Shown here piece after piece: positions 1 through 64,000 of a stretch of 64,000 nucleotides of DNA (the first letter of the stretch is position 1; every line of letters starts with the position of its first letter). Source of the stretch: an uncultured Bacteroidota bacterium (GTDB lineage Bacteria > Bacteroidota > Bacteroidia > B-17B0 > Aurantibacillaceae); contig CAITNS010000041.1 of NCBI GenBank assembly GCA_903893815.1, positions 1-64,000 on the forward strand, written 5' to 3'. The translations under genes and the position numbers were made by a program. A model generated the notes under the pieces. It did no database searches. It was not told where the DNA came from and saw only the letters and a list, made by a program, of their open reading frames with translations.

Positions 1-842
1 ACATCCGAAATTGTATGGTGCGGACTTCTAAATGGTCGCTTAGTTACCAAGCCCATTGTTTTTGAAGTTCTGCCTGCTACACTATGAATTTTTGTTGTTT
101 CTAAGGCTTCATCTAAGGTTAGTGGCGGCAAAATAGAAGGCATGCGTTTACTTAGCATCGTTTTACCAGCGCCCGGCGGACCAATTAAAATAACGTTATG
201 TCCGCCAGAGGCGGCTATTTCCAGAGCACGCTTAATGTTTTCTTGGCCTTTTACATCGTTGAAATCAAATTCAAAATCATCTAAGCGGGTTAAAAATTCT
301 TGTTCAATATCAATGGTGGTTTTTTCTAAAGTAGCAGTTTCATTAAAAAAATCAATCACTTGTTTGATGTTTGATACGCCATAAACATCCATGCCATCCA
401 CTACAGCGGCTTCTTTGGCATTTTCTTCTGGTAGTATCAATCCTTTAAATCCTTCTTGCTTGGCTTTAATAGCAATAGGCAATGTTCCTTTTATGGGACG
501 TAATTCGCCATCCAATGATAGCTCTCCCATAATAATATAATTAGAAACATCTTCTGATTTAATTTGTTCAGAAGCCGCTAAAATACCCACAGCAATAGTT
601 AAATCGTAAGCAGAGCCTTCTTTACGAATATCGGCTGGCGCTAGATTGATTGTAATTTGCTTACCTGGTATTTTTAAATTGTTATTATTTAAAGCGGCAT
701 GAATGCGATGATGACTTTCTTTAACGGCATTATCAGGCAAGCCCACCATAAAAAAATTGATTCCTTGTGAAATATTAACCTCTACTGTAACCGTGGTGGC
801 ACTAATACCGTGCACGGCGCTTCCAAACGTTTTAACTAGCAT
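1..842 (-). CDS. yifB: YifB/ComM family Mg-chelatase-like AAA+ ATPase, 5' part only
   Basis: The reverse strand from an ATG at 842 reads without a stop to the left edge (about 280 codons), so the C-terminus is outside the window. The N-terminal part has the ChlI-like domain: a start MLVKTFGSAVHGI, then FMVGLPDNAVKESHHRI, LAPADIRKEGSAYDLTIAVG and GELSLDGELRPIKG. This is followed by the linker and the Walker A motif GPPGAGKTM, and shortly after by the family's RPFRSPHHT motif. Family knowledge: ComM is a hexameric helicase that promotes branch migration during natural transformation, but YifB is widespread in bacteria not known to be competent. It is divergent from the GT-C-like gene at 1004. 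Confidence 0.93.
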   Translation of the reverse strand, partial: MLVKTFGSAVHGISATTVTVEVNISQGINFFMVGLPDNAVKESHHRIHAALNNNNLKIPGKQITINLAPADIRKEGSAYDLTIAVGILAASEQIKSEDVSNYIIMGELSLDGELRPIKGTLPIAIKAKQEGFKGLILPEENAKEAAVVDGMDVYGVSNIKQVIDFFNETATLEKTTIDIEQEFLTRLDDFEFDFNDVKGQENIKRALEIAASGGHNVILIGPPGAGKTMLSKRMPSILPPLTLDEALETTKIHSVAGRTSKTMGLVTKRPFRSPHHTISD

Positions 843-984
843 ACGACAAAATAATTTCTGCAAAATAACAACAAAAGAAAGCACGCCTTTGCTATAATTT
901 GTAGCATCTTTGAAATTGGCAGTATTTAAAGGGTCTTCAGAGGAACAAATTAATAAAAGACTATCGAATTTGAATTAGATTCAA

Positions 985-992
985 TATATTTG
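985..992 (+). promoter_or_regulatory. -7 promoter element TATATTTG
   Basis: TATATTTG matches the Bacteroidota -7 consensus TAnnTTTG exactly and ends 11 bases before the ATG at 1004, implying a very short leader. A TTTG at 969-972 is closer than the usual -33 spacing, so the upstream box is not convincing. Confidence 0.45.
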
Positions 993-1003
993 AATGATAA
1001 ATT

Positions 1004-2479
1004 ATGCCGATACCAAATCCTTCAAACAAAAAAATTCCTTTACAACTTAGTTTAGTGTTACTATCTGGTTTAGGAATAGTATGGTACATTATTTATAAAG
1101 CTTCCCATACTTCTTTTACACATGACGAGAGTTATACATACACACACTATGTGCATCAAGGGTTTATGGACATCGTCTCTTATAAAACACCCTATACCAA
1201 TAATCATATTTTAAACACAGTATTGATGAAATACTGTGAATTGCTTTTTGGCAGTTCTGAATTAAGCTTGCGGTTACCAAATATTTTAGCTTTTATTCTT
1301 TACAGTATTTTTATCATTCTACTTTTATACAAGTATATTCCTAAATTGATGTTTCCTTTTTATTTGTTAATGGTGCTAAACCCTCATTTGCTTGATTTTT
1401 TTGCTTTAGCACGTGGTTATGGTTTGTCTTTTGCATTTTTACTAATGAGTTTGTATTATTTGAGTTTGTATTTCACCTCTAAACAAAACAAGCACTTGAT
1501 ACTCTTTAACGTTGGAGCCTTTTTAGCCGTGATGAGTAATTTTTCGTTACTTAATTATTACGTAGCTGCTTTAATTGTATATAATATTGTAAGTTATGTT
1601 GTTTTAAAAATAGACTCTACAAGTAATAACTATCATTTTTATAAGCAAAACAAAATCAATATTGTTTCAGTGATATTATCTGGAATGGTATTATATGAGC
1701 CACTACGCCGAATATCCAAAATGAGTTTGCTTGATTTTGGAGGTAAGAATGGATTTTTGGAAGACACAGTTGGTACAGCCATTTATAGTTTTTTTTACGA
1801 AATGTATGTTACTCCTTTTTGGGAAACCATATTTAAAGTTTTTATAGTATCCGTTGTTGTGCTAACACTCATAATCATTTTAAAGGCTATTGTTCAAAGA
1901 AATATTACCTTATTTAAAGCACATATTAGTCTAGTACTTATAAATCTAATTCTAATAGCTATTGTTGCGATAACTATTGCGCAGCATTTGATTTTAGGGA
2001 ATGACTATTACATCCATCGCTTTGCACTCTTCTTTTACCCCATATTTATTCTAAATTTTATTTTCCTTTTAAATTATTTTTTTCAATTATCTAAAACAAC
2101 CTGCGTTTCTATTTCCTATTTATGTGCCAGTTTAGCGCTTTTTAATATCTATATAAATCACAATACTGCTTTTTATAAAGACTGGAAAATAGATAGTGAC
2201 GTTAAAAGTATTGTGCAAAATTTGATTTTAGAGCATCAAAAATATCCCAACAAAAACATACAATTAGGGATCAATTGGCTTTTTGAACCAGGTGTTAATT
2301 TTTACCGTTATACCTGGGATTTGAAATGGTTAAACCCGGCTCACAGAAGGGGAATTAGTAAATATGACGACTATTTTTATATTTTAAATACTGACAAAGA
2401 ATATATGGATTTGTCTAATAAGCCACTCGTTTATAAGAACGAGCAGATAGGTGCTGTTTTGCTAAAAAACCCTAATTAA
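1004..2479 (+). CDS. GT-C fold (PMT/ArnT-like) membrane glycosyltransferase, putative
   Basis: A 491-residue polytopic membrane protein with about ten or more hydrophobic segments. After the first membrane helix comes the loop motif FTHDESYTYTHYV, with D41-E42 in the position of the acidic pair that GT-C glycosyltransferases (PMT, ArnT, family 39) use to bind a metal or lipid-phosphate sugar. A second region, SSELSLRLPNILAF, resembles the amphipathic loop common in this superfamily. The C-terminal 90 residues are probably a small periplasmic domain. Such enzymes move sugars from polyprenyl-phosphate carriers to proteins or lipids in the periplasm. Substrate and acceptor are unknown. The assignment rests on topology and the DE loop only. 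Confidence 0.6.
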   Translation: MPIPNPSNKKIPLQLSLVLLSGLGIVWYIIYKASHTSFTHDESYTYTHYVHQGFMDIVSYKTPYTNNHILNTVLMKYCELLFGSSELSLRLPNILAFILYSIFIILLLYKYIPKLMFPFYLLMVLNPHLLDFFALARGYGLSFAFLLMSLYYLSLYFTSKQNKHLILFNVGAFLAVMSNFSLLNYYVAALIVYNIVSYVVLKIDSTSNNYHFYKQNKINIVSVILSGMVLYEPLRRISKMSLLDFGGKNGFLEDTVGTAIYSFFYEMYVTPFWETIFKVFIVSVVVLTLIIILKAIVQRNITLFKAHISLVLINLILIAIVAITIAQHLILGNDYYIHRFALFFYPIFILNFIFLLNYFFQLSKTTCVSISYLCASLALFNIYINHNTAFYKDWKIDSDVKSIVQNLILEHQKYPNKNIQLGINWLFEPGVNFYRYTWDLKWLNPAHRRGISKYDDYFYILNTDKEYMDLSNKPLVYKNEQIGAVLLKNPN

Positions 2480-2550
2480 ATAAAAAATTTAAAAGGAGAT
2501 TGTTTTAAATATGATAAATTGTATATTTATAACTCTAAAAAAACACGACC

Positions 2551-2994
2551 ATGATTAAAAAATTACTAATAGCAGTTACCTTACTACTAACAACCGCTCA
2601 AATAAAAGCTCAAAATGAAGAGCCACGTGAATTAACTTGTTACAATAAATGGTCACAAAAATTTGATGAGCGCGGAGCAGAAGAGGTGGAAGACGGTGTT
2701 TATACTGATGTTATTATCACTTCTCGTATTGGTTCAAAAGCTAACTGCTGGAGTGGAAAGGCAGAAGTTCGCAACCGAAAATTAGTAAAATGTTGGATTA
2801 TTAAAGAGGATAACTCCGAGGAAGAAGTGACTCGTACTTGGAAAAACAATTCAAACAAAGAAGTAAGTATTATTAATGGCGTAAGTTCATCTATGATTAC
2901 AGTTCATAACGAATTAATTAATGTATTATGGCCTAAAAAAATAAAAGCTAAAAAGGCTGCTGCTAAAAAAGCACCAGAACCAACGGATGATTAA
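2551..2994 (+). CDS. Small secreted protein with lysine-rich tail, function unknown
   Basis: 147 residues. The start MIKKLLIAVTLLLTTAQIKAQ is read here as a Sec signal peptide with cleavage after KA. The mature part is polar, with two Trp-containing segments (YNKWSQKF, NCWSGKAEV) and a possible beta-rich fold. It ends in an alternating Lys/Ala tract (KKIKAKKAAAKKAPEP), which may bind nucleic acid or polyanionic surface polymers. It is a single gene between the GT-C-like gene and a terminator. I do not recognise the family. Confidence 0.6.
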   Translation: MIKKLLIAVTLLLTTAQIKAQNEEPRELTCYNKWSQKFDERGAEEVEDGVYTDVIITSRIGSKANCWSGKAEVRNRKLVKCWIIKEDNSEEEVTRTWKNNSNKEVSIINGVSSSMITVHNELINVLWPKKIKAKKAAAKKAPEPTDD

Positions 2995-3013
2995 TGATGA
3001 TTTAATAAACAAG

Positions 3014-3044
3014 AAAGGAGCAAATTAATTTGCTCCTTTTTTTA
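3014..3044. terminator. Bidirectional intrinsic terminator
   Basis: The perfect palindrome AAAGGAGCAAATT/AATTTGCTCCTTT is followed by a T run on both strands. It lies between two convergent genes, ending the secreted-protein gene (stop 2994) and the acyltransferase gene (stop 3042). Confidence 0.85.
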
Positions 3045-4283
3045 TGATTCTTCCTTAAATGGATTCCTTGGAATCCATTCTGTTGGTTGTAAAAATTGCA
3101 TAAATGGTTTTAAAATTAATTTAGAAACCGTGTTTTGTGGTTTAATGTAACATAATAACTCATGAGCTCTGGCGCCAACGGTAGTTTTAATTTCAGAAGC
3201 TGTTCTTCCTAAATTAATTTTTGTTTTTTGCATTAAAATGGCTTGTTCAATAAAACTATATAATATAGTTTGATACAATTCATACTCTTTGTTGTGCGCA
3301 TAATCAAAGCCAATGTAGTGTGCTTCTACCTCATTCTCTAAACAAAAACCACAAGCAAACGACACCATTTGATCGTCTAAAAACCATGCATCCACATAAA
3401 ATGAATTGGTATCTGCTTTTATAACATCTTCAAAATAACCTGGCGACAAATGCACTAATTTAAATTTGGCCTGATTAAATACTTGCGTATATAAATCATG
3501 CATGGTGTTTTTGTATAAGGAAACTTCTTGCGCTGATAATCTTTTTTTAGTTAACGAAGCGCTAGCGCTTAAAATATGCTTAGCTCTGTTTCTATATTTT
3601 TTTGAAAAGGTAGCTAAATAATCCGTGAGATTTGATAAGCCTTTAGGCAAATCAATAATCATATTTGGCTCTACATTAAAGTGAACAAATTTAGTGCAAT
3701 ACCAACAATCTTTATTTCCAAATCCTTCGGCATAAAAATCTTTTACCAAAATGGCAGAAATTTTTCCTCGTAATTTTTCTGCTCTCGAAATGCAATCAAT
3801 AACACCTTCTACAATTTTGAAAGTGGTTTTTTTACTATTAACATCCAAATAAAAACCATGCTCACCGCTAATAAAATTGTTTCCACATGTCACCAAACGC
3901 ATGATGGTTTCGTTTTCATTATGCTCAATATATCTTTGGAAAACAGAAGCACGTTTACTTTTTAATTCTGAGATTTGCTTTTCAATCAATTCGCCAAATA
4001 AAGAAGCGGAAAAATCATTGATCTGAAAATAAACAACCCCAATAGGATCTTTTCTATTGTAAACAATAACATATCTAAATCTAAAATGTTCTTTTTTTTC
4101 TTTATGTAAAACTTTTAGGTAGGAATATGATAAAAACACATTCTTGTTGTTTACTGCTTTTGTCCAATCATCTGCAGGAGCCAAATTGATATCTTCAAAA
4201 CAGGTAAATGTGTAACTGCTAAATAGCTTTCTATTTGGTTTTAATATATTCTTCCCTAATATCTTATCACAGAGTACAAACAT
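3042..4283 (-). CDS. GNAT/FemAB-like (BioF2-type) acyltransferase, putative
   Basis: About 413 residues. An upstream TTG at 4286 is possible, but the ATG at 4283 overlaps the cysC stop by one base (TGATG), typical of coupled translation, so I take the ATG. The C-terminal half, from about residue 225, looks like the peptidoglycan-bridge/BioF2-like GNAT fold: NRAKHIL, then VDAWFLDDQMVSFACGF, EAHYIGFDYAHNKEYELYQ and INLGRTASEIKTTVGA. These proteins transfer acyl or aminoacyl groups. The pairing with APS kinase suggests action on a sulfated or sulfur-containing polymer or lipid, but this is only inference from context. Confidence 0.55.
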   Translation of the reverse strand: MFVLCDKILGKNILKPNRKLFSSYTFTCFEDINLAPADDWTKAVNNKNVFLSYSYLKVLHKEKKEHFRFRYVIVYNRKDPIGVVYFQINDFSASLFGELIEKQISELKSKRASVFQRYIEHNENETIMRLVTCGNNFISGEHGFYLDVNSKKTTFKIVEGVIDCISRAEKLRGKISAILVKDFYAEGFGNKDCWYCTKFVHFNVEPNMIIDLPKGLSNLTDYLATFSKKYRNRAKHILSASASLTKKRLSAQEVSLYKNTMHDLYTQVFNQAKFKLVHLSPGYFEDVIKADTNSFYVDAWFLDDQMVSFACGFCLENEVEAHYIGFDYAHNKEYELYQTILYSFIEQAILMQKTKINLGRTASEIKTTVGARAHELLCYIKPQNTVSKLILKPFMQFLQPTEWIPRNPFKEES

Positions 4284-4885
4284 CAAATTGCTAATAATTG
4301 AAAAATGTCGTCGAATAAATAAGTAACACTTTCACCGATAGAAAGTTCAGACGTATCAATGCTATAAATAGCATTAGTAGGCATTTCAAAAGGATTAGAA
4401 ACTCCTGTAAATTCCTTTATCTCACCTGTTCTTGCTTTGGCATAGTGCCCTTTTACATCACGTTTTTCGCAAACATCTAAAGGTGTTGCAATATGATATA
4501 ATATAAAATGTTGCTCTCCAATAATCTTTTCTGCTAACCTTCTTAGTTCATTAGTAGGAGTAATTAAACTACAAATCACTACCACACCACAACTTGCTAA
4601 TTGCTTGGCTAACTCAGCTGTACGACGAATATTCTCAGTTCTATCTTCCATACTAAAACCCAGTCCTTTATTCATACCTTGCCTTAAAACATCGCCATCA
4701 AGTACCTTGGTTAAAATCCCTTCGTCATGTAATCGTCTTTCTAACTCGTAAGCTAAAGTTGTTTTACCTGAACCTGAATAGCCTGTCATCCAAATTACCA
4801 AGCCTTTATGAGACAATAAGTTTTCTTTATCTGAACTAGTTACAAGCTCTTCCTGATTCGGAAATATATTATTTGATTGGCTCAA
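4283..4885 (-). CDS. cysC: Adenylylsulfate kinase (APS kinase)
   Basis: 200 residues; phosphorylates adenosine 5'-phosphosulfate to PAPS. Walker A is GYSGSGKTT (residues 35-43). It is followed by the APS-site features DGDVLRQGMNKGLGF and DRTENIRR, then FTGVSNPFEMP, which corresponds to the lid (FTGIDSPYE in other enzymes). No ATG fits upstream of the P-loop: the reading frame opens with TTG at 4885, and the first internal ATG lies at residue 33, inside the P-loop strand. It is the first gene of a two-gene operon with the acyltransferase, whose ATG overlaps its stop. No ATP sulfurylase (cysN/D) or APS reductase is present here, so the PAPS probably feeds a sulfotransferase or is used with distant genes. 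cysQ (50805) would recycle PAP. Confidence 0.92.
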   Translation of the reverse strand: MSQSNNIFPNQEELVTSSDKENLLSHKGLVIWMTGYSGSGKTTLAYELERRLHDEGILTKVLDGDVLRQGMNKGLGFSMEDRTENIRRTAELAKQLASCGVVVICSLITPTNELRRLAEKIIGEQHFILYHIATPLDVCEKRDVKGHYAKARTGEIKEFTGVSNPFEMPTNAIYSIDTSELSIGESVTYLFDDIFQLLAI

Positions 4886-4925
4886 AATAGAAGAAATTAG
4901 AATTTAAAAATACAATTAATTATCT

Positions 4926-4933
4926 TATTTTTG
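4926..4933 (+). promoter_or_regulatory. -7 promoter element TATTTTTG for deoC
   Basis: An exact TAnnTTTG match 31 bases upstream of the deoC ATG, in the divergent spacer with cysC. No convincing -33 TTG box was found. Confidence 0.45.
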
Positions 4934-4964
4934 ATGATAATATAGCCTTTTAATTAATATTAAC

Positions 4965-5867
4965 ATGACATACGATTTTAGACAAAGCCCTGTGGTTGAC
5001 CAAGTAGGAATTGAGGAACGAGTGGCTCGTTTTAATACACGCAGTATTAAAAAAGGAAGTAAGGTGCAAGCTTTGAAACTAGCACTAAACATGATTGATT
5101 TAACTACGTTAGAAGGAAAAGATACAGAAGGAAAAGTAACACAAATGTGTTACAAGGCTATGCATCCACACTTAGCTCTACCTGATTTACCTTCTACGGC
5201 AGCAGTTTGTGTTTACCCAACCATGGTCAAAGTTGCTAAAGAGGCTTTAAAGGGTAGCAAAGTAAAAGTGGCATCTGTGTCTACGGCTTTTCCTAGTGGT
5301 AACTCCACCATGCAAATTAAATTATTGGATACAAAGTTAGCTTTGGATAACGGTGCCGATGAAATTGATATGGTAATTAGTCGTGGTGAATTTTTGAAAG
5401 GCAATTACAATTTTGTTTTTGATGAGATTGCTGCTATTAAAGATTTAACGCACAAATATAATGCACGCTTAAAAGTTATTTTTGAAACAGGCGAAATTTC
5501 CACCTTAGATAACGTACGACGCGCTAGTGATATTGCCATTTATGCAGGAGCAGATTTCATTAAAACATCCACTGGTAAAATTGGTGTGGCAGCAACTATG
5601 CCTGTTACCTTAGTGATGTTGGATGCTATTAAAGATTATTATTTTAAAACAGGAATTCAAGTTGGTATGAAACCAGCCGGTGGAATTAGTACAGCTAAAG
5701 GCGCATTACAATATTTAGTAATGTTACACGAAACCTTAGGCAACGCTTGGTTAGATAATAAATGGTTCCGCTTTGGCGCAAGCTCTTTAGCGAACGATTT
5801 AATTTTACAATTAGAAAAAGAAGCAAAAGGGGTTTACTTTAGTAAAGATTATATTTCAGTAGACTAA
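4965..5867 (+). CDS. deoC: Deoxyribose-phosphate aldolase
   Basis: 300 residues. Cleaves 2-deoxyribose 5-phosphate to glyceraldehyde 3-phosphate and acetaldehyde, in deoxynucleoside catabolism. The Schiff-base lysine is K200 in DFIKTSTGK. The second conserved lysine is K236 in GMKPAGGI, and the aspartate of the proton relay is D135 in EIDMVIS. The N-terminal 40 residues are longer than in the E. coli enzyme, as is usual for the longer DeoC subfamily. The next two genes encode ALDH-like proteins, a natural sink for the acetaldehyde released, so I infer one catabolic operon. Confidence 0.95.
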   Translation: MTYDFRQSPVVDQVGIEERVARFNTRSIKKGSKVQALKLALNMIDLTTLEGKDTEGKVTQMCYKAMHPHLALPDLPSTAAVCVYPTMVKVAKEALKGSKVKVASVSTAFPSGNSTMQIKLLDTKLALDNGADEIDMVISRGEFLKGNYNFVFDEIAAIKDLTHKYNARLKVIFETGEISTLDNVRRASDIAIYAGADFIKTSTGKIGVAATMPVTLVMLDAIKDYYFKTGIQVGMKPAGGISTAKGALQYLVMLHETLGNAWLDNKWFRFGASSLANDLILQLEKEAKGVYFSKDYISVD

Positions 5868-5956
5868 TATTTATGTCCCGCTGATTGCGCAAATAAACGC
5901 AGATTTTAATTCTGCGGAAATTAGCGATATCTGCGGGAAAAGAAACACAAAACACA
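5868..5956. repeat. Intergenic repeat of the CTGCGGGA family
   Basis: The spacer contains CGCAGATTTTAATTCTGCGG (an imperfect inverted repeat) and GATATCTGCGGGA. A close relative, GAGATCTGCGGGA, occurs at 50783-50795. It appears to be a dispersed intergenic repeat rather than a regulatory site of this operon. Confidence 0.5.
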
Positions 5957-7426
5957 ATGGCAAAAAAAGAACCTAAAAAATTAGAATACTTTACCGATTG
6001 GAAATATGCTCCATCACCTGAAGCAACCGATCATATTCGTTTACAAAAACAGTATGATTTATTTATCAATGGTAAATTTGTAAAACCAAATTCTGGAAAA
6101 TATTTCGATACCATTAACCCTGCGACCGAAGAAAAAATCTCAAGCATTGCAGAAGCAAATGATAAAGATGTTGATAGTGCTGTAAAGGCTGCTCGTGGGG
6201 CTTACGATAAAACGTGGAGCAAAATGCCAGCAAAAGAACGCGCTAAATACATTTACCGTATTGCACGTTTAATACAAGAACGTGCCCGTGAACTATCAGT
6301 GATTGAAACGTTAGATGGCGGAAAGTCAATTCGTGAAAGCCGTGATATAGATGTGCCTTTAGCAGCTAATCATTTTTTTTATTATGCAGGTTGGGCTGAT
6401 AAATTAGAATATGCATTTCCAAATCGCCATCCAAAATCTTTGGGGGTTGCAGGCCAAGTGATTCCTTGGAATTTCCCATTATTAATGGCGGCATGGAAAA
6501 TTGCTCCGGCTTTAGCAACTGGTAATACCGTAGTTTTAAAACCCGCCGAAACTACCTCTTTAACTGCCTTGAAATTAGCGGAGATAATTCAAGAAAGTGG
6601 TTTACCTGATGGAGTAGTAAACATAATTACTGGACACGGACCAGTTGGTGCATCGATGGTAAATCATAAAGACATTAATAAGATTGCTTTTACTGGCAGC
6701 ACTAATGTTGGTAAATGGATTCAGAAAGCGGTTGCTGGGACAGATAAAAAATTAACTTTGGAATTAGGTGGAAAAGCGGCCAACATTATTTTTGAAGATG
6801 CGCCTATTAACCAAGCTGTAGAAGGAATTATCAATGGTATTTTCTTTAACCAGGGTCACGTATGCTGCGCAGGCTCTCGTTTATTTGTGCAAGAAAGTGT
6901 TGCCGAAGAAGTGATTCGTAAATTAAAAGATAGATTAGAAACGTTAATTGTTGGTGACCCATTGGATAAGAACACAGACATCGGTGCGATTAATTCGAAA
7001 ATGCAATTGAATAAAATTAATGAGTATTTAAAAATTGGCGTGAATGATGGAGCTGAGATGTATCAAAGTTCTTGTACGATTCCAAAAAAAGGATTCTTTG
7101 TTCGCCCTACTTTATTTTTAAATACATCACAATCACACCGTATTTCTCAGGAAGAAATTTTTGGACCAGTATTAGCGATTCAAACATTCCGCACTATTGA
7201 AGAAGTGATTGAAAAAGCAAACAACATTCCTTACGGTTTAAGTGCTGGCGTTTGGACAGATAAAGGCTCTCGTATTTTTAATTTAACTTCTAAATTACGC
7301 GCTGGTGTAGTTTGGGCAAACACATACAACAAGTTTGATCCAACGTCTCCTTTTGGTGGTTATAAAGAAAGTGGATTTGGAAGAGAAGGTGGATTACATG
7401 GTTTAATGCCTTATCTAAAGTTTTAA
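5957..7426 (+). CDS. Aldehyde dehydrogenase, catalytic (ALDH16 N-half-like)
   Basis: 489 residues, full-length ALDH domain. The NAD-binding part contains PWNFPLLMAAWKIAPAL, the glycine motif FTGSTNVGKWI and the general base E269 in LELGGK. The nucleophile is C303 in GHVCCAG, 34 residues after the glutamate as in typical ALDHs. The C-terminal oligomerisation region ends SPFGGYKESGFGREGG. It oxidises an aldehyde to an acid with NAD(P). Position after deoC suggests acetaldehyde or another product of deoxyribose breakdown. The N-terminus (LEYFTDWKYAPSPEA) resembles that of ALDH16 enzymes, in which this domain is fused to a second, dead ALDH domain; here that second part is the next gene. Confidence 0.93.
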   Translation: MAKKEPKKLEYFTDWKYAPSPEATDHIRLQKQYDLFINGKFVKPNSGKYFDTINPATEEKISSIAEANDKDVDSAVKAARGAYDKTWSKMPAKERAKYIYRIARLIQERARELSVIETLDGGKSIRESRDIDVPLAANHFFYYAGWADKLEYAFPNRHPKSLGVAGQVIPWNFPLLMAAWKIAPALATGNTVVLKPAETTSLTALKLAEIIQESGLPDGVVNIITGHGPVGASMVNHKDINKIAFTGSTNVGKWIQKAVAGTDKKLTLELGGKAANIIFEDAPINQAVEGIINGIFFNQGHVCCAGSRLFVQESVAEEVIRKLKDRLETLIVGDPLDKNTDIGAINSKMQLNKINEYLKIGVNDGAEMYQSSCTIPKKGFFVRPTLFLNTSQSHRISQEEIFGPVLAIQTFRTIEEVIEKANNIPYGLSAGVWTDKGSRIFNLTSKLRAGVVWANTYNKFDPTSPFGGYKESGFGREGGLHGLMPYLKF

Positions 7427-7496
7427 GAAATAAGTTGTTGGTTGTTGGATTGAAGTTATCAAACAACCAAAAACAAAACTCAAACAACAAATTATA

Positions 7497-8375
7497 ATGG
7501 AAAGAATAGAAGTTTTAAAAACATACAAAATATTTATTGGCGGACAATTTCCTCGTACTGAGAGTGGGCGCTATTATCCTTTAAAATTAAAAAACAACAT
7601 GACTGTAAACGTTAGTTTATCTTCTCGTAAAGATTTTAGAAACGCTGTCATTGCAGCGCGTGGTGCATTCAGCGGATGGAGTGCTCGTGCAGCATTTAAC
7701 CGCGGGCAAATTTTATACCGCATAGCAGAAATGTTAGAAGGTCGTAAAGAGCAGTTTTTAGAAGAGTTAAAACAGCTAGGTTACACGCCTGCTGCTGCTA
7801 AAAAAGAAGTAGAACAAAGTATTGACCGTTTAGTTTACTACGCTGGGTGGTGCGATAAATACCAACAATTATTTAGTTCAGTAAATCCTGTTGCTACGTC
7901 TCATTTTAATTTTTCGGTTCCTGAACCAATGGGCGTAGTTGCTATTTTAGCAGATGAATCATCTGCTTTATTAGGCTTAGTTTCTGTGATTGCTCCTGCT
8001 ATTGCTGGAGGAAATACATGTATTGTATTAGCATCCGAAAGTAAACCTACTTGCTCTATTACATTTGCTGAGGTTATTGCTACAAGTGATGTGCCAGGTG
8101 GCGTGGTAAATATTGTAACAGGCAATCGCAAAGAATTACATTCACATTTTTCATCTCATATGGATGTAAATGCCATCATCAATTGTAATTCGGAAAAAGA
8201 CTTTAATAAAACCATTGGTGAAAACGCTTCCTTAAATGTGAAACGTGTTTTTACGTGGAATAAAAATTGGAGCGACGAAAAAGAACAAGGCCCTTACTTT
8301 ATTACCGATTTACAAGAAATTAAAACAACTTGGCATCCAATTGAAAATATTGGTGTATCGGGAATTAAGTATTAA
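7497..8375 (+). CDS. Truncated ALDH-like protein lacking the catalytic domain (ALDH16 C-half-like)
   Basis: 292 residues. It starts KIFIGGQFPRTESGRYYPL and keeps the coenzyme-binding half of the ALDH fold (AAFNRGQILYRIAEMLEGRK, EPMGVVAILADESS, SVIAPAIAGGNTCIVLASE, GGVVNIVTG). It ends after about 285 residues with no catalytic cysteine, no ELGGK motif and no C-terminal half. The reading frame ends cleanly, and I see no continuation downstream, so it is not a recent frameshift. In ALDH16 proteins a similar noncatalytic domain follows the active one on a single chain and has an assembly role. I infer that this gene encodes the partner subunit of the preceding dehydrogenase, 70 bases upstream. 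Confidence 0.8.
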   Translation: MERIEVLKTYKIFIGGQFPRTESGRYYPLKLKNNMTVNVSLSSRKDFRNAVIAARGAFSGWSARAAFNRGQILYRIAEMLEGRKEQFLEELKQLGYTPAAAKKEVEQSIDRLVYYAGWCDKYQQLFSSVNPVATSHFNFSVPEPMGVVAILADESSALLGLVSVIAPAIAGGNTCIVLASESKPTCSITFAEVIATSDVPGGVVNIVTGNRKELHSHFSSHMDVNAIINCNSEKDFNKTIGENASLNVKRVFTWNKNWSDEKEQGPYFITDLQEIKTTWHPIENIGVSGIKY

Positions 8376-8585
8376 TTAATGTTTTCTAGCGGTTTTTGTA
8401 ACTGTCGAAATAAATAACTTCAATTTTTCTACAAATTATTTTTTCAACATTAAAAATTTAGTGACGTTCAAGGCCTTATATCATTGGCTATTTGGAGAGT
8501 TTCCATATCTTTCAGTTTATCAGATTTTAATCTTAAAACAGATTTTGTTTCTAATTCTTTTCATTTATTTTTACTTAAACGTATT

Positions 8586-8942
8586 ATGAAAATGAAAACA
8601 TATTTGTCTATTATCAGTTTACTATTTTTTGTTGTTTCGTTAAAAGCACAAACCACAAACTCTACACAACAAAATTCTACTGTCAATATTGAATCACATA
8701 AAACAAAATACGTCAACATTTATACAAATCCTTCTGCCGAAGTTTTAGTAATAAAAGTAAATGAACCAAAAACAGGAATGGAAATTCTATTATACAATGC
8801 CTTGGGTCAAGAAGTGGATAGAGTAGCGGTTGTAGAAAAAGAAACACAATATTTAAGAAGAAATCTTTCGAAAGGAATCTACACATTCAGTGTTTTAAAT
8901 AACAAAGAGGTTGTTGAAACTGGAAAACTTGTTTTTGAATAA
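8586..8942 (+). CDS. Very short secreted protein consisting mostly of a T9SS type A sorting domain
   Basis: The longer open frame begins at 8484, but the first 34 codons are unlike a signal sequence. The ATG at 8586 gives KMKTYLSIISLLFFVVSLKA, a clear Sec signal peptide, so I start there (118 residues). After the cleavage site only about 20 polar residues remain. The chain then becomes a C-terminal T9SS type A sorting domain: NIYTNPSAEVLVI, ILLYNALGQEV and LSKGIYTFSVLNNKEVVETGKLVF. Type A domains are cleaved and the cargo is attached to the cell surface. Here almost no cargo is left, so it may be a remnant or a small effector/decoy of the secretion system. Confidence 0.75.
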   Translation: MKMKTYLSIISLLFFVVSLKAQTTNSTQQNSTVNIESHKTKYVNIYTNPSAEVLVIKVNEPKTGMEILLYNALGQEVDRVAVVEKETQYLRRNLSKGIYTFSVLNNKEVVETGKLVFE

Positions 8943-9128
8943 AATTATTTAACCGCAAAGATCACATAGAGATTGAAAAGAAAAGGAGAGATAGTTTTCT
9001 TTTCTTTATATAAAACCCTTTCCTCTTGCTCTTTATTTCTCCTTTGCATTCTCTGCGCAAACCCTTTACCTCTTTGCGGTTAAGTCTCATTCTTTGTCAA
9101 AAAAATCTTGTCTCTTTGTGGTTAAATC
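8943..9128. repeat. Inverted intergenic repeat (AACCGCAAAG / CTTTGCGGTT)
   Basis: The spacer upstream of leuS opens with TTAACCGCAAAGATCACATAG and later has CTCTTTGCGGTTAAG and CTCTTTGTGGTTAAA, forming a long imperfect inverted repeat. A relative with AACCACATAG / CTATGTGGTT arms fills 50593-50743. Confidence 0.6.
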
Positions 9129-9129
9129 T

Positions 9130-9137
9130 TATCTTTA
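9130..9137 (+). promoter_or_regulatory. Candidate leuS promoter (TATCTTTA)
   Basis: TATCTTTA is one base from the TAnnTTTG consensus, with a TTG at 9108-9110 (19-base spacer), 21 bases upstream of the leuS ATG. It lies directly after the inverted repeat. Confidence 0.4.
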
Positions 9138-9158
9138 CACCTCGCAAAATCAAGCATT

Positions 9159-11975
9159 ATGGAATACAATTTTAAAGAGATAGAAAGTAATTGGCAAGCC
9201 TATTGGGCAAAACACAAAACCTTTGCTGCTAAAGATGGTGGAGATAAACCAAAGTACTACGTATTAGATATGTTCCCCTACCCATCAGGTGCTGGTTTAC
9301 ATGTAGGGCATCCTTTGGGATATATTGCCTCTGATATCGTATCTCGTTATAAACGCCATAAAGGCTTTAATGTATTGCACCCAATGGGTTACGATAGTTT
9401 TGGTTTACCTGCTGAGCAATATGCGATTCAAACAGGGCAGCATCCAAAAGTGACCACTGAAAATAATATTGCCGTTTACAGAAGACAATTAGATAAAATT
9501 GGTTTTTCGTTTGATTGGGACAGAGAAGTAAGAACATCCAATCCTGAATACTACAAATGGACGCAATGGATTTTTATACAAATATTTAATTCATGGTATA
9601 ATAAAGACAGTAATAAGGCAGAAAACATTTCTACTTTAATTGCTGAATTTGAAGCAAACGGAAATGCTAAAGTAAATGCGGTTTGCGAAGAAACAATAAA
9701 ATCATTTACAGTTGCAGAGTGGAAAGCCTTTACAGAAAAAGAACAATCTGATATTCTAATGAACTATCGTCTTGCCTACTTAGGTGAGGCTTATGTAAAT
9801 TGGTGCCCTCAATTAGGAACGGTTTTAGCAAATGATGAAATTAAAGATGGCGTAAGTGAACGTGGCGGTTATCCTGTTGAACGTAAATTAATGAAGCAGT
9901 GGAGCATGCGCATTACAGCATATGCTCAACGTTTGTTAGATGGATTAGACACATTAGATTGGACAGATAGCTTAAAAGAATCGCAACGTAATTGGATTGG
10001 GAAATCAGAAGGCACATCATTACAATTTAAAATTCATGGTTCTGATAAAACAATTGAAGTTTTCACCACACGTCCTGATACCGTATTTGGCGTTTCCTTT
10101 GTAACACTTGCACCAGAGCATGAATTAGTAGAAAGCTTAACCACAGCAGATAACAAAGCTGAGGTTGAAACTTATGTGACGCAAGCAAAAAACAGAAGTG
10201 AACGCGAACGCCAAGCTGATATTAATAAAATTACTGGAGTATTTACAGGTTCTTATGTAGAACATCCTTTTACAGGAAAACAAGTTCCTATTTGGATTGG
10301 TGATTATGTATTAGCGGGTTATGGAACCGGTGCAGTTATGGCAGTGCCGGCGCATGATAGCAGAGATTATAGTTTTGCCAAACATTTTGGTTTACCAATT
10401 TTAGAAGTAGTTGCTGCAACATCGAATGTCACCCTGAGCGGAGTCGAAGGGTCGTACGATGCTAAAGAAGGAAAATTAATAAACTCTGACTTCCTAAATG
10501 GATTAGAAGTTAAAGAAGCCATAAAAAAAGCCATTGCAGAAATAGAAGCAAAAGGATTAGGAAAAAGAAAAGTAAATTTTCGTTTACGTGATGCCGTGTT
10601 TGGCCGTCAACGTTATTGGGGCGAACCAATTCCTGTGTATTACAAAAATGATATTCCTTATGCATTGAATGAAAACGAATTACCATTAGTATTACCTGAA
10701 GTAGATAAATATTTACCAACGGAAGATGGTGAACCACCATTGGCGCGCGCAGCTTCATCTTGGAAACATGAAGGTAAATACGATTATGAACATAGCACCA
10801 TGCCAGGTTGGGCTGGAAGTTCTTGGTATTTTTTAAGATACATGGACTCAACTAACGCTTCGGTATTTGCTGATAAAAGATTAGCAGACTATTGGCAACA
10901 AGTAGATTTGTATATTGGTGGCAGTGAACATGCAACCGGCCATTTATTGTATGTGCGTTTCTGGACTAAATTCTTAAAAGATCTTGGTTATATTGCTATT
11001 AATGAGCCTGCGAAGAAGTTAATTAATCAAGGGATGATACAAGGAAGAAGTAATTTTGTTTATAGAGTTAACGGCGAAAACAAGTTGGTTTCTTCTGGTT
11101 TAAAAAATAATTATGAAGTCTCTGCTCTACATGTAGACGTAAGCATCGTTAATAATGACATATTAGATGTTGAGGCATTTAAAAAATGGAGAGATGATTT
11201 CAAAAACGCAGATTTTATTTTGGAAGATGGGAAATATATTTGCGGAGCTGAAGTAGAAAAAATGTCTAAATCAAAATACAATGTAGTAACACCCGATGAC
11301 ATTTCAGAAAAATTTGGTTCAGACACTTTGCGTTTGTATGAAATGTTTTTAGGTCCTTTGGAGCAAAGTAAACCTTGGAATACGAATGGTATTACAGGAG
11401 TTCATGGTTTCTTAAAAAAATTATGGAAATTAGCGCAACAAATTATTGAGGCGGAGAAACTACGTCTATCAACTCCTTCTCCCGCGGAGAAGGCGGGGGA
11501 TGAGGCTCCAACCAAAGGCGAATTAAAAACCTTACATAAAACCATTAAAAAAATTACGGAAGATATTGATCGTTTTTCTTTTAATACCTCTATCAGTAAT
11601 TTTATGATTTGCGTGAATGAATTAACCGATGCAAAATGTAATAAGAGAGCAATCCTTGAACCTTTATTAATTTGTTTATCACCTTACGCTCCTCATATTA
11701 CTGAGGAATTATGGAAACAATTAGGTCATACCGAAAGTATTTCAACAGCGCCCTTTCCTGATTTTAACGAAGCATTTTTAGTAGACGATACTATAAACTA
11801 CCCTGTTTCTTTTAATGGTAAAGTTAAATTTACATTAGAGTTAGCTGCTACTTTAACAGCCCCAGAAGTGGAGGCGATTGTAAGGGCCAACGAACAAACC
11901 GCTAAATACTTAGATGGTAAAGAACCTAAAAAAGTAATCGTGGTTCACAAAAAAATTGTGAACATGGTAGTTTAA
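9159..11975 (+). CDS. leuS: Leucyl-tRNA synthetase with two in-frame repeat insertions
   Basis: 938 residues, class Ia synthetase that charges tRNA-Leu. The HIGH motif is HVGH in [15 protein letters not shown] near residue 50. The CP1 editing domain contains [10 protein letters not shown] and [16 protein letters not shown]. The KMSKS motif is in [11 protein letters not shown], and the anticodon-binding helices follow. Two segments do not belong to the family. Around residues 423-432 ([12 protein letters not shown]) the DNA is a TGTCACCCTGAG...GAGTCGAAGG repeat, in the loop after the editing domain. Around residues 771-783 ([15 protein letters not shown]) it is a palindromic CCTTCTCC...GGAGAAGG repeat, in a loop before the anticodon helices. 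Both are open in this frame and lie in variable loops, so the enzyme is probably functional. It is flanked by a terminator at 12001. Confidence 0.97.
10427..10454 (+). repeat. Repeat unit TGTCACCCTGAG-type inside leuS
   Basis: TGTCACCCTGAGCGGAGTCG continued by AAGGGTCG. It is translated as VTLSGVEGS within leuS. A diverged copy lies in the hutU-ACMSD spacer (25941-25962, TGTCAAACTGAG then TGAGTCGAAG). The unit has short inverted arms (CCCT...AGGG, with outer ATCG...CGAT). Confidence 0.75.
11473..11505 (+). repeat. Palindromic repeat CCTTCTCC-CGC-GGAGAAGG inside leuS
   Basis: A perfect 8-bp stem (11475-11482 with 11486-11493) and a 3-base loop, followed by CGGGGGATGAGG. It is translated as [12 protein letters not shown]. 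Its GC content is far above the surrounding AT-rich gene. Confidence 0.75.
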
Positions 11976-12000
11976 ACGTTTTAGAAAAACATTCAAAATA

Positions 12001-12038
12001 AAAGTCCTGAAATTAAAAATTCCAGGACTTTTCTTTTT
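12001..12038 (+). terminator. Intrinsic terminator of leuS
   Basis: The arms AAAGTCCTGAAATT and AATTCCAGGACTTT pair with one mismatch around a 3-base loop, followed by TCTTTTT. It lies 25 bases after the leuS stop. Confidence 0.85.
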
Positions 12039-12123
12039 AGAAAAAAGCAGTATATTAAAACTTTAAACGTACTATGCAAAAAATGATTTTGGGAACTTAA
12101 TCAACCTTGGGGTAAAATCAGAA

Positions 12124-12469
12124 ATGGAATTTCACCAAAAACGAGAGGCAAGAATCGTTAATTTGTTTGCTTTGATAACACTGATTGGGCTGGTCTTTGG
12201 CGTTACTTCTGTAATTTTTATTAGTGGCGATTATTTGATTTCAACTGTGTTATCCACAAGGTTCACTTCTTTATCCATTTTATTTTAAATCAACAGTACA
12301 TTGATTCAAGGTTTTAGCAAAAGTGGGTTTATGGGCTTTGTTTGCAAAGTATATTAAACTAATTTTTATTGCAGTAGCCGCTGCTTTTGGTGGAATTTGG
12401 AAATGGGTGAAAAATCGTAAAGATAAAAATCAGGATATGGATAACAACATGCCGATTACTAAAACATAA
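12124..12469 (+). pseudogene. Decayed membrane-protein remnants
   Basis: The spacer 12039-12541 has no intact gene but shows two short plus-strand frames. 12124-12288 (54 codons) starts MEFHQKREARIVNLFALIT and holds one strong membrane helix (LIGLVFGVTSVIFI). 12311-12469 (52 codons, no start of its own) reads AKVGLWALFAKYIKLIF and then AVAAAFGGIWKWVKNRK, which resembles the C-terminal membrane helix and basic tail of bacterial inner-membrane proteins, possibly DUF2167. They lie in different frames with a stop between, so I treat them as pieces of degraded genes. The family assignment is weak. Confidence 0.35.
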
Positions 12470-12541
12470 AAAATAAACTTTAGCAACTAAAAATAAAAGC
12501 AGAAAAACATTAGGCCTTTCTACTTTTATCATTTAAAGAAA

Positions 12542-13675
12542 TTACTCTTCTGCCCTATTTTTTAATTGCATTAATAAAGCATATGCGCCTTTTGTTACAA
12601 TAGACGCATTCAACATATCTTTGCCATCTAATGTGCTGATTTCCGAAAAACCATTTTCAGTAACGCCTTTCATTACTTCAACTATTTCAAATTGTTGATT
12701 TCCCTTTTCTATAAAAACATAATCTTTCCCCTCGTGGCTAACGATAGCGTCTTCATTAATGGACAAGGCGTTTTGTAACTTAATCTCCACCTCTGCATTC
12801 ATATACATGCCAGGTAATAAAGTTTTATCGTAATCTTCAAAATGACAATGAACATCGGCACTTCTATCTGCTGATAAATCCTGACTAATTAAAATAATCT
12901 CACAAGGATGTTTTTTGTTGAGTTGATTATTATTAAAAGCTAGTAATTTTTGTCCGATAGATAATTTATCTAAATCTTTCTCAAACACTGCTAAATTCAA
13001 ATGTATATCTTCTGGATTAATCAATTCAAATAATACATCAGATGGGTTAACATACTTTCCAATGTTCACATTTACTTTTGATACAAAGCCGTCAATAGAA
13101 GAATAGACATTAATACTTCTTGATAAATTAGACTCATTTAAATTATCTGGATTAATATTAATCAATCTTAATTTTTCAGCTAAAGCACTTAACGAAATTC
13201 GTTGAGTTTTATAATCCATTTCGGTTTGCTGAAATACTTTATCGCTGCTAGCTTTACTTTGGTTTAATTCTTTTTGGCGATTGTATTCGTTTTCGGCATA
13301 ACTTAATTTTGATTTCACTGTCAAATATTCCTGCTGCAATTGAATGTATTGTTGATCTTCCATCGTTGCCAACACTTCTCCTTTTTTAACATGCATGCCT
13401 GGCAATAATTTAGTGAATTTTAAAAAGCCTCCAAAAGGTGTACTTACCGAAACCATATTTTGTGGCGGCACATCAATTTTTCCGTTCAATTTTAAAACCG
13501 TAGAGATTTCTCTCTTCTCTAGTTTTCCTGTGACAATGTTAGCACTTTTATATTGTGCTTCGTTTAAGGTTACCGTAGTTTCTATAGAAGCTACAGTTTC
13601 CGTTGCTTCGCTTTTAGTGCCTCCACAAGAAGCTACTACAAGTGAAATAATCAATATGACAAATATATTTTTCAT
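12542..13675 (-). CDS. czcB: RND efflux periplasmic adaptor lipoprotein (HlyD/CzcB family)
   Basis: 377 residues. The N-terminal sequence MKNIFVILIISLVVASCGG carries a lipobox (ASC), so it is a membrane-anchored lipoprotein. The order is typical: a biotinyl/lipoyl-like half (GKIDVPPQNMVSVSTPFGG, LLPGMHVKKGEVLATMED), a coiled-coil hairpin of about 70 residues (YLTVKSKLSYAENEYNRQK...TEMDYKTQRISLSAL), the second lipoyl half (SSIDGFVSKVNVNIGKYV), a beta-barrel domain and a membrane-proximal domain (LPGMYMNAEVEI). It links the CzcA pump to the TolC-like channel. Last gene of the operon, 10 bases after czcC. Confidence 0.9.
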   Translation of the reverse strand: MKNIFVILIISLVVASCGGTKSEATETVASIETTVTLNEAQYKSANIVTGKLEKREISTVLKLNGKIDVPPQNMVSVSTPFGGFLKFTKLLPGMHVKKGEVLATMEDQQYIQLQQEYLTVKSKLSYAENEYNRQKELNQSKASSDKVFQQTEMDYKTQRISLSALAEKLRLININPDNLNESNLSRSINVYSSIDGFVSKVNVNIGKYVNPSDVLFELINPEDIHLNLAVFEKDLDKLSIGQKLLAFNNNQLNKKHPCEIILISQDLSADRSADVHCHFEDYDKTLLPGMYMNAEVEIKLQNALSINEDAIVSHEGKDYVFIEKGNQQFEIVEVMKGVTENGFSEISTLDGKDMLNASIVTKGAYALLMQLKNRAEE

Positions 13676-13685
13676 TTTAGTAAGG

Positions 13686-14942
13686 TTATTTAGTGATTAA
13701 GTAATTAATTTGAATAATAGTTTCATTGTAGCTTTTAACAGCATCCATGTAATTAGACTGAAGATTGATGGCTTGATTAGTCAGCATCACCCAATCGAGG
13801 TAATCAATTTCGCCATTGCTAAATTGCTTATTAGCTGTTTCAAAAATCAATTGTGCATTTTTTAATCCGGTGTTTTCAAAATAAGTAAGCGCTATTGTAT
13901 TTGCTTGATGTTGCATTAGTAAGCTTTGATATTGATTTTGCAAAGCATTTTTTTCAAGCTGATACAAGTTCTCTGAAATAGATTGATTAATTTTTGCTGC
14001 ATTCATTTTTGCTTTTTGAGCTCCAAAAAATAAAGGAATTCCTAAGCCTAATTGCACCGATTGAAATCTAGTAGATGACGTGTAGGTTTCATTATCTGAG
14101 CCCGAACCTTGCATCGTCATATTATAATAACCAATATTAAAGTCTGGCAACAACTTAGACCTCTCTAATTTTCTTGAAATCATAGAAATCTTTTTTTGTT
14201 GCTCCATTATCTTCAATAACGGATGCTGATTAATAACCGTGTAGTCGGCGTTAACATCTAAGTTTAATTTTAAATCCGTTTCTGTTGGCACAAAATCAGT
14301 TAGGGTATTTAATAATAACTTAAATTGTAATTTAGCAATATCAATATCTTGCTGCAATTGTTTTAATTGAATAGCAATGGTTCCCCGCTGCGATTCGGCA
14401 GTTGCCTTTTCCAACACATTGCTCTCTCCTTTATTAAAACGCATCGTTGCTTTCTCTAAAAAATTAGCATACATGCTATCATTTTTTAACAGTAATTTTT
14501 CTTTTTGTTTTAGATATAAAAACAAATAAAACGATTGTCTCACCATTTTTTTAGTGTCTGCTTCCTTTATGGTCACATTCAATAATGAAGAATTCCACTC
14601 TTCATTTAACAGTTGCTTTTGATTAATATAAACAGTTGGGAAGTTAAACGACTGTGATGCACCAAAACGATTGTCGTTATAATAACTATTAATTTGTCCG
14701 TATTCGCCAACTATATTTGCTTGCGGTATAGAAGCAGAAGTCTTTATTATTTTTTTCTGATACTCCGCTTTTAGTTTTTCGTTTTTCACACTCAAATTAT
14801 TTTTAAGAGCTGTATCAATAGCAGCTTGCAAATTAATGGGGCTTTGTGCTTTTAAAAAAGGGGAATAGACAATAAGCAATAAGCAATAAAGCAAATTACT
14901 TATTAGCAGGTTCCCTTTTTTCTTATTTTTATTTTGTTTCAT
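13686..14942 (-). CDS. czcC: TolC-family outer membrane efflux channel (CzcC-like)
   Basis: 418 residues with a signal peptide (LLYCLLLIVYSPFLKAQ) after a Lys/Asn-rich start. It has two repeats of the outer membrane efflux fold, with LQAAIDTALKNNLSVKNEKL at the start of the first and LNLDVNADYTVINQHPLLKI near the second. Long helices would form the periplasmic tunnel. It sits between the S23-like gene (2 bases upstream) and the adaptor (10 bases downstream), completing the tripartite pump. Confidence 0.9.
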   Translation of the reverse strand: MKQNKNKKKGNLLISNLLYCLLLIVYSPFLKAQSPINLQAAIDTALKNNLSVKNEKLKAEYQKKIIKTSASIPQANIVGEYGQINSYYNDNRFGASQSFNFPTVYINQKQLLNEEWNSSLLNVTIKEADTKKMVRQSFYLFLYLKQKEKLLLKNDSMYANFLEKATMRFNKGESNVLEKATAESQRGTIAIQLKQLQQDIDIAKLQFKLLLNTLTDFVPTETDLKLNLDVNADYTVINQHPLLKIMEQQKKISMISRKLERSKLLPDFNIGYYNMTMQGSGSDNETYTSSTRFQSVQLGLGIPLFFGAQKAKMNAAKINQSISENLYQLEKNALQNQYQSLLMQHQANTIALTYFENTGLKNAQLIFETANKQFSNGEIDYLDWVMLTNQAINLQSNYMDAVKSYNETIIQINYLITK

Positions 14943-14944
14943 TT

Positions 14945-15310
14945 TTAATACTTTTCTGGATTTTTAATTGCATGGGCAATAAGTCTCCCCACCTCTTCAT
15001 TTCTTTCAATTAATGTTTTGTGGGAATTATCATCTATATATTTACAGGCTAAAGCAAAATCTATCCATACTCGTGTTTCTGAATTTTCAGCATCACAATC
15101 TGAAAATTTTGAAACAAAATGAGCGGGATACTGACGCTTTCTATATACTTCTGCTAAATTTGCACATACGCTTCTTGAAGATCTTCTAACTTGATCAATA
15201 AGTGAATATTTTTCCTCTTTTGGAAATGATTTAGTTACTTCAAATATTTCCATAGCTTGAATAAATGCTTTTTTATATAATGTCGTTTCTTTAAAGTTTT
15301 TAGTGCTCAT
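14945..15310 (-). CDS. Four-helix-bundle protein (23S rRNA intervening-sequence / S23 family)
   Basis: 121 residues. Family landmarks are visible: the opening F-x-TLYKKAFIQAMEIFEVTKSFPKEEKYSL, then DQVRRSSRSVCANLAEVY in the second helix, and SDCDAENSETRVWIDFA in the third. These proteins are small pentameric helical bundles, first seen encoded in intervening sequences of 23S rRNA and also as free-standing genes; their role is unknown. It sits between czcA (19 bases upstream) and czcC (2 bases downstream), inside a metal-efflux operon, and so is cotranscribed with the pump. Whether it is a passenger or a functional member cannot be decided from sequence. Confidence 0.9.
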   Translation of the reverse strand: MSTKNFKETTLYKKAFIQAMEIFEVTKSFPKEEKYSLIDQVRRSSRSVCANLAEVYRKRQYPAHFVSKFSDCDAENSETRVWIDFALACKYIDDNSHKTLIERNEEVGRLIAHAIKNPEKY

Positions 15311-15329
15311 TTGTCTAATTATTTAAAAG

Positions 15330-18300
15330 TTATTTTTGCTTATTTTCAATCGCATATTGCCTATTCTTAATCCCTCTTTCAAATAAAATATAAAGTATTG
15401 GCAAAACAAACAAGGTCAAAAAGGTTGCAATCATTAATCCACCAATTACAACGGTAGCTAAAGGCCGCTGAACCTCAGCCCCTGCCCCATTACTAATAGC
15501 CATTGGTAAAAACCCTAATGAAGCTACAAAGGCTGTCATCATAACAGGGCGTAAACGAACTTTGGTTCCCATTAATACAATGCGTTGTAAATTATTCATG
15601 CCTTCTTTTTTTAATCGGTTAAACTCTGCAATAAGCACAATGCCATTTAGCACGGCTACACCAAATAAAGCAATAAAGCCAACGCCTGCACTAATACTAA
15701 ATGGCATACCTCTTAATGCTAAAAAGAAAATTCCCCCAATAGCAGATAAAGGAATGGCTGAGTAAATAAGTAAGCCTTGTTTCACAGAATTAAATGCAAA
15801 AAATAATAAAATAAAAATCATGACTAACGACACTGGAACAGCAATTAGTAATCGTTGTTTCGCTGCATTCAGGTTTTCAAAAGCACCACCATACGTCACA
15901 TAATAACCTGCCGGAAATTTAATTTGCTTCTCTACTTTTTGTTGTAGTTCGTTCACAATACTTTGTACATCTCTTCCTCTCACATTAAATCCAACAACAA
16001 TTCTTCGTTTAGCATCTTCACGTTGTATTTGATTTGGTCCGTTTTTAATACTCACTTCCGCTAATTGATATAAAGGAATTTGTGTGCCTTGAGGAGTAGG
16101 AACTAAGAGATCTTTAATGTCCTCTAAATCTTTTCGTTTATCCGTATTTAAACGAACTACCACATCAAATCGTTTTTCACCTTCAAATAATTGTCCTGTG
16201 CTTTGTCCTGCAAAAGCGGTATTCACCACTTTATTAATGTCCGCAATGTTTAAATGATATTGTGCAATAGCTGCTCGATTATACTCAATTAATATTTCGG
16301 GCATTCCAGTTACTGGTTCTACATATAAATTTTTAGCGCCTTCTACTTGATTTGCAAGAGCACCTAGCTTTTCCGCATAAGCCGCAAGTGTGTCTAAGTT
16401 CTCACCAAATATTTTACAAACCACATCTTGTTTAGCGCCTGTCATCAATTCGTTAAATCGCATTTGAACTGGAAACTGAAAACTAAAAGTAGTGCCTAAA
16501 ACAACTTCCAATTCTTTTCCCATTTTTTCGGCTAGTTCAGGAAATGTTTTTGCAGAAGTCCATTCTGATTTATCTTTTAAAATAATCATCACATCGCCTG
16601 CATCAATAGGCATTGGATCTGTTGGCACCTCACCGCTACCAATTTTAGAAACAATTTTTATGACTTCTGGGAATTTACTCTTTAAAATAGCCGATGCCTT
16701 TGTGGCACTTTCTATGCTAGTGTTTAAATTACTTCCAGGTAATACTCTCATTTCTAAAGCAAAATCACCTTCTTCTAATGCTGGTATAAATTCCCCACCT
16801 AAAAAAGTAAGTGTAACAATAGCAGAAACAAATAATACAATCACGCTCGAAATAATAAGTTTAGGATAACGCAATACTTTTGCTAGAGTATGCTGATAAC
16901 CTATTTCAACCCATATCATTAATTTATCAGAAATATTAATTTTATGTTTCGTTTTCTTACTTAAAAATAACGCGCTCATCATTGGAATGTAAGTGAGTGA
17001 TAAAACAAAAGCACCCAATAATGCAAAGGCTACTGTTTGTGCCATAGGCTTAAACATTTTTCCCTCGATACCTTGTAATGTAAATATGGGAAGGTATACG
17101 ACTAAAATTATCACTTGTCCAAACACCGCACTATTCATCATTTTGCTGGCAGATAAATTAACCTCATTATCCATCTGCTCTTGATTTAACTGCGCAATAT
17201 GTTTAAACTTTTTACCATGTGTGAGTTGATGCATGACGGCCTCCACAATAATCACGGCGCCATCTACAATCAAACCAAAATCCAAAGCACCTAGGCTCAT
17301 TAAGTTTCCACTCACGCCAAAGGTGTTCATTAAAATAATGGCAAATAACATTGCTAAAGGAATAACAGAAGCAACTAATAAACCCGCTCTGAAATTTCCT
17401 AAAAATAAGACTAATACAAAAATTACAATTAAAGCGCCTTCTAATAAATTTTGCTCCACTGTTCCAATGGCATTGTTCACCATTTTAGTTCTATCTAAAA
17501 ACGGTTCAATAACAACACCTTCTGGTAATGACTTTTGAATTTGCACAACACGTTCTTTCACATTTTTAATCACATCGCTACTGTTGGCTCCTTTCAGCAT
17601 CATCACTACCGCGCCAGATACTTCGCCTTTATCATTATAACACATGGCGCCATAACGTGTAGCGTGGCCAATTTTAACTTCTGCTACATCTCTTATAAAT
17701 AAAGGGTTTCCGTTGTCAGTCGCTTTAATTGATATGTTTTCAATATCGCTAATGCTTCCTATTAAACCTTCACTTCTAATAAACAAAACGGTTGGCCCTT
17801 TTTCAATATAGGTCCCTCCTGTGTTTTGATTATTAGTTTCTAATGCAGTAAATACATCATGAATAGTAATGTTATGCGATTGTAATTTATTTGGATCAAT
17901 GGCAATTTCAAATTGTTTTAATTTACCGCCAAAACTACTCACCTCTGCTACGCCTTTTACGCCCAATAATTGTCGTCGCACTAACCAATCTTGTATCGTA
18001 CGTAATTCGGTTTCGTTATATTTTTTTTCGTAACCCTCTTTGGCTCTAACCACATATTGGTAAATCTCTCCTAAGCCAGTAGATACCGGTCCTAATTCGG
18101 GAGTACCAATACCTTGCGGTATTTGAGATTGTACATTTTGCAGGCGTTCCGCTACTTGTTGTCTTACCCAATAAATATCAACGTCGTCGTCGAATACAAT
18201 CGTCACTAAAGACAAACCAAAGCGCGAAAAACTTCTGATTTCTTTTAGTCCCGATATATTATTGTTTGCTTGTTCAATTGGGAATGTAACTAATCGTTCA

Positions 18301-18482
18301 ATGTCTGTTGCACCAAAAGATGGTGCTACGGTAATAACTTGAACTTGATTATTAGTGATATCTGGCACGGCATCAATAGGCAACTTAGTTACCTCATAAG
18401 TACCATAACCAATAAGGGCTATCACAAAAAGCCCAATGATGAGTTTATTCCTAATGGAAAAATCAATTATTTTATTTAGCAT
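15330..18482 (-). CDS. czcA: Heavy-metal RND efflux pump (CzcA/CusA family)
   Basis: 1050 residues, inner-membrane proton-driven exporter. The start MLNKIIDFSIRNKLIIGLF is the first membrane helix. The heavy-metal RND family signature DFGLIVDGAVIIVEA lies in TM4 with the DxxxD-type acids used for proton transfer. Two periplasmic porter regions have the TKLPIDAVPDITNNQVQV opening and the second half starting FIPALEEGDFAL. The second transmembrane block has GGIFFLALRGMPFSISAGVGF and the closing RPLATVVIGGL. The metal is not certain: Co/Zn/Cd (Czc) or Cu/Ag (Cus). It is followed by the S23-like gene, czcC and czcB. Confidence 0.94.
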   Translation of the reverse strand: MLNKIIDFSIRNKLIIGLFVIALIGYGTYEVTKLPIDAVPDITNNQVQVITVAPSFGATDIERLVTFPIEQANNNISGLKEIRSFSRFGLSLVTIVFDDDVDIYWVRQQVAERLQNVQSQIPQGIGTPELGPVSTGLGEIYQYVVRAKEGYEKKYNETELRTIQDWLVRRQLLGVKGVAEVSSFGGKLKQFEIAIDPNKLQSHNITIHDVFTALETNNQNTGGTYIEKGPTVLFIRSEGLIGSISDIENISIKATDNGNPLFIRDVAEVKIGHATRYGAMCYNDKGEVSGAVVMMLKGANSSDVIKNVKERVVQIQKSLPEGVVIEPFLDRTKMVNNAIGTVEQNLLEGALIVIFVLVLFLGNFRAGLLVASVIPLAMLFAIILMNTFGVSGNLMSLGALDFGLIVDGAVIIVEAVMHQLTHGKKFKHIAQLNQEQMDNEVNLSASKMMNSAVFGQVIILVVYLPIFTLQGIEGKMFKPMAQTVAFALLGAFVLSLTYIPMMSALFLSKKTKHKINISDKLMIWVEIGYQHTLAKVLRYPKLIISSVIVLFVSAIVTLTFLGGEFIPALEEGDFALEMRVLPGSNLNTSIESATKASAILKSKFPEVIKIVSKIGSGEVPTDPMPIDAGDVMIILKDKSEWTSAKTFPELAEKMGKELEVVLGTTFSFQFPVQMRFNELMTGAKQDVVCKIFGENLDTLAAYAEKLGALANQVEGAKNLYVEPVTGMPEILIEYNRAAIAQYHLNIADINKVVNTAFAGQSTGQLFEGEKRFDVVVRLNTDKRKDLEDIKDLLVPTPQGTQIPLYQLAEVSIKNGPNQIQREDAKRRIVVGFNVRGRDVQSIVNELQQKVEKQIKFPAGYYVTYGGAFENLNAAKQRLLIAVPVSLVMIFILLFFAFNSVKQGLLIYSAIPLSAIGGIFFLALRGMPFSISAGVGFIALFGVAVLNGIVLIAEFNRLKKEGMNNLQRIVLMGTKVRLRPVMMTAFVASLGFLPMAISNGAGAEVQRPLATVVIGGLMIATFLTLFVLPILYILFERGIKNRQYAIENKQK

Positions 18483-18572
18483 ATTTTTATTGTTAATGTG
18501 TATTTGATAGAACTAAATATCGAAAACAGATATACTCTAAGTATACATGAAATTCGAAAAATCAAATGAGTA

Positions 18573-18965
18573 TTAACAAGATTTTGGCGGCTGCCAAATA
18601 GAAGAAAGGTAAGAGGAACTTATAAAGTCAATAGAATGAGTTTTATAAATTTTAGATTTGATAGGTGTTGATTTGATAACAAGACAGAAACTATTAAAGG
18701 CTACAAATCCTGAATTGATGCTATTTCCATTATCATGATGTGCTTTAAAAGGCAAATTAGAATGTTCACCGCCATCATCTGAATTAGAATAATGCAATAC
18801 TAAAAAATCCAAAAACGTTGTTTGTTTATCTTCGGCTTTGTGTTCGATAAAATGTTCTACCAATTGTGGTAACTTAAAAAGTTCATGTAACTCAGTTACA
18901 GAAACTAAATAAATGGATAAAAACAATATGGGAAGTAATTTTTTCACCAACACAAAGGTAACCAT
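18573..18965 (-). CDS. Small protein preceding the metal efflux pump, function unknown
   Basis: 130 residues, 90 bases upstream of czcA and in the same direction. The N-terminus KKLLPILFLSIYLVSVT is a signal peptide or a single membrane helix. An alternative start is the GTG giving VKKLLP. The rest is rich in His, Asp and Glu (ELHELFKLPQLVEHFIEHKAED, then HYSNSDDGGEHSNLPFKAHHD), suggesting metal binding in the periplasm. Similar short ORFs, to my knowledge, commonly sit at the head of Bacteroidota czc/cus operons. A periplasmic metal carrier or sensor is an inference only. Confidence 0.65.
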   Translation of the reverse strand: MVTFVLVKKLLPILFLSIYLVSVTELHELFKLPQLVEHFIEHKAEDKQTTFLDFLVLHYSNSDDGGEHSNLPFKAHHDNGNSINSGFVAFNSFCLVIKSTPIKSKIYKTHSIDFISSSYLSSIWQPPKSC

Positions 18966-19053
18966 TTAACTAATTAATAAAAACTTACTTAAAGTAAATA
19001 GGCTTATTTAGATAGGTTACAAATTGTGTTTCTCAAAAGTTTGCTCATATAGA

Positions 19054-19240
19054 TTAAAACAACTCAATTTGTTTACTATCATTTAACGCTTCTTTATAAA
19101 AATAGCCAATAGTCTTAATCGAGCAAAAGCATGGTCTGCAATTGATTTTGGATATTATGCTGTATTAAATTCAGAAATCCATTTTTAATGTACTTGTATG
19201 TTGGGTCAATTTTTTTGTTTGCTCCACTGAATTAATCCGA
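19054..19240 (-). pseudogene. Photolyase C-terminal relic
   Basis: The reverse strand closely resembles, over about 185 bases, the last 60 codons of the intact photolyase gene at 22052-22240: the ends TTAAAACA, GCTTCTTTATAAA, AGCCAATA, TTTTGGATAT, AATCCATTTTT and ATGTACT line up in order. Several indels break the frame (for example one base near 19127). It is a decayed duplicate 3 kb from the functional gene. Confidence 0.75.
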
Positions 19241-19317
19241 ATTGGTAAATGAAGTAACTAAAAGTTTTTCTTTAAATACAACATAAATAGAAAAGTTTGA
19301 AGAGTTAGATAAAATAG

Positions 19318-19618
19318 AATTAAAAATTACAATAGCTTTTCCAATTCGATTGATTGTAAACGAAGCTTTAACTAATTCTTTAAAACATGCTTTTAACAAT
19401 GTTCAATAAAAACCTATCATTAAAATCGAAATGCAATTAATTTTTGATAGAATCGGATTTGCATCATGGATAATGGCATTGGTTTTTCTGACCTGTCCAA
19501 CTAAAAAGATGCTGCACTAGGCTTATCACTTATTGAATCCTTATCTGATCAGATTGATGCACAAGTTGTTTTTAAAAACGAAGGCGGAGCTTGTGTAAGT
19601 TTAGTGTTTCCTGTATAA
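19318..19618 (+). pseudogene. Sensor histidine kinase C-terminal relic
   Basis: The plus strand reads ITIAFPIRLIVNEALTNSLK followed by HAF, which is the N-box of a HATPase domain, then a stop. Further on, in shifted frames, come DNGIGFSDLSN (the G1 box) and GLSLIESLSDQIDAQV with KNEGGACVSLVFPV, the usual last strands of Bacteroidota histidine kinases. Stops and frame changes show that it is dead. Together with the photolyase relic it accounts for most of the spacer 18966-19678; 18966-19053 holds nothing I recognise. Confidence 0.75.
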
Positions 19619-19624
19619 TACAAA

Positions 19625-19661
19625 TAAAAAAATCCCGCCAACATAACAGGATTTTTTATCT
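19625..19661 (-). terminator. Probable terminator of the YceI operon
   Basis: AAAAAAATCC and GGATTTTTT arms surround a 13-base loop, 18 bases downstream of the YceI stop on the minus strand. The stem is short and AT-rich, so only moderately certain. Confidence 0.5.
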
Positions 19662-19678
19662 TTTTATTTTTTTTGATA

Positions 19679-20218
19679 TTATTTTTTTGGCTCCATTTCT
19701 GTATGAAAAGTTACTTTAATAATTTCAGCAATTTTCTCTACATATAATGTTGGAACTTTAATATTGTGTTCAGAAACTTTAACATCAAATTTAGAATCCA
19801 AAATAATTGTACCACTTTTTACTGTAATTGTTCCCGAAATTGTTCTTGGTAAAGATACACCGTGAATATCTAAAGTACCTTCCATGTTTACATTATAAAC
19901 TCCGTCTTTAGTATAATCAACTGTTTCTTTTACTTTACCTTTAAACGTTGCGAAAGGGAATTTTTCACTTTCCATGTAGTTTTCATTATAGTGCTCTTGC
20001 ATTAAAGGCGATTTAAATACAAATGCCGAATGTTGTACTTGAGCAACAAACACTCCGTTGGCTGCACTAAAAACTGGCTGTGCAACAGTATTAGTTGCAT
20101 CAATGTTTTCCATTTTCGCCTCGCTAAAAAATGTAATTTTAGATTTTTTACCGATATAAACTTGCGAGAAACCAGTTAATCCTAATCCTAATAATGTTAC
20201 TGCTAATACCTTTTTCAT
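19679..20218 (-). CDS. YceI family protein
   Basis: 179 residues with a signal peptide (MKKVLAVTLLGLGLTGFSQ). YceI landmarks: KSKITFFSEAKMENIDATN at the N-terminus, FVFKSPLMQEHYNENYMESEKFPFATFKG, then LDIHGVSLPRTISGTITV and FDVKVSEHNIKVP. The fold is a lipocalin-like barrel that binds long isoprenoid or other lipid molecules, often quinone-related. The protein is periplasmic. Last gene of a four-gene unit behind a DUF5777 barrel and two haem lipoproteins, which suggests a link to periplasmic redox chemistry, by inference. Confidence 0.9.
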   Translation of the reverse strand: MKKVLAVTLLGLGLTGFSQVYIGKKSKITFFSEAKMENIDATNTVAQPVFSAANGVFVAQVQHSAFVFKSPLMQEHYNENYMESEKFPFATFKGKVKETVDYTKDGVYNVNMEGTLDIHGVSLPRTISGTITVKSGTIILDSKFDVKVSEHNIKVPTLYVEKIAEIIKVTFHTEMEPKK

Positions 20219-20239
20219 GTGTTTTTTATTATAAATTAT

Positions 20240-21145
20240 TTATTCTTCTTTATGTTTCCCTTGCAAACTGAATACACGGGAAATGTTAAACCCTAAACGA
20301 ACTCCCCAATTTTCCCAAGTTGTGTTGGTGTACATAAAATATTGATCCTCTGTTAATCCAAACGAATTTGTTAAATGAATTTGAAACACGTGTCCACCAG
20401 TTTCTAAATCATATCCTATGCCAAAACTGTCATAATACTTCTCTTTACTGTATTTATTTAATCTATAGCCATATTCAAGCGTAATTGCTTGACGCTTAGT
20501 GAATTTAAATCGTGTTACACCACCAATCACAAAACAATCATTTTTATCAGAAATCTTATCTACTAAATTTACATGAACCATAGCCCCCGTTAATTGAAAC
20601 GAAAAACGAGAATTAAACTTTCTTCCAACCATAATTTGATGGCAATAAGATAATCTATCAGGAATAGATTGGTATTTGTTTTCTCCATCAATTATCACGT
20701 TTTGTTGAAACGTATGATATACGCTTGTAAATAAAGTAACGCTTACTGGCATTCCACCACCCTTAGTGGTTTGTTTTAATAGGCGGTATTTTAAAAACCC
20801 ATCTGCAATTTTCCTTCCAGATGTTCTTCCAACACCAAACATTAAACGAGTTCCATGATTATATTCTAGCGCTAAACGAATATTTGCGCCTCCATCAACA
20901 CCCCAAGCGTTATAGGCTCCAGAATTAAAATCTCCAAAACGATGAGAAATCCTGAAATCTAAGCTTCGTTTACCTAACACTTCAACTGTATGAAAATTAA
21001 TTAAACGAGTCGTTTTAAATGTAGCGTTAATAAATTCTTTTTTAGGTTTTTCTGCCACCATATTTAATAAGTCATCTGGACTTTGAGCAAAAAATGTAGT
21101 TGAATTACTTATGATTAAAGAAAGAGATACTATAATTTTTTTCAT
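20240..21145 (-). CDS. DUF5777 family outer-membrane beta-barrel protein
   Basis: 301 residues from the ATG at 21145, which begins the signal peptide MKKIIVSLSLIISNSTTFFA; the longer frame from 21178 adds 11 residues overlapping the upstream gene. The mature chain has alternating beta-strands: FKTTRLINFHTVEVLGKRSL, DFRISHRFGDFNSG, then many Tyr/Phe-ended strands such as LALEYNHGTRLMFGVG and ITLEYGYRLNKYSKE. It is a member of the Bacteroidota DUF5777 barrel family of unknown function, regularly beside YceI and small c-type cytochromes. Spacing to YceI is 21 bases. Confidence 0.82.
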   Translation of the reverse strand: MKKIIVSLSLIISNSTTFFAQSPDDLLNMVAEKPKKEFINATFKTTRLINFHTVEVLGKRSLDFRISHRFGDFNSGAYNAWGVDGGANIRLALEYNHGTRLMFGVGRTSGRKIADGFLKYRLLKQTTKGGGMPVSVTLFTSVYHTFQQNVIIDGENKYQSIPDRLSYCHQIMVGRKFNSRFSFQLTGAMVHVNLVDKISDKNDCFVIGGVTRFKFTKRQAITLEYGYRLNKYSKEKYYDSFGIGYDLETGGHVFQIHLTNSFGLTEDQYFMYTNTTWENWGVRLGFNISRVFSLQGKHKEE

Positions 21146-21155
21146 ATATAAAATA

Positions 21156-21524
21156 TTAGTTATTTGGGGCTCCTGCATCTACCCATTTTTTTATTTTTGC
21201 AATATCGCAATCCGATAACTTAGGGCCACCTTGAGGCATGTTTCCAGTATTCACTCGAGTATATAAAACACCTGACAAGGCATAGGCCTGAACACTTGAA
21301 TGATTTGCCAAATCTCCGCTACCTGGATTATGGCAACCCAAACAAGCAGAAGACAATATTGGTAAAATTTGCGATGAATAACTTACGGCATTCAAAGTAT
21401 CGCAATTAGATGTTGAATTTGGTAACGCCGCTTTTGGACGCAATTCTTTGTGGTTATCATAATAACAGCTGTTCAAAAAACAAATTGTGCCTAATGATAA
21501 AATTGATAAATATACTTTTTTCAT
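21156..21524 (-). CDS. Monohaem c-type cytochrome lipoprotein
   Basis: 122 residues when started at the ATG at 21524, which gives a lipoprotein signal sequence MKKVYLSILSLGTICFLNSC (lipobox LNSC). The longer frame from 21587 would overlap the previous gene. One haem-binding motif CLGCH is followed by LANHSSVQAYA and the axial methionine candidate in GNMPQGG. The C-terminal helix is CDIAKIKKWVDAGAPNN, as in planctomycete-type/small Bacteroidota cytochromes. It overlaps the DUF5777 frame only in its unused 5' extension, and its stop lies 11 bases from the next ATG. Confidence 0.82.
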   Translation of the reverse strand: MKKVYLSILSLGTICFLNSCYYDNHKELRPKAALPNSTSNCDTLNAVSYSSQILPILSSACLGCHNPGSGDLANHSSVQAYALSGVLYTRVNTGNMPQGGPKLSDCDIAKIKKWVDAGAPNN

Positions 21525-21556
21525 GGATATTGAGTTTATCGAAATATAGTTTTTAA

Positions 21557-21943
21557 TTAATTGTTTTTTGCTCCTTGTCCAATCCACACATAAATTAATT
21601 GAATTTGTTTTTCCGTTAATTCATTGTATGGTTTTTTAGGCATGATATCATCTCCTAAAGTTTTTAATTTTTGGTATAATTCGCTTTTTTGTGGAGATCC
21701 TGATTCAATTCCACCATTCATTAAAGTAGCATAAGTGGTTAATTTTATGCTAGCTGGCAATGAATCTCCATGACAACCACTAAATGCACAATTAGAACTT
21801 ATGATTGGAGCAATGCTTCCTGAATAACTTACATCTGCAAGTGCATCAAAATCAGTTTTGTGTTTACAGGATTCAAACAAAAAACCACTCGCAACAAGCA
21901 CAAAACAGAGTTTAAAAAAGTTAGAATAAAACAGTTTTTTCAT
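21557..21943 (-). CDS. Haem-binding lipoprotein with a CX4CH motif
   Basis: 128 residues. Lipoprotein signal MKKLFYSNFFKLCFVLVASG...FESC, lipobox ESC. The haem site is CAFSGCH, with four rather than two residues between the cysteines, and a Met candidate in GDDIMPKKPYNELT. The last helix is TEKQIQLIYVWIGQGAKNN, homologous to that of the next gene (ending AGAPNN), so the two are diverged paralogues. First gene of the unit 21943-19679. Cytochrome assembly of a CX4CH site needs confirmation, though similar motifs occur in Bacteroidota cytochromes. Confidence 0.8.
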   Translation of the reverse strand: MKKLFYSNFFKLCFVLVASGFLFESCKHKTDFDALADVSYSGSIAPIISSNCAFSGCHGDSLPASIKLTTYATLMNGGIESGSPQKSELYQKLKTLGDDIMPKKPYNELTEKQIQLIYVWIGQGAKNN

Positions 21944-21981
21944 AGTTTATATATAAAATATTTTGTAAATATAAATATATG

Positions 21982-22024
21982 AATTAAATAGAATACATGT
22001 TTTAACATTTAATTCTATTTAATT
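21982..22024. promoter_or_regulatory. AT-rich 13-bp inverted repeat upstream of the haem lipoprotein operon
   Basis: AATTAAATAGAAT (21982-21994) and ATTCTATTTAATT (22012-22024) are perfectly complementary with a 17-base loop. It lies between the photolyase stop and the start of the four-gene unit. There is no T tail, so it looks more like an operator or a weak terminator than a standard intrinsic terminator. Confidence 0.45.
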
Positions 22025-22051
22025 TAATTAACGTAAAAATAACTTTGGAAA

Positions 22052-23374
22052 TTAAAACAGTTTAGTTTGTTTGTTCTCTGTTAAGGCTTCTTTATAAACA
22101 GCCAATACTCTTAGTCGTGCAGAGGCGTGATCAACAATTGGTTTTGGATATTTATCAGTGTTAAATTCAGGAATCCATTTTTTGATGTACTCATAATTTG
22201 GATCAAACTTTTTGGTTTGCTCTGTTGGATTAAATACTCTAAAATAGGGTGCTGCATCACAACCACTTCCTGCTGCCCATTGCCAACCACCGTTGTTGGC
22301 GCTTAAATCAAAGTCTAATAATTTTTTTGCAAAATAGGCTTCGCCCCAACGCCAATCAATTAATAAATCTTTCACTAAAAAACTGGCCACAATCATGCGC
22401 ACTCTATTATGCATAAAGCCAGTAGCATTTAACTCTCGCATACCAGCGTCTACAATCGGGAATCCGGTTTTACCTTCGCACCAAGCTTTAAATTCACTTT
22501 CGTTATTACGCCATTCAATTCTATCATATTGTGGTTTAAAAGAATTTTTTGCCGCATGAGGAAAATGATACAAAATCATCATGTAAAAATCTCGCCAGAT
22601 CAATTCGTTTAACCACGTTTCGTTTAATACTAAGGCTTGTTTTGCTAATGCTCTAATACTAACTGTTCCAAAACGTAAATGGACACTTAATTTACTGGTT
22701 CCTTTAATGGCAGGAAAATCTCGTTGTTCTTTATAATTAGTAACAATTGATTTGCTAATCGTTGTTGCTGGAAATTCTAACTCTGTTTTTTCAAATCCCA
22801 TATCATTTAAAGTTGGTACATCAAATGTTTTTGTTTGAATAAAATGCTTAAAATATTTTTTATTTGGATAAGCCTTTACTTGAAAATCGGTTAAGCGTAA
22901 TTTCCATTTACGACTGTATGGTGTAAATATAGTATAAGGTTTTCCATCATCTTTGGTCACCTCCTCCTTCTCAAAAATGCACTGGTCTTTATAGGTTTTA
23001 AATTCTATTTTATGCTTTCTTAAAAAATCTTTAACTGCTCCATCTCGCTCATCCGCATAAGGTTCATAATCATGATTTGTAAAAACGGATTGAATCGTAT
23101 ACTCTTTATTTAGGTCTTTAAATACTTTTTCGGGTGTCGAATAAAACATTTTAATGGAACTTCCCAACTCTATTAACTTGTCATTTAAGCTTAAAATCGT
23201 CTGATGTATAAATTCTACACGACCATCATTTTTGTCTTCTAACTTATCTAAAATGTTTTTATCAAAAATAAAAATTGGCAAAACAGGCATTCCTTTTTTA
23301 AGCGCATGGTATAAACCTGCATTATCGTCTAAACGTAAATCCCTTCTAAACCAAAATATGGATATCTGCTTCAT
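22052..23374 (-). CDS. phrB: Deoxyribodipyrimidine photolyase (cryptochrome/photolyase family)
   Basis: 440 residues. The N-terminal alpha/beta antenna domain opens ISIFWFRRDLRLDDN. The FAD-binding helical domain carries VHLRFGTVSIRAL, ELIWRDFYMMILYHFPH, then GFPIVDAGMRELNATGFMHN and the signature LDFDLSANNGGWQWAAG with SGCDAAPYFRVFNP. It repairs cyclobutane pyrimidine dimers using blue/near-UV light. It is a single gene on the minus strand, divergent from hutU. A decayed copy of its 3' end lies at 19054-19240. Specificity for CPD rather than 6-4 products is assumed from the class I-like sequence. Confidence 0.93.
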   Translation of the reverse strand: MKQISIFWFRRDLRLDDNAGLYHALKKGMPVLPIFIFDKNILDKLEDKNDGRVEFIHQTILSLNDKLIELGSSIKMFYSTPEKVFKDLNKEYTIQSVFTNHDYEPYADERDGAVKDFLRKHKIEFKTYKDQCIFEKEEVTKDDGKPYTIFTPYSRKWKLRLTDFQVKAYPNKKYFKHFIQTKTFDVPTLNDMGFEKTELEFPATTISKSIVTNYKEQRDFPAIKGTSKLSVHLRFGTVSIRALAKQALVLNETWLNELIWRDFYMMILYHFPHAAKNSFKPQYDRIEWRNNESEFKAWCEGKTGFPIVDAGMRELNATGFMHNRVRMIVASFLVKDLLIDWRWGEAYFAKKLLDFDLSANNGGWQWAAGSGCDAAPYFRVFNPTEQTKKFDPNYEYIKKWIPEFNTDKYPKPIVDHASARLRVLAVYKEALTENKQTKLF

Positions 23375-23454
23375 CTAATTTTAAACAATGAATGTATCTG
23401 AAAGTTTAAAAAAATCATGTAATTTCAGCACTTCTAAATTAACCTAATTAACTC

Positions 23455-25911
23455 ATGGAATTACAACAATTTCAACAACACATATTAAAAGGTATTCCTT
23501 CTGTATTGCCTCAGCCAAAAACATACGAAAGCACAATCAATCATGCGCCAAAACGTAAAGACATTTTAAATGGGGAAGAAAAAAAATTAGCGATTCAAAA
23601 TGCCCTACGTTATTTTGAACCTCAACATCACGCTGTTTTGGCAAAAGAATTTGCAGAAGAACTAAAAACATACGGACGAATTTACATGTATCGATTTCGT
23701 CCTGATTATAAAATTTTTGCTCGTCCGATAAATGACTATCCTCATCAATCTATTCAGTCCGCTGCCATCATGCATATGTTAAGTAATAATTTAGATTATG
23801 CTGTTGCTCAACATCCACATGAATTAATTACGTATGGCGGAAATGGCTCTGTTTTTCAAAACTGGGCTCAGTACTTGCTAACTATGCAATATTTAGCAAC
23901 TATGACTGATGAGCAAACCTTAGCATTATATAGTGGTCATCCCATGGGATTATTTCCTTCACATAAAGATGCGCCAAGAGTAGTTGTAACAAATGGAATG
24001 ATGATTCCTAATTATAGCAAGCCAGATGATTGGGAAAAATTTAATGCGTTAGGTGTAACTCAATATGGACAAATGACAGCAGGTTCATTTATGTACATTG
24101 GTCCGCAGGGTATTGTGCATGGCACTTGCATTACTGTAATGAATGCGGCAAGAAGAGTAGCCCCCCAAGCCCCCCAAGGGGGGAATCAAGAGACGCGATT
24201 CTCTTATGAAACTGCAGATCAAATAACCTATGGTTTATTAAAAGAGTTTGTAAAAGAACATAGGAGTAATCCAACTGAAGCTGAAAAATGTTTTTGGGAA
24301 TTAGTACGCGGAAAAAAAATAGAAAATTATAAATTCAGAAGACAACACATTATTGGTAAGTATATTGTTGATTTTGTTTGTTTGGAAAAGTTTTTAGTTG
24401 TTGAAATTGATGGGTTAATTCATCAATTACCTGACAATAAAGCCAATGATGAGGAACGAACAAAGTGGTTAAATGAAAAAGGATTCAAAGTTATCCGTTT
24501 TACAAATGAAGAGATAATTTCAAATACGGAAAAAGTTATCGAAACATTGTTAAATGAGTTAAACAATCAAATTGCAACAAATCCCCCCTTGGGGGGTAGG
24601 GGGGCTGGTCTTCTATTTATTACCTGTGGTTTAGGAGGCATGAGCGGTGCTCAACCAAAGGCAGCTAAAATTGCTGGCTTAGTATCTGTTACTGCAGAAA
24701 TTAATCCAAAAGCAGTTCATACGCGTCATTCGCAAGGTTGGGTTGATGAGGTATTTGATAATTTAGATGAATTGATTCCTCGAGTTAAAGCGGCGCAAGC
24801 AAATAAAGAAGCAGTATCATTAGCGTATCAAGGTAATATAGTTGATTTATGGGAACGTTTAGTAAAAGAGAATATGCCAGTAGATATAGGTTCTGACCAA
24901 TCATCGCTTCATAATCCATGGGCTGGAGGGTATTATCCTGTTGGTTTATCATTAGAAGAAAGCAACCTACTAATGGCTTCTAATCCTTATAAATTTAAAA
25001 AGGAAGTTCAGAAAACGTTAGTTCGTCATGCTACTGCTGTGAATACTTTAACTGGAAAGGGCATGTACTTTTTTGATTACGGAAATGCTTTTTTACTAGA
25101 AGCTGGAAGAGCAGGTGCTGATATTTATGAAACAGAAAAAGCAATTAAAGGCGGACATGTTGGCGCAACTTTCAAATATAAAAGTTATGTACAAGATATT
25201 TTAGGGCCAATGTGTTTTGATTATGGCTTTGGTCCGTTTCGTTGGGTTTGTACAAGCGCTAATGAAAAAGACTTACAAAAAACCGATGAAATTGCGTTAA
25301 GTGTTTTAGAAGAAATTTATAAAACTGCTCCGGAAGAAATTAAACCTCAATTACAAGATAATATTGTTTGGATTAGAGATGCCATGAAAAACAATTTAGT
25401 GGTTGGTTCGCAAGCCCGCATTTTATATGCCGATAGCGAAGGTCGTGTAAAAATTGCTGAAGCGATTAACAAAGCCATTGCTGCAAAAGAAATTTCGGCT
25501 CCTGTTGTTTTAGGACGAGATCATCATGATGTAAGCGGAACAGATTCTCCTTACCGCGAAACCTCAAACATTTATGATGGTTCAAAATATACTGCTGATA
25601 TGGCTGTACAAAATTTTGTAGGTGATAGTTTCCGTGGCGCTACTTGGATTAGTTTACACAACGGCGGTGGCGTTGGTTGGGGCGAAGTAATTAATGGTGG
25701 TTTTGGTTTAGTATTAGATGGAAGTGAAGATGCTGACAGACGTTTAAAATCCATGTTGTTTTGGGATGTGAATAACGGTATAGCTCGCCGCAGTTGGGCT
25801 CGTAACAAAGAAGCAAATTTTGCTATTAAACGCGAAATGGAACGCACTCCTAATTTAAAAGTTACCTTACCAAACATAGTTGATGACTCTATTTTAAATA
25901 ATTTATTTTAA
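23455..25911 (+). CDS. hutU: Urocanate hydratase interrupted in frame by a DUF559 endonuclease domain
   Basis: 818 residues. Urocanase adds water to urocanate in histidine degradation, using tightly bound NAD. Family motifs: YGQMTAGSFMYIGPQGIVHG, GLGGMSGAQPKAAKIAG (NAD-binding loop), VDIGSDQSSLHNPWAGGYYP, FGPFRWVCTSANEKD (likely the conserved cysteine region) and GRDHHDVSGTDSPYRE. The family part totals about 669 residues, normal for the longer Bacteroidota type. Residues 236-384 are foreign: a DUF559 nuclease domain framed by GC-rich terminal inverted repeats. They lie between NAARR and LLFITCGLGG, a loop just before the NAD-binding strand. No frameshift or stop is present, so a 90-kDa fusion is predicted. 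Activity of urocanase is uncertain. No hutH, hutI or hutG is in the window. Confidence 0.93.
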   Translation: MELQQFQQHILKGIPSVLPQPKTYESTINHAPKRKDILNGEEKKLAIQNALRYFEPQHHAVLAKEFAEELKTYGRIYMYRFRPDYKIFARPINDYPHQSIQSAAIMHMLSNNLDYAVAQHPHELITYGGNGSVFQNWAQYLLTMQYLATMTDEQTLALYSGHPMGLFPSHKDAPRVVVTNGMMIPNYSKPDDWEKFNALGVTQYGQMTAGSFMYIGPQGIVHGTCITVMNAARRVAPQAPQGGNQETRFSYETADQITYGLLKEFVKEHRSNPTEAEKCFWELVRGKKIENYKFRRQHIIGKYIVDFVCLEKFLVVEIDGLIHQLPDNKANDEERTKWLNEKGFKVIRFTNEEIISNTEKVIETLLNELNNQIATNPPLGGRGAGLLFITCGLGGMSGAQPKAAKIAGLVSVTAEINPKAVHTRHSQGWVDEVFDNLDELIPRVKAAQANKEAVSLAYQGNIVDLWERLVKENMPVDIGSDQSSLHNPWAGGYYPVGLSLEESNLLMASNPYKFKKEVQKTLVRHATAVNTLTGKGMYFFDYGNAFLLEAGRAGADIYETEKAIKGGHVGATFKYKSYVQDILGPMCFDYGFGPFRWVCTSANEKDLQKTDEIALSVLEEIYKTAPEEIKPQLQDNIVWIRDAMKNNLVVGSQARILYADSEGRVKIAEAINKAIAAKEISAPVVLGRDHHDVSGTDSPYRETSNIYDGSKYTADMAVQNFVGDSFRGATWISLHNGGGVGWGEVINGGFGLVLDGSEDADRRLKSMLFWDVNNGIARRSWARNKEANFAIKREMERTPNLKVTLPNIVDDSILNNLF
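24159..24606 (+). mobile_element. DUF559 endonuclease element inserted in hutU
   Basis: The element starts with AGCCCCCCAAGCCCCCCAAG followed by GGGGG (24159-24183) and ends with CCCCCCTTGGGGGGTAGG followed by GGGGCT (24583-24606). These are inverted copies with few differences. Between them the hutU frame stays open and encodes a domain of about 105 residues: NPTEAEKCFWELVRGKKIEN, YKFRRQHIIGKYIVDFVC, VVEIDG and WLNEKGFKVIRFTNEEI. This is the DUF559 (Vsr-like PD-(D/E)XK) fold with D306, E317 and D319 of the fusion in catalytic-type positions. Net gain is about 149 codons. There is no separate start codon next to a ribosome site that I can defend. Confidence 0.85.
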
Positions 25912-25940
25912 TGCATGAAACACGTCTTGTCTCTTCCAGC

Positions 25941-26036
25941 TGTCAAACTGAGTGAGTCGAAGTGGAGTCAAGAAGTTTTTAATACACAGATTCGTATATT
26001 CGTAACCAATTCGTAATAATTCATTCGTAATTCGTA
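25941..26036. repeat. Two repeat types in the hutU-ACMSD spacer
   Basis: 25941-25962 is a diverged copy of the unit found in leuS (TGTCAAACTGAG followed by TGAGTCGAAG). 25991-26036 contains five TTCGTA units (starting at 25991, 25999, 26010, 26024 and 26031). Both look like dispersed intergenic repeats. Confidence 0.6.
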
Positions 26037-26055
26037 CCTCGCAAATCAAAATATT

Positions 26056-27045
26056 ATGTTCACAATAGACACTCATACTCACATTATTCCAAAACACATT
26101 CCTGATTTTACAAAAAAATTTGGTTATGGAAATTTCATCCAATTAGATCATCATGCGCCTGGTAGAGCATGGATGATGCAAGACGATAAACGTTTTAGAG
26201 AGATTGCAGAAAACTGTTGGGATGCTCAAGTTCGCATTAAAGATATGGCAGAACACCAAGCGGATATGCAAGTTATTTGTACTATCCCAGTGATGTTTAG
26301 TTATGATGCAAAACCAAATGACTGCTTAGAGATTTCACAATTTTTAAATGATGATATTGCCAATACGGTTAATCAGTATCCAGATAAATTTATTGGTTTG
26401 GCAACTGTGCCTATGCAAGATACTAAACTAGCCGTGCAAGAATTAGAACGTTGCATGAAACTAGGATTTAAAGGTGTGCAGATAGGAAGTAATATAAATA
26501 ACATCAACTTAGGCGAACCACAATTTCATGATTTTTGGGCAGCTTGCGAAAGAACAAATGCTGCTATTTTAGTTCACCCTTGGCAAATGATGGGACAAGA
26601 ACACATGACTAAATATTGGTTGCCATGGTTAGTAGGTATGCCTGCCGAAATTAGCCGAGCAATTTGTTCGATGATATTTGGTGGCATCTTCGAAAAATAT
26701 CCAAACCTAAAAGTATGCTTTGCTCACGGCGGTGGTTCTTTCTTACCAACTATTAGTCGTATTGAGCACGGCTGGGAATGTCGTCCTGATTTAGTAGCTA
26801 TTGATAACGAATTTAATCCTAAAAAATACTTGGGTAAATTTTGGGTTGATTCGCATGTATGCGACCATAAAATGTTACAATATATTATTGATTTAGTGGG
26901 GGCCGATAAAGTCGTGCAGGGTTCTGATTATCCGTTTCCATTAGGAGAAGCAGTTCCTGGAACGTTAGTTCGTGAGGCGCCACTTTCTGACGAAACAAAA
27001 AAAACAATTATGGAAACAGCTGCAAAATCATGGTTATCCTTATAA
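26056..27045 (+). CDS. nbaD: 2-Amino-3-carboxymuconate-6-semialdehyde decarboxylase (ACMSD)
   Basis: 329 residues, amidohydrolase superfamily. Decarboxylates ACMS, the product of 3-hydroxyanthranilate dioxygenase, diverting the kynurenine pathway from quinolinate towards 2-aminomuconate. The zinc ligands are the HxH pair in IDTHTHIIP (residues 7 and 9), the histidine in AAILVHPWQMMG, the histidine in KVCFAHGGG and the aspartate in VVQGSDYPFPLG. GLATVPMQD is another common family segment. Length is normal. The upstream neighbour is hutU; the dioxygenase gene is at 48437, 22 kb away. Confidence 0.93.
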   Translation: MFTIDTHTHIIPKHIPDFTKKFGYGNFIQLDHHAPGRAWMMQDDKRFREIAENCWDAQVRIKDMAEHQADMQVICTIPVMFSYDAKPNDCLEISQFLNDDIANTVNQYPDKFIGLATVPMQDTKLAVQELERCMKLGFKGVQIGSNINNINLGEPQFHDFWAACERTNAAILVHPWQMMGQEHMTKYWLPWLVGMPAEISRAICSMIFGGIFEKYPNLKVCFAHGGGSFLPTISRIEHGWECRPDLVAIDNEFNPKKYLGKFWVDSHVCDHKMLQYIIDLVGADKVVQGSDYPFPLGEAVPGTLVREAPLSDETKKTIMETAAKSWLSL

Positions 27046-27046
27046 T

Positions 27047-27087
27047 TAACGTTTCACTTTCTAAAACTTTCAACTTTCTAAACTAAT
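27047..27087. repeat. Short CTTTC/AACTTTC repeat between ACMSD and the next gene
   Basis: The 42-base spacer consists of related units ACTTTCTAAA, ACTTTCAACTTTCTAAAC. It is a simple direct repeat without evident function. Confidence 0.4.
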
Positions 27088-27546
27088 ATGCACTTCACCG
27101 ATCATCAGCTAAAACTTTTAACAGCAGCCGAAGGCAAAACCTTAAAAAAAGTAATTGTTTATTTTTGGGTTAACCGATTTAATCCAGATGCGCATGTTGA
27201 TTTAATTGACAATGTAGAATTAGTCTTTACAGATGATAGCACGCTCGTAATTACTTGCGACGAAGCTGCTGCTGCTATCAATGTAATTGACGATTTTAAT
27301 TTTGAAGCAGAAAAAGTACAATTAAAACAAGAATTTGGTGATAAAATCAAAATGATTTCCATCGATGCTTCTACTACAAAAATGTGGGCAGACGTAATTG
27401 GCCAAACTATAGAAGCTTTTGAATTAAGTAGAGAAGATGAGCAGTTTTTAAATGATGCGCTCATCATCAATTTTGGTTCAGAAAAACGTTCTATTGGAAT
27501 AAGTCCAAACGATGGACTAATTATTGATTATTGGGAAGATATTTAG
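27088..27546 (+). CDS. Conserved-looking hypothetical protein, cytosolic
   Basis: 152 residues, acidic, without signal peptide or membrane helix. The pattern looks like a small alpha/beta protein: VIVYFWVNRFNPDAHVDLI, VELVFTDDSTLVITCDE, then INVIDDFNFEAEKVQLKQ, KMWADVIGQTIEAFELS and LIINFGSEKRSIGISPNDGL. I do not recognise the family. It follows ACMSD by 42 bases in the same direction and may be cotranscribed, but a shared function is not shown. Confidence 0.6.
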   Translation: MHFTDHQLKLLTAAEGKTLKKVIVYFWVNRFNPDAHVDLIDNVELVFTDDSTLVITCDEAAAAINVIDDFNFEAEKVQLKQEFGDKIKMISIDASTTKMWADVIGQTIEAFELSREDEQFLNDALIINFGSEKRSIGISPNDGLIIDYWEDI

Positions 27547-27589
27547 CAATCCTGAAAATTATTTACATCGACATAAAAGTCAGATTTAA

Positions 27590-27601
27590 TGATTTAAATC
27601 A
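27590..27601. promoter_or_regulatory. Fnr/Crp-type palindrome TGATTTAAATCA
   Basis: A perfect 12-bp palindrome with the core TGAT-N4-ATCA, the arrangement recognised by Fnr-type regulators (consensus TTGAT-N4-ATCAA; here the outer bases are A and C). It lies in the 226-base spacer before the act-cox operon, about 230 bases upstream of the likely actA start, so its use for that operon is plausible but unproven. Confidence 0.45.
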
Positions 27602-27742
27602 CTATTTTATCTATATTGAAATAATTGGGCCCCCGTGTTGGTCTTATTTCTCTATAAAAAGAATCCTTATTTAGAATTAATATAAATTACATAAACTGTT
27701 AATAAAATCTAAAAAAAACTACCGACTTATATAACATTCTGT

Positions 27743-27750
27743 TATTTTTG
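27743..27750 (+). promoter_or_regulatory. -7 promoter element TATTTTTG for the act-cox operon
   Basis: Exact TAnnTTTG match, 68 bases upstream of the ATG at 27819. No clear -33 box. Confidence 0.45.
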
Positions 27751-27818
27751 CACGGTAATTTTTTGTCATAAAAGTGTCATTAAACTGCCTTAAAACATAC
27801 AAAATTAGATATAATTCT

Positions 27819-29111
27819 ATGCAAAATAATATGTCTCATTTCTCTTTAAAATCCTTATTTGGCGCTGTTTTCCTGTTTTTTGCTTTCTCCTTTGGATTGA
27901 AAGCACAAGACGCTGCTAAAATATTTAAGCAAAACTGTGCGGTTTGTCACGCGTTGACCGACCAAAAACTAACTGGTCCAGGTTTAGCTGGCGTTTTCGA
28001 CCGTGTACAACCTGGTTCGATGACAAAAGACGCTTGGTTACATTCTTGGATTAAGAATAACGAAAAGTTAATCAAATCTGGCGATGCTTACGCAAATAAA
28101 ATTTATAACGAAAATGGCAAAGCTGCCATGACCGTTTTCGAATCTTTATCTGATAAGGAAATTGATGACGTAATTGCTTACATCAAGGCGCCTCCAGTTC
28201 CAACTACCACTGGTCCAGTTACAACAACTGGTGGCGACGTTGTAGCAGCAGAAGAAGTAAAAGGCGGTATCGATCCATTATACTTATTACTAGGCTCCAT
28301 TGTGATTTTAGCAATAGTTTTAGGTGCTTTACGCAGCGTTCGTCACTCATTACAAAACTCTTATAATCGTAGAGAAGGAAAAGCTGAGAAACCTGAAATC
28401 ACTTTCGGTGAAGAAATAAAAGAATGGATTGGCAGTCACCGTCGTTTAGTTGGTGTATTTGTCATCATTATTGCCTTTGGCGGAATGAAATCTTGTTGGG
28501 ATGCATGTTATGATTTAGGTGTATATTACGATTGGGAAACTCAAAAAGGTTACCATCCTGAACAACCAATTAAATTCTCTCACAAATTACACGCTGGAGA
28601 TAATGAAATTGCTTGTCAATATTGCCACAACTCAGTAGAAAAATCTCGTCACGCAGGTATTCCTACAGTTAATGTTTGTATGAACTGTCACAAAGGAATT
28701 CAAACTGGTCCTCAATACGGAGAAAAAGAAATTGCAAAAATATACGCAGCATCAGGATTCAATCCTAAAACTGGCGTTTATGATGCTCCTGAAAATCCAA
28801 TCAAATGGATTAAAGTTCACACATTACCTGATCACGTTTACTTTAATCACTCACAACACGTTGTAGTTGGTAAACAAGAATGTGCTACATGCCACGGTGA
28901 TGTTAAAAAAATGACAACTGTTGAACAAAAAACTCCATTAACCATGAAATGGTGTATTGAGTGTCACAGAAAAACTGAAGTAGCTATGGAAGGAAATGCA
29001 TACTACGACAGAATGCACAAAGCTTTAAAAGAAAAATATAAGGGACAATACGACGTTAAGTTTACGGTTGATAAAATCGGCGGACTTGAGTGTGCTAAAT
29101 GTCACTATTAA
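27819..29111 (+). CDS. actA: ActA: multihaem cytochrome c of alternative complex III
   Basis: About 430 residues. The open frame begins with a GTG at 27774, but the ATG codons at 27819 and 27831 fit better before the signal peptide (LKSLFGAVFLFFAFSFGLKA); I take 27819. An N-terminal monohaem domain has CAVCH. It is followed by a membrane helix (YLLLGSIVILAIVLGAL) and a pentahaem part with CQYCH, CMNCH, CATCH, CIECH and CAKCH, the last two residues from the end. That makes six haem motifs. ActA receives electrons from the ActB iron-sulfur part and passes them towards the oxidase, in the periplasm. First gene of the operon. Confidence 0.93.
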   Translation: MQNNMSHFSLKSLFGAVFLFFAFSFGLKAQDAAKIFKQNCAVCHALTDQKLTGPGLAGVFDRVQPGSMTKDAWLHSWIKNNEKLIKSGDAYANKIYNENGKAAMTVFESLSDKEIDDVIAYIKAPPVPTTTGPVTTTGGDVVAAEEVKGGIDPLYLLLGSIVILAIVLGALRSVRHSLQNSYNRREGKAEKPEITFGEEIKEWIGSHRRLVGVFVIIIAFGGMKSCWDACYDLGVYYDWETQKGYHPEQPIKFSHKLHAGDNEIACQYCHNSVEKSRHAGIPTVNVCMNCHKGIQTGPQYGEKEIAKIYAASGFNPKTGVYDAPENPIKWIKVHTLPDHVYFNHSQHVVVGKQECATCHGDVKKMTTVEQKTPLTMKWCIECHRKTEVAMEGNAYYDRMHKALKEKYKGQYDVKFTVDKIGGLECAKCHY

Positions 29112-29146
29112 TTGTTAGAAACCGGTAATTACAAGAAATATCACAG

Positions 29147-32100
29147 ATGACTATGTCGAAAAAATACTGGAAAGGTTTACCTGAATTAAACAACAGCGAA
29201 GACTTTTTACAAAACAAAAACAATGAGTTTGCAGAAACTTTACCAATGGAAGAATTCCTTACTGGTGATGACTCTAACTCTAAAGGTACAAGCCGTAGAG
29301 ATTTCTTAAAAGTAATGGGCTTCTCTACAGCAGCCGTTGCTTTAGCAGCTTGCGAAACTCCTGTAAACAAATCTATTCCTTACGTTGTAAAACCGGAAGA
29401 GGTAACTCCAGGTGTTGCTAATTTTTATGCTTCAACATTTTATGATGGGCATGATTACGCATCTGTTTTAGTTAAAACTCGCGAAGGACGTCCTATCAAA
29501 ATTGAAGGAAATAATTTATCAAAAGAAAGTCACAGCGATGCTTTCACTAGTGTTCAATCTTCTGTATTTCATGGTGCTACTAGTGCTCGTGTTCAATCTT
29601 CTGTTTTAAGTTTGTATGATGGGTCACGTTTAAACGGACCATTAGCAAAAGGAAATGCTACTACATGGAAAAATGTAGATGATGCAGTTGCTAAATCATT
29701 AACTTCTGGAACTAATGTTATTTTAAGTTCAACAATTATTAGTCCTTCAACTAAGGCTGTTATTGCTGAATTTACTGCAAAATATCCAAATTCAAAACAC
29801 GTTACTTACGATGCGATTTCTTATTCGGCATTAATCAATGCTAATAAAAACGTATTTGGTAAATCGGTTGTTTCTTCTTACGATTTCTCTAAAGCAAAAA
29901 CTATTGTAGGTGTTGCTTGCGATTTCTTAGGAACTTGGTTAAACCCTATCGAATTTGCTAATCAATACAGCAAAGGACGTAAAGTTAACCGTGAGAATTT
30001 AGAAATGAGTAAACACTACCATTTCGAGGCTAATTTATCTTTAACTGGTGCTAATGCAGATGAGCGTTACATGGTTAAAGCTTCTGAGTTTGGTAAAGTC
30101 ATTGCTTCTTTATTTAATGAAGTAGCAGGTGCAACTGGTAATTCAAAAGTTTCTGATTCTAAAGTATCTAACGCGGATGCTGCAAAAGCAATTACCAAGG
30201 CAGCTAAAGAATTAGTTGCGAATAAAGGAAAATCAATTGTAGTTTGTGGTTTTAATGATGAAGGTTGCCAAACATTGGTAAACGGTATCAATAAAATGTT
30301 AGATAATTACGGTAAAACTGTAGATGTTGACATGCACTACAATTTAAAACAAGGTGATGATAAAGCATTTTTAGATTTAGTAGCTGATTTAAATGCTGGT
30401 AAAGTTGGTGTGTTAATGACATACAATTGTAACCCAGTTTATACAGCTCCTGCATCTTTAAAATTTGAAGCAGCTTACAAAAGAGCAGCATTAAAAGTTT
30501 CTTTCTCTCAATCGTTAGATGAAACTTCTAAATTAGCTGATTTTGTTTGTCCTGATAACAACTACTTAGAGTCTTGGGGTGATGCAAATCCAAAACGCGG
30601 CCACTACTCATTACAACAACCAACTATCCGTCAAATATTTACAGCTCCTCGTTACGAAGGAACTCGTCAAGTACAAGATACATTATTAGCATGGTCAGGT
30701 GTTAAATCTGATTATTTAACTTACTTACAAGGTTATTGGAACAATCATATCTTCCCTCAACAAGGTAAATATTTAGATTTCGCTTCTTTCTGGGCACATA
30801 CTTTACACGATGGTGTATTAAAAGTATCTGTTAATAAAGAACCTGTAATTGCTCCAATGGCAAAAGATTCTGCAGGTAAGCCCTTAATGGCTGGTGTAGC
30901 TGCTATCATTAATGAAGTAGTTGCTGATACAACGAACATCGTTGCTCCAGTTGCTCATCACGAAACACCAGCTGCTCATCATGCTGCTGCAACGGTTGAA
31001 GTAGCATCTGCATTACCAACTCCTGATTATAATAAAGCTGCTGCTTCTGCAACGTCTGCAAAAGGCGGTGAGTTTGAATTAGTGATTTATGAAAAAGTAG
31101 GTTTAGGAAATGGAACTCAAAGTAATAACCCATGGTTAATGGAATTACCAGATCCTATCTCTAAAGTAACTTGGGATAACTACATCACAATGAATCCAGC
31201 TGATGTAGCTAGCTTGAAATTAAATGAAATGAAGCGTCAAGATAAAATTGCTTCTATCGCAGAATTAACTGTAAACGGTATCACAATTAAATTACCTGTT
31301 TATCCTCAACCAGGACAAACAGCTGGCACTATTGGTTTAGCAGTAGGTTATGGCCGTTCAGCAGAAACAATGAAAGTTGCTTTTGGTATTGGTCAAAACG
31401 CTTATCAATTTGTAACTGTTGCTAACGATACATTAACTAACGCTAGTTTATCTGCGTCTGTTAAAGCTACTTCTGAAACTTATGAATTAGCTGCAACTCA
31501 AATTCACCACACGATTATGAATCGTGAGGAACAAATTTTAAGAGAAGTTTCTTTAAACGAATACAAAACAAAAGAAAAAGAAATTTGGAATCCATCAGCT
31601 ATGTTACCAATGCATGGTGGTGGTAAAAAACATGTTGATGAAATTGATTTATGGGATGCTCATCCACGTTTAAACCACAAATGGGGTTTAACCATTGATA
31701 TGACATCTTGTATTGGATGTGCTGCTTGTGTTGTAGCATGTACAGTAGAAAATAACGTTCACGTAGTAGGTAAAGAAGAAGTTGGTAAAACTCGTGAAAT
31801 GCACTGGTTACGTATTGATAGATACTATACATCTGACATGACAGCTGCAAAAGCTTCTGAAGAACATGTTGGTGCTATGCAAATGTATTTGGATATGGAA
31901 AACCCTTCTTTAAATCCGAAGGTTACATTCCAACCAATGATGTGCCAACACTGTAACCACGCTCCTTGCGAAACGGTTTGTCCGGTATTAGCAACTAGCC
32001 ACAGTACAGAAGGATTAAACATGATGACTTATAACCGTTGTATTGGTACTCGTTACTGTGCTAACAACTGTCCATTTAAAGTTCGTCGTTTCAATTGGTT

Positions 32101-32545
32101 CAACTATAACGAAAACCCTGATTTCACAAACGTAAATCCAGCACAACAAGACTTAGGTCGTATGGTATTAAACCCAGACGTAGTAGTTCGTTCTCGTGGT
32201 GTAATGGAAAAATGTTCAATGTGTCAGCAACGTTTACAAGCAGGTAAATTAGCAGCAAAAGCAGCTAAAATGCCAATCGTTGATGGTTCAATTAAAACAG
32301 CATGTCAACAAGCTTGTCCTACAAACGCTATTATGTTTGGAGATCTTAATGATGAGGCTTCAGCAATTAACACTTGGAGAAAAGATGATAAAAACTACTT
32401 ATTGTTAGAAGAAGTAGGAGTTAAACCAACGGTATCTTACTTACTAAAAGTAAGAAATCAAGAGGAAGCTATTCATCATCATGAAGGGCACAGCGCTTCT
32501 CCAGCTCACAAAGAAGAAGGACATAAAGAAGAACACCATTCATAA
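29147..32545 (+). CDS. actB: ActB: molybdopterin-like and iron-sulfur subunit of ACIII
   Basis: 1132 residues. A Tat signal with SRRDFLKVMGFS lies around residue 50, followed by a lipobox-like ALAAC. The long middle part resembles molybdopterin oxidoreductases; in ACIII this part is not thought to bind a cofactor. The C-terminal part holds four cysteine clusters of ferredoxin type: CIGCAACVVACTVEN, CQHCNHAPCETVCPV, CIGTRYCANNCPFK and CSMC...ACQQACPTNA. An Ala/His-rich linker (around residues 603-615, HHETPAAHHAAA) separates the parts. It carries electrons from quinol at the membrane to ActA. Confidence 0.94.
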   Translation: MTMSKKYWKGLPELNNSEDFLQNKNNEFAETLPMEEFLTGDDSNSKGTSRRDFLKVMGFSTAAVALAACETPVNKSIPYVVKPEEVTPGVANFYASTFYDGHDYASVLVKTREGRPIKIEGNNLSKESHSDAFTSVQSSVFHGATSARVQSSVLSLYDGSRLNGPLAKGNATTWKNVDDAVAKSLTSGTNVILSSTIISPSTKAVIAEFTAKYPNSKHVTYDAISYSALINANKNVFGKSVVSSYDFSKAKTIVGVACDFLGTWLNPIEFANQYSKGRKVNRENLEMSKHYHFEANLSLTGANADERYMVKASEFGKVIASLFNEVAGATGNSKVSDSKVSNADAAKAITKAAKELVANKGKSIVVCGFNDEGCQTLVNGINKMLDNYGKTVDVDMHYNLKQGDDKAFLDLVADLNAGKVGVLMTYNCNPVYTAPASLKFEAAYKRAALKVSFSQSLDETSKLADFVCPDNNYLESWGDANPKRGHYSLQQPTIRQIFTAPRYEGTRQVQDTLLAWSGVKSDYLTYLQGYWNNHIFPQQGKYLDFASFWAHTLHDGVLKVSVNKEPVIAPMAKDSAGKPLMAGVAAIINEVVADTTNIVAPVAHHETPAAHHAAATVEVASALPTPDYNKAAASATSAKGGEFELVIYEKVGLGNGTQSNNPWLMELPDPISKVTWDNYITMNPADVASLKLNEMKRQDKIASIAELTVNGITIKLPVYPQPGQTAGTIGLAVGYGRSAETMKVAFGIGQNAYQFVTVANDTLTNASLSASVKATSETYELAATQIHHTIMNREEQILREVSLNEYKTKEKEIWNPSAMLPMHGGGKKHVDEIDLWDAHPRLNHKWGLTIDMTSCIGCAACVVACTVENNVHVVGKEEVGKTREMHWLRIDRYYTSDMTAAKASEEHVGAMQMYLDMENPSLNPKVTFQPMMCQHCNHAPCETVCPVLATSHSTEGLNMMTYNRCIGTRYCANNCPFKVRRFNWFNYNENPDFTNVNPAQQDLGRMVLNPDVVVRSRGVMEKCSMCQQRLQAGKLAAKAAKMPIVDGSIKTACQQACPTNAIMFGDLNDEASAINTWRKDDKNYLLLEEVGVKPTVSYLLKVRNQEEAIHHHEGHSASPAHKEEGHKEEHHS

Positions 32546-32588
32546 GATTATTAAAAAATTAAATATTAATTTCTGAATTTAAAATAAT

Positions 32589-33977
32589 ATGCACGCAGAA
32601 TCACAGATAAGAATACCGCTGATTTTAGGGAATAAAACGTACCGAAATATCACCGATGATATTATTGCGCCCATAGAAGGTAAAGCAAACAGATTATGGT
32701 ATATTTTATTTACCATCTCTGTATTAGGCTTTATGTGGGGTATTGGATGTTTATCTTACACTATTGGTGTAGGTATTGGAGCTTGGGGTTCTAATAACGG
32801 TGTTGACTGGGCTTGGGATATTACCAACTTCGTTTGGTGGATTGGTATTGGTCACGCGGGTACATTAATCTCGGCCGTATTATTATTGTTCCGTCAAAAA
32901 TGGCGTATGGCGATTAACCGTTCAGCAGAGGCGATGACTATCTTCGCGGTATTATGTGCGGCTATTTTCGTAACGTTACACACAGGTCGTCCTTGGTTAG
33001 ATTATATGTTATTCCCATTACCAAATCAATTTGGTTCATTATGGCCTAATTTTAACTCTCCATTATTATGGGACGTTTTTGCGGTATCGACCTATGCCAC
33101 TGTTTCAATCGTGTTTTGGTATATTGGTTTAATACCTGATTTTGCAATGATTCGTGATAGAGTTGTTAAACCAAAAATGAAAAAAGCATACGCTTTATTA
33201 TCATTTGGTTGGGGTGGAAATGTTCGTCACTGGTCTCGTTTCGAAGAAGTATCTTTAGTATTAGCTGGTTTATCAACTCCATTAGTATTCTCGGTTCACT
33301 CTATTGTATCATTTGACTTTGCTACTTCAGTAGTTCCAGGTTGGCATACAACAATCTTCCCACCATACTTCGTATCGGGTGCGGTATTCTCAGGATTTGC
33401 AATGGTATTAACGTTAATGTTAATCGTTCGTAAAGTTTATAAATTAGAAGCCTATATTACTATCAAACACGTTGAGTACATGAACATCGTTATCATCGTA
33501 ACTGGTTCAATTGTAGGTGTAGCTTACTTAACTGAGTTATTTGTTGCTTGGTATTCTGGTGTTGAATGGGAACAATATGCTTTCTTAAACAGAGCAACTG
33601 GTCCTATGTGGTGGTCTTATGCAGCCATGATGACTTGTAACGTTATCTCTCCACAATTATTCTGGTTCAAAAAATTACGTACAAGTTTAGTATTTACATT
33701 CATCTTATCTATCGTAGTAAACATCGGTATGTGGTTTGAGCGTTTTGTAATTATCGTTCCAACTTTATGCCGTACTTATTTACCATCAACTTGGAATACT
33801 TACTCTCCATCATTTATTGACGTAGGTATTTTTGTTGGAACTATTGGAATGTTCTTTACATTATTCTTATTGTATTCTCGTACATTCCCAGTAATTGCAC
33901 AAGCTGAGTTAAAATCAATTTTAAAAGCTTCAGGTGAAGAGCATAAAAAAGCTGCAGCAGAACACGCACATCATTAA
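32589..33977 (+). CDS. actC: ActC: NrfD-like quinol-binding membrane subunit of ACIII
   Basis: 462 residues with about ten membrane helices, NrfD/PsrC family. Typical pieces are WWIGIGHAGTLISAVLLLF, VLCAAIFVTLHTGRPW, then FEEVSLVLAGLSTPLVFSVH and the ITIKHVEYMNIV segment. In ACIII the related pair ActC and ActF span the membrane and ActC carries the main quinol site. The His-rich C-terminus (EEHKKAAAEHAHH) is a notable extra. It follows actB by 43 bases. Confidence 0.94.
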   Translation: MHAESQIRIPLILGNKTYRNITDDIIAPIEGKANRLWYILFTISVLGFMWGIGCLSYTIGVGIGAWGSNNGVDWAWDITNFVWWIGIGHAGTLISAVLLLFRQKWRMAINRSAEAMTIFAVLCAAIFVTLHTGRPWLDYMLFPLPNQFGSLWPNFNSPLLWDVFAVSTYATVSIVFWYIGLIPDFAMIRDRVVKPKMKKAYALLSFGWGGNVRHWSRFEEVSLVLAGLSTPLVFSVHSIVSFDFATSVVPGWHTTIFPPYFVSGAVFSGFAMVLTLMLIVRKVYKLEAYITIKHVEYMNIVIIVTGSIVGVAYLTELFVAWYSGVEWEQYAFLNRATGPMWWSYAAMMTCNVISPQLFWFKKLRTSLVFTFILSIVVNIGMWFERFVIIVPTLCRTYLPSTWNTYSPSFIDVGIFVGTIGMFFTLFLLYSRTFPVIAQAELKSILKASGEEHKKAAAEHAHH

Positions 33978-34093
33978 TGAGTTTTTAGGGTTGAGTTTTT
34001 ACTTTTTAGAATTCAACACAGAAAAAGAAAAAATAGATTAAGGATAAAGGTTTCAAAAAACTAATATCTAAAAACAAAAAACTAAATAAGAAT

Positions 34094-34642
34094 ATGGCAA
34101 CTAAACAAATTATACACGGCATTTTTGGAGACGAAGTTCCTTTATTAGAGGCATGTAAAAAATTACGTGCATCTGGTATTCGTATTGCAGATGTATTTAC
34201 TCCATTTCCGGTTCACGGAATTGACCCAATTGTTGGTGTACCTCGTACACGTATAGCAATTTGCGCATTCATTTATGGTATCACAGGATTATCATTAGCT
34301 ACATTAATGATGTGGTACATGATGGTAAGCGATTGGCCTAATGATATTGGTGGTAAACCAAACTGGAATTACTATTCAAACATTCCTGCGTTTATTCCTA
34401 TTTCGTTTGAAGCTACAGTATTTTGTGCAGCTCACGGTATGTCGTTAACGTATTTATTACGTTGTTGGTTAGTACCAGGTGCAAAGGCAAAAAACCCTGA
34501 TCCTCGCACAACGGATGATAAATTCATGATTTATTTAGAGTTAAATGATGAGCAATCTAAAAAAGCTGATGAAATTTTACGTTCTACTGGTGCAGAAGAA
34601 GTAAACTACAAAGGCACTATTACAATCGAACCAAAATACTAA
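34094..34642 (+). CDS. actD: ActD: DUF3341 membrane subunit of ACIII
   Basis: 182 residues. The cytoplasmic N-terminus has the DUF3341 features IHGIFGDEVPLLEACKKLR and VFTPFPVHGIDPIVG, followed by two membrane helices (IAICAFIYGITGLSLATLMM and the segment around PISFEATVFCAAHGMSL) and a small C-terminal domain. It binds the ActC/ActF pair. The gap to actC is 116 bases with no gene; that to actE is 20 bases. Confidence 0.92.
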   Translation: MATKQIIHGIFGDEVPLLEACKKLRASGIRIADVFTPFPVHGIDPIVGVPRTRIAICAFIYGITGLSLATLMMWYMMVSDWPNDIGGKPNWNYYSNIPAFIPISFEATVFCAAHGMSLTYLLRCWLVPGAKAKNPDPRTTDDKFMIYLELNDEQSKKADEILRSTGAEEVNYKGTITIEPKY

Positions 34643-34662
34643 TTAGATAAAAACTTTATAAT

Positions 34663-35307
34663 ATGAACCTATCATACAGAAATCTTAAACTAATTACCTG
34701 CGGAACTTTCGCAGTAATGTTAGTGGCAGGTTTTACATCATGTGGTAAAAAAGATGTGAATAGTCCCGGCTTTGAATTTATGCCAGATATGTACCGCTCT
34801 CCTTCTTTAGAATACTATGGAACTCACATTATTAATGGAGATACTTTAAATAGTTCTAAATTACCAGTTGCAGGAACTATTGCAAGAGGTTTTATGCCAT
34901 ACGTGTATCCAAATACGCCAGAGGGATATACATCAGCTGGATTATATTTAAAAAATCCAATTGTGTATTCAGAAGCAGCTGAAAAGGATGGAGAAGTATT
35001 ATTCGGTAAATACTGTGTACACTGCCATGGTGCTACTGGTGCTGGCGATGGAAAAGTTGGAGCTAAATTACCTGGTCCACCACCTGCATACAATGGTGCA
35101 TTAAAAGATTTACCAGAAGGAAAAATTTTCCACTCAATCACTTACGGTAAAGGAACTATGGGAAATCATGCTAGTTTATTATCACAAGAAGAACGTTGGA
35201 AATTAGTATATTATGTACAAAAATTACAAGGACCAAAAACAGTAGCAGTGGATAGCACAGCAAAGGCTGCGGTAGTTTCACCAACTGTTGAACCAGCTAA
35301 ACATTAA
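34663..35307 (+). CDS. actE: ActE: monohaem cytochrome c lipoprotein of ACIII
   Basis: 214 residues. Lipoprotein signal ending VAGFTSC (lipobox). One haem motif CVHCHG within YCVHCHGATGAGDGKVG, and a Met candidate in KGTMGNHASLLS. In ACIII the ActE subunit is anchored by lipid and passes electrons beside ActA. Confidence 0.92.
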   Translation: MNLSYRNLKLITCGTFAVMLVAGFTSCGKKDVNSPGFEFMPDMYRSPSLEYYGTHIINGDTLNSSKLPVAGTIARGFMPYVYPNTPEGYTSAGLYLKNPIVYSEAAEKDGEVLFGKYCVHCHGATGAGDGKVGAKLPGPPPAYNGALKDLPEGKIFHSITYGKGTMGNHASLLSQEERWKLVYYVQKLQGPKTVAVDSTAKAAVVSPTVEPAKH

Positions 35308-35345
35308 TTAAGAACGAATTTTTAAATACGACAGAATTTTTAAAT

Positions 35346-36578
35346 ATGAACACTGATAAATTAAATTTCGTAGTACCCGCTAAAGCAAAAATGACATCAA
35401 TGATTTTGATGGCTGTTGGTTTAGTTTCCATCATTTGTATGTTTATGTTTGATAAACAACCTGATGATCATCATTATCATGCAACACGTGCGTGGGCAAA
35501 TGTATTTGCTGGTTCGTTTTTCTTTATGGCTATTGCTCTAGCTGCGGCTTTCTTTTTAGGTTTACAATATGCTGCTGAAGCTGGTTGGGCAACTACTATT
35601 AAAAGAGTTATTGAAGCAGTAACATGGTATTTACCAGTTGGTTTATCATTTATGTTATTAGTATTTATTTGTGGTCAACTTCATATGCATACTATTTATC
35701 CTTGGATGGCAGAAGGTATTGCAACAGAAGGTTCTGAAAACTACGATGCTGTAATTGCAGCTAAAATTGGATACTTTGGTATTTTTTGGTGGATTAGAAC
35801 AATTTTATACATGGTAGCTTGGATTTTATTTACTTGGAAATTACGTAAAAACTCAATGGATGCTGATGCTTTAGGTCACGAAGAAGCAAAAGGATTTCAC
35901 TGGAAAAACATTAAGTTAAGTGCTTGGTTTATGGTAGTATTTGCCGTAACTTCTTCTACATCTGCATGGGATTGGATTATGAGTATTGATACTCACTGGT
36001 TCTCTACAATGATGGGTTGGTATATCTTCTCTGGTATGTGGGTTAGTGCTATGATTACAGTAACTATCTTAGTGGTATGGTTAAAAAAATTAGGTTACTT
36101 AGAATTTGTAACTGAAAGTACAGTTCATGATATTGGTAAATGGATGTTTGCTATTTCTTTCTTATGGACTTACTTATACTTCTCTCAATTTATGTTGATT
36201 TGGTATGCTGATATTCCTGAGGAAGTAGTTTATTTCCAAACACGTTGGGAATCTTATAAAGCATTAATGTGGACAGTTTTATTTGTAAACTTTGCTTTCC
36301 CAATGATTATGTTAATGAGCCGCGATTCAAAAAGAAATTATTTCTTCTTAATGTTTGTTGGTGTTATTATTTTCATCGGTCATTACTTAGATATTATCAT
36401 GGTAGTTATGCCAGGAACAGTTGGTCATCACTGGACAGGTTTAAGCTGGATGGAGTTAGGTAACTTTATGTTCTTTTTAGGATTATTTATCTATGTGGTA
36501 TTAACCAATCTTTCTAAACGTCCTTTAATGGTAAAAAATCACCCGTTCTTGGAAGAAAGCGCTCACCACTCATACTAA
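35346..36578 (+). CDS. actF: ActF: second NrfD-like membrane subunit of ACIII
   Basis: 410 residues, about ten membrane helices, distantly related to ActC. It opens with a soluble region and the helix KMTSMILMAVGLVSIICMFM, then AWANVFAGSFFFMAIALAAA, TWYLPVGLSFMLLVFICG and the end LGLFIYVVLTNLSKRPLM. It holds the membrane pair arrangement with ActC. It precedes coxB by 84 bases. Confidence 0.93.
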   Translation: MNTDKLNFVVPAKAKMTSMILMAVGLVSIICMFMFDKQPDDHHYHATRAWANVFAGSFFFMAIALAAAFFLGLQYAAEAGWATTIKRVIEAVTWYLPVGLSFMLLVFICGQLHMHTIYPWMAEGIATEGSENYDAVIAAKIGYFGIFWWIRTILYMVAWILFTWKLRKNSMDADALGHEEAKGFHWKNIKLSAWFMVVFAVTSSTSAWDWIMSIDTHWFSTMMGWYIFSGMWVSAMITVTILVVWLKKLGYLEFVTESTVHDIGKWMFAISFLWTYLYFSQFMLIWYADIPEEVVYFQTRWESYKALMWTVLFVNFAFPMIMLMSRDSKRNYFFLMFVGVIIFIGHYLDIIMVVMPGTVGHHWTGLSWMELGNFMFFLGLFIYVVLTNLSKRPLMVKNHPFLEESAHHSY

Positions 36579-36662
36579 TTAAACAAAAGAATAAACTAAA
36601 ATATTTGATGTGAATTAAGAGAAAAAACTCTCATTCATAAGACAACTAAAAAATAAAGAGAT

Positions 36663-37697
36663 ATGAAATTGTTAATCTTAATCGGACTTGTACTTTTAAT
36701 CATAGCTGCCCACCAGCTAATGCGTGTTGTTGAATTATCACGTGAGTTTAAGAAAACTAAAGAGTGGCATATCACGGATAGCGACAACTCCTTTAATGGC
36801 AAATTAATGTTATTCATTGGTGGCTTCGGTTTAATTGGATTTTTATTCTGGCAAATAAACCGTTGGGCTGATAATAGCCTTCCAGGAGCAGCTTCAGTTC
36901 ATGGTTTAAAAATTGACACTTTATGGGACTACAATATGTATTTGATTATTGTTGTTTTTGTTCTTACAAATGCAGTTTTATTTTGGTTCGCCTATAAATA
37001 CGCTGGTAAAAAAGGAGTTAAAGCAACGTTCTTAGCTCATGATAATCGTTTAGAAATGGCGTGGACAATTGCGCCAGCAGTTGTATTGGCAGGGATCATT
37101 ATTTTTGGTTTAAAATATTGGAACGAAATTACTGAACGTTCAACAGATCCAAACAAAGTAACTATTGAATTGTATGCTAAACAATTTGACTGGACTGCGC
37201 GTTACGCTGGAAAAGATAAAGTATTAGGCAGTACAGATTATCGTCAGATTGATGGAGGAAACTCTGTAGGTTTAGATACTTTAGATGCAACTGGTTATGA
37301 CGATATTTTGGTGAAAATCGAATTTCATATTCCTGTAAACAGAGAAATTGAATTTAAAATGCGTTCTCGCGACGTGATTCACTCAGCTTATATGCCTCAC
37401 TTCCGTGCACAAATGAATTGTGTGCCTGGTATGGTTACTGAGTTTAAATTTACTCCAAACAAAACTACTGCCGAAATGCGTAAAGATCCTTATGTAATTC
37501 AATTAATGGCTGGTATTAACGAAGCTCGTGCTAAAAAAGGTGATGAACCAATTGAATTTGATTACATCTTGTTATGTAACAAAATTTGTGGATCTGGTCA
37601 TTTTAATATGCCTATGACCATTGTAGTAGAAAGTGAAAAAGAATACAACGCTTGGTTAGCTAAACAAAAAGCAGTAAAAACTATTGAAACAAAATAA
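36663..37697 (+). CDS. coxB: Cytochrome c oxidase subunit II
   Basis: 344 residues. Three hydrophobic stretches are near the N-terminus: residues 1-20, LMLFIGGFGLIGFLFW and NMYLIIVVFVLTNAVLFWF. A periplasmic cupredoxin domain carries the CuA site in CNKICGSGHFNM (CxxxCxxxHxxM) and the upstream ligand region DVIHSAYMPHFRAQMN. There is no fused cytochrome c domain. Position after ActF is the usual one in Bacteroidota, where ACIII and the oxidase form a supercomplex. Confidence 0.95.
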   Translation: MKLLILIGLVLLIIAAHQLMRVVELSREFKKTKEWHITDSDNSFNGKLMLFIGGFGLIGFLFWQINRWADNSLPGAASVHGLKIDTLWDYNMYLIIVVFVLTNAVLFWFAYKYAGKKGVKATFLAHDNRLEMAWTIAPAVVLAGIIIFGLKYWNEITERSTDPNKVTIELYAKQFDWTARYAGKDKVLGSTDYRQIDGGNSVGLDTLDATGYDDILVKIEFHIPVNREIEFKMRSRDVIHSAYMPHFRAQMNCVPGMVTEFKFTPNKTTAEMRKDPYVIQLMAGINEARAKKGDEPIEFDYILLCNKICGSGHFNMPMTIVVESEKEYNAWLAKQKAVKTIETK

Positions 37698-37744
37698 TAA
37701 ACTTTGATAAAAAAAATTTGTTATAACAAATAAAAGGAACAGAA

Positions 37745-39565
37745 ATGGCAAACGTACAATCGGTAGATGTAAAATTACAAGTATCTGAACATGATCACGC
37801 ACACGATCATGATGAGCACGAAGAAAGTTTTGTAAGTAAGTATATTTTTAGCTTGGATCACAAGATGATCTCTCGTCAATTTTTACTTACTGCAATTATA
37901 ATGGCTGTCGTTGCAATGACGATGTCTATCGTTTTCCGTATGCAATTAGCTTGGCCAGGCGAAAAATTCGCTTTCATCAATGCGATGGTAGGTGATAAAT
38001 GGGGTAAAGATGGAATCTTAGATCCCAACATGTACTTGGCTTTAGTTACCATACATGGTACCATCATGGTGTTTTTTGTATTAACTGGAGGATTAAGTGG
38101 AACCTTTGCAAACCTCTTAATTCCATACCAAGTTGGTGCTCGTGATATGGCTTCTGGTTTTTTAAACATGTTATCATATTGGTTCTTTTTTGTATCTAGT
38201 GTAATTATGTTAGGTTCTTTATTTATTGATGATGGTCCTGCTTCGGGAGGGTGGACAATTTATCCTCCATTATCTGCATTACCTGAAGCTATGCCAGGCT
38301 CTAAATTAGGTATGACTTTATGGTTAATCTCAATGACGTTGTTTGTTGTTTCTTCTTTATTAGGTGGTATTAATTACATCGTAACAATTATTAACTTACG
38401 TACTAAAGGAATGAAAATGACTCGCATGCCATTAACCATGTGGGCTATTTTAATTACCGCTATTTTAGGTGTGCTATCATTCCCTGTTTTAGTTTCTTGT
38501 GTTGTATTATTAATTTGCGATAGAAGTTTAGGAACAAGTTTCTACTTATCTGATATTTACATTGGTGGCCGTCCGTTAGATAACGTTGGTGGTAGCCCTG
38601 TGCTATTTGAACATCTATTCTGGTTCTTAGGTCACCCTGAGGTATACATTGTATTATTACCAGCTTTAGGTATTACATCTGAAATTATATCTACAAACTC
38701 TCGCAAACCAATTTTTGGTTACAGAGCAATGATTGGATCGATGTTAGCAATTGGTTTCTTATCGTTTATCGTTTGGGGGCATCATATGTTCTTAACAGGT
38801 ATGAATCCTTTCTTAGGATCTGTATTCGTATTTACTACTTTATTAATTGCTATACCATCTGCGGTAAAAGCATTTAACTACATTACTACTTTATGGAAAG
38901 GTAATATCCAATACACACCAGCAATGTTGTTCTCTATTGGTTTAGTATCTTCTTTTGTAACAGGTGGTGTAACTGGTATTATCTTAGCAGATTCTACTTT
39001 AGATATCAACGTACATGATACATACTTTGTGGTAGCCCATTTTCACATTGTAATGGGATTATCTGCCATCTTTGGTATGTTTGCTGGTGTATATCATTGG
39101 TTCCCTAAAATGTTCTTACGTATGATGAACAAAAAATTAGGATACTTGCACTTCTGGTTAACTTTCATTTGTGCTTATGGCGTATTTTTTCCAATGCACT
39201 TTTTAGGATTAGCTGGCGTACCTCGTCGTTACTATACAAACTCTAATTTCCCTTTATTTGATAACTTAGTTGATATTAACGAAATTGTTACTGTGTTTGC
39301 AATAGTTGCAGCACTTGCACAATTCATCTTCATCTTCAACTTCTTTTACAGTATTTTCCGTGGCGAGAAATCTCCTCAAAATCCATGGAATTCAAATACA
39401 TTAGAGTGGACAACTCCAATGGCAAATATACACGGTAACTGGCCAGGTTCATTACCAGTAGTTCACCGTTGGGCTTATGATTATAGCAAGCCAGGTGCTG
39501 AACATGATTTTATTCCACAAACTGTTCCCTTAGCTGATGGCGAGAATGATGGTGGGGGACACTAA
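37745..39565 (+). CDS. coxA: Cytochrome c oxidase subunit I
   Basis: 606 residues, about 12 or more membrane helices. Metal ligands: HGTIMVFFVLTGGL (haem a), GHPEVYIVLLPALG (CuB histidine with the crosslink tyrosine), HHMFLTGM (CuB pair) and VVAHFHIVMG (haem a3 and a histidines). It is the catalytic oxygen-reducing subunit of an A-type haem-copper oxidase. The N-terminus has an unusual His/Asp-rich stretch SEHDHAHDHDEHEE (residues 14-27). No subunit III or IV gene follows; a terminator comes 14 bases after the stop. Confidence 0.96.
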   Translation: MANVQSVDVKLQVSEHDHAHDHDEHEESFVSKYIFSLDHKMISRQFLLTAIIMAVVAMTMSIVFRMQLAWPGEKFAFINAMVGDKWGKDGILDPNMYLALVTIHGTIMVFFVLTGGLSGTFANLLIPYQVGARDMASGFLNMLSYWFFFVSSVIMLGSLFIDDGPASGGWTIYPPLSALPEAMPGSKLGMTLWLISMTLFVVSSLLGGINYIVTIINLRTKGMKMTRMPLTMWAILITAILGVLSFPVLVSCVVLLICDRSLGTSFYLSDIYIGGRPLDNVGGSPVLFEHLFWFLGHPEVYIVLLPALGITSEIISTNSRKPIFGYRAMIGSMLAIGFLSFIVWGHHMFLTGMNPFLGSVFVFTTLLIAIPSAVKAFNYITTLWKGNIQYTPAMLFSIGLVSSFVTGGVTGIILADSTLDINVHDTYFVVAHFHIVMGLSAIFGMFAGVYHWFPKMFLRMMNKKLGYLHFWLTFICAYGVFFPMHFLGLAGVPRRYYTNSNFPLFDNLVDINEIVTVFAIVAALAQFIFIFNFFYSIFRGEKSPQNPWNSNTLEWTTPMANIHGNWPGSLPVVHRWAYDYSKPGAEHDFIPQTVPLADGENDGGGH

Positions 39566-39578
39566 AAATATTAAACTA

Positions 39579-39613
39579 AAAAACTCTTACTAAACCAGTA
39601 AGAGTTTTTTTTT
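39579..39613. terminator. Strong intrinsic terminator of the act-cox operon
   Basis: AAAAACTCTTACT and AGTAAGAGTTTTT pair perfectly around a 5-base loop, with a T run on the plus strand. The mirror-image A run makes it able to stop transcription of the minus-strand gene at 39697 too. Confidence 0.92.
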
Positions 39614-39696
39614 ATTAAACTGTAAAATAAAAAATGATATAAAATTATTATAAAAGTTTTTGTATAATGTTTAAAATTTAAAAATAAAGACACATA

Positions 39697-40428
39697 TTAG
39701 ATATATTCGGAGGGCTCTTTCCAAATAGTACCACTAAACCTTTTATTAAAACCAACTAAAATATAAGCTGTAACTCCGCCAAAGAAAATAAGAAGGTGAA
39801 AAAAAACAGCTATTCGTTCCCTACACCAATGACTAGTATTAGGGGCAGAAGTAACTAAAATTGTTGGTAAGCTAATATCAATTAAAAAAACCAAACTTAC
39901 CACGGTAACGGCTAATAACTCAAAACTACGTAAAGGGAAGGCCATAATTTTTTTTGACCAACTTAACTTTTCTCCCCATTGGTGAATTAAGTAGTAATTG
40001 CCCATGGTTGTGGGAGCAAAAATAGCAAAATTTGCGTGTGGAACTTTTTTTCGAAACGACTCAGCCACACCCATAATTTTAAATCCATCCAGATTTTTTC
40101 CTTGAGATTCGTTTAAGTGTTTAATTTTTAAAATAGCTTCATAAGGCACATCAAATTTATAGCATTGACTATCTAAGAATTTCAATCTAAATTTTACACA
40201 GAAGATTTTCAACTCGTCAGTAGTAAATAACAGAGACTTGTCTAAATCATATTGATTCAGCAATTCGAAAGACCTATTATAGCTTTTTAAATTATTAAGA
40301 ATAGTTTTTTCTTTAAATAAACTCCTAGCAAGTATATCATTAACCGTGTCAATAATAAAATCATCAGGTTCGGATAAAACAATCTTTTGTTTCACTAATT
40401 CATCTTTAATATTAAACCCTTTAAACAT
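39697..40428 (-). CDS. Hypothetical membrane protein
   Basis: 243 residues. The first 145 are soluble and charged (FNIKDELVKQKIVLSEPDDFI, DTVNDILARSLFKEKTIL, KIMGVAESFRKKVPHANFAI). Then come two membrane helices (SFELLAVTVVSLVFLIDISL and IAVFFHLLIFFGGVTAYILV) near the C-terminus. I do not recognise a family. It is a single gene that shares the terminator of the oxidase operon. Confidence 0.55.
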   Translation of the reverse strand: MFKGFNIKDELVKQKIVLSEPDDFIIDTVNDILARSLFKEKTILNNLKSYNRSFELLNQYDLDKSLLFTTDELKIFCVKFRLKFLDSQCYKFDVPYEAILKIKHLNESQGKNLDGFKIMGVAESFRKKVPHANFAIFAPTTMGNYYLIHQWGEKLSWSKKIMAFPLRSFELLAVTVVSLVFLIDISLPTILVTSAPNTSHWCRERIAVFFHLLIFFGGVTAYILVGFNKRFSGTIWKEPSEYI

Positions 40429-40683
40429 AATATTAAAACAGTTTTCTAAGGCTTATGTTTATATAAATAGCTTGATTACAGTGTTAAAATTATGGTGAGC
40501 TTATCTCAAAAATATTATGTAGTATATTCCAACGTAGCGATAATAATAAAAATTATACTGTTTAGTTTTAACAATGCTAAAAACTATACTGAATGTCTAA
40601 TGAAGTTAGTGCCCTTGATTGGAGAAAAAAGTATGTTGCATAAGTCTTAACAGTACTTAAAAAAATGCTTTTATTAGTATAAG

Positions 40684-40741
40684 TTTTTTGCCTACAAGTT
40701 GTCCCTATCGGGAAAGTCATTATATTTATGTAGGCAAAAAA
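40684..40741. repeat. 13-bp perfect inverted repeat with nested hairpin
   Basis: TTTTTTGCCTACA (40684-40696) pairs with TGTAGGCAAAAAA (40729-40741); inside, CCCTATCGGG forms a second small stem. It lies in the gene-free spacer 40429-40961, which otherwise has only a short stretch (GTTTCAAAGCCGCAC...CGTTAAAGG, 40794-40834) like the right arm of the repeat at 42119. Confidence 0.55.
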
Positions 40742-40961
40742 GAGTACAATATTTCGGCAACTAATTAATATTGTGGTGGTAGAAAACATTTCGGTTTCAA
40801 AGCCGCACTTCTTTTAGCCGCAAATCGTTAAAGGTTAGTATTAGAAAATCAGATAATAAATTATTATATTCACAGATAAAAAGTGGATACTAATGACCAC
40901 TCAAAAAAACGGGTGATAACAAAAATCCTTTTAAATCTTGATATAAGAAATTTAGAAAATC

Positions 40962-42110
40962 ATGAAACTAAGAAATTATTTTTCTTTTCTTGCATTTATA
41001 TTTGTAACTTATACTGTAGATGCGCAATACTTGACATTTAGTCATGGTGGACTCAACAGACAGTATCTTTACTATGCTCCTCCTGGCTTGCCAGCCAATT
41101 CTCCTTTAATTGTTGTAATGCACGGTTATTCTGACGATGCAACAGCCATTAAGAATTATTCGGGGATGAACCTTATAGCGGATGTTTATGGATTTGCTGT
41201 TTGCTACCCCAGAGGCACTGTTGACCACACAGGGTGTCGCTTTTTTAATGTTGGTTATGATTTTAATGTTGGAATAGACACCGTAAACGACTTGGATTTT
41301 GTAGAGGACTTAGCGGTATATTTACAACAGAGTCAAGGCCTAGACAGCAATAGAACCTACGCAACAGGCTTGTCGAATGGAGGGGATATGTGTTATAAAA
41401 TCGCTTGTGAAGGCTCTGGTGTTTTTAAAGCGGTTGCTCCTGTTGCCGGCATGGTACTCCAAAGTATTCTAAGCAATAATACTAATTATTCCCCCTTACC
41501 GATTTGTGAATTTCATGGTACAGCGGATAATGTTACCTATTTTACTGGAGACCCAACAAATATGGGTGGTTGGGGTGCCTACCCCTCTCTGCCATCAACA
41601 ATTAATTATTTTTCAGGTCTAAATAGTTGTAATCAAACGGCAACGGATACCCTAGCGGATACAGACCCCAATGATGGTAGTTTTATCGTCCGAGAAAAGC
41701 ATTCTATAAATGGTTCCAATTGTAATCAAGTCTGGTTGTACAAAGTAGTTGGTGGTGGGCACGAGTGGATAGGCTCTTGGGGAAATATGGATGTTTATGC
41801 TGGTGTTGAGATGGTGGAATTCTTTCAAGATGTTTACTGTAATAGTTTAACTAATATAAACCCACAAACTTCAAATAATAAATCCCTGAATGTTTATCCT
41901 AGTCCTGCAAATAGTCAAATCAATGTAAAAGCAGACGCAACATTATTAGGTTCAGTTTATACTGTTTATGACAACGCTGGAAAATCTGTTTTATCAGGAA
42001 AAATAAATTCCGAGAATACAGTTATTGAATCGGGTAATTTATCAGGAGGTATTTATTTATTCAGTGTTGGAGACAATCTGAAACAGACACTTAAGATAAT
42101 AAAGGAATAA
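40962..42110 (+). CDS. Secreted PHB-depolymerase/feruloyl-esterase-like hydrolase with T9SS type A domain
   Basis: 382 residues. Signal peptide NYFSFLAFIFVTYTVDA. The alpha/beta-hydrolase part is of the LpqC/PHB depolymerase type: oxyanion region IVVMHGYSDDA, nucleophile S138 in TGLSNGGDM, acid region EFHGTADNVTYF and histidine region VVGGGHEWIG. After residue 300 comes a T9SS type A sorting domain (NVYPSPANSQINVKA, YTVYDNAGKSVLSGKI, LSGGIYLFSV), so the enzyme is exported and anchored or released outside. Substrates could be aromatic or aliphatic polyesters; that is family knowledge, not seen. It is flanked by repeats. Confidence 0.85.
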   Translation: MKLRNYFSFLAFIFVTYTVDAQYLTFSHGGLNRQYLYYAPPGLPANSPLIVVMHGYSDDATAIKNYSGMNLIADVYGFAVCYPRGTVDHTGCRFFNVGYDFNVGIDTVNDLDFVEDLAVYLQQSQGLDSNRTYATGLSNGGDMCYKIACEGSGVFKAVAPVAGMVLQSILSNNTNYSPLPICEFHGTADNVTYFTGDPTNMGGWGAYPSLPSTINYFSGLNSCNQTATDTLADTDPNDGSFIVREKHSINGSNCNQVWLYKVVGGGHEWIGSWGNMDVYAGVEMVEFFQDVYCNSLTNINPQTSNNKSLNVYPSPANSQINVKADATLLGSVYTVYDNAGKSVLSGKINSENTVIESGNLSGGIYLFSVGDNLKQTLKIIKE

Positions 42111-42118
42111 AACCACCC

Positions 42119-42288
42119 CTAACAAAACCTAAATCCAATTTGGGTATTCGACTTCGGCTTTTGCAATAGCGGTAGACAATTAGTTAATTTTCGCTTTGCA
42201 AAAGTCCATTAAACATTTATCTTTGTTAGTTGCATTTCGGTAGACAGTGTTTCAAAACCCAAACTGAAATAAAGCGCGAAAATGTTAG
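42119..42288. repeat. Palindromic intergenic element A, attC-like in shape
   Basis: Nested inverted repeats: outer CTAACA (42119-42124) with TGTTAG (42283-42288); then CAATTTGGGT (42136-42145) with AACCCAAACTG (42256-42266); then CTTTTGCAA (42158-42166) with TTGCAAAAG (42196-42204). An 8-base direct repeat GGTAGACA (42171, 42239) lies within. It fills the spacer between the esterase and the next gene, and its end resembles the start of a cassette (GTTAGCGG, then the gene). Confidence 0.5.
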
Positions 42289-42324
42289 CGGTCAGCTCAA
42301 AACAGAAATCAATAAAAAAGCAAA

Positions 42325-42957
42325 ATGAATATAACAATCATAGGAGCATCGGCTGGAATAGGATTAGAAACGGTAAAAAGAGGATTAAATAGAAATCATT
42401 TGATAACGACACTTTCTCGAACTGAAATTCAAATAGAAGAGAAAAAATCTTTAAATATGATACTTGGTGATGCAACTAATAAAGCTGACCTATTAAATTC
42501 TATCCAAAACGCAGATGCCCTAATTGTAACATTGGGGACTGGTAAGAATATGAAAGCTACTGTCCTTTTTTCAGACTTTGCAAAATTGATTATTGAAATT
42601 CATATGGAGAAAAAAATAAGCATTCCAATTATTTTTGTCACTGGATTTGGTGCTGGAGAAAGTAAGAATTATGTTTCTTGGCTTGTAAAGATGTTTTTAA
42701 AATATTTTTTAAAAGAAGTTTATGCCGACAAAACTAAAATGGAAGAAATTATTACTAATTCCGATATGAATTGGACAGTTGTGAGGCCAGGAAGGCTATT
42801 AGAAAATGAACTGACAGAGAAATACCGTGTAGAAAACAAATTATTCAAAGGAATTAATATAGGCGGAATTAATAGAGCGGACGTAGCAGACTTTTTAATA
42901 AAACAAGCAGAAAAACAAACTGAATTAAAAAAGTACATTGCTTTATCTGAAAAATAG
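42325..42957 (+). CDS. NAD(P)-binding (NmrA/SDR-type) protein
   Basis: 210 residues. Rossmann motif ITIIGASAGIGLETVKRGL at the N-terminus, the second strand with LGDATN, then ADALIVTLGTG, PIIFVTGFGAG and WTVVRPGRLLEN, the usual order of atypical short-chain dehydrogenases of the NAD(P)H-binding family. No SDR-type catalytic YxxxK is evident, so it may be a reductase with unusual chemistry or a regulatory binder. It sits alone between two similar repeats, which suggests movement as a unit. Confidence 0.8.
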   Translation: MNITIIGASAGIGLETVKRGLNRNHLITTLSRTEIQIEEKKSLNMILGDATNKADLLNSIQNADALIVTLGTGKNMKATVLFSDFAKLIIEIHMEKKISIPIIFVTGFGAGESKNYVSWLVKMFLKYFLKEVYADKTKMEEIITNSDMNWTVVRPGRLLENELTEKYRVENKLFKGINIGGINRADVADFLIKQAEKQTELKKYIALSEK

Positions 42958-42968
42958 AATAAAAGCCG

Positions 42969-43110
42969 AACCGTTAACACACACTAAGCAAACAGTTTGG
43001 CAGACATCAAAGTTTTTGCAAAAGCGGTTACTTCGCGGAGACAATTATTTTCGCTTTTCAAAAGTCCAATAAGCAGTTATCTTTATTATTTGCGTCTCGG
43101 CAGTCTCGCA
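42969..43110. repeat. Palindromic intergenic element B, diverged copy of A
   Basis: Starts CCGTTAACACACACTAAGC then AAACAGTTTGGC. It then follows the order of element A: TTTTGCAAAAGCGG, ACAATTATTTTCGC, CAAAAGTCCAATAAGC, TTATCTTTATTATTTGCG. The right arm found in A is not recognisable, so B looks truncated. Together A and B flank the NAD(P)-binding gene. Confidence 0.5.
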
Positions 43111-43180
43111 TTTGGTAGTATAACCATCATTAATACTTTTTATAAATTTTACTGAATCTGCCATGTTATAATTTTATGTA

Positions 43181-43215
43181 AAAAAAAACTCTGCAAATAA
43201 TTCTGCAGAGCTTTT
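43181..43215 (-). terminator. Intrinsic terminator of the 1700-residue adhesin gene
   Basis: On the minus strand, GCTCTGCAG and TGCAGAG arms around an AT loop, followed by a run of eight T; 18 bases after the stop codon. Confidence 0.88.
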
Positions 43216-43232
43216 AAATAATTTAAGTTTTA

Positions 43233-46200
43233 TTATTTACGAAGTAAGGTAACGTGCCCAACTTTTTCGTAACTCTTTTTCTTTTCATCTTTAAATGTTA
43301 TTTTATAAACGTATACGTCTTGTTTCAATGTTTCACCTGAGTTATTTTTTGACCCATTCCAAAACTGATTTACATCCGTTGTTTTATAAATTTGCTCACC
43401 CCATCTATCAAAAATCACCAAATTAAACGTTGAGAAATCTACACCAGTTGGAGGTAAAAAGATATGGAACAAATCATTCAACGCATCTGCTCCTGGTGTA
43501 AAAGCGTTTGGTACATATAATACTACATCTGGATTAACCACAATAACAATTGATGTATCATCCACACAACCTTCAGGAGTTGTAGCAACTAAGGTTACCA
43601 CAAAGTTTCCTGAGTTTACAAACAAATATGATTCGTTAACATTCGCGCTATTATATACTCCACCAATGTTCCAAGCGTAAGTATTATCTCCTAATACCGT
43701 TGATTGATTGGTGAATTCTACTTGTCCATCAACTACTGTTGTTTCAACTACCGAAGGATCGAAAGAAGCAATTGGTAATGGATTAGAAGTTATTCCGCTT
43801 GTTGCAATGGTTGTGTCTTTACAGCCAATATTATCTGTGTAATATAACGTAGCTGTATAAGTTCCAGGTGTTGTGTAGATATGAGTCACTGTTAATCCAG
43901 TATCACTTACAGTACCATCACCAAAATCCCAAATTGCAGTGCCAGTAGGATAAGACGATGTTGCATAGTCTATCGTTACAGGGTTACATCCCGAAATAAC
44001 ATTAGGGAATGCATTTGCTTCAGGTTTTGGATTTACTGTTATTGTAATACTCTCCGCTGCTCCACAATTTAATAAAGGAGAAGGATTAGTGCTATAAGTT
44101 ACTACATGAACTCCTGCACCAGCAGTTGCTGGAACAAAGTTTGTACCTGTAACTCCTGCACCTGTCCAAATACCACCTGCAAATTGTGCTATGGTTTGTA
44201 AATTTACACCTGCATCATAAATACAATAAGGCCCAACTGTATTAGTAATTGTAGCTGGTACAAAATGAACAACTGTTACAGCTACCGTTTCTGTATTAAC
44301 ACACGGACCGTTAGTTAATGTATATAATAAAGTGTTATTACCAACGATACTAGACACCGGAGAAAAACTTCCTCCTGCCGATACGATAGAGCCTGGTGTT
44401 ACTGCAGACCATACACCTCCTGTTGGAGTTACTGTCATATTTTGTACTGTGTAATTATCGCAATAAGGTCCGGCAGCTGTAATGGTTGGTTGTGCTTGTG
44501 AATTTACTGTTACATTTAATGTACTAGCTGATGGACAAAGTGATGCAGTTGGAGTTGAATTAGTACTATACGTTAATGTATGAACTGCAGCTCCTGCTAA
44601 TGCTGGATCAAACGTTGTTCCTGTAACACCATTCCCCGACCAAACTCCTACTCCTAATGTTGATGTTGTTAAAGCAGTAGATAAGTTAACCGCTGGATTT
44701 GTAATACACATAGTTGCAATAGAACCTGTAATCGTTGATGGTACAAATTGTTCTACAGAAATTGTTGTTGTATTAACTGCCGCACAAGTTGATGCACCTA
44801 CAGAATACGTATACGTATTATTTCCAATAACTGCTAAGGATGGAGTAAACACACCCGTTGAAGTAATACCAGTTCCCGACCAAGTTCCTCCTGTAGGAAC
44901 AACCGTTAATGTTACTGTTGGTGCATTAGTACATAATGGATTTACAGCTGTAATAGTTGGTTGAGCTGCCGAATTTAATTGAACAGCAATTGTTCCTGTT
45001 GCAGGACATAAAGATGTTGTAGGAACAGAATTTGTGCTATACGTTAATGTATGAGTTCCAACTCCCGCCACTGTAGGACTAAATATAGTACCAGTAACTC
45101 CATTACCAGACCAAACCCCTGCGCCTAACGTAGAGGTGCCTAATGCTGCTGATAAATTCACAGTATTACTTGGTAAACAAATTGGATTTATTGTTCCTGT
45201 AATAGTTGCAGGCACAAATTGTTCAATTGCAATAGTTGTTGTAGCAGTTTGCGAACATCCAGCCCCACCATATAAATAGGTTACTGTATTTGTTCCAACA
45301 GTTGCTAACGATGGTGTAAATACTCCCACTGTAGAGGTTGCTGGAGTTAAACTCCAAGTTCCACCTGCAGGTATTGCAAATAAAGAAACAGATGTTGCAT
45401 TAGTACATAACGCAGAAACAGGAGTGATTGTTGGAGCAACCGCACTAGTAACTGTTATTGTTGATGACTGTGCTTGCATACAGTTAGTTTGTCCGATAGG
45501 ATTTACTTGCACTGTGTATACAGTACTAGCCGTTGGACTAGCTACAGTAGTATATGTATTAGTAGGATTTAAACCAATTGTTGGAGTCCAAGAATATGTA
45601 AACGCTGCTGGATTAGAACCACCACAATTTTCAAATCTAATATTTGGACGATAAGTAGTATTAGGAGTATATCCCGAAGATGTTGCATTTGCGCAAGCTG
45701 GTGTCACATCACTGTTAAACCATCTTACAGAGTTAAATGCTGTTGGCGTATATGGTGAAGAAGAGTTATTGGTATAATTTGCTGTTAAATCACTACATAC
45801 ATCTATTAATAAATTTGAAGCGCCGTCCCATTCATATGCCGTTGGGAAGTTATAAGTATTCCAACCTGTAGTGATATTAATATTAGGTGCAAAATATACT
45901 TGAGTTAATCCAACGCCATCAAAATTAGTACCTACTCCTAAATCATTCACATTTGTACATTTCATTTTTATTGAAAAGTTTGGATAAGATGTAGTTCCAC
46001 TAATCGAAGTGATATTAAACGCGACGCTTGATATCTTACCCGGTAAAACACCTGCTGCAGATAATTCACTCGCCAAATATAAAATTTGATGTCTCGCGTT
46101 TTTGTACCAGTTACTATATATAGCTGGATAAGAAGTAGTTGTGTTTACCTGTGTTCCGTTTCCAATTGTAATTTGATTTGGAGATGTACAACTACCTGAA

Positions 46201-48335
46201 GTAGATAATCCGCAAGTACCTGGTGTTGTATTACCAAAGTTTACTGTTAAAGTTGTGCTACCAGCATTACAAATACTTGTGTTTTGAGGTGTCAATGTAT
46301 ACGAATACACAAACGGACTAACAGTAAACGTGGTATTATAAATACACTGTCCATCAAATACAGTAGCACTATACGTTCCTATTGATAAACCAGTAATACT
46401 ATCTTTAACTAAAGTAGTATTATTTAATACAGAGTTATAACCCGCTGGGCCAGTTACAGTATAACTATAAACTGGAGGAGCGCCTGTTTGTAAATTAATT
46501 ACCGCATAAGAGTTATTATTTCCTGGACAAATACTTTTTATATTACTTGCGTAAATACTTCCACCTGGGGTTTGAGACAAGATATATTTAATAGAATCTT
46601 TACAACCACTTGCGGTTGTATACACTAAGAAATAAGCGTCGCCATTTACCGGCGAGTTAACCGTTAACGAGGAACTATTAGCCCCTGGTATTAACGCTAA
46701 CGGGCTAGCTGTATACCATTTATAGTTTGATCCTGTATTTCCGTTTATCCAAGCCACTGTGCCACAAAAAGGTGCGGGCAGCGAATAGAAAGCTGGCGGT
46801 GAGAGTCCTACGGCGACCGTTGTTGTTGCTAAACCGCATAAGACGGCACTAACGTTAACTGTATATATGCCAGGTGAGAGTCCTGTAACGGTTTGCGTAT
46901 TGCCTACCGTTGCCCCTACACTATTTATCCACTGATAAATATATCCACCGCTACTTCCTGTAGCCGAAACATTGGCTGTACCACTGTTTCCATTAGGACA
47001 AGACGGCGTTGAACCAACTCCCGTAATACTAACTGTTGAAATAGCAACTGTGGTTTGAAAAGAACTAGAGCAACCGTTAGGTGCCGTTACGTTACAAGTA
47101 AATACTTGCCCTGCAGATACAGGATTAATAGTAGCTGTACCAGTGCTTCCACCATTTCCTACTGAAATTGGGCCACCAGGGCCAATCCATTGGTATGTAC
47201 TATAACCACCTGGTGCTGTTAACACTGCCTGACTAGAGCCTGCACAAAAACTTGCTACTGCTCCTCCTGGACTACACTCTGCATCAACATAAGCATAACC
47301 CCAGTGCCCACCTTGTGAACAACCACCCACATAAAACTCTACATTAACAGATGTAATAGCTGGGTAGTTTGAAAAGTCAAATGCATAAGTAGACCATTTT
47401 CTGTAAAACACATCACTTGGCGACCAACCAATAACTGACTCTGTCCAAGATGGATCATAAAAAGGAGAGGTTGAATTGGTCATCGCACTATTAATAGTTA
47501 CCGTATAAACAGAGCAACCCGGTACAAAGTTTCCGTTTTGATCTGTTACTTTAACTGAGAAATAAGGTTGTTCTTCTGGTGTATGTCCGCCACTATATAA
47601 TACTAATGCATAAGAAACCGAAAAGTTTTTATTGTTTGGATTCAATGCCATGTTGTAAGTTACTTTACTAGCACGGTAGTTTGGCATTGCTCCATTTAAA
47701 CGTACTGAAGCTGGTCCGCCGTTAGGATTAACAACAGGAATTTCAGAAACTGTTTGTGTACCAACAACTTTACAAGCAATTGAATCCCATCCAACACAGT
47801 TTGGGTATACACTGTTTGTTGCAGGCGTAGTCATAATTGTGTGGTAATTTAAAGTATTAACCAAACTAACGTCGTTTCCTGCTGGATTAACAATAGTTGG
47901 AGATGTTTGAGTATAAGAAGGAGAACCAGAGCCTGGTGCTCCAGTAACTACAGTTCCATAACTTCCAGTCCAGTTTGCAAATGTTCCTTGTTCGAAACCT
48001 GCATTAGGGCAATAAGCATTTTGTGGAGAATTAGGATTTGATGGTTTAGCAAGTGGATTGTTGCTATTACCGTTTCCATTTAAATAGATAGTACCAGCAT
48101 CATATACGCCTAACTTTGGGGTAACATGCTTATGTCCTCCGCTTTTATGAGATCGGTAATCGTTATGTAAATATTGTACATAACCTTCAACATCAGCTTT
48201 ACTAATGCCCTTATCCTTTGCTTGTTGATAAGCTTTCTTAATATCAAAACCATCCGGTAATTGCGCGAATGAGATTTGAGTAAAAAGTACTAAAAAAGTA
48301 CAAAATAGACTTAAAACTAAACGTTGTTTTTTCAT
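43233..48335 (-). CDS. Giant T9SS type B (gliding motility-associated C-terminal) surface protein
   Basis: 1700 residues with signal peptide LVLSLFCTFLVLFTQISFA. A unique N-terminal region, rich in Gly/Asn/Ser, is followed by a beta-sandwich segment near residues 760-950. Then come tandem repeats of about 157 residues, each made of two related modules (for example WSGNGVTGTIFSPTVAGVGT and the marker FVPATITG/FVPSTITG/FVPATITN). A PKD domain has AIWDFGDGTVSDTGLTVTHI. The end is a T9SS type B domain (YVPNAFTPGADALNDLF, FDRWGEQIYKT, VGHVTLLRK). The protein is predicted to be carried by the type IX system and displayed on the cell surface, probably as an adhesin. No PorP/SprF partner is adjacent here. 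Confidence 0.9.
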   Translation of the reverse strand: MKKQRLVLSLFCTFLVLFTQISFAQLPDGFDIKKAYQQAKDKGISKADVEGYVQYLHNDYRSHKSGGHKHVTPKLGVYDAGTIYLNGNGNSNNPLAKPSNPNSPQNAYCPNAGFEQGTFANWTGSYGTVVTGAPGSGSPSYTQTSPTIVNPAGNDVSLVNTLNYHTIMTTPATNSVYPNCVGWDSIACKVVGTQTVSEIPVVNPNGGPASVRLNGAMPNYRASKVTYNMALNPNNKNFSVSYALVLYSGGHTPEEQPYFSVKVTDQNGNFVPGCSVYTVTINSAMTNSTSPFYDPSWTESVIGWSPSDVFYRKWSTYAFDFSNYPAITSVNVEFYVGGCSQGGHWGYAYVDAECSPGGAVASFCAGSSQAVLTAPGGYSTYQWIGPGGPISVGNGGSTGTATINPVSAGQVFTCNVTAPNGCSSSFQTTVAISTVSITGVGSTPSCPNGNSGTANVSATGSSGGYIYQWINSVGATVGNTQTVTGLSPGIYTVNVSAVLCGLATTTVAVGLSPPAFYSLPAPFCGTVAWINGNTGSNYKWYTASPLALIPGANSSSLTVNSPVNGDAYFLVYTTASGCKDSIKYILSQTPGGSIYASNIKSICPGNNNSYAVINLQTGAPPVYSYTVTGPAGYNSVLNNTTLVKDSITGLSIGTYSATVFDGQCIYNTTFTVSPFVYSYTLTPQNTSICNAGSTTLTVNFGNTTPGTCGLSTSGSCTSPNQITIGNGTQVNTTTSYPAIYSNWYKNARHQILYLASELSAAGVLPGKISSVAFNITSISGTTSYPNFSIKMKCTNVNDLGVGTNFDGVGLTQVYFAPNINITTGWNTYNFPTAYEWDGASNLLIDVCSDLTANYTNNSSSPYTPTAFNSVRWFNSDVTPACANATSSGYTPNTTYRPNIRFENCGGSNPAAFTYSWTPTIGLNPTNTYTTVASPTASTVYTVQVNPIGQTNCMQAQSSTITVTSAVAPTITPVSALCTNATSVSLFAIPAGGTWSLTPATSTVGVFTPSLATVGTNTVTYLYGGAGCSQTATTTIAIEQFVPATITGTINPICLPSNTVNLSAALGTSTLGAGVWSGNGVTGTIFSPTVAGVGTHTLTYSTNSVPTTSLCPATGTIAVQLNSAAQPTITAVNPLCTNAPTVTLTVVPTGGTWSGTGITSTGVFTPSLAVIGNNTYTYSVGASTCAAVNTTTISVEQFVPSTITGSIATMCITNPAVNLSTALTTSTLGVGVWSGNGVTGTTFDPALAGAAVHTLTYSTNSTPTASLCPSASTLNVTVNSQAQPTITAAGPYCDNYTVQNMTVTPTGGVWSAVTPGSIVSAGGSFSPVSSIVGNNTLLYTLTNGPCVNTETVAVTVVHFVPATITNTVGPYCIYDAGVNLQTIAQFAGGIWTGAGVTGTNFVPATAGAGVHVVTYSTNPSPLLNCGAAESITITVNPKPEANAFPNVISGCNPVTIDYATSSYPTGTAIWDFGDGTVSDTGLTVTHIYTTPGTYTATLYYTDNIGCKDTTIATSGITSNPLPIASFDPSVVETTVVDGQVEFTNQSTVLGDNTYAWNIGGVYNSANVNESYLFVNSGNFVVTLVATTPEGCVDDTSIVIVVNPDVVLYVPNAFTPGADALNDLFHIFLPPTGVDFSTFNLVIFDRWGEQIYKTTDVNQFWNGSKNNSGETLKQDVYVYKITFKDEKKKSYEKVGHVTLLRK

Positions 48336-48436
48336 TGTTAACTAATTAATACCGTAAAGTTATGGCATTAACAGCTGAAAAACGACTCATTTACTCATCA
48401 AAACAGTACTTCTACGAAGTTTTTTGCCTAAAACGC

Positions 48437-48961
48437 TTAAGAAATGACAGGTGGGGGCAACATTTCATAACCACATGACTTGCATGTTTTTAAGTCTTTT
48501 GAATTATAAAATTTTTCAAAAACACCTTGAAATTGAGAGGCAATATCGTTTAAAACAAATTTTTCTTCATATAATTTAGTATTGCATTTTTCACAAAACC
48601 ACATCAAACCATCCATTTCTCCCTCACGTCTTTTTCTTTCCATTACTAAACCAATGGTGTTTTTAAAACGAATAGGGTTGTGAGGAACTTTTGGCGGCAA
48701 TAAAAAAATATCACCTTCTTTAATATCAACCTCAACGGCTTTGCCATCTTCTTGAATAGTAACTTTAATGTCTCCTTCTAATTGATAAAAGAATTCTTCG
48801 CTCTCATTATAGTGATAATCTTTACGAGAGTTTGGCCCGCCAACTACCATCACAATAAATTCAGCATCTTTATATACCACTTTATTATTTACGGGTGGTT
48901 TTAATAAATGACGATTGTCGTCAATCCATTTTTTAAAATTAAAAGGGCGTGTTACACTCAT
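48437..48961 (-). CDS. nbaC: 3-Hydroxyanthranilate 3,4-dioxygenase
   Basis: 174 residues, cupin fold. The iron ligands are H50, E56 and H94 in DYHYNESEE and PPKVPHNP, at almost the same positions as in the Cupriavidus enzyme. The C-terminal part has the two CxxC pairs of the bacterial type that bind a second, rubredoxin-like iron (CEKC, CKSC). It opens the ring of 3-hydroxyanthranilate to ACMS, the substrate of the decarboxylase encoded at 26056. The next upstream gene, 40 bases away, is a crotonase. Confidence 0.95.
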   Translation of the reverse strand: MSVTRPFNFKKWIDDNRHLLKPPVNNKVVYKDAEFIVMVVGGPNSRKDYHYNESEEFFYQLEGDIKVTIQEDGKAVEVDIKEGDIFLLPPKVPHNPIRFKNTIGLVMERKRREGEMDGLMWFCEKCNTKLYEEKFVLNDIASQFQGVFEKFYNSKDLKTCKSCGYEMLPPPVIS

Positions 48962-49001
48962 AGATTGAATTATTGAATTATTGAGTTAAAAACTAGCAAA
49001 G

Positions 49002-49784
49002 CTAGTTTCCAGGGAAATTAGCTTTACGTTTTTCTAAAAATGCAGAAACTCCTTCTTTAAAATCTCCGGTACCAAAACTTTTCCCAAACTCTTCAATCTC
49101 TACTTCATACCCGTTTTGTTTGTTATTATACCCAGCATTAATAACTTTAATAGCTGTTTTAACAGCAATTGGCGACTTAGTTATGATTTTTGATGTAATC
49201 TCAAAACACTTGTTTAGTAATTCTTCTTGTGTTGTTACGTAATTTACTAATCCCCATTTGTAAGCATCTTCTGCATTAATCATATCCGCTGTAACAATCA
49301 TTTCGAAAGCTTTGCCTTTACCAACTAATTGGGCTAAACGTTGAGTTCCACCGTAACCAGGAATAACTCCTAAACTAACTTCTGGTAATCCCATTTTAGC
49401 ATTAGCACTTGCTACTCTAATATGGCAAGCCATTGCTAATTCTAATCCTCCGCCTAAAGCAAAACCATTAACGGCAGCAATAACGGGTTTAGAATAGTTT
49501 TCAATAAAATTAAATATTTTAAAGTGTCCTATAGAGCTTAATTGTTTTCCTTCTTCTACACTAAAATTTGCAAACTCTGCAATATCGGCACCAGCTACGA
49601 ATGCTTTTTGTCCTGAGCCAGTAATAATTAAAGCACGAATGTCTTTATTGTTTTCAGCATCTACAAAAGTTTCGTGAAGCTCTTCAATGGTTTGTTTATT
49701 TAAAGCATTTAATTTATCTGGTCGGTTAATTGTAATAACTAACACTTCGTTTTTTACCTCGGTTGTAATATTTTCTAAAGCCAT
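49002..49784 (-). CDS. Enoyl-CoA hydratase/isomerase (crotonase) family protein
   Basis: About 260 residues, starting with the second ATG (49784; MALENITTEV), although a first ATG at 49796 is equally open. Crotonase oxyanion-hole motifs: FVAGADIAEF and AAVNGFALGGGLELAMACH. The usual glutamates appear in GGGLELAM and GLPEVSLGVIPGYGGTQRLA. It hydrates trans-2-enoyl-CoA in fatty-acid or amino-acid degradation. The specific substrate is unknown. It is probably cotranscribed with the dioxygenase. Confidence 0.88.
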   Translation of the reverse strand: MALENITTEVKNEVLVITINRPDKLNALNKQTIEELHETFVDAENNKDIRALIITGSGQKAFVAGADIAEFANFSVEEGKQLSSIGHFKIFNFIENYSKPVIAAVNGFALGGGLELAMACHIRVASANAKMGLPEVSLGVIPGYGGTQRLAQLVGKGKAFEMIVTADMINAEDAYKWGLVNYVTTQEELLNKCFEITSKIITKSPIAVKTAIKVINAGYNNKQNGYEVEIEEFGKSFGTGDFKEGVSAFLEKRKANFPGN

Positions 49785-49933
49785 TTCTACAGTCATTTCT
49801 TTATATTTTTAGTAGTAACAAATATAATGTCATAAGTATTACTCTCATAAAAAGTTATTAACCCGTTTTAGTAATTTAACATCTTGTCATTTTATATGTA
49901 ACGTATTATTTACTTAGTTAGTATCTTTATCTT

Positions 49934-50578
49934 ATGGTTATTTACGCAATACCGGGATTAGGTACTACCGAAAAATTATATAAAAACCTCCACATTAAAG
50001 GTGTTGAAATCATTGTGTTGAAATGGCCAATCCCAGAAAAGAATGATACGATGCAATCGTATGCGAAAAAGTTTTTGCCTCAAGTAGATACAAGCCAACC
50101 TTTTTGTTTACTAGGCGTATCTTTTGGCGGCATGTTGTGTACTGAACTTTCAACGATAATTTCCCCGAAAAAAATATTTCTAATTTCAAGTTCGAAATAC
50201 AGAGCTGAGCTACCTTGGTTTATAAAGTTTTTTAAATATGTCCCTCTTCACAAAATAATTTCCGAAAAAACACATCGTAAAATGGCTTACGAGGGGCGTT
50301 GGTTTATTGGTTTTGGAAGCGCCCTAATTCCTGAATATTTAGGAATGATTAATAGCATGACCAAAAATTATTTTAAAAATTGCATAAACATTATTGTAAA
50401 TTGGGATAGAAAAGAATTACCAAAAAACTATGTTCATATTCATGGTACTGGCGATAGATTGCTATTACACAAATATGTAAAAGCAGATTATGCCGTTAAA
50501 GATGGTTCTCATGCAATGATCGTATTTAGAGCAGAGGAGATTAGTAAAATTATTGAGAGTGAGTTGCAAAAGATTTAA
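49934..50578 (+). CDS. Alpha/beta hydrolase, small
   Basis: 214 residues. Opening strand VIYAIPGLGTTEKLY and the nucleophile elbow LLGVSFGGML with S63. The likely acid is in HIHGTGDRLL and the histidine in VKDGSHAMIVFRAEEI. No signal peptide. A cytosolic esterase or thioesterase-like role is likely, but the substrate is unknown. It is a single gene; a TATCTTTA sequence lies 5 bases before its ATG, so its leader would be almost absent if that is the -7 element. Confidence 0.8.
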   Translation: MVIYAIPGLGTTEKLYKNLHIKGVEIIVLKWPIPEKNDTMQSYAKKFLPQVDTSQPFCLLGVSFGGMLCTELSTIISPKKIFLISSSKYRAELPWFIKFFKYVPLHKIISEKTHRKMAYEGRWFIGFGSALIPEYLGMINSMTKNYFKNCINIIVNWDRKELPKNYVHIHGTGDRLLLHKYVKADYAVKDGSHAMIVFRAEEISKIIESELQKI

Positions 50579-50592
50579 GTGATTTGGCCGCA

Positions 50593-50796
50593 TAGTTCTT
50601 TAACCACATAGAACATAGTTTTTTGTGTAAAAAAGATTGGCATAGAAGCTTTGCTTTTAACATAGCAGCCTATGTGTAAAAACATGATTTCTATCAACCT
50701 ACTCAATCTTCAATTTTTGCTATGTGTCTATGTGGTTTATTTTGCTTTGTCACATTGAAAATAAAATCCGCGATAATCTGTGAGATCTGCGGGACG
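50593..50796. repeat. Intergenic repeats (AACCACATAG type and CTGCGGGA type)
   Basis: 50598-50743 begins AACCACATAGAACATAG and ends GCTATGTGTCTATGTGGTT, an imperfect inverted repeat like that before leuS. 50767-50796 (AAAATCCGCG, then ATCTGCGGGA) resembles the one between deoC and the ALDH gene. No gene is seen in this spacer. Confidence 0.55.
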
Positions 50797-50804
50797 ACTA
50801 ATTG

Positions 50805-51623
50805 TTATCTTTTTGCAATAAACCAATTATTCAATAAATTTTCACGATTATATTTCATCGGAGCATTAGTTTCAAAATCAATTAATGAAGCTCTTGCTTC
50901 TTGCAAAATAGCTTGACCCGCGGCTGTGTCCCACTCCATGGTTGGACCAAAGCGTGGATATTCATCGGCAATACCTTCGGCTACCCAACACATTTTAATA
51001 CTACTACCTGTGGTTACAATTTCTACATCTTTGTGTTGTAATTTTAATGTTTCAATGCGTTCATGTGTTTCAGTACTCATGTGTGAACGACTCGCCACTA
51101 CTACATAATTGGTTCTGTTAGAAATAATTGGTAATTGTTGAGCCGCGATTAACAATGCTTCAAGGCTTACATCTTCAATTGATTTTATCAAAAGAGTAAA
51201 ATACTCTCTATCAATTTTAAATGAGCCAATTCCTTTTGCTGCAAAATAAATGTCTTTAAATACTGGCGAAAAAATAACACCTAAGGTTGGCGTGTTGTCT
51301 TCTACTAAGGCAATATTCACTGTAAACTCGCCATTGCGTTTCACAAATTCTTTAGTGCCGTCCAACGGATCAACAATCCACAATTTTGACCAGGTTTTTC
51401 TTTTTTCAAAACTATCATGAACGCCTTCTTCACTCAACACAGGAATATCAAATTGCTTTAATTCTGAAATGATTTTGTCGCTTGCTATTTTGTCGGCAAG
51501 TGTTAACGGTGATTTATCATCTTTATACTCTACATCAAATTTGGTATCGTAAACTTCCAAAATTTCTTTGCCAGCTTTTACAGCCGCAATAATTGTTTGA
51601 TGAAGCAATTGGTGATAGTTCAT
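50805..51623 (-). CDS. cysQ: 3'(2'),5'-Bisphosphate nucleotidase
   Basis: 272 residues of the inositol monophosphatase superfamily. Metal-binding signature WIVDPLDGTKEF (D85) and the acidic pair in SEEGVH (65-66), and the closing segment WDTAAGQAILQEA. It dephosphorylates PAP to AMP, preventing accumulation during PAPS use; cysC at 4283 makes PAPS. It follows feoB (6 bases after the feoB stop) in the same direction, so it may be in the feoAB transcript. Confidence 0.92.
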   Translation of the reverse strand: MNYHQLLHQTIIAAVKAGKEILEVYDTKFDVEYKDDKSPLTLADKIASDKIISELKQFDIPVLSEEGVHDSFEKRKTWSKLWIVDPLDGTKEFVKRNGEFTVNIALVEDNTPTLGVIFSPVFKDIYFAAKGIGSFKIDREYFTLLIKSIEDVSLEALLIAAQQLPIISNRTNYVVVASRSHMSTETHERIETLKLQHKDVEIVTTGSSIKMCWVAEGIADEYPRFGPTMEWDTAAGQAILQEARASLIDFETNAPMKYNRENLLNNWFIAKR

Positions 51624-51629
51624 GCTGTA

Positions 51630-53645
51630 TTAATTCAAAATATTATACACTAATAAAGAAGAAAGATAAGCCAAACCTGTCATAAAAACTAATTGTATGG
51701 CAGGCCATTTCCAATGTTTAGTTTCTCTGTAAGTAGTTGCTAGTGTGCTCATGCACTGCATGGCAAAAACATAAAATATCATCAACGACCAGCACACTGC
51801 GCTGCTGTAGGCTGGCAATTGTGTTTCAAAATTTTTCTCAGCAATTAATTTTTCTCTCAGAGTTTCTGTGTTTTCAGAATCTCCGCTACTATAAATCGTA
51901 GCCATCGTTCCTACAAAAACTTCACGCGCTGCAAAAGAAGTGATTAAGGCAATTCCAATCTTCCAATCGAAGCCAAGTGGTTTAATCACAGGCTCCATTT
52001 TCTTTCCTAAAATTCCCGCATAAGATGCTTCCAGTTTTTGAGCATTCAAATCCGCTTCTGATAAATTAATTGCGACAGCGTTACTTTCTAATTTTTCAAA
52101 AGCATCACCTGGCGAATGACTCGTTAAAAACCAAAGTACAATAGAGATTGCTAAAATAATTTTACCCGCATCAAATAAAAATACTTTTACCTTATCAAAA
52201 ACCAACATAGCAACTGTTTGCCATTGAGGTTTACGATACACTGGAAGCTCCATAATAAAATAACTTTTTTCAGTTGTCTTTAAAACTTTTTTTAGAATTA
52301 ATGCGGCAAACAAAGCTGCTCCAAAACCTAACAGATAGATTCCCATTAACACCAATCCTTGATAATTTAAAATGCCTGTCGACTTATCTCTGGCAAACAT
52401 CATACTGATTAATAATGTGTAAACAGGCAAACGAGCTGAGCAACTAATTAAAGGGGTTACTAAAATGGTAATCATTCTATCCTTCCAATTGGTAATAGTT
52501 CGTGTACTCATAATAGATGGAACGGCACACGCTACGCTACTAATCATGGGAATAACTGATTTGCCATTTAAGCCAAATTTGCGCATCACTTTATCTAAAA
52601 TAAAACTGGCGCGTGCCATGTAACCAGTATCTTCTAAAATAGCAATGAAGAAAAACAATAATGCAATTTGTGGAACAAACACAACAATGCCACTAATTCC
52701 AGCTAAAACTCCGTTAACTAATAAATCGCTTAGTTTTCCTTTAGGCAAAGATACAGCAACTGTATTCATTAAGTAGGCGAAGCCTTCTTCTATCCATGTC
52801 ATAGGATACTCTGCCACATAAAAAATAAATTGAAAAATTACAAAGAGTACTAAAAAGAAAAAAGCAAAGCCAAAAACTTTATGAGTAAAAAACGTGTCGA
52901 GTTTTTGTGTTAAATTTTTATTTAGTTTTTCTGGTTGTTTTATGCACTTAGCAACCATGTAATTTATTTTAGAAAAACGATGAAGATTATCATTTAATTC
53001 GAATTCCTTTATTGCATGGGGCTGCTCTTTTTTTTTGTCTAATGCTAATTGAATAAGCGTTTGGTAAGAATCAATCTGTGGAAATAATTGTTTTTGTTTT
53101 TCGAAATTATAAAAAACAGTGTCAGATATTTTTGCTCTTGTAATCGCTTCTTTTAATTCTTGAATTCCATCCTTGCTTCTTGAATTGATAGGAATTACAG
53201 GAATATCGATTAATTTCTCTAACTCCTCATAATAAATAACCGTGTTGTTTTTTGCAGCCTCATCTATCATATTTAAAGCCAACACGCAAGACATTTTTAA
53301 ATCGATAAGTTGAGTGGCTAATAATAAATGGCGTTTTAAATTAGACGCATCTGCTACAATAACTACAACATCTATTTTTTCATCAACGCTAAGTAACGCT
53401 CTGCAAGCAACTTCTTCATCTAGTGATTTTGGATATAAACTATAGGTTCCTGGTAAATCTGTAACTTTAAATTCTTGATTCTTATGTTTATAAGAGCCAT
53501 AATGTTTATCCACAGTAACACCTGCATAATTGCCTGTTTTTTGATGCAAGCCGGTCATCGAATTAAATAGTGTTGATTTTCCACTATTTGGATTCCCAAC
53601 TAAAGCTACAGAAATATGAGACAAATTAGATGGCACAGGACTCAA
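51630..53645 (-). CDS. feoB: Ferrous iron transporter FeoB
   Basis: 671 residues. N-terminal GTPase domain with G1 GNPNSGKSTLF and G3 DLPGTYSL, and a switch region with TGNYAGVTVDKHYG. The membrane domain has the gate motifs: MISSVACAVPSIMSTRTI, LVTPLISCSARLPVYTLL and SFAAREVFVGTMATIYS. It imports Fe(II) across the inner membrane, energised or controlled by GTP. Its first 20 bases overlap the end of feoA. Confidence 0.95.
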   Translation of the reverse strand: MSPVPSNLSHISVALVGNPNSGKSTLFNSMTGLHQKTGNYAGVTVDKHYGSYKHKNQEFKVTDLPGTYSLYPKSLDEEVACRALLSVDEKIDVVVIVADASNLKRHLLLATQLIDLKMSCVLALNMIDEAAKNNTVIYYEELEKLIDIPVIPINSRSKDGIQELKEAITRAKISDTVFYNFEKQKQLFPQIDSYQTLIQLALDKKKEQPHAIKEFELNDNLHRFSKINYMVAKCIKQPEKLNKNLTQKLDTFFTHKVFGFAFFFLVLFVIFQFIFYVAEYPMTWIEEGFAYLMNTVAVSLPKGKLSDLLVNGVLAGISGIVVFVPQIALLFFFIAILEDTGYMARASFILDKVMRKFGLNGKSVIPMISSVACAVPSIMSTRTITNWKDRMITILVTPLISCSARLPVYTLLISMMFARDKSTGILNYQGLVLMGIYLLGFGAALFAALILKKVLKTTEKSYFIMELPVYRKPQWQTVAMLVFDKVKVFLFDAGKIILAISIVLWFLTSHSPGDAFEKLESNAVAINLSEADLNAQKLEASYAGILGKKMEPVIKPLGFDWKIGIALITSFAAREVFVGTMATIYSSGDSENTETLREKLIAEKNFETQLPAYSSAVCWSLMIFYVFAMQCMSTLATTYRETKHWKWPAIQLVFMTGLAYLSSLLVYNILN

Positions 53646-53880
53646 TAGTATTTTCTGGGTTTAATTTTACAACAATGGTTGCCGCTTCTTGCTTTCTTAA
53701 ACTTAATACATAACCCGAAACCTCAATAGCAATAGGATCTCCAAAAGGAGCAATATTAGATAATTTAATTTTTTCTCCAGGCAAACAACCCATTTCAATA
53801 AATTTTAACGATAAAAAATCATCGGTAAATTCTTTTATGGTGGCTGACTGGCCTAAGGCTAAAGTATCTAATGTTTGCAT
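53626..53880 (-). CDS. feoA: Iron transport regulator FeoA
   Basis: 84 residues of SH3-like fold: MQTLDTLALGQSATIKEF, then LKFIEMGCLPGEKIKLSNI and PIAIEVSGYVLSLRKQEA. It is a small cytosolic partner needed for FeoB function. Its stop lies inside the feoB reading frame (20-base overlap), so translation is coupled. Confidence 0.94.
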   Translation of the reverse strand: MQTLDTLALGQSATIKEFTDDFLSLKFIEMGCLPGEKIKLSNIAPFGDPIAIEVSGYVLSLRKQEAATIVVKLNPENTIESCAI

Positions 53881-53884
53881 AAGT

Positions 53885-53916
53885 AAAGCCTATAAAAATA
53901 CATTTATATAGGCTTT
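53885..53916 (-). promoter_or_regulatory. Inverted repeat directly upstream of feoA
   Basis: AAAGCCTATA (53885-53894) and TATAGGCTTT (53907-53916) are perfectly complementary around a 12-base loop, ending 4 bases before the feoA start codon. It may be a metal-repressor operator (for example DtxR- or Fur-like, not recognised exactly) or an RNA hairpin that occludes the feoA ribosome-binding region. Confidence 0.5.
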
Positions 53917-53979
53917 TTCTGCATACCTTAAATGTGGTATATAATTATGTTTTGAGGAGATTATATAATCAAGGATTTC

Positions 53980-54969
53980 CTATATAACACCAATAGCATG
54001 TAAATAAATGAGCGAAAAACTTACGATAAAAAGAACCATAATGGTATTGGCAATTTTTAATTTTTTTAATTCTGATAGGTAGTCTCCAATAAATATACTT
54101 AAAGGAATAATGCATGGCAGCAAAATCATGTCGGACACTTGCTCAAAAAACACCATTAACAAACAAAAAAGCAGCATCCATAATAACACGTATTTTGTTT
54201 TTTGTGTTTTTACCTTTCCACCAAAGCCCTTAGAAAAATAGTGAAACAATGCAAACACTAACGTTAAGCCAGACATTAAAATAAAGGCCAAATAATACTC
54301 CGAAATAATTAGTTTTTGTAAACTAGAAGTTGCTTCCTTAATCATTTCAAATACTACAAAAGCATCATTAGTGTTTAAATAACAAATGCTTACATATATA
54401 TATAATGGAGTAACAAGACCAATAAACATAATACTCCACTCTCTCCAATTAAATGGGCGAAGAATAAATAAGGCAATAAACATTAATGGAAATGCAGAGA
54501 TATAGTGTATACAGAAAAAAGAAGCTAATCCCATAAAAATGCCCGATTTAAAAACATCCGTTAAGGCATAATCCTTTCGGTAACTGTTAATTAAGAAATA
54601 TAGCGCAGGTATAACAAATAAATTGGCCACTAAAATTGGTTCAACCGCACTTTTAGTTGTAGCAGAAAAGGAAAATAAAATGTAAAAAAAGGCAGGTAAA
54701 TAATTGGTTTTTGAGGTGATTTCTTGCTCAATAACCAAAAAATTAACAAACAGAGCTCCTAATAATACAACTATTAAAGTGATGATTTGGTTTACGATAA
54801 ATGAAAAACTAGCTCCAAAAAAGAAAGAATACAAAATATGCTCTTTGTAATTAATCTGCTCGGTACTAATATCTATATAGCTAAAAGTGCCTAACCAAGC
54901 GCCAATACAAAACAGCAGCAGTATAATTATAGCAGCTTGAACATTACTTTTTAAAGGTCCAACAATCAT
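53980..54969 (-). CDS. Polytopic membrane protein, DUF6427-like
   Basis: 329 residues with about eight to ten membrane helices (AAIIILLLFCIGAWLGTF, ITLIVVLLGALFVNFLVI, AFFYILFSFSATTKSAVEP and IANTIMVLFIVSFSLIYL among them). The order of helices and the segment FSATTKSAVEPILVANLFV are reminiscent of the DUF6427 family of Bacteroidota, whose function is unknown. It is divergent from the small membrane protein at 55043. Confidence 0.6.
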   Translation of the reverse strand: MIVGPLKSNVQAAIIILLLFCIGAWLGTFSYIDISTEQINYKEHILYSFFFGASFSFIVNQIITLIVVLLGALFVNFLVIEQEITSKTNYLPAFFYILFSFSATTKSAVEPILVANLFVIPALYFLINSYRKDYALTDVFKSGIFMGLASFFCIHYISAFPLMFIALFILRPFNWREWSIMFIGLVTPLYIYVSICYLNTNDAFVVFEMIKEATSSLQKLIISEYYLAFILMSGLTLVFALFHYFSKGFGGKVKTQKTKYVLLWMLLFCLLMVFFEQVSDMILLPCIIPLSIFIGDYLSELKKLKIANTIMVLFIVSFSLIYLHAIGVI

Positions 54970-55005
54970 TTTTTGTAGAAAATCGTTTTTTTTAAGAAAA
55001 AATTC

Positions 55006-55013
55006 TATTTTTG
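55006..55013 (+). promoter_or_regulatory. -7 promoter element TATTTTTG for the 70-residue gene
   Basis: Exact TAnnTTTG match 29 bases before the ATG at 55043. Confidence 0.5.
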
Positions 55014-55042
55014 TGCTGTGAATTTACTAAAATTAGATTAAT

Positions 55043-55255
55043 ATGGCTTCTTTAATGATTACTTTAATGGTTACAATGACTGATGTTTTTTATGGTATTG
55101 GCGATTTTTCTCAAATGATTTTTAGAGGAATGAAAACATTAGGACATGGACCAAACATTATTTTATGGTCGATAATCGCATTTTTATTAGCTTACCAAGT
55201 ACGTCAAATGATGAAACAAAACAAAGAGGCTGACAAAAACGGCACTTTAAGATAA
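55043..55255 (+). CDS. Small membrane protein, function unknown
   Basis: 70 residues with two hydrophobic segments (LMITLMVTMTDVFYGIG and NIILWSIIAFLLAYQVR) and a charged tail (KQNKEADKNG). Promoter-like box upstream and a strong terminator downstream support a genuine gene. It is divergent from the DUF6427-like gene, so the two share a regulatory region. I do not recognise a family with confidence. Confidence 0.7.
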   Translation: MASLMITLMVTMTDVFYGIGDFSQMIFRGMKTLGHGPNIILWSIIAFLLAYQVRQMMKQNKEADKNGTLR

Positions 55256-55278
55256 TAAATAGACTTCTTTAATTTATT

Positions 55279-55309
55279 AAAACCCTGATTGAAAAATCAG
55301 GGTTTTTTT
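55279..55309 (+). terminator. Intrinsic terminator of the 70-residue gene
   Basis: AAAACCCTGATT and AATCAGGGTTTT pair perfectly around a 4-base loop, with a T run. It ends 15 bases before the ATG of the next gene, so that gene's promoter lies inside or next to it. Confidence 0.92.
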
Positions 55310-55324
55310 ATTACATTTACGATA

Positions 55325-58300
55325 ATGAATAAACTTAATCTTATAGTTATTCTTATCGCTTTTGGGTTGTGTGGTTTTTCACAAAGGGTAAAAACACCTC
55401 CCGTTCATGCGCAAGCACACATTCAGTTTACTGAAAACAAAAATCAATGGAATACTAACATTACCCACCGAGCTCAATTAGATGGTGGAGCCTTATTTAT
55501 TGAAAAAAGTGGAAAGTTGACCTATCACTTATATGATAAGGATAATTACAGAGCAAGGCATTTGGGTAAAATTATATCACCAAATCTAAAGTTTCATGCT
55601 TATACAATTGATTTTATAGGATCTAATATTAGCCCAACAGTTGTTTCAAAAGATAGGACGGAGGATTATGCCAATTTCTTTATTGGAAAACAATCTTCTT
55701 CTTGGGCAACAAATGTTCGTCAGTACAAAACTGTTTCGGTTAATAATTTATACAACCATATCGATGCGATTTACTGTGGTGGCAGTCAATCTATTAAATA
55801 TAATTTTATTATAAAACCTACGGGCAATCCAAGTGATATAAAAATTCATTACTCGGGTATTAATAGTATTAAACTAAAAAACAACGAGTTGTATGTGAGT
55901 ACTTCTGTTAGCGAATCTATAGAACAAAAGCCTTATGTGTTTCAAGTTATTAATGGAGATACCATAGAAATTCCCAGCAAGTTTGTTTTAAAAGACAATA
56001 CGGTTTCTTTTAAATTATTAGAAGATTACGATCATAGTCAGGAATTAATTATAGATCCATTATTAGTATTTGCGGCTCAAAGTGGCTCTACAGCTGATAA
56101 CTTTGGGATGACAGCCACTTACGATTCACGCGGAAGTTTATACACTGGAGGAACTGCTTTTAATATTGGCTATCCAACAACCTTAGGAGCTTATGATGTA
56201 ACTTACAACGGAAGCGCCTCTAACGGTTTTACAGATGTGGTGATTACAAAATATGATTCTGCTGGTGCATTTTTAAAATACTCTACCTACATAGGAGGAG
56301 CAACCGCTAGCGAAATAGTAACTAGTTTAATTGTAGATAAAAACGACAACTTGTGCTTATATGGTGCAACCAGCGCTATTGATTTCCCAACAACGGTTGG
56401 CTGTTACGACAATACCTTTAATGGTGGAACCGCTATTAATTTTGTGTTTAATGGCACTAACTTTACCAATGGAACCGATATTTATGTAGCAAAATTTAAT
56501 AGCACGGGCAACACACTTTTGGCTTCCACATATATTGGTGGTAGCGAAAACGACGGGGTAAATTATAATAATGTAATTGCCACTTACAATACGCCTTACG
56601 GACCAATTACTGAATACCCGCCAGATTCATTACAATATAATTACGGAGATCAGTTTAGAGGTGAAATTCAAATTGATACTTTAGACAATATTTATGTTTA
56701 TAGTAGTACAAAATCTTCTGATTTTCCTACCCTAAATGCTATTGATAATGCATTAGGTGGACGACAAGATGCAGTGCTAGTAAAATTTAATCCAACGCTT
56801 AGCGGACTGGTGTTTAGTACTTTTATTGGAGGAAGTGATAACGATGCTGGTTATGCATTGGCTTTAGACGATACTTTAAATATCTATTTAACAGGCGGCA
56901 CGCGTAGTTCCGACTTTCCTATAACCACAGGGAGTTACAAAACAACGTACGGCGGAGGAAAATGTGACGGTTATATTTGCAAAATAAAACAGAATGGTTC
57001 TGCTATTATGCACGCCACATATATTGGCACTACAGATTATGATCAAAGCTATTTTGTGCAATTAGATACGCAACAAGATGTTTATATATATGGTCAATCT
57101 TTGGGTAATATGCCTATTTCAACAGGAGTTTACTCAAACGCTAATAGCAAACAATATATTCAAAAATTAACCCCTCAGTTAAATACCTTATTAGCTTCCA
57201 CTGTTTTTGGAAACAGCAATGGTACGCTTAATATTTCTCCTTCAGCATTTTCGGTAGACTGTGCAGGTAATATTTATTTATCAGGTTGGGGAGGCAATAT
57301 CATTTTTGGAAATGTTACTAATAATATGCCACTCACTGCAAATGCTATTCAAACAACCACAGACGGCTTTAATTTTTATTTAATGGTGTTGGCTCCAAAC
57401 ATGAATAGTATATTGTTTGGAAGTTACTTTGGCGGCACCCTTAGCAGAGAGCATGTAGATGGCGGAACTAGTAGATTTGATAAACGAGGGATAATTTATC
57501 AATCGGTATGCGCTGGCTGTAACGGAAACGATGATTTTCCTGTTTCGCCTGGAGCTTGGCCAAGCTCTAGCTTTGGTTCAAATACTAATCAATCTTCCAA
57601 TTGCAATAATGGTGTTTTTAAAATTGATTTTCAGTTAAACTCTGCTATTGCAAGTATTTCTACAAATACTATTTCGGGATGTGTTCCTTTAACAGTAAAC
57701 TTTACAAATAATAGTACGCCTGGGCATGAGTATTTATGGGACTTTGGTGCTAACGATACCACATCAACCATCTTTAATCCTATTAAAACATTTACAGCCG
57801 CTGGAACATATACCGCCAACTTATATGTAAAAACGTCTATTTGTAATAACTTGTACGATACGGCTAGTGTTGTTATTAATGTATATCCCGCACCTGCCTC
57901 TATTTTTAGTATTACGTCTTCACCCTGCAGTAATACGGTTTCTACAACTAATAATAGTTCTGGCGCAGGCGTATATACTTGGGCTTGGGGAGACAACAGT
58001 CCAACCTCATCATTAGTGTCGCCTTCACATACTTATACTGCTAATGGTTCCTACACCATTGCATTAACTGTAACATCAGTCAATGGTTGTGTTTCTAATA
58101 CTACGACTACATTAAGTGTTTATAATTTTACTAATTCTGTTAGTTCGGCAACCATTTGTGGTGGATTAAACGCCTCTCTTTTAGCACAAGGAGGAACTAG
58201 TTACACATGGCAACCCTCTTCAACGGTAAGTAACAGCTTAATTCCAAATCCAACAGTTAATCCAACTATAACTACCGTTTACACAGTACAAATAAATAAT

Positions 58301-59851
58301 ACCTCTCCAGGATATTTATGTTCAACTACTTTAACAACACAGGTTTTAGTAAGTCCTAAACCTGTTGCTGATTTTACTTTAATTGTTGATTCTTGCTCTA
58401 GTAATATGAGTTTTATAAATCAAACATCTCCTGCTTCTACAACATCAAATTGGACTTACGCAGATGCTTTTTCATCATATACTCTTTCTACAAATCAAAA
58501 CCCAACCTATTTATTTGATGTTGCAGGAACATATACAGTTCAATTAATTTCTCAAACAACTTCTGGATGCAAAGACACTGTTATCAAAACAATCGTTGTT
58601 CCTGTAAGCACAGTAACAATAGTTCCTCCTCAAACAAAATGTTATAGCGAAACAGCTTATTTATACGCTTATGGCGGAAGCGCGTATAGTTGGCAACCTA
58701 CAACAGGACTTTCAAATCCAACGATAAATTTGCCAGCGTGCACAACAACAGCAAATACTATATACACTGTAACCATAACACAAAATAGTTTATATGGGAA
58801 TGTTTGCATAAAAACACTCACAACATCCATGGTTGTTTTTCCAAAAATTACTTCTGATTTTAATTACACAATAGCACCTTGCGGCAACAATGTACAATTT
58901 ACAGATTCTTCATATACAAGCCCTGTAAGTTGGCTTTGGAACTTTGGCGATATTAACACTAGTACACAGCAAAACACATCACATTTTTATAATTCTCCTG
59001 GCATTTATACTGTTTCACTTATTGCAAGTGATTCTAATGGTTGTAAAGACACCAGTCAGCAAGTTGTAGATTTAAATGGTTTTGTGCTAACTGTAAGTCC
59101 TACCGTTTTATTATGCGACCAAGATACAGTTCAATTATCTGCTTCAGGAGGAAATTATTATATATGGCAGCCGGCTCAATATTTATCAAATCCAAACATA
59201 TCAAATCCGCTTGCTTTTCCTCTAGTTTCAACCGATTACACTGTCACTATTGGAACCATTATTGACAATGATACATGTATAAATAACTTAACTACAACGG
59301 TCAACGTATTACCTTTTTCATATAACACCAATTCTATTTCTGTCACATCAACAACCGTTTCTTTGGGTGAATCTGTTAGTATTACTTTAAATAACTTTCC
59401 ATATAATGGCACGTTAACCATAGTTCCTAATACAAATGTAACAGCACTTACCAATACTGTCATTACAATTACACCAACAAAAACAGGAGAATATACTGTT
59501 TATTTCACTGATCAAAATGGCTGCAGACATGCTTTAAAAACAATTTATGTCATAGTACAAACAAATATTTGTAATGAAGGCGTGGTTTATTTGCCAACAG
59601 GCTTTACTCCTAATAATGACGGCGCCAATGATATTCTTTACATCAGAAGTAATTTTGTAACAGAAGTGTATTTAACTATTTATGATAGATGGGGCGAAAA
59701 ATTATTTGAAACCAACGACATCAAAAAAGGTTGGGACGGCACATATAAAGGTAAATTATTAGACCAAGGCGTGTATGGTTATTATATGACATTTAAATGC
59801 AATAACGGTGAAGAATCATTTAAAAAAGGCAACATTACATTAATGAGATAA
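55325..59851 (+). CDS. T9SS type B surface protein with SBBP and PKD domains
   Basis: 1508 residues from the ATG at 55325, which gives a signal peptide (MNKLNLIVILIAFGLCGFSQ); the longer open frame from 55289 starts with TTG inside the terminator and is discarded. The N-terminal part has the DUF7948-like IQFTENKNQWNTNITHRAQ. Then come beta-propeller-type SBBP repeats with the marker TYIGG/TFIGGS/ASTYIGGSEND. From about residue 780 there are several PKD-type domains (EYLWDFGANDTTSTIFNPI, WLWNFGDINTSTQQNTSH). The end is a type B sorting domain: VVYLPTGFTPNNDGANDI, YDRWGEKLFETN, KKGNITLMR. Its stop overlaps the start of the PorP/SprF gene (TAATG), which is probably its dedicated partner. Confidence 0.9.
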   Translation: MNKLNLIVILIAFGLCGFSQRVKTPPVHAQAHIQFTENKNQWNTNITHRAQLDGGALFIEKSGKLTYHLYDKDNYRARHLGKIISPNLKFHAYTIDFIGSNISPTVVSKDRTEDYANFFIGKQSSSWATNVRQYKTVSVNNLYNHIDAIYCGGSQSIKYNFIIKPTGNPSDIKIHYSGINSIKLKNNELYVSTSVSESIEQKPYVFQVINGDTIEIPSKFVLKDNTVSFKLLEDYDHSQELIIDPLLVFAAQSGSTADNFGMTATYDSRGSLYTGGTAFNIGYPTTLGAYDVTYNGSASNGFTDVVITKYDSAGAFLKYSTYIGGATASEIVTSLIVDKNDNLCLYGATSAIDFPTTVGCYDNTFNGGTAINFVFNGTNFTNGTDIYVAKFNSTGNTLLASTYIGGSENDGVNYNNVIATYNTPYGPITEYPPDSLQYNYGDQFRGEIQIDTLDNIYVYSSTKSSDFPTLNAIDNALGGRQDAVLVKFNPTLSGLVFSTFIGGSDNDAGYALALDDTLNIYLTGGTRSSDFPITTGSYKTTYGGGKCDGYICKIKQNGSAIMHATYIGTTDYDQSYFVQLDTQQDVYIYGQSLGNMPISTGVYSNANSKQYIQKLTPQLNTLLASTVFGNSNGTLNISPSAFSVDCAGNIYLSGWGGNIIFGNVTNNMPLTANAIQTTTDGFNFYLMVLAPNMNSILFGSYFGGTLSREHVDGGTSRFDKRGIIYQSVCAGCNGNDDFPVSPGAWPSSSFGSNTNQSSNCNNGVFKIDFQLNSAIASISTNTISGCVPLTVNFTNNSTPGHEYLWDFGANDTTSTIFNPIKTFTAAGTYTANLYVKTSICNNLYDTASVVINVYPAPASIFSITSSPCSNTVSTTNNSSGAGVYTWAWGDNSPTSSLVSPSHTYTANGSYTIALTVTSVNGCVSNTTTTLSVYNFTNSVSSATICGGLNASLLAQGGTSYTWQPSSTVSNSLIPNPTVNPTITTVYTVQINNTSPGYLCSTTLTTQVLVSPKPVADFTLIVDSCSSNMSFINQTSPASTTSNWTYADAFSSYTLSTNQNPTYLFDVAGTYTVQLISQTTSGCKDTVIKTIVVPVSTVTIVPPQTKCYSETAYLYAYGGSAYSWQPTTGLSNPTINLPACTTTANTIYTVTITQNSLYGNVCIKTLTTSMVVFPKITSDFNYTIAPCGNNVQFTDSSYTSPVSWLWNFGDINTSTQQNTSHFYNSPGIYTVSLIASDSNGCKDTSQQVVDLNGFVLTVSPTVLLCDQDTVQLSASGGNYYIWQPAQYLSNPNISNPLAFPLVSTDYTVTIGTIIDNDTCINNLTTTVNVLPFSYNTNSISVTSTTVSLGESVSITLNNFPYNGTLTIVPNTNVTALTNTVITITPTKTGEYTVYFTDQNGCRHALKTIYVIVQTNICNEGVVYLPTGFTPNNDGANDILYIRSNFVTEVYLTIYDRWGEKLFETNDIKKGWDGTYKGKLLDQGVYGYYMTFKCNNGEESFKKGNITLMR

Positions 59852-60888
59852 TGAAATTTAAATTATTACATATTTATTTTTTAAGAGTCTGTGCTTTCAC
59901 ATTCTTAATTCTTAATTCTGCATTCTTAATTTCTCAAGATATTCATTTTTCTAATTGGCAAATGTCGCCACTGAACTTAAATCCAGCCAATGCTGGTATG
60001 TTTGAAGGCGATGGACGTTTAATTTTTAATTACCGCAACCAATGGAAACAAGTGCCTGTAACCTATAACACCTTTAGCTTTGCTGCTGATATGAATTTAA
60101 ATAAATCGTTAATAAAAGGCACTAAAGAAGCGATGGGATTTATTTTTAACACAGATATTTCTGGAGACGGAAGTTACACCATAACCGATATTAAAATTCC
60201 TATCAATCATAAATTCTCTTTTAAAAAAGATTCGAACTTAACCGTTGCTCTAGGTTTATTAGCAGGAATTACAAATCTTAACATTACATCTTCTCGTTTA
60301 TCTTATGACAGACAATGGGATGGCGATGCCTATAATCAAGCATTATCAAATGGAGAAAATTTTAACAAGCAAAGTAAATTATTTGCTGATGTTTCTTTAG
60401 GAGCTATCGTTCAAAAAAAATTCAATCAAAAATTCAAAGCAACCATCGGTTATGCCGCAAGCCACTTAAACCGACCAAACATTTCTTTTAATAATACGCC
60501 GGGAGCTGTTTTGAGAATTAAACACACGGAATCATTGCAATTAAAATATAGTTTCAATCAAGTCACTGCTTTTATGTTTGAATACTATGGAAATCAACAA
60601 CAAAAATTCAGAGAAAATTTAATGGGCTTCTCGTATTACCACACGATTGAACCGAGAACAAATACGGTTTTCAACTTTGGAATCCTGACTCGTTTAAAAG
60701 ATGCATTGATTACAACTGTTGGTTTAGAGCATAATAACATGCGTTTACAAGTGTCTTACGACTATAATTATTCTCAATTTAAACGTGCAACAAACGGAAG
60801 AGGTGGTTTTGAGATTTCATTAATTTACATTTGGGCAACTAAAAAAGTATTTGTCCCTAAAACACGAGTTTGCCCTATTTATATGTAA
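59851..60888 (+). CDS. PorP/SprF family outer-membrane protein, first copy
   Basis: 345 residues with a hydrophobic start (LRVCAFTFLILNSAFLIS). PorP/SprF motifs: QDIHFSNWQMSPLNLNPANA, YRNQWKQVPVTYNTFSFAAD, then many beta-strands and the ending GRGGFEISLIYIW with TRVCPIYM. It is an outer-membrane barrel tied to export of type B cargo. The start codon overlaps the stop of the upstream cargo gene by one base. Confidence 0.92.
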   Translation: MKFKLLHIYFLRVCAFTFLILNSAFLISQDIHFSNWQMSPLNLNPANAGMFEGDGRLIFNYRNQWKQVPVTYNTFSFAADMNLNKSLIKGTKEAMGFIFNTDISGDGSYTITDIKIPINHKFSFKKDSNLTVALGLLAGITNLNITSSRLSYDRQWDGDAYNQALSNGENFNKQSKLFADVSLGAIVQKKFNQKFKATIGYAASHLNRPNISFNNTPGAVLRIKHTESLQLKYSFNQVTAFMFEYYGNQQQKFRENLMGFSYYHTIEPRTNTVFNFGILTRLKDALITTVGLEHNNMRLQVSYDYNYSQFKRATNGRGGFEISLIYIWATKKVFVPKTRVCPIYM

Positions 60889-60963
60889 TCAAAAATTAGA
60901 CTGTAATTTTTGATTGTCCCATTTTTTTGTTTAGTTTAGTATATCTTAATTGGTTTAAGAAAT

Positions 60964-62676
60964 ATGCATAAATTGTTACATCGATTTTTATTTGCTTTGC
61001 TTACCGTGTTTTGTTTTTTTCAAGCACAGGCAACTCATATTGTTGGGGGCGAATTAAACTATAAAAACTTAGGTTCCAATAATTATGAAATTCGCTTAAC
61101 GGTTTATCGTGATTGTTATGTTGGCATTCCATTGTTCGATAATCCCGCATCTGTTGGAATATTTGATAGTAATCATAATTTATTACAAACTTTAAATATG
61201 ACATTTAGAGGATTAGATACCTTACCTCCAACAATTAATGATCCATGTACTATTCCCCCTTTAGATTTTTGTTATGAAGTAACCACTTATATTGATACCA
61301 TTAATTTACCCCCACTGGCAGGTGGTTATCAAATCTCTTATCAGCGTTGTTGTCGCAACCAAAACATCTTAAATATTGTAACTCCACAAGATGTTGGCGC
61401 AACGTATTATGCAACAATTCCCGGTCCAGAAGTGGTATCTGTAAATAGTAATCCTATGATTAAATTTTGGCCTCCTCCCTTCATTTGTGTTGATAAACCT
61501 TGGGTGTTTGATCATTCAGCTATTGATTCCGATGGCGATTCTCTAGTATATGAATTGTTTCAACCTTATAACGGTCTTGACCCTTGTTGTCCCATCATTG
61601 GTGGAGGACTTGGGGCTTGCGCTTCTCCTCCTCCTTCATGCCCAACCGTTCCCGTAAACCCTCCTTTTACAACTATTACTTGGTTAGCTCCATATAATAC
61701 CTCTAATATGTTAGGTGGTGTTCCTATGCAAATTAATTCGTCTACAGGTTTAGTAACGGCTACTCCAAACTTGCAAGGATACTTTGTAATTGGCATTAAG
61801 GTAAAAGAATACCGTAACGGCATTTTTTTAAGCGAAACCAAACGCGATTTTCAATTAATTGTAAAACCTTGTCCGCAAGTTGTAGTTGCAGCTGCGCAAG
61901 CACCACAAGCTATTTGCGGCACAACAACAGCCTCTTTTCAAAACAATAGTACTGGAAGTGCAGGCCTTGCTTTTAACTGGTACTTTGGCGATCCAAGCAC
62001 TACAGCCGACACATCACATGTAACAACGCCAAGTTATTCATACCCTGGCACAGGAAGTTATTCGGTAACATTAATTGCCTATGTAAGCAATAAGCCTTTA
62101 TGCAATGATACGGTAACAACTGTTGTTTCTATTAGTAACGCTTTTACAGCAGCCTTTTCATTTACACCTATTGCATGCTCAGATAATTTAGTGAATTTTG
62201 AAGGCTCTGTTCAAAATCCTCCAGGCACTACTCCCGAATGGTCGTGGAATTTTGGCGATGGAACAACAAGTACTTCGAACAATCCAAGTCATAATTATAC
62301 AGCTGGCGGAAGTTATCAAGTAACCTTGATTACACAAATACCAAACTCTATCAATTGCATTGATACTTTATCTGCACAAACTATCGACATTATTACAAAT
62401 CCAGAGTTGTACATTCCAAATACATTTACGCCAAACGGAGATGGGCACAATGATGTTTTTAGGGTTCGCGGTCCAAACTTTGCAATCTACTATTTTGCGG
62501 TATATAATCGTTGGGGAGAGTTGATGTATGAAACAACCGACCCAAGTCAAGGATGGGACGGGAATTACAAAGGCAAACCTTCTGACCCTGGAGTATTTGG
62601 ATATTATGTGAAAGCAAAGTGCGGAGAAGGTAGCGAAGAGATTTTTAAAAAGGGTAATGTTACTTTAATAAGATAA
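60964..62676 (+). CDS. T9SS type B surface protein with PKD domains
   Basis: 570 residues. Signal peptide RFLFALLTVFCFFQAQA. The N-terminal domain opens ATHIVGGELNYKNLGSNNYE, followed by RLTVYRDCYVGIP and YQRCCRNQNI, a recurring Bacteroidota adhesin module. Two PKD domains follow (FNWYFGDPSTTADTSHVT, WSWNFGDGTTSTSNNPSHNY). The C-terminus is a type B sorting domain (LYIPNTFTPNGDGHNDVF, YNRWGELMYETT, KKGNVTLIR). The stop is adjacent to the ATG of the second PorP/SprF gene. Confidence 0.9.
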   Translation: MHKLLHRFLFALLTVFCFFQAQATHIVGGELNYKNLGSNNYEIRLTVYRDCYVGIPLFDNPASVGIFDSNHNLLQTLNMTFRGLDTLPPTINDPCTIPPLDFCYEVTTYIDTINLPPLAGGYQISYQRCCRNQNILNIVTPQDVGATYYATIPGPEVVSVNSNPMIKFWPPPFICVDKPWVFDHSAIDSDGDSLVYELFQPYNGLDPCCPIIGGGLGACASPPPSCPTVPVNPPFTTITWLAPYNTSNMLGGVPMQINSSTGLVTATPNLQGYFVIGIKVKEYRNGIFLSETKRDFQLIVKPCPQVVVAAAQAPQAICGTTTASFQNNSTGSAGLAFNWYFGDPSTTADTSHVTTPSYSYPGTGSYSVTLIAYVSNKPLCNDTVTTVVSISNAFTAAFSFTPIACSDNLVNFEGSVQNPPGTTPEWSWNFGDGTTSTSNNPSHNYTAGGSYQVTLITQIPNSINCIDTLSAQTIDIITNPELYIPNTFTPNGDGHNDVFRVRGPNFAIYYFAVYNRWGELMYETTDPSQGWDGNYKGKPSDPGVFGYYVKAKCGEGSEEIFKKGNVTLIR

Positions 62677-63714
62677 ATGAGATTTAAGTTTACATATATT
62701 TCATTTTATACTGTAATGCTTTTTGCTTTATTAATGTTTAATTCTACTTTTTTAATTTCACAAGATGTTCACTTTTCGCAGTATAACGGTTCGGTTATTA
62801 ACCTCAACCCTGCTTTTACAGGATTTTTTGATGGAGATTATAGATTGAATGGTATTTACCGAAGTCAATGGAGTAGCGTTCCTGTGCCATATAAATCTTT
62901 TTCGTTAGCTGGTGATGCTCGTTTTAAACCTAAAGGCATGAAAAGCGATTGCATTGGAGTTGGCATTATGTTTAATAACGATAAATCGGGCGACACCTAT
63001 TATGGAACAAATCAATTATATATATCAGGTTCTTACATTCATAAATTAAATAAAGATTCAACTTTACTTTGGACAACTGGGATTATGGCTGGCATCTCAA
63101 ATGTGGGATTTAATTATAGTCGTATGACCTTTGATGATCAGTATCAAAACAGTAGTTATAGTTCATCAAACAGCACTGGCGAAAGTTTTACAAAAAACGC
63201 CGCCACCTTTGGAGACTTTAATTTTGGAACCGCTTTACATTATGCCATCAAGCAAAGAGCTTTTGTGCAATATGGCATATCCTACCACCACTTCACTAAT
63301 CCTAAATTAACGTTTCAAAACAATACAAGTATTCGTATTGACCCTAAATTAAATAACTACTTGTGCTTTGCTTATCCAATTGGTGTAAAGACAGATATCA
63401 TTGCAGAAATATTATATTCTCATCAAGGAAAATATAACGAGGTAGTGCCTGGTGCTATGGTAAAATTTTTGTTAGATGAAAAAACACGGCAGGCAATTTC
63501 TGTTGGTTTATACTATAGAGCCAAAGATGCTGTAATTGCGCGACTAGGTTATCAAATAAAAACATTAACAGCAGGTGTAAGTTATGATGTAAATACTAGC
63601 AAGTTTATTGCAGCAACAAATCGTCGGGGAGGTTTTGAGATTTATGTGACTTACATTTTCAAAAAAATTATTCCGTTTGCACCTAAAACAAGAGTTTGTC
63701 CAATTTACATGTAA
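62677..63714 (+). CDS. PorP/SprF family outer-membrane protein, second copy
   Basis: 345 residues, same length as the first copy. Signal region FYTVMLFALLMFNSTFLIS, then QDVHFSQYNGSVINLNPAFT, YRSQWSSVPVPYKSFSLAGD, barrel strands and the ending RRGGFEIYVTYIF with TRVCPIYM. Cargo gene immediately upstream. The identical C-terminal TRVCPIYM in both copies points to duplication and a conserved contact. Confidence 0.92.
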   Translation: MRFKFTYISFYTVMLFALLMFNSTFLISQDVHFSQYNGSVINLNPAFTGFFDGDYRLNGIYRSQWSSVPVPYKSFSLAGDARFKPKGMKSDCIGVGIMFNNDKSGDTYYGTNQLYISGSYIHKLNKDSTLLWTTGIMAGISNVGFNYSRMTFDDQYQNSSYSSSNSTGESFTKNAATFGDFNFGTALHYAIKQRAFVQYGISYHHFTNPKLTFQNNTSIRIDPKLNNYLCFAYPIGVKTDIIAEILYSHQGKYNEVVPGAMVKFLLDEKTRQAISVGLYYRAKDAVIARLGYQIKTLTAGVSYDVNTSKFIAATNRRGGFEIYVTYIFKKIIPFAPKTRVCPIYM

Positions 63715-63716
63715 AT

Positions 63717-64000
63717 ATGATGTCATTAAAAAAACATACGCTTTTTGTTATTTTCTGTCTGTTGATGAGTTCAGGATTGTTTTCTCAAAGCATTAAATCA
63801 TTTTTAAAACAGGGCTCCGAAGCCATATCGAAAAAGGATTATTCGTCGGCTGCACAAATTTACAATCAGGTTATTTTAATTGACTCTTCCAATATCGAAT
63901 ATCAATTGTTGTTTGCAGATGCTTCTCGTTTAAATTACGATGGCGATGTTGCTTTGCATTGGTATCAAAAAATATTTAAAAAAGATAACGGCAAAACATA
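63717..64000 (+). CDS. Secreted TPR-like protein, 5' part only
   Basis: The frame starts at the ATG at 63717 (or 63720), two bases after the second PorP/SprF stop, and runs off the right edge (94 codons). A signal peptide (TLFVIFCLLMSSGLFS) is followed by IKSFLKQGSEAISKKDYSSA and QIYNQVILID, then LLFADASRLNYDGDVALHWY, a TPR-like helical pattern. Third genes of such clusters often encode OmpA/TPR proteins that anchor the secretion machinery to peptidoglycan, so that is the expected identity; the C-terminal domain is not visible here. Confidence 0.7.
   Translation, partial: MMSLKKHTLFVIFCLLMSSGLFSQSIKSFLKQGSEAISKKDYSSAAQIYNQVILIDSSNIEYQLLFADASRLNYDGDVALHWYQKIFKKDNGKT

Follow-up and report, generated by a model that had tools for sequence, protein, structure and literature searches.

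The urocanate hydratase gene (hutU) of an uncultured Bacteroidota bacterium contains, in frame within the conserved enzyme, a DUF559 nuclease bracketed by inverted palindromic arms (Table 1). It lies in the window analysed here, a stretch of 64,000 nucleotides from contig CAITNS010000041.1. The preliminary description of this DNA had proposed a homing-like or transposable element tolerated as protein, a view that gains support from the analysis below. We favour the interpretation that the insert is probably a mobile, non-spliced, palindrome-flanked element of homing type with a Vsr/EDxHD-like nuclease, which would cut vacant alleles and home into them.

Table 1. Features of the hutU region (window positions).
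Feature	Position	Strand	Details
hutU (urocanate hydratase) reading frame including insert	23455..25911	+	818 aa + stop
Approximate recombination tract around insert	23750..26050	.	unlike G019 (empty), like G015 (palindrome-only); left edge clear
Complete insert: DUF559 nuclease between two arms	24159..24606	+	residues ~236-384; from comparison with empty alleles
Left arm: outer tail AGCCCCCCAA + hairpin-forming CCCCCCAAGGGGGG	24159..24184	+	translated APQAPQGG
DUF559 (PF04480) PD-(D/E)XK-type nuclease domain	24241..24561	+	Pfam match and predicted fold
Codons D306 (24370-24372), E317 (24403-24405), D319 (24409-24411)	24370..24411	+	invariant in 25/25 inserted domains
Right arm: CCCCCCTTGGGGGG + tail TAGGGGGGCT	24582..24606	+	translated NPPLGGRGA

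The hutU frame runs unbroken, as first reported, across an insert of 149 codons (448 bp). The insert had been read as purely extra codons; it is present, but comparison with empty alleles shows that it replaces about 10 residues of the native loop (SKSEEDRIGK type). Its ends are accurate to a few bases only, since the empty alleles compared belong to other species. The Pfam match to DUF559 covers residues 263-369 of HutU (E=1.7e-33; 115.2 bits against a gathering cut-off of 20.6), placing the domain in PF04480 as had been recognised from the letters; it is flanked by Urocanase_N (89-213) and by the stronger part of the urocanase Rossmann domain (380-582). The acidic residues D306, E317 and D319 stand where they had been noted and correspond to columns D49, E60 and D62 of the inserted-domain profile A1. 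The predicted nuclease-domain fold (mean pLDDT 85) matches 3hrl (Z 14.4), 3r3p (Z 12.3) and 1cw0 (Z 11.6), the closest characterised folds being the homing endonuclease I-Bth0305I (3r3p) and Vsr, which are tied. A sequence-profile search gives a weak hit to I-Bth0305I at E=9e-6 and none to Vsr at E<=1. By predicted fold and conserved acidic residues, the domain is assigned to the PD-(D/E)XK / Vsr-type nucleases. The structure model of full-length HutU was poor (mean pLDDT 58.8) and was not used for placing the insert in the enzyme.

The preliminary description mentions neither the arms nor the palindrome-only alleles and the recombination tract presented below. The arms are GC-rich and palindromic, and the insert ends form an imperfect inverted repeat (24151-24182 against 24583-24614, 81% complementary). 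The core CCCCCTTGGGGG, with up to one mismatch, has two matches in the window, both at the insert ends, where 0.02 are expected and 0 of 100 shuffles reach two.

Searches among related genomes found hutU in 58 of 60, and 30 loci were returned and read: 24 have a native-type loop, four a palindrome without nuclease and two the nuclease. Empty, palindrome-only and occupied alleles coexist within one genus. On this patchiness among the 30 loci, an ancient family feature of urocanase is rejected, the outcome that a nuclease found at this place throughout the phylum would have indicated. Two other genomes (identities 75% and 74%) and a Lutibacter record (L254) share the insert and its site in hutU.

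The domain had been expected inside unrelated genes, where it is indeed found. With a threshold of 140 bits, profile A1 gives 81 matches, spread over 63 of 395 class genomes; such class and phylum counts are lower bounds, because the genomes sampled are a part of larger groups and no more than 11 or 14 candidates per genome were scored. Within host frames lie 79 of the 81, two of them broken at the right arm, a proportion that speaks for this subclade and not for DUF559 as a whole since A1 was built from inserted domains only and ranks inserted copies first partly by construction. DUF559 proteins had been described at first as usually free-standing; most copies in the subclade are inserted. 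Their hosts include LeuS, MetH, IleS, AcsA, RecG, RecJ, MutS, TsaB/D and IcmF, with at least 21 internal protein sites in at least 16 gene families, 13 of the 21 sites being occupied more than once. Isolates, too, carry related inserts, for example in MetH of Flavobacterium cucumis DSM 18830 and in LeuS of Cellulophaga baltica DSM 24729. Of 46 genomes tested for a second LeuS beside the interrupted one, 45 gave none (these are 46 of the 50 genomes with an insert in LeuS, G139, G209, G396 and G433 being left out). LeuS sites A and B show empty, palindrome-only and occupied alleles, as hutU does. In G007, G009 and G017, unrelated repeat peptides occupy site A, so shared positions may partly reflect tolerance and not targeting.

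Values of dN/dS from 0.023 to 0.146 in the 17 calculable pairs of 22 chosen, single ratios being rough because many synonymous distances exceed 1, together with the invariant acidic residues show purifying selection on the inserted nuclease. A younger age of the insert than of its host, judged by dS, holds in some pairs and not in all: insert and host values are 0.45 and 2.18 for G033/G109, about equal for L110/L112, and higher in the insert for L045/L162; DNA identity profiles are mixed, and relative age is not counted among the main evidence. On the nuclease tree (125 columns, quick method, 50 of 134 inner branches open), insertion-site labels need 39 changes against a shuffled mean of 92.9, with 0 of 200 shuffles as low, although near relatives alone make such labels cluster. 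LeuS_A, MetH_1, MetH_2 and AcsA each appear at several places. The nucleases group by insertion site across families, yet several lineages appear at one site. At LeuS site A, the nuclease of L056 (family f1) is 64% identical to that of L069 (family f25) and 42% to that of L055 (family f1), whereas the LeuS hosts rank in the opposite order; this discordance is incompatible with vertical descent of one old LeuS insert and shows that the site was invaded more than once. Reoccupation of the same sites and patchiness among alleles fit what would be expected of a homing element.

A recombination tract covers the hutU insert. Against G019, a near relative with an empty allele, the window's genome (G000) has 78-92% identity at 23.6-25.9 kb and 90-99% over most of the rest, while its identity to the palindrome-only G015 is 90-97% at 23.8-26.0 kb and drops to 77-88% downstream. 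Of the two edges, the left is clear and the right not sharp (87-92% at 25.2-25.9 kb and 91% at 26.8-28 kb in the comparison with G019). Further low-identity stretches in that comparison (79-84% at 19-21 kb, 87% at 28 kb) together with the unsharp edge mean that ordinary recombination could have made the tract. The closest relatives of the flanks, G014 and G015, are now palindrome-only; G014 has the left flank in common with the window's genome and hardly the right.

In the mechanism that we propose, the nuclease would cut vacant alleles and the break would be repaired from an occupied allele, the insert being copied along with its flanks. The insertion sites would lie in surface loops. Translated, the arms give a Pro/Gly/Ser-rich peptide that could act as a flexible linker; the nuclease and its host enzyme would then each be able to fold, and splicing would be unneeded. 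Palindrome-only alleles would be decayed copies that have lost the nuclease. The unsharp right edge of the tract and the tie between the homing endonuclease fold and Vsr make us hold the homing-type reading less firmly.

It is conceivable, though we consider it rather unlikely, that the palindrome is the mobile entity: a REP-like repeat would transpose, the nuclease being a processing enzyme or cargo that acts on the palindromic ends and not on the host gene; insertions would arise at many places, and mostly in-frame ones in tolerant loops would survive. The many different host genes agree with this, as does the pairing of the arms: scored as inverted repeats, they exceed the 99th percentile of shuffled controls at 88 of 115 host-associated inserts and 11 of 22 free-standing loci. 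Cross-pairing between arms of different elements is seen too (95th percentile of mispaired arms 24, mean 13.8; mean of true pairs 21.2), so that element-specific arms were discarded and a shared repeat family describes them better. Palindrome matches occur elsewhere, 29 in G142, 25 in G180, 16 in G392 and 13 in G033, against none for the reversed palindrome in 26 genomes, and of the 29 in G142 just one sits no farther than 1 kb from any of the at least 7 DUF559 matches listed there. Free transposition would not be expected to yield a nuclease phylogeny that tracks site, and no target-site duplication is seen at hutU, in a comparison limited to alleles of other species and complicated by the replacement of the native loop. 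A genome-wide palindrome family is not found in G000 either: the CCCCCTTGGGGG-type pattern, with up to three mismatches, has three matches there, two overlapping and all at the two ends of the insert, and the CACCCCNAACCCC type has 0. The insert has no transposase, DUF559 being its sole Pfam domain above cut-off; where a Y1 REP transposase might lie between the arms, Pfam finds DUF559.

The homing-type reading is weighed against three further explanations. Purifying selection would also be expected of an accessory domain retained in many enzymes for a host function in repair, defence or regulation; patchiness among close relatives, unrelated hosts, different nuclease lineages at a site and palindrome-only alleles make this very improbable. 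Equally little credence goes to an unrecognised splicing process that would take the insert out of the RNA or the protein, although inserts lie in enzymes for which no second copy was detected, LeuS for one. Inteins have a Hint splicing domain, Cys/Ser at the start and His-Asn at the end. The hutU product has no match to a Hint/intein family at E<=10 in Pfam, and the insert starts with APQ.. (VAPQ..) and ends with ..GRGA. The Rfam search, made at hutU only, finds no group I or II intron at E<=5 over 22000-27000, where the sole match is a sub-threshold lncRNA. The intein and intron readings at hutU are set aside on these results, in agreement with the preliminary description. Of the 79 high-scoring inserts associated with hosts, moreover, 77 keep their arms open and in frame, for which there would be no need if the insert were removed from RNA. 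The draft state of the assembly (86 contigs, 2.53% estimated contamination) might evoke an assembly or binning artefact, a concern raised at the outset; the same insert and site in independent genomes and related inserts in named isolates reduce its probability to almost nil.

The usual explanation for homing endonucleases in conserved genes is that introns or inteins remove them. Were a nuclease able to remain in the mature enzyme, splicing would be dispensable. The balance tips slightly towards a third homing endonuclease lifestyle beside the spliced and the free-standing ones: a never-removed "stay-in" element, with palindromes as translated flexible linkers, which would reside in essential enzymes present as a single copy, LeuS among them, and spread by gene conversion through Bacteroidota. 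If so, the recurrent sites would be a natural map of places accepting a domain of ~120 residues (LeuS, IleS, MetH, RecG and others), DUF559 domains within housekeeping genes would be explained, and, several carriers being isolates, a selfish-gene system tractable in culturable bacteria would be at hand. Among the matches listed in the open-access literature (titles and starts of abstracts, with subscription papers and non-PMC preprints outside this scope), no description of a non-spliced nuclease in frame in host enzymes was found.

In REP/BIME elements with RAYT, an arm is an unpaired tail plus a hairpin, and two arms stand inverted around a nuclease gene. The hutU element has the same arrangement of arms but a DUF559 nuclease in place of the Y1 transposase, and its copies lie within coding sequence. 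With inteins and group I introns carrying homing endonucleases it shares a nuclease in conserved genes, sites common to several lineages, empty, full and decayed allele states and, possibly, flank co-conversion (the hutU tract, with its unsharp right edge and other recombined stretches nearby). It differs from them in its palindromic arms at both ends, and in that no splicing element was found here and the nuclease apparently remains part of the mature enzyme. The comparison follows the account of homing in PMC3943268 and PMC3229294. The nuclease-domain fold resembles I-Bth0305I/EDxHD (PDB 3r3p) and Vsr, whereas I-Bth0305I has additional DNA-binding regions (PMC3943268) and the insert hardly exceeds a catalytic domain plus arms. 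VsrA of Caulobacter, a DUF559/Vsr-like protein with a proposed repair role (PMC12907096), belongs to the same domain family but, as other free-standing members, stands alone where the hutU domain is inserted. Rickettsia palindromic elements are palindromic DNA translated in frame in unrelated genes, of ~150 bp and encoding a short peptide (PMC10969869). The hutU element is likewise an in-frame, protein-coding palindrome in unrelated genes; in contrast to those short elements it is a 448-bp element of Bacteroidota with a conserved nuclease as its product.

The hutU gene of the window carries a DUF559 nuclease domain in frame, as the preliminary description had read it, and the frame length and Pfam match collected below bear this out.

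Features of hutU and of the domains of its product
Feature	Position	Basis
hutU	23455-25911	unbroken frame, 818 codons
Urocanase_N	HutU residues 89-213	Pfam
DUF559	HutU residues 263-369	Pfam, E=1.7e-33, 115.2 bits vs cut-off 20.6
Urocanase Rossmann domain, main part	from HutU residue 380	Pfam

At the DNA level the insert is bounded by two GC-rich arms, AGCCCCCCAAGCCCCCCAAGGGGGGA (left) and TCCCCCCTTGGGGGGTAGGGGGGCT (right), which together form an imperfect inverted repeat. Beyond the insert ends, the arm core CCCCCTTGGGGG has no further copy in the window (≤1 mismatch), nor has the extended arm pattern in the genome of the window, G000 (≤3 mismatches). Pfam and Rfam searches at hutU detected no intein and no intron, respectively, in agreement with the earlier reading. 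In alignment with the PDB urocanase 6uek the insert position falls in a short unaligned stretch between chain residues 237 and 245, which is probably a surface loop. Comparison with empty alleles shows that the insert replaces the native loop of HutU; set against these alleles, which come from other species, it shows no target duplication. A second, weak DUF559-like match (L163; E=5e-5, 32% identity) lies beyond the window in a 1310-aa frame (C41:121357-121743), and similarly weak matches are listed in genomes G004, G006, G016, G017 and G019 in frames of 663-1310 aa.

The predicted nuclease domain has a mean pLDDT of 85; fold comparison rests on this domain model, the full HutU model being poor and left out. 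Its fold matches 3hrl, a putative endonuclease, at Z 14.4; I-Bth0305I, a homing endonuclease (3r3p; Z 12.3), and Vsr (Z 11.6) follow and count as tied under the rule that the tool applies. Foldseek places 3hrl first (E=8.6e-7) and 3r3p next (E=4.7e-5), with Vsr at E=0.026. By sequence profile, 3r3p is matched at E=9e-6, and Vsr is absent from the matches at E≤1.

The hutU insert belongs to a wide family of Bacteroidota nuclease inserts that are apparently translated through; literature searches confined to open-access papers found no description of such a family. Used as query, the insert matches in 57 of 87 genomes of the order, and translation of 29 returned loci (L036-L064) places DUF559 in frame inside MetH, LeuS and HutU, with three copies free-standing. 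In G001 a single LeuS frame contains two copies. An alignment of 25 inserted domains has T17, E20, W24, FRRQ37-40, D49, F50, E60, D62, G63, H66 and R91 among its invariant residues. Its profile matches at least 150 of 395 class genomes at E≤1e-20. At ≥140 bits there are 81 matches across 63 genomes, 79 within host frames and 2 free-standing, a ranking that favours inserted copies because the profile was made from them. One of the 79 sits at the start of an RluA-type gene, another at the end of a PurQ-like one; in two the frame is broken at the right arm, the LeuS genes of G142 (frame change, L124/L195) and G282 (in-frame TAG, L127), as sequenced. In the phylum sample, E≤1e-38 is reached in at least 22 of 296 genomes; five lie outside the class, one of these with a free-standing copy, and the two of the five that were read have the domain in MetH. 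The contig of L230, filed under 'Candidatus Nitrotoga', carries a MetH whose insert is of a type found in Bacteroidota records, and is perhaps mis-binned.

Domain matches from the fetched loci (138, of which 137 were kept and the partial L175 left out) were clustered by host, and cluster representatives were identified with NCBIfam and Pfam. The 137 comprise 107 domains internal to a host frame, 22 free-standing and 8 terminal or unclear. The internal ones occupy 21 sites in 16 gene families, bearing out the expectation of the same domain within unrelated genes; 13 of the sites were seen more than once, and for four domains just one flank is seen (two at contig ends, two with a broken frame). 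The hosts are LeuS, MetH, AcsA, SpoIIE-type phosphatase, RecG, IleS, HutU, RecJ, IcmF, MutS, TsaB, TsaD, family III CoA transferase, M23 peptidase, AddA/RecB-like helicase and HsdR, with HisF-type, RluA-type, PurQ-like and HutG-like proteins as partners in terminal fusions. Pro, Gly and Ser make up 33% of the 25 residues either side of the domain vs 15% in the host, and domain GC is below host GC in 105 of the 107. Genome G269 has several related copies (L135, L144, L129, L133): two free-standing, one following a PurQ-like domain as a C-terminal tail and one inside an AddA/RecB-like helicase. Among the best 80 of 582 loci from named genomes, 67 have it in a frame of 250 aa or more, and isolates of Winogradskyella, Marivirga, Leeuwenhoekiella, Salegentibacter, Flavobacterium, Cellulophaga and Aequorivita are among the carriers; MetG, CinA, ValS and PurL, as read from the sequence itself, appear to be additional hosts.

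The inserted domain is under purifying selection as protein, since dN/dS (NG86) is low: of 22 chosen pairs, 17 gave a finite value, between 0.023 and 0.146, with dS exceeding 1 in many of them, and the other five have saturated synonymous sites. LeuS is essential, and in 45 of the 46 genomes searched (out of 50 in the set with an insert-carrying LeuS) its matches are confined to a single interrupted locus or complementary contig-end pieces, an overlapping second piece occurring in G103 only; the interrupted LeuS should therefore be a functional enzyme.

A quick-method tree of the 137 domains (125 columns) leaves 50 of 134 inner branches open. The 29 site labels need 39 changes on it; shuffled labels need 92.9 on average, and none of 200 shuffles is as low. 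HutU, RecJ, MutS, TsaB and HisF inserts each form a single starred group, and those of LeuS_A, LeuS_B, MetH_1, MetH_2 and AcsA are scattered over several places. At LeuS site A, the nuclease of L056 (family f1) is 64% identical to that of L069 (f25) and 42% to that of L055 (f1), host identities left/right of the insert being 64/51% and 82/72%, respectively. At MetH site 2, the nuclease of L044 (f1) shares 68% identity with that of L072 (f21) and 47% with that of L161 (f1), host identity being 83-85% either way. Several nuclease lineages at one site within one family speak for sites that were invaded more than once rather than for a single old insertion.

The core of the preliminary description, a homing-like or transposable element tolerated as protein, holds. 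We favour homing as the probable mechanism, in which the nuclease would cut vacant alleles. Transposition driven by the palindromic arms is a less likely alternative source of the inserts. In 88 of 115 host-associated inserts the left arm pairs with the right one at a level beyond the 99th percentile of shuffled controls, as it does in 11 of 22 free-standing loci; arms from different elements pair too, on average less well. Their usual form, a tail such as CTCACCCCTAA plus a hairpin such as CCCTCTCCAAAGGAGAGGG, matches in 18 of 26 genomes tested (reversed control 0). Part of these matches are arms of DUF559 inserts, for example both in G017. Most of the 29 in G142 are not such arms, 1 of them lying within 1 kb of the seven listed DUF559 matches; the palindrome is therefore an independent repeat, and this keeps the transposition reading alive.

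The surroundings of hutU bear on homing through cutting of vacant alleles. The near relative G019, with an empty allele, is 90-99% identical to the window in most bins of 14-33 kb and 78-92% at 23.6-25.9 kb, with minima of 78-84% at 23.8-24.0 and 24.6-25.2 kb. G015, with a palindrome-only allele, is 90-97% identical to the window at 23.8-26.0 kb, 83-88% at the hutU start and 77-88% downstream of the gene; G014, also palindrome-only, matches the left flank at 95-100% over ~250 bp and hardly matches the right. Co-conversion of flanks accompanies homing (PMC3943268), and the recombination tract over the hutU insert may be a case of it. The tract lacks a sharp right edge, and further low-identity stretches against G019 (79-84% at 19-21 kb, 87% at 28 kb) indicate recombination elsewhere in the region, which counts against reading the tract as homing.

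Intact hutU genes of relatives, the comparison that the preliminary description had proposed, show a likeness to homing. hutU was found in 58 of 60 related genomes, and the site was read in all 30 loci returned: the loop is of native type in 24 (NAARK..SKSEEDRIGK..LFVTCGLGG or similar), whereas four have a palindromic or palindrome-plus-filler sequence without nuclease (G014, G015, G010, G002) and two the nuclease (the window and G033), which occurs additionally in G109 and in a record titled Lutibacter (L254). The 30 loci read at LeuS sites A and B cover the same range; at site A of G007, G009 and G017 (L297, L303, L304) an unrelated in-frame repeat peptide, HPELVSGSQEMLKQVQH, occupies the nuclease-element loop. 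The published homing cycle (PMC3229294) passes through empty, full and nuclease-less states, like the empty, occupied and nuclease-less alleles that coexist here.
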